Assembly: GCA_927798255.1 (NCBI GenBank)
Contig: CAKMMH010000004.1
Location: 1-23,275, forward strand
DNA: 23,275 bases
DNA from: an uncultured bacterium
Lineage (GTDB): Bacteria > Bdellovibrionota_C > UBA2361 > CAKMMH01
Direction: 5' to 3'
Translations under genes and position numbers: made by a program
Shown: positions 1 to 23,275 of the stretch, piece by piece
Numbering within the stretch: position 1 is the first letter of the stretch
Layout of the letters: every line of letters begins with the position of its first letter
The notes under the pieces: model-generated
What the model was told of the DNA's origin: nothing
Databases searched by the model: none
What the model saw: the letters and a program-made list of their open reading frames with translations, nothing else

Positions 1-18
1 ATAAATTCTTAATATTTC

Positions 19-1107
19 TTATTTTAATCCTGTACTTAGAAGAAGCCATCTTCTTTCTCCTAATGAGCCATTTGGATTCGTTCCCATTTTTGACCAGCTT
101 TTAGCTTGGAATATAAAGTGAATAAGATTATCATCTGCTTTTGCATTTGCTGGGGGATTATTATCTTTCCCTACTACTTTTACAGCATGTTTTAATATAT
201 CGTCAAAAGAGGAACTTCCAGAAGATGAAAGAAGCTTTACGTTTAAGATATTACCGTCTAGAGACATAATCGCTTCTATTTCAGAAAATGAATTAATCAT
301 TCTTATATCATCTTTACTTAAATTTTCCCAGCCACTTAATCTTAATTCACTAAATACTCTTGTTGCAACTCGTCTTACAAATACAGCAAAATATTCAGCT
401 TTTGTATTTAATAAAGTCATATCGCCATCTGGAAGATTTGGTAAATACATAGAAGAACCAAAACCTCCATCAAATTTTGCACCACTTCCTTGAGGCCTAG
501 AAAAAGGTTTGTAATTTTGATTTTTGGATAAAAGGTTTTGGTTAGATTTGTTATTAGAATTTATATTACCAAAATTTTTAAAAAGAGTGTTGTTATCTAG
601 TTTTAGAGATAATGGCTTATTATTTGAGATGTCTTTATTATTTAAATTATCTCTTGAGATATTGTTATTTATTTTTGCGTTTATACTGTTACTTTTACTA
701 TTATGATTACCATGACTTGTGTTCTTATTTGCTAAATTATCACCTCTTTTAATCATTTCTTTATTCACGGTATTATCTTTTTCTGAAAGTAAATTTGTGT
801 TTTTTGGCGTTATGTTGTTTTCAATATCGCTACTGTCAACAATTTGATTTTTTATTTTAGGAATAACTTCATTTTTATAATCTATAGGTTTTCTTACTTC
901 TTTAGGTAGTTTTACAAATTCGATTGGAAAAACTTGCGAATTAAATTTAAGTTTTTCAAGTGAATTTTGTGGCTTGGTAATAAGAATATATATAAAAAAT
1001 ATATGAAATATAACAGAGATTAATATACCAATATTTAAATACGGCAAATCTTCATATAGTGTCTGCTTCTTATCATGTTCCTTATGTTTAATGTTGTTAT
1101 CTTGCAT
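19..1107 (-). CDS. TonB/TolA-like energy-transducing envelope protein
   Basis: Membrane-anchored periplasmic protein of 362 residues. It has a short charged cytoplasmic N-terminus, one transmembrane helix at about residues 24-44, then an Asn/Lys/Ser-rich low-complexity spacer from about 70 to 205. A globular C-terminal domain covers about 235-340 and contains the TonB/TolA-C-like stretch with 'NPPANAKADDNLIHFIFQAK', where the last strand of the fold is expected. This anchor-spacer-domain plan is that of TonB/TolA, which couple inner-membrane proton-motive force to outer-membrane functions. No ExbB/ExbD or TolQ/R partner is visible in the window. The spacer is unusually Asn-rich rather than Pro/Lys- or Ala-rich, in line with the low GC. 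It is divergent from tatA with a 101-bp shared upstream region. The family call is fairly firm; TonB versus TolA cannot be settled. Confidence 0.72.
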   Translation of the reverse strand: MQDNNIKHKEHDKKQTLYEDLPYLNIGILISVIFHIFFIYILITKPQNSLEKLKFNSQVFPIEFVKLPKEVRKPIDYKNEVIPKIKNQIVDSSDIENNITPKNTNLLSEKDNTVNKEMIKRGDNLANKNTSHGNHNSKSNSINAKINNNISRDNLNNKDISNNKPLSLKLDNNTLFKNFGNINSNNKSNQNLLSKNQNYKPFSRPQGSGAKFDGGFGSSMYLPNLPDGDMTLLNTKAEYFAVFVRRVATRVFSELRLSGWENLSKDDIRMINSFSEIEAIMSLDGNILNVKLLSSSGSSSFDDILKHAVKVVGKDNNPPANAKADDNLIHFIFQAKSWSKMGTNPNGSLGERRWLLLSTGLK

Positions 1108-1208
1108 TTATAAGATTATACTATATAAGAATTCGAGTTTAAAGAATATCGCTTGAAGTGTTAAAATAGAAAGTTTTGGTAATTTAATATCATTTAAAGG
1201 AGATATCA

Positions 1209-1430
1209 ATGTTTGGTTTAAGCCCATGGGAAATTCTTGTCGTGTTAATTATTGCAGTTTTACTTTTTGGAAAAAGGCTTCCAGAAATTGGCTCAAGTTT
1301 AGGAAAGGCTATCACAAATTTTAAAAATTCAAGTAAGAATCCATCACTTGATAATGATAGTGATAAAATTGATTATACGCAAACTAGTGGTACTGTTGAA
1401 AGTGAAGTTGTAGATGTTGATAAAAAATAA
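1209..1430 (+). CDS. tatA: Sec-independent (twin-arginine) translocase subunit TatA/E
   Basis: Small 73-residue inner-membrane protein of the Tat pathway, which exports folded proteins bearing twin-arginine signals. The sequence shows the full TatA plan: a short N-terminus 'MFGLSPWEILVV', one hydrophobic helix to about residue 20, the FGxxxLPE hinge as 'FGKRLPEIGSSLGKAI', an amphipathic helix, then an acidic disordered tail. The length is normal for TatA and short for TatB. A very good ribosome-binding site (AAAGGAG, 1196-1202) sits 6 bases before the ATG and fixes the start. No tatB or tatC lies nearby, so the gene is apparently monocistronic. It is followed by a GC-richer hairpin. Confidence 0.93.
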   Translation: MFGLSPWEILVVLIIAVLLFGKRLPEIGSSLGKAITNFKNSSKNPSLDNDSDKIDYTQTSGTVESEVVDVDKK

Positions 1431-1467
1431 ATAATAGTTAGTAAATTTTAATCTGAAATCTAGTAAC

Positions 1468-1499
1468 GTGGGGCTAGTTTCTAGTATTACTAGCGCCAC
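1468..1499. terminator. Hairpin between convergent genes, possible bidirectional terminator
   Basis: Arms of 11 bases, GTGGGGCTAGT (1468-1478) and ACTAGCGCCAC (1489-1499), pair with one mismatch around a 10-base loop. It lies between the convergent tatA (+) and E1-beta-like (-) genes, where a terminator is expected. Neither side has a clear T-tract directly after the stem, so intrinsic termination is uncertain. The stem is markedly GC-richer than its surroundings, and the segment contains several CTAG tetramers. Confidence 0.45.
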
Positions 1500-1549
1500 A
1501 GATAGCTTGTTTTAGGTAGCCTGTTAGCTAGTAGCAGAATAAATATTGA

Positions 1550-2383
1550 TTATTCTTTAATGTTAATTTTCTCAATAGTTATATTACTATCCTTACACAT
1601 CGCCTTTAGCTTGCTGCAAAGAGATTTGTTAAAATCATTTAAATAATTATTTGTTTGAATAATTTTTGCATATTTTGTTTTTTCAATAGATGATTTTAAT
1701 GTTTTATAATCGATAGGAGATATCACTCTTGTTTCTATAATTTCAGCATCAAGGAGTAATTCTTTAGCATAATCGCAGGATTCAAATATATCTTCACCAG
1801 TTGAAATTAATGTTATATCATTAGCTTCTTTTCTTATTTTTGCACTAATTTCGCTTAAAGGATCAGCTTCATTTTTATCGAGAGAAAAATTAGGTACTGG
1901 TCCTTGAACTTCATAAAGGTCAGGTGATATAAGAAAAAATGATGGAAAGTCTGATTCAATTGCATTGCTTAAAAATGAACAAAAATCATATGGGTTTGAA
2001 GGAAGAAATACATAGTGTTTAGAAGTATTATCTATTTTTGTCACATCTAATGATGCAAATTCATTATCAATTAAAATACATATATGTTTAAACGAAGGCT
2101 CATCTAGAGTTTTTGATAAATTTAAAATTTTTGAAATTATCTCATCATGTTTATTATTTGAATGAACAATGCTAAGTGTGCTTCTACCACTTATTGATGC
2201 CCCATTTGCAAAATCAATTATTTCTAAAGATGGATTATCTTTTAGTGTAACTTTGCCTTTATATTTTCTTACAAGGCCTAAGCTTTCTTTAGAATCATCA
2301 ATACATACAAGTAATCCTTTAGCTTTAGTAGCTTTAAATTTTTCTAACGTATATGACAAACAATCTTGAAATTTAAGCAACAT
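1550..2383 (-). CDS. Degenerate 2-oxoacid dehydrogenase E1 beta-subunit homologue
   Basis: A 277-residue protein. Its second half follows E1-beta subunits (pyruvate or branched-chain 2-oxoacid dehydrogenases, transketolase C-terminal fold) well: 'FLPSNPYDFCSFLSNAI' matches the usual PxxPxDAxGLLxxAI block, then 'EANDITLISTGEDIFESC' and 'ETRVISPIDYKTLKSSIEKT' match the DVTIVxxG and xDLRTLxPLDxxxIxxSVxKT blocks. The N-terminal half, which normally has the GEDV-type catalytic glutamate that activates thiamine diphosphate, is eroded; the equivalent place reads 'VCIDDSKESLG'. The length is about 50 residues below the usual 325 or so. The gene overlaps the E1-alpha-like gene upstream by 11 bases, so the two are co-translated as in true E1 operons. 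No E2 or E3 gene is present. Homology is fairly sure; enzymatic activity is doubtful. Confidence 0.62.
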   Translation of the reverse strand: MLLKFQDCLSYTLEKFKATKAKGLLVCIDDSKESLGLVRKYKGKVTLKDNPSLEIIDFANGASISGRSTLSIVHSNNKHDEIISKILNLSKTLDEPSFKHICILIDNEFASLDVTKIDNTSKHYVFLPSNPYDFCSFLSNAIESDFPSFFLISPDLYEVQGPVPNFSLDKNEADPLSEISAKIRKEANDITLISTGEDIFESCDYAKELLLDAEIIETRVISPIDYKTLKSSIEKTKYAKIIQTNNYLNDFNKSLCSKLKAMCKDSNITIEKINIKE

Positions 2384-3179
2384 TTAAAAACTCTTTTAAA
2401 TCATCTGAAATGAAATAACTAAGCTCAGAATTTAACGATCCTTTTAATTCATTTAGAGGAAAATTTAAAGACTTAATTTTTGCTTCTAAAAATTCTAATG
2501 GATCATTAGAATTTATAGCATCACAAAAAATTACAGCTGGTGTTAAATATTCCTTTGCATTTCTAATAGCTTTATGAAATGTACTCCTAAGAGAAAATAT
2601 GTCATCAGTGCTTGTTTCAACCCTCAAAACTTTATCATAGTGACTATCAAGAATATTGTTTAATACCGTCATATCATTTGTAGTTGTTTGTTCGATAATG
2701 TATACACAAGGAAGTGAATTTGTAATTGAAAAAACCACAGATTCTAAAAATTGACTTAAAAATACATGCTTACTATCTAGTGTTACTAAAAATGCAGGCA
2801 AAAAACCAGTTTCTTTAAATGATGACGCCATACCTTGCATTACGCTAAAAACTCTTTCAGGTTCATCGTTAAAAGAAAAAGTTCTAAGTGTATTATTAAT
2901 AATACTTTCACCGGTTTTTAATATTTTAAAATATTCTTTTATTCCTCGTTCTATTTTGTTATGTTTTAAAATAAAATAAGGATGAATTCTATCTGTTGAG
3001 AATAAATAATCACTTTGACTAGAGACAGAAGTAAGGGATACTGCAAGAGCTTCTAATTTATAATAAGAAGTTGGAAGTTTTTTGATATTTCCATTAAGAA
3101 AGCTCTTTAAAATAAGTTTTTCAAACTCTCTTAAGTAAAATATTTTTGAATATAATTCAAATAAAACTTCTTTATCCAT
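2373..3179 (-). CDS. Degenerate 2-oxoacid dehydrogenase E1 alpha-subunit homologue
   Basis: A 268-residue protein with the E1-alpha order of motifs: N-terminal 'LYSKIFYLREFEKLI' (as in the usual MxxxRxFEExL helix), 'DYLFSTDRIHPYFILK' (as in DxxFxxYRxHxxxLA), and 'QGMASSFKETGFLPAFLVTLDS' (as in GxAxAxKxxGxxxxVxxxxGDG). In true E1-alpha the GDG-x(about 26)-NN motif binds Mg and thiamine diphosphate. Here GDG reads LDS (residues 134-136) and the NN site reads 'EQTT' (about 163-166), so the cofactor site looks lost apart from one Asp. The protein is also about 60-90 residues shorter than typical E1-alpha. It is the first gene of a two-gene unit. It may be a structural or regulatory pseudoenzyme; no substrate can be proposed. 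Confidence 0.6.
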   Translation of the reverse strand: MDKEVLFELYSKIFYLREFEKLILKSFLNGNIKKLPTSYYKLEALAVSLTSVSSQSDYLFSTDRIHPYFILKHNKIERGIKEYFKILKTGESIINNTLRTFSFNDEPERVFSVMQGMASSFKETGFLPAFLVTLDSKHVFLSQFLESVVFSITNSLPCVYIIEQTTTNDMTVLNNILDSHYDKVLRVETSTDDIFSLRSTFHKAIRNAKEYLTPAVIFCDAINSNDPLEFLEAKIKSLNFPLNELKGSLNSELSYFISDDLKEFLNVA

Positions 3180-3287
3180 ATATAAAAATCCATTGTTTTT
3201 AATAAATTATCACGATAAAATTCTAATATACAAATTAAATTATTAAAAGACTAAATAATTTTTTTAATCAAAAATTTTAAAACAATA

Positions 3288-3899
3288 ATGCTTATGAAAG
3301 TTTTTAAAAGATTATTAGCAATTGACCCTAGTTTAACATGTTCTGGTTGGGCTTTGTTCGATATAAAAACTAAAAAACTATTAAGTGTAGGAAATGTTAA
3401 GTCTAAGAAAGAAGGGGGGTTAAGCGAAAGATTACTTGATTTTCAAAAGAAAATAGTAATGTTGTTTGAAGCATTGATGTTAAATGGTCATGATGTGTTA
3501 ATTTGTGAAGAGGCAACAACCATGATTGATCCAAGGGCGACATTAGTTGTAGAGCAAGTGAGATGTATATTTGAGGTGCTGGCTCGAAATTTAAATGTAT
3601 GTGTTCCAGGTAGGATAAATCCTAGGACCGTACAGTATGAAATAATGGGATTAAAAGGCGTGCAAATTGATAGAGAGCATGTTAAAAAAATTGCAAGAGA
3701 GACTGTAAATGCAATTTATGCGGATATGCTAAGTCAAATTGGTTTTTTTAAACAAGATATTTTAAAAAAAAGTAATCAAGATATAATTGATGCAATTTTA
3801 ATTGGAACATTAGGTTTAAGTAGGATTTTAAGTATTCATAATACAAAGTTAAATTTAGATGAGGTTTTCTCATCTAATTATAGGAGAAAAAGATGTTAA
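3288..3899 (+). CDS. RuvC-type nuclease (Holliday junction resolvase family, divergent)
   Basis: A 203-residue RNase H-fold nuclease of the RuvC family. Visible acidic catalytic positions are D13 in 'LLAIDPSLTCSGWALF', E74/E75 in 'VLICEEATT', and D165/D168 in 'NQDIIDAILIGTLG', the order expected of RuvC active sites. The 'IDPSLTxxGWA' form is closer to RuvC-like proteins of phage or accessory type than to the canonical 'IDPGxxxxG' RuvC, and no ruvA or ruvB is nearby. Its role is presumably cleavage of branched DNA. The start could be the ATG at 3288 or the one at 3294; neither has a strong ribosome-binding site. The last 7 bases overlap the downstream nuclease-family gene, indicating translational coupling. 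Confidence 0.72.
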   Translation: MLMKVFKRLLAIDPSLTCSGWALFDIKTKKLLSVGNVKSKKEGGLSERLLDFQKKIVMLFEALMLNGHDVLICEEATTMIDPRATLVVEQVRCIFEVLARNLNVCVPGRINPRTVQYEIMGLKGVQIDREHVKKIARETVNAIYADMLSQIGFFKQDILKKSNQDIIDAILIGTLGLSRILSIHNTKLNLDEVFSSNYRRKRC

Positions 3900-4999
3900 A
3901 AGTATTAAAAGTATTTTTAATTTGTTTTGTAATTGTTTTATGTGTTAAAGGAAGTTCACTTTTAGCACAATCTAGAAATTATAAATTTTTTAATGAAGAT
4001 GCTAGAGGAAAATCTGAGCTTACTCTTTGTAGTCAAAACCTAGAAAACTATGGTTTATATAATGATTCAAGAAAAAGAATGCCAGATTTAACAAAAGATA
4101 ATTATTTAGTAAAAGAAAAAGCATTAGCAAAAAGGTTTGCATATGCAAAATGTGATGTTATTGCTTTTCAAGAATTGCTTGGTAAAGATAATAATGCAAA
4201 AGAAGCAATTAAGCGTTTAGGAAAATTACTTGCTAATATTACAGGTAGAGTCTTTGATTTTTATTTATCACAATCAAATGACAAATATGCTAGGATGGGA
4301 TTTTTGGTAGCAAGTGATAGAGCAGAAGTGTTAGATACTGTTTCATACAATAAAGTTGAGCTTCCAAAACTTATAAAGGGGGAGAAACCAAGATTTTTTA
4401 CAAGAGGTCCTTTTGAAATACAACTTAAGGTAAAAGCAAGAGGAAGAGATGAGTATAAAAAGGTTAATATTATTACATTTCACTTTAAATCTAAAAGTAG
4501 AAGTAATAGAGATCCTTCAGAAACTAAGTGGGAAATTTTAAGAATGCAATCAGCAGAGGCATTAAGGAGTATTGTTGAAAATAGGTATAAAAATAGTTTT
4601 ATAGATGGTGAGCAGATATTGATTTTACTAGGGGATAGAAATGCTGATTTTGATTCTGCATCAGCTACTATATTGAAAGGCTCTCACACTCTTGATATGT
4701 TTTCAGGAAATGCTCCTTGTAGACTTTCAAAAAGAGGTGTTCCGCTTTGTCAAGCAGGCGTTACTACTCCTCCTAGGTTTATATCTGTTTTAACAGATGA
4801 TCCTCAAACGAGTAAATTACAAGGTACTTTTGTTTATAAAAACGAATATTCTTGGCTTGATGATATATTAGTTGCAGTGCCTAGTTTACCGTTTACTTGG
4901 GAGAATTATGCAGTGGAAGGTGATTATGATAGTGGTGTTGTAGATGTATATCCTCAAGCTTCTGATCATAGTTTGAGTTATGTAAAAATTAATTTTTAA
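3893..4999 (+). CDS. Secreted endonuclease/exonuclease/phosphatase-family protein
   Basis: A 368-residue protein with an N-terminal signal peptide (hydrophobic core about residues 3-18, probable cleavage near 'SSLLAQ'), so exported. All landmark residues of the EEP (DNase I/exonuclease III-like) metal-dependent hydrolase fold are visible in order: N49 in 'SQNLENYG', E94 in 'AFQELLG', H197 in 'TFHFKSK', D248/N250 in 'LLGDRNADF', D323/D324 in 'WLDDILV' and the C-terminal 'ASDHS' (357-360). It is therefore likely active on a phosphodiester: DNA, RNA, a phospholipid headgroup or an inositol phosphate. A ribosome-binding site AGGAG (3882-3886) lies 6 bases before the start, which overlaps the end of the RuvC-like gene. 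Substrate is unknown. Confidence 0.8.
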   Translation: MLKVLKVFLICFVIVLCVKGSSLLAQSRNYKFFNEDARGKSELTLCSQNLENYGLYNDSRKRMPDLTKDNYLVKEKALAKRFAYAKCDVIAFQELLGKDNNAKEAIKRLGKLLANITGRVFDFYLSQSNDKYARMGFLVASDRAEVLDTVSYNKVELPKLIKGEKPRFFTRGPFEIQLKVKARGRDEYKKVNIITFHFKSKSRSNRDPSETKWEILRMQSAEALRSIVENRYKNSFIDGEQILILLGDRNADFDSASATILKGSHTLDMFSGNAPCRLSKRGVPLCQAGVTTPPRFISVLTDDPQTSKLQGTFVYKNEYSWLDDILVAVPSLPFTWENYAVEGDYDSGVVDVYPQASDHSLSYVKINF

Positions 5000-5022
5000 G
5001 GATGAATTTTTATAAAAAATTT

Positions 5023-5058
5023 ACAGGCAAAAGGGAAGGATGCCTTCCCTTAGCCTGT
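5023..5058 (-). terminator. Rho-independent terminator of the orphan minus-strand gene
   Basis: A strong stem: ACAGGC (5023-5028) pairs with GCCTGT (5053-5058), and AAGGGAAGG (5031-5039) with CCTTCCCTT (5043-5051), around a three-base loop and a small internal bulge. Read on the minus strand, the stem is followed two to three bases later by a run of six T (complement of about 5014-5019). This makes it a classical intrinsic terminator for the gene ending at 5134. On the plus strand no T-tract follows, so it probably does not serve the EEP gene by that mechanism. Confidence 0.75.
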
Positions 5059-5105
5059 AATGTAACTTGAACTGTAATGTAACTTGAACTGTAATGTAAC
5101 TTGAA
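5055..5105. repeat. Three exact tandem copies of a 17-bp unit
   Basis: CTGTAATGTAACTTGAA is repeated exactly at 5055-5071, 5072-5088 and 5089-5105. The first copy begins inside the right arm of the neighbouring terminator stem. The repeats lie in the 3' untranslated part of the minus-strand gene, between its stop codon and the terminator. Exactness implies recent duplication by slippage. Confidence 0.95.
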
Positions 5106-5133
5106 GTTGTTATCGACCTTGATGTTTCGACCG

Positions 5134-5598
5134 TTAATTGAAGTTCATTTCAATTTCTTCTCCCAGTGCTCTACTTAATTTTCTATAATTGCTTCCATTC
5201 TTATAGATATAGAAGAAGAATCCGGCGTAATTGTCATACATTGGATCAATTGCCTCACCTTTCGTCCCAATTTGAGCGCCGTTAGTAATAACTAGGCCCT
5301 CGTATCCGAAAACGCCATGGAAAGTATAATTCCACAATTTGAATTTCACTTTATTTCCGTTTTTGTCAACTATGGGATATGGTGAACCGAAGCGCGGATA
5401 CTCACCTTTTGTGATATTGCCATCAGTAGTGACAATAACGATTTTTTTCCGGATATCGGGAATTTCGAGAACGAGTGCCTTGTCCATTTGTTTGGGCTCT
5501 TCATACCATGCTCTGAAAGGATTGATAAGCCCTTGTGGCCTAATCTTTGTGCCATCGAACTTGACCCAACTTGCTATAATAGCTTTCTTCTCAGTCAT
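5134..5598 (-). CDS. Orphan protein of unknown function, foreign-looking base composition
   Basis: A 154-residue protein that I do not recognise. It has no signal peptide or transmembrane helix and looks like a compact soluble beta-rich protein, with many Gly, Tyr, Phe and Trp residues (for example 'FKLWNYTFHGVFGYEGL' and 'YAGFFFYIYKNGSNY'). Base composition is clearly different from the neighbours: sampled 60-base lines inside it are about 38-48% GC, against about 20-30% around, which suggests recent acquisition. The start at 5598 has AGAGG 6 bases upstream; this start and ribosome-binding site are duplicated immediately upstream. It has its own terminator (5023-5058) and a possible operator (5656-5677), so it behaves as a self-contained transcription unit. 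Codon structure and regulatory context support a real gene; function is open. Confidence 0.6.
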   Translation of the reverse strand: MTEKKAIIASWVKFDGTKIRPQGLINPFRAWYEEPKQMDKALVLEIPDIRKKIVIVTTDGNITKGEYPRFGSPYPIVDKNGNKVKFKLWNYTFHGVFGYEGLVITNGAQIGTKGEAIDPMYDNYAGFFFYIYKNGSNYRKLSRALGEEIEMNFN

Positions 5599-5636
5599 TT
5601 GAACCTCTTCTAATCAGTCATTTGAACCTCTTTTAA
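5591..5636. repeat. Tandem duplication of the start region of the orphan gene
   Basis: A 23-bp unit occurs twice, at 5591-5613 and 5614-5636, differing at one base; its first 19 bases (TCAGTCATTTGAACCTCTT) are identical in both. Each copy carries, on the minus strand, AGAGG plus the ATG of the orphan gene. The upstream ATG (5621-5619) opens a mini-frame of only three codons, ATG-ACT-GAT, closed by TAG, just before the true start. Confidence 0.93.
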
Positions 5637-5655
5637 AACCTTTTTATGATAAAAC

Positions 5656-5677
5656 GTGTCTAATTAAAACTAGACAC
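5656..5677. promoter_or_regulatory. Inverted repeat, candidate operator upstream of the orphan gene
   Basis: GTGTCTA (5656-5662) and TAGACAC (5671-5677) form a perfect 7-bp inverted repeat with an 8-base spacer, about 58 bases upstream of the minus-strand start at 5598. Size and position suit a dimeric repressor operator; it could alternatively be a weak hairpin after the greB remnant. No regulator gene is adjacent. Confidence 0.4.
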
Positions 5678-5750
5678 ATTTGACGTATATTTTGAGAATA
5701 TAATATGACAAATGAGTAGTCAATAATATATAAAAAAAATGATTAATTAT

Positions 5751-6236
5751 TTAGTCATTAATTTTTATGTATTCAATTTTTAGAATTTCATATTCAACAA
5801 TGCCTTTTGGAGTATGAACTTCTACAAAGTCTCCTTCTTTTTTTCTAAATAATGCGTTAGCAATAGGGGATTTGTAACTTATAAGACCTTTTTCAACGTT
5901 AATTTCATCTTCACCAACTATTGATTATCGTTTCTCCTCATCATGTTCATTTCAGAGTATTACGGTCGCCCCGAAGCGAATATCACTAGCATTTACATTT
6001 TCAGGGTCAATAATTTCTGTATTATCAAGTCTCTTACTTAAAAAGTGAAGCCTTGAATCAATTTGTCTAAGCCTTTTTTTACCATAAATATAATCTCCGT
6101 TTTCAGATCTATCGCCATTTCCAGCTGCCCAAGAGACTAATTCCACAACTTTTGGCCTTTCCTCATGTTGGAGTGTCTCGATTTCCTTAACTAGCTTATT
6201 ATAGCAATTCCGTGTCATATATACTTTTTCATTCAT
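5751..6236 (-). pseudogene. greB: greB-like transcript cleavage factor interrupted by two in-frame stops
   Basis: Gre factors enter the RNA polymerase secondary channel and stimulate cleavage of backtracked RNA. Read in one frame from the ATG at 6236 (AAGG-type ribosome-binding site upstream), the 162 codons give a full GreB. The N-terminal coiled coil has the tip motif 'GNGDRSENGDYIYGKKRLRQ', then 'IRFGATVIL', a linker, and the C-terminal domain 'SIVGEDEINVEKG', 'ISYKSPIANALF', 'GDFVEVHTPKG' to a natural stop at 5751. Codon 95 is TGA (5954-5952), where GreB usually has Glu, and codon 104 is TAA (5927-5925), where an aromatic residue is usual. Between them 'NEHDEEKR' stays perfectly GreB-like. 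No frameshift is needed. The longest uninterrupted product is the 94-residue coiled-coil half. Both stops fall in the interdomain linker. The domain homology is clear; whether it is a true recent pseudogene, a sequence error or a read-through gene is undecided. Confidence 0.82.
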
Positions 6237-6354
6237 TTTGACCTTATTTTTGATAAAAAATTAATATTTTATAGCTATTTTGGTTAATTTTAGCTGTTTT
6301 TCTGATTTTTGAATAGAAACCTAAAGAAAAAGCATCAAATATATAAAATAGTTT

Positions 6355-6381
6355 TAAAGTTTAAGTAGTTAGTGTCGATAA
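6355..6381 (+). promoter_or_regulatory. Sigma-28 (FliA) class flagellar promoter
   Basis: TAAAGTTT (6355-6362), an 11-base spacer, then GTCGATAA (6374-6381). The enterobacterial FliA consensus is TAAAGTTT-N11-GCCGATAA, so the -35 is exact, the spacing is exact and the -10 differs at one base. Transcription would start near 6388, giving a short leader with AGGAG at 6393-6397 before the ATG at 6408. This places the downstream gene in the late flagellar regulon. Confidence 0.88.
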
Positions 6382-6407
6382 ATCTAATATATAGGAGCTT
6401 CTAAAAA

Positions 6408-8318
6408 ATGACAATAGGACGTGTCAGTTTATCAAAAGTTATAAATAAAGATTTTGTAACAACCATTCAAAAGATGTCTGTAAAATCCACGTCTGCAACT
6501 TCATCAGCTAGTTCATCGACAGATTGGAGCTCAACTTTACAAAGTGGGGCTAGAATTTATGCAAATTCTGTTTCTTCATTAAATTCGCTTATAAGTTATT
6601 TAAATGTTTCAAAAGATACACTAAATGGATTATTAGATTTAACTGATGGAATGCTCGAGCTTGCGCAAAGAGCAAAGAAAACATCTCTTGGTGCTCAATC
6701 AAGAAGAAAATTAGATTTTAAATATAAAGATTTAGTTAATGATTTTAAAGCAATAATTGATAAAGCAAGTAAATCAGAAAGAAATTTTTTAACTAAAGAT
6801 GGATTAAGTAAATTATTTTCTATTATAGGTCTTAATACTCAAACTAGCTCAACTATAGCAGAAGTATTTAATGAATTTTTATTTGAAGGTGATGATAAAA
6901 TATTAGCAAGTAAGGATATAAAACCAACGAAACAACCTATTATTCCAAGAAAAGTATATGGAAACGTTGTTACTTCAGAAACTTCAAGTTACATGACAAA
7001 AAAAGTAACAAACAATGAAGAACTAATGATCTCTGGTTTAACTGGTTCAGTATCAAGTTTATCAAGTGTTACTAATGAAGTTCAAAATGGTAATAAAGTC
7101 GTATCATATATAAATAATGTTACTGGTGAAAAAATTACACGAGGAAATGATGGCTATCAGTACGTATTAAAAGATGTTGATGCAGCTACTGGATTTTCTG
7201 TTGTTAGTAAATATGAAGGTGACCCCGATTTTGCTACTTTATTTTTAACTGATAATAGAGGAGATATTATAAAACAATTAACCATAGAAGAACTTAATTA
7301 TACAGATGTAAAAATTTCAAAAGACTTTAAAACATTAGTCGCAGCAAGTCTATCAGAAGATCACGTAGAAAAAATTCAAAAAATAACTTTTAATGATAAT
7401 GATGATAGTTCTCTTGTTCAAGAAATTGCAAGAAAAGATGAATTTGATCATGTGAGCTTCTCAAATATTCAAATAAGTCGTGATGGAAGCTATATTGCAT
7501 ATAGAGATAGTGAAGAAAATCAAAATTATTTTTTAAATAGTGAAAATCTTAGCGTTGACTCAAGTTTTTTAGCTAATAGTGATATTACAAAATTTGGTTT
7601 TATAGATAATAATAAATTAGCTGTATACGACGGAAATAATATTTCTACATATGAATATAATTCAAATTCATTTAATACATTAATTGAAAATGTAAATATT
7701 GATAAATTTGTTACTATGAACGAACCTTATAATAATTTATCATACATAGCATATTCAAGTATGAATGATTATAGTGTAAATGTAATAAATACAAATGGAG
7801 TACTTATAACATCTAATCAAGGAGACGAAGGAAACGATATAGTAAATCTTTCATTAGCATATAATAAATCACATGTAATCGAACTTGGTATCTTTGGAAA
7901 ATTCAATGGCGCAACTTCAGAAAATGAACTTTATAGGGTAAATGGTGAAAATTCAACTAAACAAGCAAGCTCATCAGCAGCGTTAACAAAAGTATTTGAT
8001 AGTAGTTTAAATTTAAAAACTGCAGTTGGAGCTTATAGAGTTGAAAATGCACTTAAAGCGTTAAAAGAACAAATTCAAACCAATATTAGTACAATGGATA
8101 AAATGTATGATGTAATTGGTGAGAATTTGGACTTAGTTAGAGCGACAGGATACGCACTTTTAGATTTATCACAAGAATCTTTAACTTCATTAGAAGCAGA
8201 TGATATAGCTAAAAAGTTAAGGCATGAAATTACGAAAAACGCTTCTAAGGCATTAGCACAAGCAGAAAACTTAGAACCACTTGCAATCGCTGCTATGATG
8301 TTAAATGATGAGATATAA
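6408..8318 (+). CDS. Flagellin-like protein with beta-propeller-like central domain
   Basis: A 636-residue protein. The region about 50-130 ('LNVSKDTLNGLLDLTDGM', 'LELAQRAKKTSLGAQSRR', 'FKAIIDKASKSERNFL') resembles the N-terminal D1 helices of flagellin or FlgL. The last 115 residues ('YRVENALKALKEQIQTNIST', 'LVRATGYALLDLSQESL', 'ASKALAQAENLEPLAIAAMM') resemble the C-terminal D1/D0 coiled coil that packs the filament core. The extreme N-terminus lacks the classical 'IN(T)N..A' D0 start. Between the two, about residues 245-515, lie roughly six blade-like units with TolB/WD40-type strands such as 'ISKDFKTLVAAS', 'ISRDGSYIAYRD', 'DNNKLAVYDGN' and 'NLSYIAYSS'. That domain is where flagellins carry their variable surface domain. 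A sigma-28 promoter and AGGAG site precede the gene. It is probably a filament or hook-filament-junction protein displaying a propeller on the surface. Flagellin kinship is inferred from pattern and promoter. Confidence 0.72.
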   Translation: MTIGRVSLSKVINKDFVTTIQKMSVKSTSATSSASSSTDWSSTLQSGARIYANSVSSLNSLISYLNVSKDTLNGLLDLTDGMLELAQRAKKTSLGAQSRRKLDFKYKDLVNDFKAIIDKASKSERNFLTKDGLSKLFSIIGLNTQTSSTIAEVFNEFLFEGDDKILASKDIKPTKQPIIPRKVYGNVVTSETSSYMTKKVTNNEELMISGLTGSVSSLSSVTNEVQNGNKVVSYINNVTGEKITRGNDGYQYVLKDVDAATGFSVVSKYEGDPDFATLFLTDNRGDIIKQLTIEELNYTDVKISKDFKTLVAASLSEDHVEKIQKITFNDNDDSSLVQEIARKDEFDHVSFSNIQISRDGSYIAYRDSEENQNYFLNSENLSVDSSFLANSDITKFGFIDNNKLAVYDGNNISTYEYNSNSFNTLIENVNIDKFVTMNEPYNNLSYIAYSSMNDYSVNVINTNGVLITSNQGDEGNDIVNLSLAYNKSHVIELGIFGKFNGATSENELYRVNGENSTKQASSSAALTKVFDSSLNLKTAVGAYRVENALKALKEQIQTNISTMDKMYDVIGENLDLVRATGYALLDLSQESLTSLEADDIAKKLRHEITKNASKALAQAENLEPLAIAAMMLNDEI

Positions 8319-8416
8319 TTAATATATATCCTAAAAATCAGTAATTTTTACTTCCATAATATAAATATTTTGTTACAATAGTAGTATAAGAGTTAGCTAG
8401 TATTTATGATTATAAA

Positions 8417-8665
8417 GTGAATTCAGGTAAAGACAAAAAAGATGCCAATTTAAAAATAGATGAGCAAGTAGTAACAAAGCCAATATGTGATTTACTTTCC
8501 AACATTGATGTCGAGTGGCGTTCAGTTATAACTCTAAGATATGGTCTAAATGGCGAGCCACCAAAATCACCTAGTGAAGTTGCAGAAATATTAGGAACTA
8601 CTGTAGAAGCAATAAACTCTCTAGAAGTTAATGCCTTAAGATATTTTTATACTAAGAAAAGCTAA
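8417..8665 (+). CDS. Standalone sigma-70 region 4-like DNA-binding protein
   Basis: An 82-residue protein whose residues about 24-78 match region 4 of primary sigma factors: 'VITLRYGLNGEPPKSPSEVA' parallels the usual 'VLxLRYGLxGxxPxTLEEVG', followed by the recognition-helix segment 'EILGTTVEAINSLEVNALRY'. Regions 2 and 3 are absent. The usual 'SRERVRQIE' of the recognition helix is replaced by 'TVEAINSLE', so -35 contacts may be lost. The start is taken as GTG 8417; no ATG is available in frame and no clear ribosome-binding site is seen. A 4-codon frame, ATG at 8406 closed by TGA, overlaps the GTG and could couple translation. It could be a transcriptional modulator, anti-sigma-like decoy or sigma remnant. 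It lies 98 bases after the flagellin-like gene, on the same strand. Confidence 0.6.
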   Translation: MNSGKDKKDANLKIDEQVVTKPICDLLSNIDVEWRSVITLRYGLNGEPPKSPSEVAEILGTTVEAINSLEVNALRYFYTKKS

Positions 8666-8691
8666 AAGAAAGCTAAAATCTTTGACTTATC

Positions 8692-8720
8692 TTGTTGATA
8701 TTTAATAAGAATGCTATAAT
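8692..8720 (+). promoter_or_regulatory. Sigma-70-type promoter with extended -10, upstream of hpt
   Basis: TTGTTG (8692-8697), 17 bases, TATAAT (8715-8720) preceded by the TGn extension at 8712-8714. Transcription would begin near 8727, giving a leader of about 28 bases before the ATG at 8755. The -10 is perfect and the -35 is moderate. Confidence 0.65.
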
Positions 8721-8754
8721 AGGTTAGTTGTATATTTATTTTGGTTATAAATTT

Positions 8755-9297
8755 ATGTTTACGTTACCTAGTGAATTAAAGTTAAAATATGATAAGGATT
8801 ATATTGATGATGTCATTAGTAAAATGGCAGTTGAAATGAATTCATTTTTTACAAATGAGAAATTTTTAAATGAAGAGATCTTAATTCTTGCAGTTTTAAC
8901 TGGAGCTCTTTATTTTGCAGCTGATTTGACAAGAAAATTAAACTTTAATGCTGAAGTCGGTTCTATTAAGGCTTCTTCATATATAAATAATAAGCAAGAA
9001 GGAGATGTGAAGGTTCAAGGAAATGGAGCTAATGTAAAAGATAAAGTGGTCATTCTCTTAGATGATATTTGTGATACTGGGCATACGTTTGAAATACTTT
9101 CAAAAAACATGAAAGAGTTAGGCGCAAAGGAAGTTTACTGTGCTTCATTACTTCTTAAGCAAGAAAATACTTATTTTATTCCAAATTTTTCGGGAATTGT
9201 ATATAAAGGTGATGATTGGTTCGTTGGCTATGGAATGGACGATTCACAAAAATATAGACATCTTCCAAGTGTTTATACAAAAAAGAAGGTATATTAA
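8755..9297 (+). CDS. hpt: Hypoxanthine phosphoribosyltransferase
   Basis: A 180-residue cytoplasmic purine-salvage enzyme that makes IMP (or GMP) from hypoxanthine (or guanine) and PRPP. The PRPP-binding loop is explicit at about 98-111, 'VVILLDDICDTGHT'. The C-terminal 'DDWFVGYGMDDSQKYRHLP' is characteristic of bacterial HPRTs and contributes to base binding. The flexible-loop region is at about 73-77 ('ASSYI'). I start at ATG 8755, which gives the usual length of about 180. An upstream in-frame TTG at 8728 would coincide with the predicted transcription start and is unlikely. The ribosome-binding site is poor. It probably has its own promoter (8692-8720) and may read into the polysaccharide locus 36 bases downstream. 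Confidence 0.9.
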   Translation: MFTLPSELKLKYDKDYIDDVISKMAVEMNSFFTNEKFLNEEILILAVLTGALYFAADLTRKLNFNAEVGSIKASSYINNKQEGDVKVQGNGANVKDKVVILLDDICDTGHTFEILSKNMKELGAKEVYCASLLLKQENTYFIPNFSGIVYKGDDWFVGYGMDDSQKYRHLPSVYTKKKVY

Positions 9298-9333
9298 TTA
9301 ATGTTTTAATGTATTTTATTTAAAGGTTTGATG

Positions 9334-10665
9334 ATGTTACCTAAAGACAATCAAGAAGTTTACAATAAAAAAACTAAATATTCGCTTGATATCCAAAATG
9401 TTACAAAATCATTTTTACGAAAAACGCTTCAAAAAGGTGGTTATACAACGCTAAAATCACTTCTTTTACATCCATTAAAGCATGAAAAAGCTAGCTCTAA
9501 TGATTATATACACGTAATTAAGAATTTAAGTTTACAAATTCCAAGAGGAAAATCTGTAGGAATAATCGGAAGAAATGGAGCGGGAAAATCTACTCTTTTA
9601 AAATTAATATCTGGAATTTATCAGCCGACTTCAGGAACTGTTAAGGTAAATGGTAAGATTGCCGCTCTAATCGAGTTAGGCGCTGGTTTTCATCCAGATT
9701 TTTCAGGAAGAGAAAATATTTATCTTGGCGGTGCGATGCATGGAATGACAAGAGAGGAAATCGATTCAGTATTTGATGATATCGTAAAATTTTCTGAACT
9801 AGAGGAATTTATTGATGCTCCAATTAGAACTTACTCTAGTGGTATGTATATGCGTTTAGGATTTAGTTTAGCAATTCATACAAGTCCTGATATTTTAATA
9901 ATTGATGAGGTACTTGCAGTTGGAGACGCTTCTTTCACGGCAAAATGTAAAGATAAGCTTTTTGATATAAGAAAAAATGGTACTACGCTTTTACTTGTAA
10001 GTCATGATTTAAGTTCTATCGAAGAATGGTGCGATGAGGCAATATGGATTGAAAAGGGAAGTGTTAAAACTAGAGGGGTACCTAAAAAAGTAATTGATGA
10101 ATACCTAGACTTTTTAAATATTAGAGATAGTGAAAAGATAAAAGAAATAAATGATATAGAAAATAACAAAGATTCTAATAAAAATATTGCAAAGAATTTA
10201 TTAAAATCAACTAGTGATGATTCCTTAAAAAATGTTAGTAATGGTAATAATAATGATGAAGATTTATTAGAGCTTTCAAATGTTAAGTGTTTTGATGAGA
10301 ATAATAATGAATGTTATGCGTTTAAAACTAACGATAAACTTATAATTAAATTTGATTATTTATCTAAATGCGAAATTAAAGATGCTATTTTAGAAATTAG
10401 GGTGACAAGAAGTGATGGATTTCTTATTTCTGAAAGTAGTACAAAACTCGAAAATATAAAGGTAAATCTTAAAAAACAAGTCTTTGTTTCATATAAAATA
10501 AATGATTTAAATTTACTTCCTGCAAGATATGTTGTTTCAATTACAGTTAGAAAAAGTGAAAAGGGTTATTATGCATATAAAGACAATGCTATTAATTTTC
10601 TTGTTAGAAGTGGTAGTGTTAAATCTGGTCTTTTATATTTAAAACATGAATGGAGTATTTTGTAA
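9334..10665 (+). CDS. wzt: Polysaccharide ABC exporter ATPase, Wzt type
   Basis: A 443-residue ATPase of the O-antigen or teichoic-acid class of ABC exporters. It has Walker A 'GRNGAGKST' (79-87), signature 'YSSGM' (167-171), Walker B 'ILIIDE' (187-192) and switch His in 'LVSHD' (about 224). 'IELGAGFHPDFSGRENIYLG' is typical of this subfamily. An Asn/Ser/Lys-rich linker (about 265-310) leads to a C-terminal beta-domain (about 310-443) like the Wzt carbohydrate-binding domain, which in known systems reads the terminal modification of the glycan before export. The start is ATG 9334, with AAAGG (9322-9326) 7 bases upstream; ATG 9331 and TTG 9328 are alternatives. The permease follows 32 bases on. 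Confidence 0.9.
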   Translation: MLPKDNQEVYNKKTKYSLDIQNVTKSFLRKTLQKGGYTTLKSLLLHPLKHEKASSNDYIHVIKNLSLQIPRGKSVGIIGRNGAGKSTLLKLISGIYQPTSGTVKVNGKIAALIELGAGFHPDFSGRENIYLGGAMHGMTREEIDSVFDDIVKFSELEEFIDAPIRTYSSGMYMRLGFSLAIHTSPDILIIDEVLAVGDASFTAKCKDKLFDIRKNGTTLLLVSHDLSSIEEWCDEAIWIEKGSVKTRGVPKKVIDEYLDFLNIRDSEKIKEINDIENNKDSNKNIAKNLLKSTSDDSLKNVSNGNNNDEDLLELSNVKCFDENNNECYAFKTNDKLIIKFDYLSKCEIKDAILEIRVTRSDGFLISESSTKLENIKVNLKKQVFVSYKINDLNLLPARYVVSITVRKSEKGYYAYKDNAINFLVRSGSVKSGLLYLKHEWSIL

Positions 10666-10697
10666 GACTTTTTTGTATTTATTTTAGGTAAGTGTTA

Positions 10698-11483
10698 ATG
10701 GGACTTATTAGAAATTTAGAAGATATTAAAAAATATAAAACATTGGTGAATGCTTTAACATTAAGGTATTTGGCAAGTAGGTACCGTGGCTCAATTTTAG
10801 GTTTCTTTTGGACATTTTTAAATCCGTTATTTTTAATGCTTATATATACCGTTGTATTTAAGTATTATATGAGATTTGATGATGTCGATAACTATACAAT
10901 ATTTCTTTTTGTGGGACTTCTTCAATGGATCTGGACATCTAGTGCGCTAATAGAAACATCTACTTCAATTACATCTAGTGCAAATTTTATAACAAAATCA
11001 ATGTTTCCTCCACATATATTACCAACAGTTGCTTCTCTAACCGCGCTTATTAATTTTTTATTATCTCTTCCACTTTTATTTATTTTCATGATATTTTTTA
11101 AAGTTCCTTTTTATTCGACAATTTTATATTTGCCGATTGTAATATTTATACAATTTATTTTTCTATATGCTCTTGGTTTAATACTTTCAATCATGAATGT
11201 ATATTTAAGAGATACTCAACATCTTCTTGGTAATATTTTAAACTTTTTATTTTTCTTATCTCCAATTCTTTATCCAATTGATAAAGTACCTGAGCAATTT
11301 TTATGGACATTAAAGGTTAATCCATTTGCAAGTTTTACATCCACTTACCATAGGTTAATACTTGATGGAAAACTACCAGAAAGCAATTTAGTTTATATGA
11401 TGGTTGGAGTTACTTTGGTAACCCTTATAATTTCAATGTATGTTTATGATAAACATAAAGAACAGGTTGTTGACTTGTTATAA
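10698..11483 (+). CDS. wzm: Polysaccharide ABC exporter permease, Wzm type
   Basis: A 261-residue inner-membrane permease of the ABC-2 family. The N-terminus carries the hallmark 'LTLRYLASRYRGSILGFFW' that precedes the first membrane helix, as in Wzm, KpsM and TagG proteins. About six hydrophobic helices follow, including 'LMLIYTVVFKYYM', 'FLLSLPLLFIFMIFF' and 'FIFLYALGLILSIMNVY', with the conserved 'YLRDTQHLLGNILNFLFFLS' segment before the last pair. It forms a half-channel with the preceding Wzt-type ATPase and moves a lipid-linked glycan to the periplasm. ATG 10698 is preferred: AGG (10686-10688) lies 9 bases upstream; GTG 10692 is in frame but too close. Another 18 bases separate it from the first glycosyltransferase. 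Confidence 0.9.
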   Translation: MGLIRNLEDIKKYKTLVNALTLRYLASRYRGSILGFFWTFLNPLFLMLIYTVVFKYYMRFDDVDNYTIFLFVGLLQWIWTSSALIETSTSITSSANFITKSMFPPHILPTVASLTALINFLLSLPLLFIFMIFFKVPFYSTILYLPIVIFIQFIFLYALGLILSIMNVYLRDTQHLLGNILNFLFFLSPILYPIDKVPEQFLWTLKVNPFASFTSTYHRLILDGKLPESNLVYMMVGVTLVTLIISMYVYDKHKEQVVDLL

Positions 11484-11501
11484 TTTAGGATAAAGTTTTT
11501 T

Positions 11502-12563
11502 ATGAAACAAAAAATTAATCAATTAGTTCATACATTAAGCTATGGTGATGCAATTTCTGGAGAGGTCATCGCTATAAAGAGAATTCTTGAAGAAAATGGT
11601 TATGAAAGTGATATTTATTCTATAAACACTCATCCAAAATATAAAGGACTAACTAAAAATTATAAAGAGCTTTCACAAGATACAAAAGATAAAATTATTT
11701 TACATTATTCACTTGGGTCAGATTTAAATAGAGTGTATGAAAATTTAGATAGCGCACAAAGAGTGCTTATTTATCATAATATTACTCCAGCTAAATTTTT
11801 TGAAGGAGTAAATCCAAGAATCGTTAACGATATTGAAAGTGGTTTTAAAGAGCTTCCTGAGCTTTTAAAAAAGACTGACCTTATAATTTCTGATTCTGAC
11901 TATAATGCAAGTGATATTAAAAAGCTTGGTTTTGACTCAAAGGTACTTCCCTTACTATATGATAATAAAAAATGGAATATAGAGGAAAATCAAGGGATAA
12001 AAAATATTTTAAGAAAAAATGGTACAATAAATATTCTTCATACAGGTCGTCTTGCACCTAATAAGTGTATTGAGGATATCATAAAAAGTTTTTATTTTTT
12101 GCATCATAAAATTGAAAAGAATTCTAAGCTTTATTTGATAGGCATAGATATTGACACAGAGATATATTCTTTTATGCTAAAAGATTTGGTTAATGCATTA
12201 AATTTAAAGGACTCAGTTTATTTTTGTGGTTCAGTTGCTGATAGTGAGCTTAAGGCATTTTATAAAAATTCTCATGTTTATTTATGTATGAGTGAGCATG
12301 AGGGGTTTTGCGTTCCTATATTAGAAGCAATGAATTTTTCACTTCCTGTGGTTTCTTACGAATCAAGTGCATTAAAAGATACTGTAGGAAATGGAGGAAT
12401 TCTTATTAATGAAAAGAAGCATGAGTATATAGGTGAGCTTTTATATAAAGTTGCGACAGATAAAATCATAAGAGAGGAAATGATAACTGCAGGACATAAA
12501 AGAGTAGAAGAGTTTAATGAGGATAATTTTACACGAAATCTTTTAAATTTATTAGGAAAATAA
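11502..12563 (+). CDS. GT4-family glycosyltransferase
   Basis: A 353-residue GT-B-fold, retaining glycosyltransferase. The N-terminal acceptor domain starts at 'NQLVHTLSYGDAISGEV', with the Gly-rich loop expected after the first strand. The C-terminal donor domain begins near 'INILHTGRLAPNKCIEDII' (about 176-194). The E-x7-E donor-site motif is present as E267 and E275 in 'HEGFCVPILEAM'. It is cytoplasmic or membrane-associated and is expected to add a sugar during glycan assembly. It sits between the exporter genes and a second GT4 gene. Sugar specificity cannot be read from the sequence. Confidence 0.87.
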   Translation: MKQKINQLVHTLSYGDAISGEVIAIKRILEENGYESDIYSINTHPKYKGLTKNYKELSQDTKDKIILHYSLGSDLNRVYENLDSAQRVLIYHNITPAKFFEGVNPRIVNDIESGFKELPELLKKTDLIISDSDYNASDIKKLGFDSKVLPLLYDNKKWNIEENQGIKNILRKNGTINILHTGRLAPNKCIEDIIKSFYFLHHKIEKNSKLYLIGIDIDTEIYSFMLKDLVNALNLKDSVYFCGSVADSELKAFYKNSHVYLCMSEHEGFCVPILEAMNFSLPVVSYESSALKDTVGNGGILINEKKHEYIGELLYKVATDKIIREEMITAGHKRVEEFNEDNFTRNLLNLLGK

Positions 12564-12569
12564 TGATAA

Positions 12570-13730
12570 ATGAAAGTAGCATTAGATATTAGCGCGTTAA
12601 ATCCAAATTTTAAAGAACATGCAAAAAGAGGAATCGGGCGTTATGTAAGAGAAATTTATGGATATTTAAAAGAAAATCAAACTAATCTTTCTCTAAACAC
12701 ATTTGATCAAACACTACTCTTAAGTGAAACACAAAAAAATTTAATATCTTATCTTCCATGTGGTCGTCAAAGTGTAAGTCAGCAAATTTTTATTCCCTAT
12801 AAATTAAAAGGTATTGCAAAAAATTCGGATTTTATTCATTTTCCAGCCCACACAGATGTTCCACTTTTTTCGCCACAGCCTTTTGTCGTAACTGTGCTTG
12901 ATTTGATATATTTACTTTTTAAAGATTTGTATGATCAAGGAAATTTAAGAGCTAGGTTCGCAAGAAAACTTGAAATAATGTCTATTAAAAAAGCATCTAT
13001 GATAATTGCAATAAGCGAGGCTACTGCAAATGATGTTAATAGATTATTAGGGATACCTTTTGAAAAAATTCGTGTAACTCATCTTGGAGTCGATAAAACT
13101 TTTTTTAATATTGAAAGAAATCTTGATTATGAACAAAGTTTTAGAAAACAATATAATTTATCAAATGATACAAAATTAATCTTATATGTTGGGGGAATTG
13201 ATCAGAGAAAAAATTATAAGACACTTTTAGAAACTGTAAGAATTTTAAAAGAAAAATATAAAGATAATAATAAGTGCGATTTTAGAATAATAATGGTTGG
13301 AAATATCAGTAAGGATAGGCAGTACCGAATCTTTAAAAATTTAGTAAAAGAAAAAAACATAGAAAATTTAGTTATAGAAACCGGGTATTTAGATGATAAT
13401 AGCTTAAAATTATTATATAAATTTGCAAATCTTTTATTTTTTCCGACATTATATGAGGGATTTGGGTTAACAGTCCTTGAAGCACTTGCAAGCGGACTTC
13501 CTGTAGTTTCATCAAATGCTCCCGCTGTAAAGGAAGTTTCTAAAGATTTTGCATTAACTTGTGACCCTAATGATGCTGAAAAATATGCATATTTCATCGA
13601 TTTATTATTTTTTAATGACTCGCTATGTAAAAAAATGTCAAGTGAAGGTATAATTCATGCAGGGAATTTTTCTTGGTCTGAAACTGCTAGAAAAACAATT
13701 GACGTATACAAAGAAATGTATTCATTATGA
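12570..13730 (+). CDS. GT4-family glycosyltransferase, mannosyltransferase-like
   Basis: A 386-residue GT-B glycosyltransferase. 'RGIGRYVREIYGYL' (20-33) is the Gly-rich loop common in GT4 mannosyl- and rhamnosyltransferases of O-antigen loci. The donor domain begins around 'KLILYVGGIDQRKNYKTLL' (202-220), and the E-x7-E pair is E296 and E304 in 'YEGFGLTVLEAL'. It starts 6 bases after the preceding stop, with AGGA 13 bases upstream, and its stop overlaps the next start as ATGA (13727-13730), so the three genes are tightly coupled. The donor may be GDP-mannose, but that is a family tendency and not a visible feature. Confidence 0.87.
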   Translation: MKVALDISALNPNFKEHAKRGIGRYVREIYGYLKENQTNLSLNTFDQTLLLSETQKNLISYLPCGRQSVSQQIFIPYKLKGIAKNSDFIHFPAHTDVPLFSPQPFVVTVLDLIYLLFKDLYDQGNLRARFARKLEIMSIKKASMIIAISEATANDVNRLLGIPFEKIRVTHLGVDKTFFNIERNLDYEQSFRKQYNLSNDTKLILYVGGIDQRKNYKTLLETVRILKEKYKDNNKCDFRIIMVGNISKDRQYRIFKNLVKEKNIENLVIETGYLDDNSLKLLYKFANLLFFPTLYEGFGLTVLEALASGLPVVSSNAPAVKEVSKDFALTCDPNDAEKYAYFIDLLFFNDSLCKKMSSEGIIHAGNFSWSETARKTIDVYKEMYSL

Positions 13731-15709
13731 AAACGCGAGATTATGTAATTTTTTTCATCATATTAATAATAGGATTTGCATTAAGACTTGATTTTTTATT
13801 AGCTAATGATTTTACAATTGATTCAGATGAAGCAATCGTAGGCCTTATGGCAAAACATATTATTGAAGGGGTCTCTCATCCTGTATTTTATTATGGGCAA
13901 CATTATTTGGGCTGTCTTGAAAGTTATTGTGTGGCCTTCTTGTTTAAAATTTTTGGAATAAGTGTTTACGCGTTAAAGGTTGTTCCTCTTATTTTTTCTT
14001 TGCTATTTATTGTATTAGTATTTTTCTTAACAAAAGAAGTTTCTGATAAAAGAAGTGCTTTTTTTGCGATGCTTCTTTCAAGCGTTGCGCCATCAAGCCT
14101 AATTATTTGGTCGGGAAAAGCAAGAGGGGGATTTATCGAGGTATTGGTAATAGGTGCATTAGCTCTTTTATTTACTTTTAAATGGCAAAAAAGAGATGAT
14201 AAAAATATTTTCTATACATTTATTATCGCCGGACTTTTAGGTTTAGGTTGGTGGATAAATAATCAAATCATTTATTTTATTCCTGCTATTTTTTTAATTT
14301 ATTTAACAAGAATACTTTTTGATGAGAAAGATTATTTTATTAAAAAAAGACTTGCCTTATATGATCATTTTTTAATTGCAACACTAGCATTTTTCTTAGG
14401 AAGTATTTTATTTTGGATTTATAATTTTAGACATGATTTCGTATCTTTTGAGATGTTATCATCTGACACTGAAAATTTTGAACGTTTTGCTAGTAACTTT
14501 TTTCACTATTCAATTCCTATTATATTAGGAGCTAAAAGATATTGGCAAAGTGTGGATATTTTTACATATTCAACAAAAGTATTTTATGCCATACATTTAT
14601 TTTTAATTTTTGTCTTCGCTCTTCCTGCTAAAAATAAGATTATTTCTAATAATAAGAATAAATTTTATGGAATATCATATAAATTTAGTTTTTTAATTAT
14701 TTTTGCATCAATATTTTACTTTTTTACTTGCAGTAAATATGGAAGTTTATATTTAGCACCAAGATATCTTTTGCCAACTTATGTGATATTATTTCCAGTT
14801 TTGGGAATAGCATTAGGGAAAATATCAAGATTTAATAATGTTGTTTGTTTCGTATTTTTAGCATCGCTGCTTTCTTTATATTTATTTGGTAATTATGCTA
14901 AAAAGCGTGCTCTATTAGGTGAGCCTTTAATTTTTCAGGAGCAACGTGCTTCAGATAATCATCAAGATGTGATTTCATGGCTTAAACATCATAAGATTAA
15001 TGTTATAAGAACTAATTATTGGATAGGGTATAGGCTCGCGTTTGAAACAAATGAGGAAGTTAAATTTTTAATGTCAGGTGTTCCTCATACAGTTAGAATT
15101 AAAAGTTATGAAAATTTAGTGCCAATTGACAAAAAAGATACAGTGCCTTTTTTAGCCGTTCCAAGAGAAGCAAGATATATAAGAAGCGCACTTAATTTTT
15201 TAGGATTTACGTATAAACAAAGAAGATTTAAAAATTATAGATTTATTTATAATATTCATAAAAATTTTGATGAGAGCAAGCTAGATAAAATTGATAACAG
15301 TAAAATTTATATAAATGTTTCAGATAATGATTCTTTAAAGCAAGCAATTAACGATGATAATATAGATACTAGGTGGGGATCTGGTAGACCTCAAAGCGAA
15401 GAAATGTTTGTAAAATTTAATTTTGTAACTCCGCAAAATGTAGCTGTTATAGAATATTTACTTGGTAACTATGAACATGATTACCCTAGGAAGCTAGAGA
15501 TTCGAGGCGTAAATAAAAATGACGAAGAGAAAGTTTTATTAACGCCGAGTGATTATGAAATGTTTTCATATTATCTAGGTGATGCTTCTTTAAAAATTAG
15601 ATTAAAAATTGATGAAGATGAATATAAAAGCATAACCTTTTACCAAAAAGGAAATGATAATTTTTTTGATTGGTCTATTGCTGAAATGAGTTTTTATTCG
15701 ATGAAGTAA
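13727..15709 (+). CDS. Membrane GT-C glycosyltransferase with discoidin-like C-terminal domain
   Basis: A 660-residue polytopic protein. The first helix is followed by the acidic catalytic pair typical of GT39/ArnT-like GT-C enzymes, D34/E35 in 'IDSDEAIVGLMAKHI', on the periplasmic side. About ten more hydrophobic helices extend to around residue 390. A soluble region follows, and the last 130 residues or so ('QAINDDNIDTRWGSG', 'MFVKFNFVTPQNVAVIEYLL', 'YPRKLEIRG') resemble an F5/8 type C (discoidin, carbohydrate-binding) beta-sandwich. Such enzymes use polyprenyl-phosphate sugars to glycosylate lipid, glycan or protein in the periplasm. It overlaps the previous gene by 4 bases. The acceptor is unknown; the tail may bind the nascent polysaccharide. 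Confidence 0.78.
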   Translation: MKTRDYVIFFIILIIGFALRLDFLLANDFTIDSDEAIVGLMAKHIIEGVSHPVFYYGQHYLGCLESYCVAFLFKIFGISVYALKVVPLIFSLLFIVLVFFLTKEVSDKRSAFFAMLLSSVAPSSLIIWSGKARGGFIEVLVIGALALLFTFKWQKRDDKNIFYTFIIAGLLGLGWWINNQIIYFIPAIFLIYLTRILFDEKDYFIKKRLALYDHFLIATLAFFLGSILFWIYNFRHDFVSFEMLSSDTENFERFASNFFHYSIPIILGAKRYWQSVDIFTYSTKVFYAIHLFLIFVFALPAKNKIISNNKNKFYGISYKFSFLIIFASIFYFFTCSKYGSLYLAPRYLLPTYVILFPVLGIALGKISRFNNVVCFVFLASLLSLYLFGNYAKKRALLGEPLIFQEQRASDNHQDVISWLKHHKINVIRTNYWIGYRLAFETNEEVKFLMSGVPHTVRIKSYENLVPIDKKDTVPFLAVPREARYIRSALNFLGFTYKQRRFKNYRFIYNIHKNFDESKLDKIDNSKIYINVSDNDSLKQAINDDNIDTRWGSGRPQSEEMFVKFNFVTPQNVAVIEYLLGNYEHDYPRKLEIRGVNKNDEEKVLLTPSDYEMFSYYLGDASLKIRLKIDEDEYKSITFYQKGNDNFFDWSIAEMSFYSMK

Positions 15710-15716
15710 CGTGAGT

Positions 15717-15806
15717 TTATTTTGTTTTAACGATGTAAGCAAAAACCAAGATAAGAATAAAAAGCAAAACATTAAATGATAGTAAAAGGTAATAAATTTT
15801 TTTCAT
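15717..15806 (-). CDS. Possible 29-residue single-helix membrane peptide
   Basis: A short frame in the 136-base gap before kdsB encodes a Lys-Lys N-terminus followed by one uninterrupted hydrophobic helix ('YYLLLSFNVLLFILILVFA') and a 'KTK' end, the shape of a real small membrane protein. No clear ribosome-binding site precedes it, and it opposes the flanking operon. In such AT-rich DNA a hydrophobic frame can arise by chance, so support is weak. Confidence 0.25.
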   Translation of the reverse strand: MKKIYYLLLSFNVLLFILILVFAYIVKTK

Positions 15807-15845
15807 GGTAATTATTTTAACATGAATTTATAAGAGAGGTAATAG

Positions 15846-16682
15846 ATGAACTACAATGAATCACTTATAGTTATTCCATCAAGATATGCTTCCACTAGAC
15901 TTCCAGGAAAGCCACTTTTAAAGATTGCAGGAAAAGAAATGGTAAGACGTGTTTATGAAAACGCCATGCTTGTTGCTGATAAATTAAAAGATGTTAGTGT
16001 AGTTGTAGCAACAGATGATGAAAGAATACTTGAGTTTTGTGATAATAATAATATTAATTCGCTTCTTGTAAATGATCCTTGTAGGTCTGGTACGGAAAGA
16101 GCAATAAATACTCTTAAAAAAATTAATGATCCAAATATTAAATATATAGTTAATCTTCAAGGAGATAATCCAATTTGTCCACCATGGTTTGTGGAAGAAA
16201 TGCTTTTAACGTTAAAAAATGATGATTCATCTGATGTTGTTACACCTTGTGTTAATTTAACATGGGAAGGGTTAGATAAACTAAGAGAAGTTAAAAAGAC
16301 AAATCCTTTCTCTGGAACGACAGTGGTTTTTAATTCTGATAACAAAGCTATTTGGTTTTCAAAAAATATTATTCCTGCCTTTAGGAAAGAAGAAAAATTA
16401 AGACAAGAAGGTAACCTATCTCCAATTTTCCGTCACATTGGGCTTTATGGTTATAAAGCAGATATTTTATTAAATAAAATTAGTAAGTTATCAGAAACCA
16501 GATATGAAAAGCTTGAGGGGTTAGAGCAGCTTGCGTGGGTTGAAAATGGCATAAATGTAAAGGTCTTTTTTGCTGATTACAGAGGAAGAAGCGAGATGTC
16601 TGGAGTAGATACCCAAGATGACCTGTTACGAGCGCAAGAAATAATTGAAAAAGAAGGAGATTTTAGTAATATTTATAAATAA
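15846..16682 (+). CDS. kdsB: CMP-Kdo synthetase (3-deoxy-manno-octulosonate cytidylyltransferase)
   Basis: A 278-residue cytoplasmic nucleotidyltransferase activating Kdo (or a close 3-deoxy sugar acid) with CTP. The diagnostic N-terminus 'VIPSRYASTRLPGKPLL' (9-25) binds CTP. 'VVVATDDERI' (52-61), 'RSGTERA' (80-86) and 'NLQGDNP' (103-109) follow the KdsB pattern; the canonical last motif is QGDEP, so Asn replaces Glu. It is about 25-30 residues longer than typical KdsB. GAGAGG lies 7 bases before the ATG. Placement inside a glycan-export locus, next to a kinase and a phosphatase-fold gene, suggests it may serve a locus-specific Kdo-type sugar instead of, or besides, lipid A-core synthesis. 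Confidence 0.87.
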   Translation: MNYNESLIVIPSRYASTRLPGKPLLKIAGKEMVRRVYENAMLVADKLKDVSVVVATDDERILEFCDNNNINSLLVNDPCRSGTERAINTLKKINDPNIKYIVNLQGDNPICPPWFVEEMLLTLKNDDSSDVVTPCVNLTWEGLDKLREVKKTNPFSGTTVVFNSDNKAIWFSKNIIPAFRKEEKLRQEGNLSPIFRHIGLYGYKADILLNKISKLSETRYEKLEGLEQLAWVENGINVKVFFADYRGRSEMSGVDTQDDLLRAQEIIEKEGDFSNIYK

Positions 16683-16726
16683 TTTTCTTATATCGTAAAA
16701 AATTTTAGAAAGTGGTAACAAATTGT

Positions 16727-17377
16727 ATGAGAGATTTAAGAGATATAATTTTTGATATAACAAATATTGAATACAAAGATATCGGTATCATCTTTGAGCA
16801 GTACGATATTAAAAATCAAATCTTAAAAGAACTTGAAAGAGTTAGGATCTTATTTTTAAAAAAGGCGCTTTCTAAACAAAGCGAAAAATTATTAATAAAT
16901 GTTTCTGGTATTCCAGGAGCTGGAAAAACGACTTATTGTAAAAAAATCTTAGATCAAATTCCTTATCTAAATTATGTTTCATTTGATGCTATTATGGAAT
17001 CAATTTTATATTATCAAGTTGATATGAAAAATGATCCACAGTATGCATTTACAAAATGGGAAATTCCAGCAAGAATTTTAGGTTACGAAATTTTGATAGA
17101 ATTGATTTCAAAAGGACTTCCAATTCTTTTTGAACATAGCTCTGCGAATTTTCAGCATGTTGAATTATTTAAGTATATAAAGGAAAAATTAGGATATAAA
17201 ATAGAAATGCATTTTGTACCAATTGCATTAAAAGATGCATTAATTAGAGTTAAGAAAAGGGAGCGGTTGACAAAAAGGTATACACCAGAAGAATTGGTTG
17301 TCGATAGAAAATTGTTTTTACAACAAAATTTATCATACTATAAAAATATTGTTGATGTTTTCAAGGAGGCAAGGTAA
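16727..17377 (+). CDS. P-loop kinase, zeta-toxin/AAA_33-like
   Basis: A 216-residue small-molecule-kinase-like P-loop protein. Walker A is 'GIPGAGKTT' (61-69) and a following 'YVSFDAIMESIL' (about 83-94) supplies the acidic catalytic Asp seen in zeta-toxin and polynucleotide-kinase-like folds. A basic lid region 'RVKKRERLTKRY' occurs towards the C-terminus. Zeta toxins phosphorylate UDP-GlcNAc, but many relatives are metabolic sugar or nucleotide kinases; the operon setting between KdsB and a phosphatase-fold protein favours a metabolic role. No antitoxin-like gene is adjacent. The start is probably ATG 16727; an in-frame GTG at 16712 is an alternative, and neither has a strong ribosome-binding site. 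It ends 2 bases before the next gene. Confidence 0.65.
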   Translation: MRDLRDIIFDITNIEYKDIGIIFEQYDIKNQILKELERVRILFLKKALSKQSEKLLINVSGIPGAGKTTYCKKILDQIPYLNYVSFDAIMESILYYQVDMKNDPQYAFTKWEIPARILGYEILIELISKGLPILFEHSSANFQHVELFKYIKEKLGYKIEMHFVPIALKDALIRVKKRERLTKRYTPEELVVDRKLFLQQNLSYYKNIVDVFKEAR

Positions 17378-17379
17378 AA

Positions 17380-18057
17380 ATGAGTAAAAAAACTACACTC
17401 ATTGTTGCAAGACATGGAAATACATTTAGAAAAGGTGAGACTCCAACAAGAGTTGGCGCAAGAACAGATTTGCCTCTTATTGAAAATGAAAAGGGAACTA
17501 GAATAGGAGAATATTTACTTAATAATAATTTAATTCCAGATGTTATTTACACATCATTTCTAGCTCGTACAATTCAGACTGCAACTCTTGCTGCTAAAAA
17601 AATTGGATTAAAAGAAATTAATTTAATTTTAAAAGATACATTTAATGAGATTGATTATGGTATTGATGAAAATAAAACAGAAGATGAAGTCATGTATCGT
17701 CTTGGATTTGAGGCTTTAAATACTAAAGGATTATCTTCAGAAGAATACATCGCAAAAGGTAAGGAATTCATCGATTTATGGAATAGCGCAACAGTTCCAC
17801 CAAATGGATGGAATGTTAATGTAGAAAATATTATTAGTAGCATAAAAGAATTTGCGCAAGAAGTTGAGAATAAATACAAAGGAAAGAATATATTAATTGT
17901 TTCAAGTAATGGAATAATTAGATTTTTTCCACATTTAACAAAATCATACAAAGAATGTTATGAAAAATATGGTACTAAATTAAAAACTGGTGGCATTACA
18001 ATTTTTGAAAAAGAAGAAAATAGCGAGTTTTGGACTTGTACTGCTTGGGGAGTTTAA
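17380..18057 (+). CDS. Histidine-phosphatase (phosphoglycerate mutase-like) family protein with altered second motif
   Basis: A 225-residue protein with the branch-1 histidine phosphatase fold. The phospho-acceptor motif is 'ARHGNT' (R11, H12, G13), 'TSFLARTIQTA' supplies the second Arg (R63), and 'FNEIDYG' (E90) is the acid-loop region. The second conserved His, normally in a 'VSHG' motif, is replaced: 'IVSSNGIIRF' has N177. The family also includes proteins acting on phosphorylated sugars. It starts 2 bases after the kinase gene, with AAGGAGG (17363-17369) and AAGG (17371-17374) upstream, so the pair is tightly coupled. It may dephosphorylate a product of the neighbouring kinase or a sugar-phosphate intermediate; this is inference. 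Only 4 bases separate its stop from the convergent coupling-ATPase gene. Confidence 0.8.
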   Translation: MSKKTTLIVARHGNTFRKGETPTRVGARTDLPLIENEKGTRIGEYLLNNNLIPDVIYTSFLARTIQTATLAAKKIGLKEINLILKDTFNEIDYGIDENKTEDEVMYRLGFEALNTKGLSSEEYIAKGKEFIDLWNSATVPPNGWNVNVENIISSIKEFAQEVENKYKGKNILIVSSNGIIRFFPHLTKSYKECYEKYGTKLKTGGITIFEKEENSEFWTCTAWGV

Positions 18058-18061
18058 TTTA

Positions 18062-20389
18062 CTATCCCTCTTTTCTCTTCTTTTCTTCTTCCTTCTTAAT
18101 TCTTGAATAATCAAGATAGTATAGGTTTGCTTGGATATTGTCAGTATTAGAGTAAATGTAAGTTAAGAAAAACTCTGTAATTGTAGCATTTCTTATCGCA
18201 AGCTCTTCACAAAGTCTTAAAATTAATTGAGGTCTATTAGAGTTTTCTTGCTCAAAAGTTTCCCACCATTTTTTAGCACTTCCTGATGTATTTTCCCAAT
18301 CAAGTTTTTTTCTTGTTTCGGTTATTTTGTTTTGTATTTGTTCATCTGACCAACCCGTCGTATCAGAAATTCCTTCAGGAATACCATTTGAACCTTCTCC
18401 TTGATTTGTTGATTTTACTGGTTCAGGGTCTTTTTCTATATATTCAATTGGAACATCTCTTAATTTTACAACTGTTGATAAAGAATCATTAATTTTCTTT
18501 GACATTTCAGGTATCTTATACCAAGGTGTTAAATATCCTTGGAATACAGGAGTATTTGGAACAAAGAATGTGTTTATGTTATCTGTTGGTCTACCAATTT
18601 CATCTGGAGTTAGTACAGCTCTTTGTTGCACTTGTTCTTGGATGTTGTCACTTTTACTTGCAAACATTTCAGTAATTTTCTGGTTAGAGCCAAGAGACGA
18701 AGTGTTAAATCTAATTGTCATTTGCCCCGTTTCTTTTGATGCCCATTCAGCGTCAACCATATCAAGAGGTGGCATGAAGATTTTTGATGTAAAACCTGCT
18801 AGTACAGAATCTGCATCATCTCCATAATTTGCCTTTACTTGAGCTGTAGATTGAATAGCGGCAACGATACTAATATTTCTTGAACGCAATGTATTTAATT
18901 TCACGTGAATATCAGGAAGTCTTCCTAGAGCACTTGCAAACTCGTCTATTACTAATCCTACAGGTCTTGGTAATGTAACTTTTGGACATTTTTCAGCATA
19001 TTTTGTTAAGAATCTTAAGATTTCTACTATGATTACATTAGCCATAGGACGAAGCATCTCAAGTTCTGATTCTCTTAATTCTACAATAAGAATAGTTGGC
19101 TCTAAAATTAATTGCTCTAGGTCTAATTCATCAAATGCCGTAGTAGCGCGAATTGCTTTTAAGTCCCATTGAGATATACGCATACTTAACTCTGAAAGAA
19201 TAGTATCTGCGTTTTGAGAACCACTTCTCACAAGATCTACAAAAGCTCTTGTGTTTCTTATTGCGTCTGGGTGTGCTTCTAGCCAGCTACAAAGTCCTTC
19301 TCTACCCGATTGCACTAGTTCATGTACTCTTGGCATCGAAAGAGTTTCATTAGGATCATTTAAAAGACCAACCATAAGAGCATTTAAAACAGCAAGTGCG
19401 TTATTTCTAAAGAAAGGGCTATCTGCTTTTGAGCTTGGATTATCTGTTGCCATAATAATTGTATTTGCAATTAATTTAGCATCTGTATCATCTTCAATTT
19501 TACTTAGGATATTCCAGCTTAAACTTCTTTCAAGATCTAATGGGTTAAATAAAAGGATTTTTTTACTAGGGTTATATTTTTTTACAAGGCCTGCAAGTTG
19601 TGCCCACATTTCAGGTTTTGAGTCTAGGATAATTACAGATCTATTTTTACTCATTACATCATTGTACAATATTGGCGTAATAAGTTTCGTAGTTTTACCA
19701 CCACCTGTTTTTGATACTGCTAAGATATGTCTATTTCTATCCCCATTTGCCCAAATAAGATGTCCTTCTTTTAAAATTACGCCATCGCTACCTCTTAAAT
19801 TTGTAACAGGAAGGGCTGTATCTGTTTCAGGATCTTTTGGCCTAGTCCACTCTAGAATTTGCGCTCTATTTGCAAGGTCACCAGAACCAAGTTCGTTACT
19901 TTTTGAACGCATTGGCCTAATTAAAACTTTTTCTCCAAGAAGCTCATTTGTGTCAATTTTTAAAGCTTCTTTTAGGCCACCTTCTTTCATTGCGTTTTTT
20001 AAGAAATAAAGTAGCCAACCTAGATATGTATAAAAGCCAAATGCTATAATTTCCTCTATAACGACACGTTTTTCTTTAGCTCCAACTAGTATATAAAATA
20101 TTGGTTCAAAAATAGATGCTGATGAAGTTTTGCTTGTACCGTTTTCAATACGGTCTAAAATATTTGCAATTTTATCGGATAATTCTTGACTATTAAATGC
20201 AAGCTCTAAACATATTCCAAGAAGAATAAATCCTATAATCCATGGAAATTTATTTGCTAATTTTGCTCTTTTAAATTGAATAATTATACATGCTATTGCA
20301 AATGGTAAGATTAGAAATGCTCCAATTAACCCTAAGTTAACGTAGTAATTGATAAGTTTTAAAACTAGACTTTCAATAAGTAAAAACAT
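18062..20389 (-). CDS. VirD4/TraG-type type IV coupling ATPase
   Basis: A 775-residue inner-membrane ATPase of the type IV secretion coupling-protein family. Three hydrophobic segments (about 16-38, 49-66 and 112-131) form the anchor. The motor has Walker A 'SKTGGGKTT' (226-234), a following 'VIILDSKPEMW' (as in the usual LDPKGE motif), and Walker B 'GLVIDEFASALGRLPDI' (478-494). 'AAIQSTAQVKANYG' is the sensor-like block found in TraG/TraD. An acidic and basic charged C-terminal tail follows. In conjugation systems such proteins dock DNA-relaxase complexes or effectors to the channel. No relaxase, VirB ATPase or channel gene is in the window, so it is an orphan here; the rest may lie elsewhere. 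It has a weak ribosome-binding site. Its GC content is like its neighbours', with no sign of recent transfer. Confidence 0.86.
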   Translation of the reverse strand: MFLLIESLVLKLINYYVNLGLIGAFLILPFAIACIIIQFKRAKLANKFPWIIGFILLGICLELAFNSQELSDKIANILDRIENGTSKTSSASIFEPIFYILVGAKEKRVVIEEIIAFGFYTYLGWLLYFLKNAMKEGGLKEALKIDTNELLGEKVLIRPMRSKSNELGSGDLANRAQILEWTRPKDPETDTALPVTNLRGSDGVILKEGHLIWANGDRNRHILAVSKTGGGKTTKLITPILYNDVMSKNRSVIILDSKPEMWAQLAGLVKKYNPSKKILLFNPLDLERSLSWNILSKIEDDTDAKLIANTIIMATDNPSSKADSPFFRNNALAVLNALMVGLLNDPNETLSMPRVHELVQSGREGLCSWLEAHPDAIRNTRAFVDLVRSGSQNADTILSELSMRISQWDLKAIRATTAFDELDLEQLILEPTILIVELRESELEMLRPMANVIIVEILRFLTKYAEKCPKVTLPRPVGLVIDEFASALGRLPDIHVKLNTLRSRNISIVAAIQSTAQVKANYGDDADSVLAGFTSKIFMPPLDMVDAEWASKETGQMTIRFNTSSLGSNQKITEMFASKSDNIQEQVQQRAVLTPDEIGRPTDNINTFFVPNTPVFQGYLTPWYKIPEMSKKINDSLSTVVKLRDVPIEYIEKDPEPVKSTNQGEGSNGIPEGISDTTGWSDEQIQNKITETRKKLDWENTSGSAKKWWETFEQENSNRPQLILRLCEELAIRNATITEFFLTYIYSNTDNIQANLYYLDYSRIKKEEEKKRKEG

Positions 20390-20716
20390 AGTAAAAATCT
20401 GAAATTAAAATAAATAAAAACTTAAACTTTTGATAATCTTTAATACGACCTTATTATTATAATCGGTTGAAGATATAATAAACCTGTATATTATCTTACA
20501 AATTTAAAAAATTACTTCAATCTTTTATTGTAATAAATTAAACAGGTTATGTATTTTTATAGTTTTAAGATAGCTATTCTTTAAAACTTTTACAAGATTT
20601 TGAACAAAATTTTTAAATTTTTAAATAATAATAAGTAGAAGTTAAACTTAATAATTGTTAAAATCTTAATTGAAGGTTTAATAGCATTTTTTATTTTTAA
20701 TTTAGGAATAAATACC
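20390..20716. other. 327-base AT-rich divergent intergenic region
   Basis: No credible gene. It separates the coupling-ATPase gene (-) from the lolA-like gene (+) and should hold both promoters. A TATAAT on the minus strand (complement of 20456-20461) is a candidate -10 for the ATPase gene, without a good -35. AACCTGT (20481-20487) and ACAGGTT (20542-20548) form a perfect 7-bp inverted pair 54 bases apart, of uncertain meaning. Confidence 0.5.
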
Positions 20717-21370
20717 ATGAAAATATTTAAATTTGTTTTTGTCATATTTGGTTTTATATTTACTAGCTTTGCTAATGCATCAGGTGATACAAGTAATTCA
20801 GATAGCATTCTTGATAAAGTACAGCGTAATTATAAAAATATAAAAACTATTGAAGCAAAATTTTTACAAGATTCACATTCTGAAGCTTTAGGGCAAGAGG
20901 AAAAAAGTAGTGGTTTATTTAAAGCACTTATTCCTAATAATATAAAAGTTGAGTATAAAGAACCGCGTGAGCAAGTATATTTAGTTACCAAGGACGGGCT
21001 TACATATATAAATTACGTCGATTCTCAAGTTGTAAAAGATAGTGCTGATTCTGTTTTAAAATCAAAGTTACCACTAACTTTTCTTGCGGGTGTCGGTGAT
21101 ATAAAAAAAGATTTTAAAATTGAAAAGATTACACTTTTAGGCAATTCGTATAAATTTGATTTGGAACCAAAAGATGATGGCGAAATTGAAACAATTAGTT
21201 TATGGATAGATAAGAAATCGTTATTAATTAATAAACTTTTTGTTAAAGAATTAGGGGACAATACGATAACTTTTGAATTAAAAGATATTGTACTAAATAA
21301 AAATGTAACAAACGATAATTTTATAATTGAAATTCCGAAAGGATTTGATCTTATTGATAACCAAAATTAA
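20717..21370 (+). CDS. lolA: LolA-like outer-membrane lipoprotein carrier
   Basis: A 217-residue periplasmic chaperone that would ferry lipoproteins from the inner-membrane LolCDE complex to the outer membrane. An N-terminal signal peptide with probable cleavage after 'SFANA' (residue 21) is followed by the LolA pattern: 'ILDKVQRNYKNIKTIEAKF' (31-49), 'SSGLFKALIPNNIKVEYKEP' (about 64-83), 'LPLTFLAGVGDI', and closing strands 'LLINKLFVKELGDNTITFEL' and 'FIIEIPKGFDLID'. Length is normal for LolA. AGGA lies about 9 bases before the ATG. rimO follows after 33 bases and is probably co-transcribed. Confidence 0.85.
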   Translation: MKIFKFVFVIFGFIFTSFANASGDTSNSDSILDKVQRNYKNIKTIEAKFLQDSHSEALGQEEKSSGLFKALIPNNIKVEYKEPREQVYLVTKDGLTYINYVDSQVVKDSADSVLKSKLPLTFLAGVGDIKKDFKIEKITLLGNSYKFDLEPKDDGEIETISLWIDKKSLLINKLFVKELGDNTITFELKDIVLNKNVTNDNFIIEIPKGFDLIDNQN

Positions 21371-21403
21371 ATTAAATATTAAATTAAATATAAGGACATA
21401 ATC

Positions 21404-22750
21404 ATGAAAAAGTATTTTTCTATTATTACACTTGGTTGCGCGAAAAATACGGTAGATACCGAGTTTATTATTGGTATAATGGCAGATGCTGGATATGCAT
21501 ATACCTCTAATTTAGAAGAAGCAAAAGTTATTATTGTTAATTCTTGTGCATTTTTAAGCTCTAGTGTTAGCGAGAGTTTAAATGCAGTGTTTGAAGCTCA
21601 AGATTTAAGAAAGAATGGTAAATTAAAAACATTAGTCCTTACAGGTTGTTTGATACACAGATACAAAGACGAATTGTATGATAAACTTCCAGAAGTCGAT
21701 ATCTTTTTAAGTACAGAAGAAATAAAACATTTACCTAAGATTTTAAATAACAATTCTAAAGGAGCTTTTTATAAAAATTATGATGTATTTTTAGGAAATG
21801 AGAAATTGAAAAGGATTGTGACAGATGTTCCTTCTCCAGCCTATGTAAAGATTGCAGAAGGTTGTAATCATAGATGTGCATACTGCACTATTCCACTTAT
21901 AAAAGGAAAATTAAAAAGTCGAAGCATTTCATCAATTATAAAAGAAGTTAGAAGTTTAGTTAAAAATGGAGTTAAAGAAGTCAGTCTTATAGCACAAGAT
22001 TTAAGTGAATATGGAAGCGATCTTAAAGATGACACTAACTTAAATAAACTTATAGATAGTCTTCATAATGAAAAATTTCCTTGCAAATTTAGACTGCTTT
22101 ATTTATACCCAACAGGAATAAACGATGGGCTACTTAGTAGAATTGTAAAATATGATGATTTTTGTAATTACATAGATTTACCACTCCAACATTCAAGCGA
22201 GAATATTTTAAAGGCTATGTATAGGCCAGTAGGTAAATTTTCATCATGGAATATTATAAAAAAGATTCATGAAAAATATCCTCAAATATCAATTCGTACA
22301 ACATTCATAGTTGGTTTTCCAGGAGAAACAAGAGAGGATGTAGAAGATTTAAAGAATTTTGTTAAACAAGGTTATTTTTCAAGTGTTGGGATATTTGCTT
22401 ACTCTCATGAAGAGGGAAGTTTAGCATACAGTAAATATAAAGATTATAAACAAGACAAGAAACAGGTTAAAAGGGATATTAAAGAAATTGAAATTATTCA
22501 ACAGAAATTAAGAGTTGCTGAGCTAAAAAAATTAAAAGGAAAACAAATCAAGGTGCTACTTGAGGGGTTCCATAAGGATACGGATTTAATTTTAGTAGGA
22601 AGGACAGAGTTTCAAGCGCCAGAAGTTGACGGGGAAGTCTTGATTACTAATGTTGATCTTAGTAAAAGAGATATCAAGTTTGGAGAGTTTTATAATTCAG
22701 TAGTTACTAAAGTTGATGGTTACAATTTAGAAGCCTGTTTGATTGATTAA
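21404..22750 (+). CDS. rimO: Ribosomal protein S12 methylthiotransferase RimO
   Basis: A 448-residue radical-SAM enzyme that methylthiolates a conserved aspartate of ribosomal protein S12. The N-terminal UPF0004 domain carries three cluster-binding cysteines, C12 ('LGCAKNTVDTE'), C48 ('VNSCAFL') and C82 ('TGCLIHR'). The radical-SAM motif 'GCNHRCAYC' gives C154, C158 and C161, and 'LPLQHSS' lies in the barrel. The C-terminal TRAM domain spans about 375-446. 'LGCAKNTVD' and 'FLSTEEI' favour RimO over the tRNA enzyme MiaB. A clear AAGGA precedes the ATG. It is downstream of lolA and followed by a long inverted repeat. Confidence 0.93.
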   Translation: MKKYFSIITLGCAKNTVDTEFIIGIMADAGYAYTSNLEEAKVIIVNSCAFLSSSVSESLNAVFEAQDLRKNGKLKTLVLTGCLIHRYKDELYDKLPEVDIFLSTEEIKHLPKILNNNSKGAFYKNYDVFLGNEKLKRIVTDVPSPAYVKIAEGCNHRCAYCTIPLIKGKLKSRSISSIIKEVRSLVKNGVKEVSLIAQDLSEYGSDLKDDTNLNKLIDSLHNEKFPCKFRLLYLYPTGINDGLLSRIVKYDDFCNYIDLPLQHSSENILKAMYRPVGKFSSWNIIKKIHEKYPQISIRTTFIVGFPGETREDVEDLKNFVKQGYFSSVGIFAYSHEEGSLAYSKYKDYKQDKKQVKRDIKEIEIIQQKLRVAELKKLKGKQIKVLLEGFHKDTDLILVGRTEFQAPEVDGEVLITNVDLSKRDIKFGEFYNSVVTKVDGYNLEACLID

Positions 22751-22753
22751 CTA

Positions 22754-22808
22754 CCTTAGATTTTAGGAATTTTTGCGCGTTTTCTAGATAAAAATTCCTA
22801 AAATAAGG
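22754..22808. terminator. Long hairpin after rimO, probable terminator or processing element
   Basis: A perfect 14-bp inverted repeat, TTTTAGGAATTTTT (22761-22774) against AAAAATTCCTAAAA (22790-22803), with a 15-base loop. It is extended by CCTTA/TAAGG (22754-22758 and 22804-22808) across a two-base bulge. It starts 3 bases after the rimO stop. A T-tract forms part of the left arm and none follows the stem, so the mechanism is not a textbook intrinsic terminator. Confidence 0.55.
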
Positions 22809-22814
22809 CTAAAC

Positions 22815-22843
22815 TTGAAAAAGCATGGGATTTGTTATACAAT
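22815..22843 (+). promoter_or_regulatory. Sigma-70-type promoter upstream of pgl
   Basis: TTGAAA (22815-22820), 17 bases, TACAAT (22838-22843). This is a good -35 and -10 pair at optimal spacing, placed after the rimO hairpin and about 65 bases before the pgl start. Confidence 0.55.
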
Positions 22844-22908
22844 AAATAATCTCTTTTAAGGATGTTTATGTATTTAATTTAACTTAATTTTTATATGAGT
22901 GGATAACT

Positions 22909-23275
22909 ATGAAAAAGGCTGTCGTCGAAAAAATTGCACAAGTTGATTTTGCTGGTGTTGTGGCAGATGAGCTTAATCTAGCTATTAATGACTTTATAGA
23001 AGAAAAAGGTTTTTGTACCGTTGTATTAGCGGGTGGTAAAACGCCATCTTCTATTTATAGAAGTTTATCTGTACCTCCAAGACGTGATGAAATCGATTGG
23101 AAAAAGGTAAAGCTATTTTTAGATGATGAAAGATTTGTGCCTTTTGAAAGCGATCAAAATAACTTTAAAATGATATCAGAAACTCTTATAAGCAAGCTTC
23201 CACAGCAGCCTGAAATAGTTAAAATTGATACTGATAACACAACTGCAGAAAAATCTTGTAATAAATATAAAGAGG
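22909..23275 (+). CDS. pgl: 6-phosphogluconolactonase (partial, runs off the window)
   Basis: The first 122 residues of a cytoplasmic pentose-phosphate-pathway enzyme that hydrolyses 6-phosphogluconolactone. 'VVLAGGKTPSSIYRSL' and 'VKLFLDDERFVPFESDQNNF' match the two signature regions of the DevB/Pgl (NagB-like) family, with 'DDERFVP' in place of the usual GDERxVP. The start at 22909 has only a weak site upstream. A better AAGGA (22858-22862) sits in front of a 4-codon frame (ATG 22868, stop TAA 22880-22882) in another frame, which could be a leader. The 3' end lies beyond the window. Confidence 0.88.
   Translation, partial: MKKAVVEKIAQVDFAGVVADELNLAINDFIEEKGFCTVVLAGGKTPSSIYRSLSVPPRRDEIDWKKVKLFLDDERFVPFESDQNNFKMISETLISKLPQQPEIVKIDTDNTTAEKSCNKYKE

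Follow-up and report, generated by a model that had tools for sequence, protein, structure and literature searches.

The gene at positions 6408-8318 (+ strand) of the window, that is, of the whole stretch of 23,275 nucleotides analysed here, most plausibly encodes a late flagellar subunit: a divergent paralogue of flagellin that displays a binding propeller, a reading to which a probability of about 0.6 is assigned. In the predicted protein, of 636 amino acids, a beta-propeller (residues 193-516) lies between flagellin-type helices at either end. The homology of its ends to flagellin, the fold of the propeller, the fixed position of the insertion and the promoter are each shown or strongly supported by computation. 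More generally, it is conceivable, at somewhat less than even odds, that in this class of uncultured bacteria the flagella serve as a display system for exchangeable beta-propellers--with the set of them acting as receptors or adhesins carried on the filament.

The protein, its promoter and its neighbours

The encoded protein begins with a D0-like helical part (residues 1-28, positions 6408-6491; helices 8-11 and 14-27 in the structure model), which is followed by a Ser-rich linker of low model confidence (residues 29-39, positions 6492-6524) at the place where flagellins have an RLSSGxRINxAxDDAAG segment; by the D1-like N-terminal helices 40-89 and 96-122 (positions 6525-6773), which are homologous to Flagellin_N; and by a family-specific segment (residues 123-187, positions 6774-6968), with short helices 130-139 and 148-155 and an LASxxI stretch, that closes the N-terminal chassis. 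The propeller insert (residues 193-516, positions 6984-7955) is TolB/WD40-like, and the C-terminal chassis (residues 527-636, positions 7986-8315) consists of D1/D0-like helices, 539-589 and 597-631, and a ALAQAENLEPLAIAAM end; all of these parts lie on the + strand. Paired end helices with the D1 fold are present in the protein, and its model contains a ring of four-stranded blades, as in beta-propellers of the WD40/TolB/S9 type. The initial annotation, made from the sequence alone, had proposed flagellin-like ends and a propeller in the D2/D3 position; the former are borne out by the D1-like helix pairs and by the homology of the family to flagellins, and the latter by the model, which confines the insert to residues 193-516. 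It had also named a closed ring between D1-like helices as a supporting result, and here only the arrangement stands: because the pTM of the whole model is 0.50, pLDDT is below 50 at the joints (residues 185-197 and 514-526) and the first strands (residues 211-250) reach only 56-70, neither ring closure nor the geometry of chassis and propeller is secure. The modelled blades number six or seven, six being confident and a seventh probable.

The insert's resemblance to WD40, TolB and S9-type propellers is one of fold alone. In a Foldseek search of the window model TolB stands at rank 16, and it is not among the best 50 matches listed by VIA, which excludes nothing. Searches with the window protein alone yielded Syntaxin_2 as the sole Pfam match at E ≤ 10, and hence no useful family score, zero NCBIfam matches, zero PDB chains by sequence at E ≤ 1, and no relatives among genomic or viral contigs. 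A flagellinolysin-type M9 metallopeptidase domain is absent, no peptidase family of Pfam or NCBIfam matching at E ≤ 10. That the insert might be an FG-GAP domain (PF13517/PF01839) was considered and rejected, there being no FG-GAP match in the protein at E ≤ 10.

A promoter of the sigma-28 (FliA) type, TAAAGTTT-N11-GTCGATAA, occupies positions 6355-6381 on the + strand, 26 nt before the ATG. It had been recognised at the outset and is upheld: the site agrees with the FliA consensus of E. coli at 15 of 16 positions, none of 200 shuffles reaches its score, and it has a twin ahead of fliD. No sites but these two come within one mismatch in the whole 1.77 Mb genome (88.6% complete), and the second is found 49 nt before a gene whose product has FliD_N and FliD_C domains; the same genome encodes FliA (257 bits). 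Because a near-perfect site is common to the window gene and fliD, and because a FliA gene is present, the window gene is very probably transcribed together with the late flagellar genes. (With up to three mismatches allowed, the genome scan returns mostly noise, namely, 80 sites versus 52 for the reversed pattern.)

Conservation of the promoter in relatives, which had been named beforehand as a point on which the reading could fail, was found in part. When 17 genes were scored against the E. coli consensus, those that stood out from 200 shuffles were the window gene (0), L042 (3), L040 (4) and the flagellin L038 (2), and the remaining 13 had no standout site relative to shuffles. A promoter core, T[ACT][AC]AG-N-CGAT[AT], picked after the shuffle-scored sites had been seen, occurs in 5 of the 28 unique upstream regions of the family (one of which is only 14 nt long), the window's included, and not in the rest; 4 of the 28, among them the window's, have a spacing of 16 and one a spacing of 17, as compared with 1, 0, 0, 0, 0 and 0 at control spacings of 10-15 and 0, 0, 0, 1 and 0 at 18-22.

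The initial annotation had called for a survey of homologues with the same plan beside flagellar genes. Relatives with that plan exist (see below); no recognised flagellar gene adjoins the window gene, whose neighbours are a greB-like gene, an ORF with sigma region 4 and an HGPRT-like gene. The GreB-like ORF (positions 5952-6236) has only 94 residues and apparently lacks the C-terminal domain, since its profile match covers only 2-91 of 156; directly downstream of the flagellin-like gene, positions 8417-8665 encode a stand-alone sigma-70 region 4-like ORF of 82 residues. Elsewhere in the window, two adjacent intact ORFs (positions 1550-3179) resemble only weakly, and far below the cut-off, the E1 alpha (27 bits) and E1 beta (36 bits) of pyruvate dehydrogenase and are possibly divergent or decayed, and positions 18062-20389 encode a VirD4-like conjugal coupling protein of 775 residues (189 bits, CD1115 family; below the cut-off of 250). 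Four FlhA-type (PF00771) matches in the genome (G000:C71, C31, C152 and C147), one of them full length and three partial, suggest that the flagellar export gate is present more than once or that contigs are split.

Relationship to flagellins

When the bare chassis--that is, the protein as it occurs without a propeller--is modelled, flagellins make up all of the best 50 structure matches listed; in a Foldseek search of the chassis, designed and other helical proteins appear from rank 36 on, and a chassis profile compared with the PDB finds flagellins plus designed repeat proteins (dTor, E 1e-5 and 1e-4). The matches to the chassis model include cell-surface flagellin structures (PDB 2zbi, 3k8v and 3k8w), those of Sphingomonas sp. 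A1. The strongest rival explanation is that the window protein is a cell-surface flagellin homologue outside the filament, with a flagellin-like body at the outer surface and the propeller as a receptor, as in Sphingomonas, whose protein is reportedly an alginate receptor and is not known to have a propeller. This explanation is considered unlikely, though not negligible.

At the sequence level the N-terminal part carries the relationship. Flagellin_N (PF00669) is matched by 10 of 17 family rows at E ≤ 0.05 (L042, L047 and L052 lying above the cut-off), and the profile-profile match to it is 99.1%. The C-terminal part is weaker: Flagellin_C (PF00700) is matched at 89% (E 2e-6) by profile-profile comparison, no Pfam Flagellin_C match occurs in the A4 family rows, and the best score of the family's C profile is 6.7 bits, to the flagellin L036 of the same genome. 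The proposed comparison of the end parts with flagellin and FlgL profiles favours flagellin: the N profile scores 40.1-67.1 bits against the genome's own three flagellins, and highest against the one with an FG-GAP insert, versus 6.9 bits, with E 0.002 in a set of 8 sequences, for its FlgL-like protein (333 aa, so named by its place), which is encoded side by side with FlgK at G000:C64.

On these grounds the initial suggestion of a filament or junction protein loses its second half. A junction or cap-proximal FlgL-like protein, with the propeller as a structural spacer, would suit the presence of an intact plain copy in 20 of the 28 genomes of the order and the length of such plain members (301-313 aa), which is about that of the FlgL-like protein. 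Since, however, a separate FlgL-like protein stands beside FlgK and is so poorly matched by the N profile, a role at the hook-filament junction appears unlikely, and this explanation as a whole is judged very improbable.

Nor is the window protein a standard flagellin. The motif [RK]I[NS]x[AG]xDD occurs in 0 of 24 family rows versus 32 of 32 long flagellins, its place being taken by the Ser-rich, low-confidence linker, and in a gene tree the family splits from six flagellins at 100/100. Because the motif is absent despite homology and a D1 fold, the protein is classified, from its sequence, as a divergent flagellin paralogue rather than a flagellin; the same lack places in doubt whether the family polymerises into a normal filament. 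In substance, then, the initial annotation was right.

The preferred reading, that of a late flagellar subunit displaying a propeller, may be set out as follows. The protein would be made late under sigma-28, like the product of the filament cap gene fliD, and presumably exported by the flagellar type III apparatus; its D0/D1-like ends would then pack into or onto the flagellar filament, so that it would polymerise there as a minor or regional subunit; and the propeller, of six or seven blades, would project outward in the D2/D3 position, where it could mediate adhesion or ligand binding by attaching to something outside, such as a surface, a glycan or another cell. Propellers of the WD40/TolB and FG-GAP types often bind ligands. 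Because the conserved segment is missing, the family also offers a test of the extent to which a filament subunit depends on the D0-D1 spoke.

Different propellers on paralogues and on true flagellins

By the matches listed for a 10-row profile (A1), 26 of the order's 28 genomes contain members of the family; G009 and G010 have none among those matches. An intact bare chassis of 301-313 residues is present in 20 of the 28, a further genome (G013) has a plain copy that is divided between two contigs, 9 genomes have 10 long members, and four have both kinds. In the long members, TolB/WD40-like or FG-GAP propellers are inserted at one point, and the plain members align with a gap at window residues ~190-515--a pattern that strongly supports insertion of the propeller, always at the same point, into a chassis that is also found on its own. 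What had seemed a single odd architecture is thus indeed a propeller on flagellin-like ends but does not stand alone, inasmuch as most members are free of an insert and others have FG-GAP propellers.

A profile of the insert, run at E ≤ 1 against 483 ORFs from the loci analysed, matches eight distinct proteins and no FG-GAP flagellin, which also counters an FG-GAP identity for the window's insert. Inserts of the window type, found in eight genomes, occur once in the window protein, L040, L041 and L042, twice in L043, L047 and L053 (L053 being truncated at a contig end) and three times in L044, whose first copy is likewise truncated at a contig end. In L044:3165-7325 (residues ~590-1260), FG-GAP repeats (residues ~706-1054) lie between the halves of the third TolB-like copy, so that an FG-GAP propeller appears to be nested within one TolB-like module; two members in G007 (L046 and L072) have FG-GAP propellers in place of the window-type insert. 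Between the window protein and three relatives, identity is 23-25% for the insert and 30-43% for the chassis. The gene tree cannot count propeller gains: there are 5 changes on the best tree, of which the starred branches force only 1. Beside the gene for L041, a propeller-bearing member of 696 residues, and on the opposite strand, starts an FG-GAP protein of 1,665 residues (L041:2335-7332, G008:C35).

Outside the class, 51 genomes of 51 families yielded no member; 8 of them gave matches, all at model positions 24-148, of at most 45 bits and flagellin-like. Within the class, its other 17 genomes seem to include some distant members (e.g., in G043, G040 and G029). A 2-oxoglutarate dehydrogenase E1 gene adjoins, or is one gene away from, the family gene in 5 of the 15 loci for which at least one neighbour was scanned (plain L045 and L050; long L040, L043 and L047), the window's not being among them. 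The notion that the relatives of ~310 residues represent FlgL next to a FlgK was discarded, as the neighbour of ~920-940 residues is this dehydrogenase and FlgK lies elsewhere.

True flagellins of the order often have propellers as well. Among 32 long ones (415-655 aa), drawn from chosen stretches in 11 genomes, both flagellin domains are present in all 32 and FG-GAP_3 repeats in 28; these counts leave out three that are truncated where a stretch or contig ends (L094:6586, L095:8217 and L105:4158) and the short flagellins L037, L038 and, twice, L099. Of the 27 that have 608-655 residues, 23 contain exactly seven Dx[NDST]xDG motifs and four contain five or six, as expected if every blade of a seven-bladed ring had one motif; that one calcium-type motif marks each blade of these flagellin propellers is put forward tentatively. 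The window's own genome encodes one such flagellin (L036:9093-11060, G000:C10; 655 aa; Flagellin_N 110 bits, Flagellin_C 51 bits) with an FG-GAP middle and six motifs, and hence a second propeller, unrelated to that of the window protein, on a flagellin. Matches over nearly the full profile of these flagellins (~600 or more of 615 positions, in frames of 618-635 aa) occur in at least 3 of the 51 genomes of other lineages (G095, G089 and G067; whole-profile matches), so that FG-GAP flagellins probably extend beyond this class.

In G003, FG-GAP flagellins occur at L093, L094, L095, L096 and L110, several of them in tandem (L093-L096). Across 11 G003 copies the mean identity is 75.5% for the N-terminal part and 73.7% for the C-terminal part, but 34.4% for the propeller. 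The average identity of the ends at third codon positions is only 40-41%, from which it follows that the copies are old and that selection has preserved their ends. Giant open frames with a flagellin-like N-terminal part were also seen: L048:1-10446 (G003:C14; 3,898 aa, with 45 FG-GAP_3 matches in the stretch), L049:3-11960 (G034:C60; 4,585 aa, with 55 in the stretch) and L112:584-7117 (G012:C149; 2,183 aa, with 15 in the stretch).

These data bear on a further explanation, according to which the propeller is inert bulk that thickens the filament and alters its hydrodynamics or stiffness, as has been proposed for giant flagellins (PMC6248924). That relatives have between one and three propeller modules, and that giant relatives have frames of the three lengths just given, would accord with this, but two unrelated propeller types are in use; moreover, divergence of the propellers with conserved ends, as measured in the true flagellins of G003 rather than in the window family, suits recognition better than bulk. 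Thickening is therefore regarded as improbable. That relatives carry different propellers or none suggests instead that flagella display binding modules, and a fixed insertion point that may be empty or hold up to three propellers, drawn from two unrelated types, amounts to a natural display platform. The corresponding part of the display reading--a paralogue without the conserved spoke segment that takes TolB/WD40-like or FG-GAP propellers at a fixed site, beside expanded FG-GAP flagellins--is likewise held at just under an even chance. With such a family, the purpose of flagellar outer domains becomes open to testing.

Comparison with known systems

With flagellin (FliC) the window protein has in common D1-like helical pairs from both ends, a variable middle and sigma-28 control, and homology is detectable in the N part and weaker in the C part. 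It differs in that its family forms a clade of its own, lacks the conserved motif, and has a Ser-rich linker and an extra helical segment before the insert. Integrin-alpha/VCBS-type FG-GAP propellers are found as inserts in the sister members L046, L072 and part of L044, as well as in 28 of the 32 long flagellins of the order, whereas the window insert is not FG-GAP.

Among the open PMC matches listed, taken by title and abstract start, no propeller flagellin is described, neither a flagellin-like family with a WD40/TolB-like outer propeller nor a flagellin with an FG-GAP propeller. In the main text of a review (PMC8306008) FG-GAP does not appear, and its relevant passages name propellers only as the filament's role. 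The latter holds for the corresponding passages of the work on giant flagellins of marine gamma-proteobacteria (PMC6248924) as well; those proteins have, as here, an enlarged middle and tandem copies of one module, but these passages do not describe the DE and DX regions as propellers, and FG-GAP is mentioned 0 times in the main text.

The flagellins nearest in plan are those with inserted domains. Sialidase domains have a propeller fold. In the main text of the survey by Eckhard et al. 2017 (PMC5595980), which reports 61 domain types in 26,587 flagellins, Sialidase is in the top ten, with 10 cases; FG-GAP and WD40 are outside the top ten, and either may be among the remaining domain types. 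As in the flagellinolysins and other flagellins described there, a foreign folded domain lies between two flagellin halves; here, however, it is a TolB/WD40-like propeller rather than a peptidase, and it sits on a paralogue that mostly lacks an insert. Inserted flagellin domains are thus already known; what is unusual here is the breadth of interchangeable propellers.
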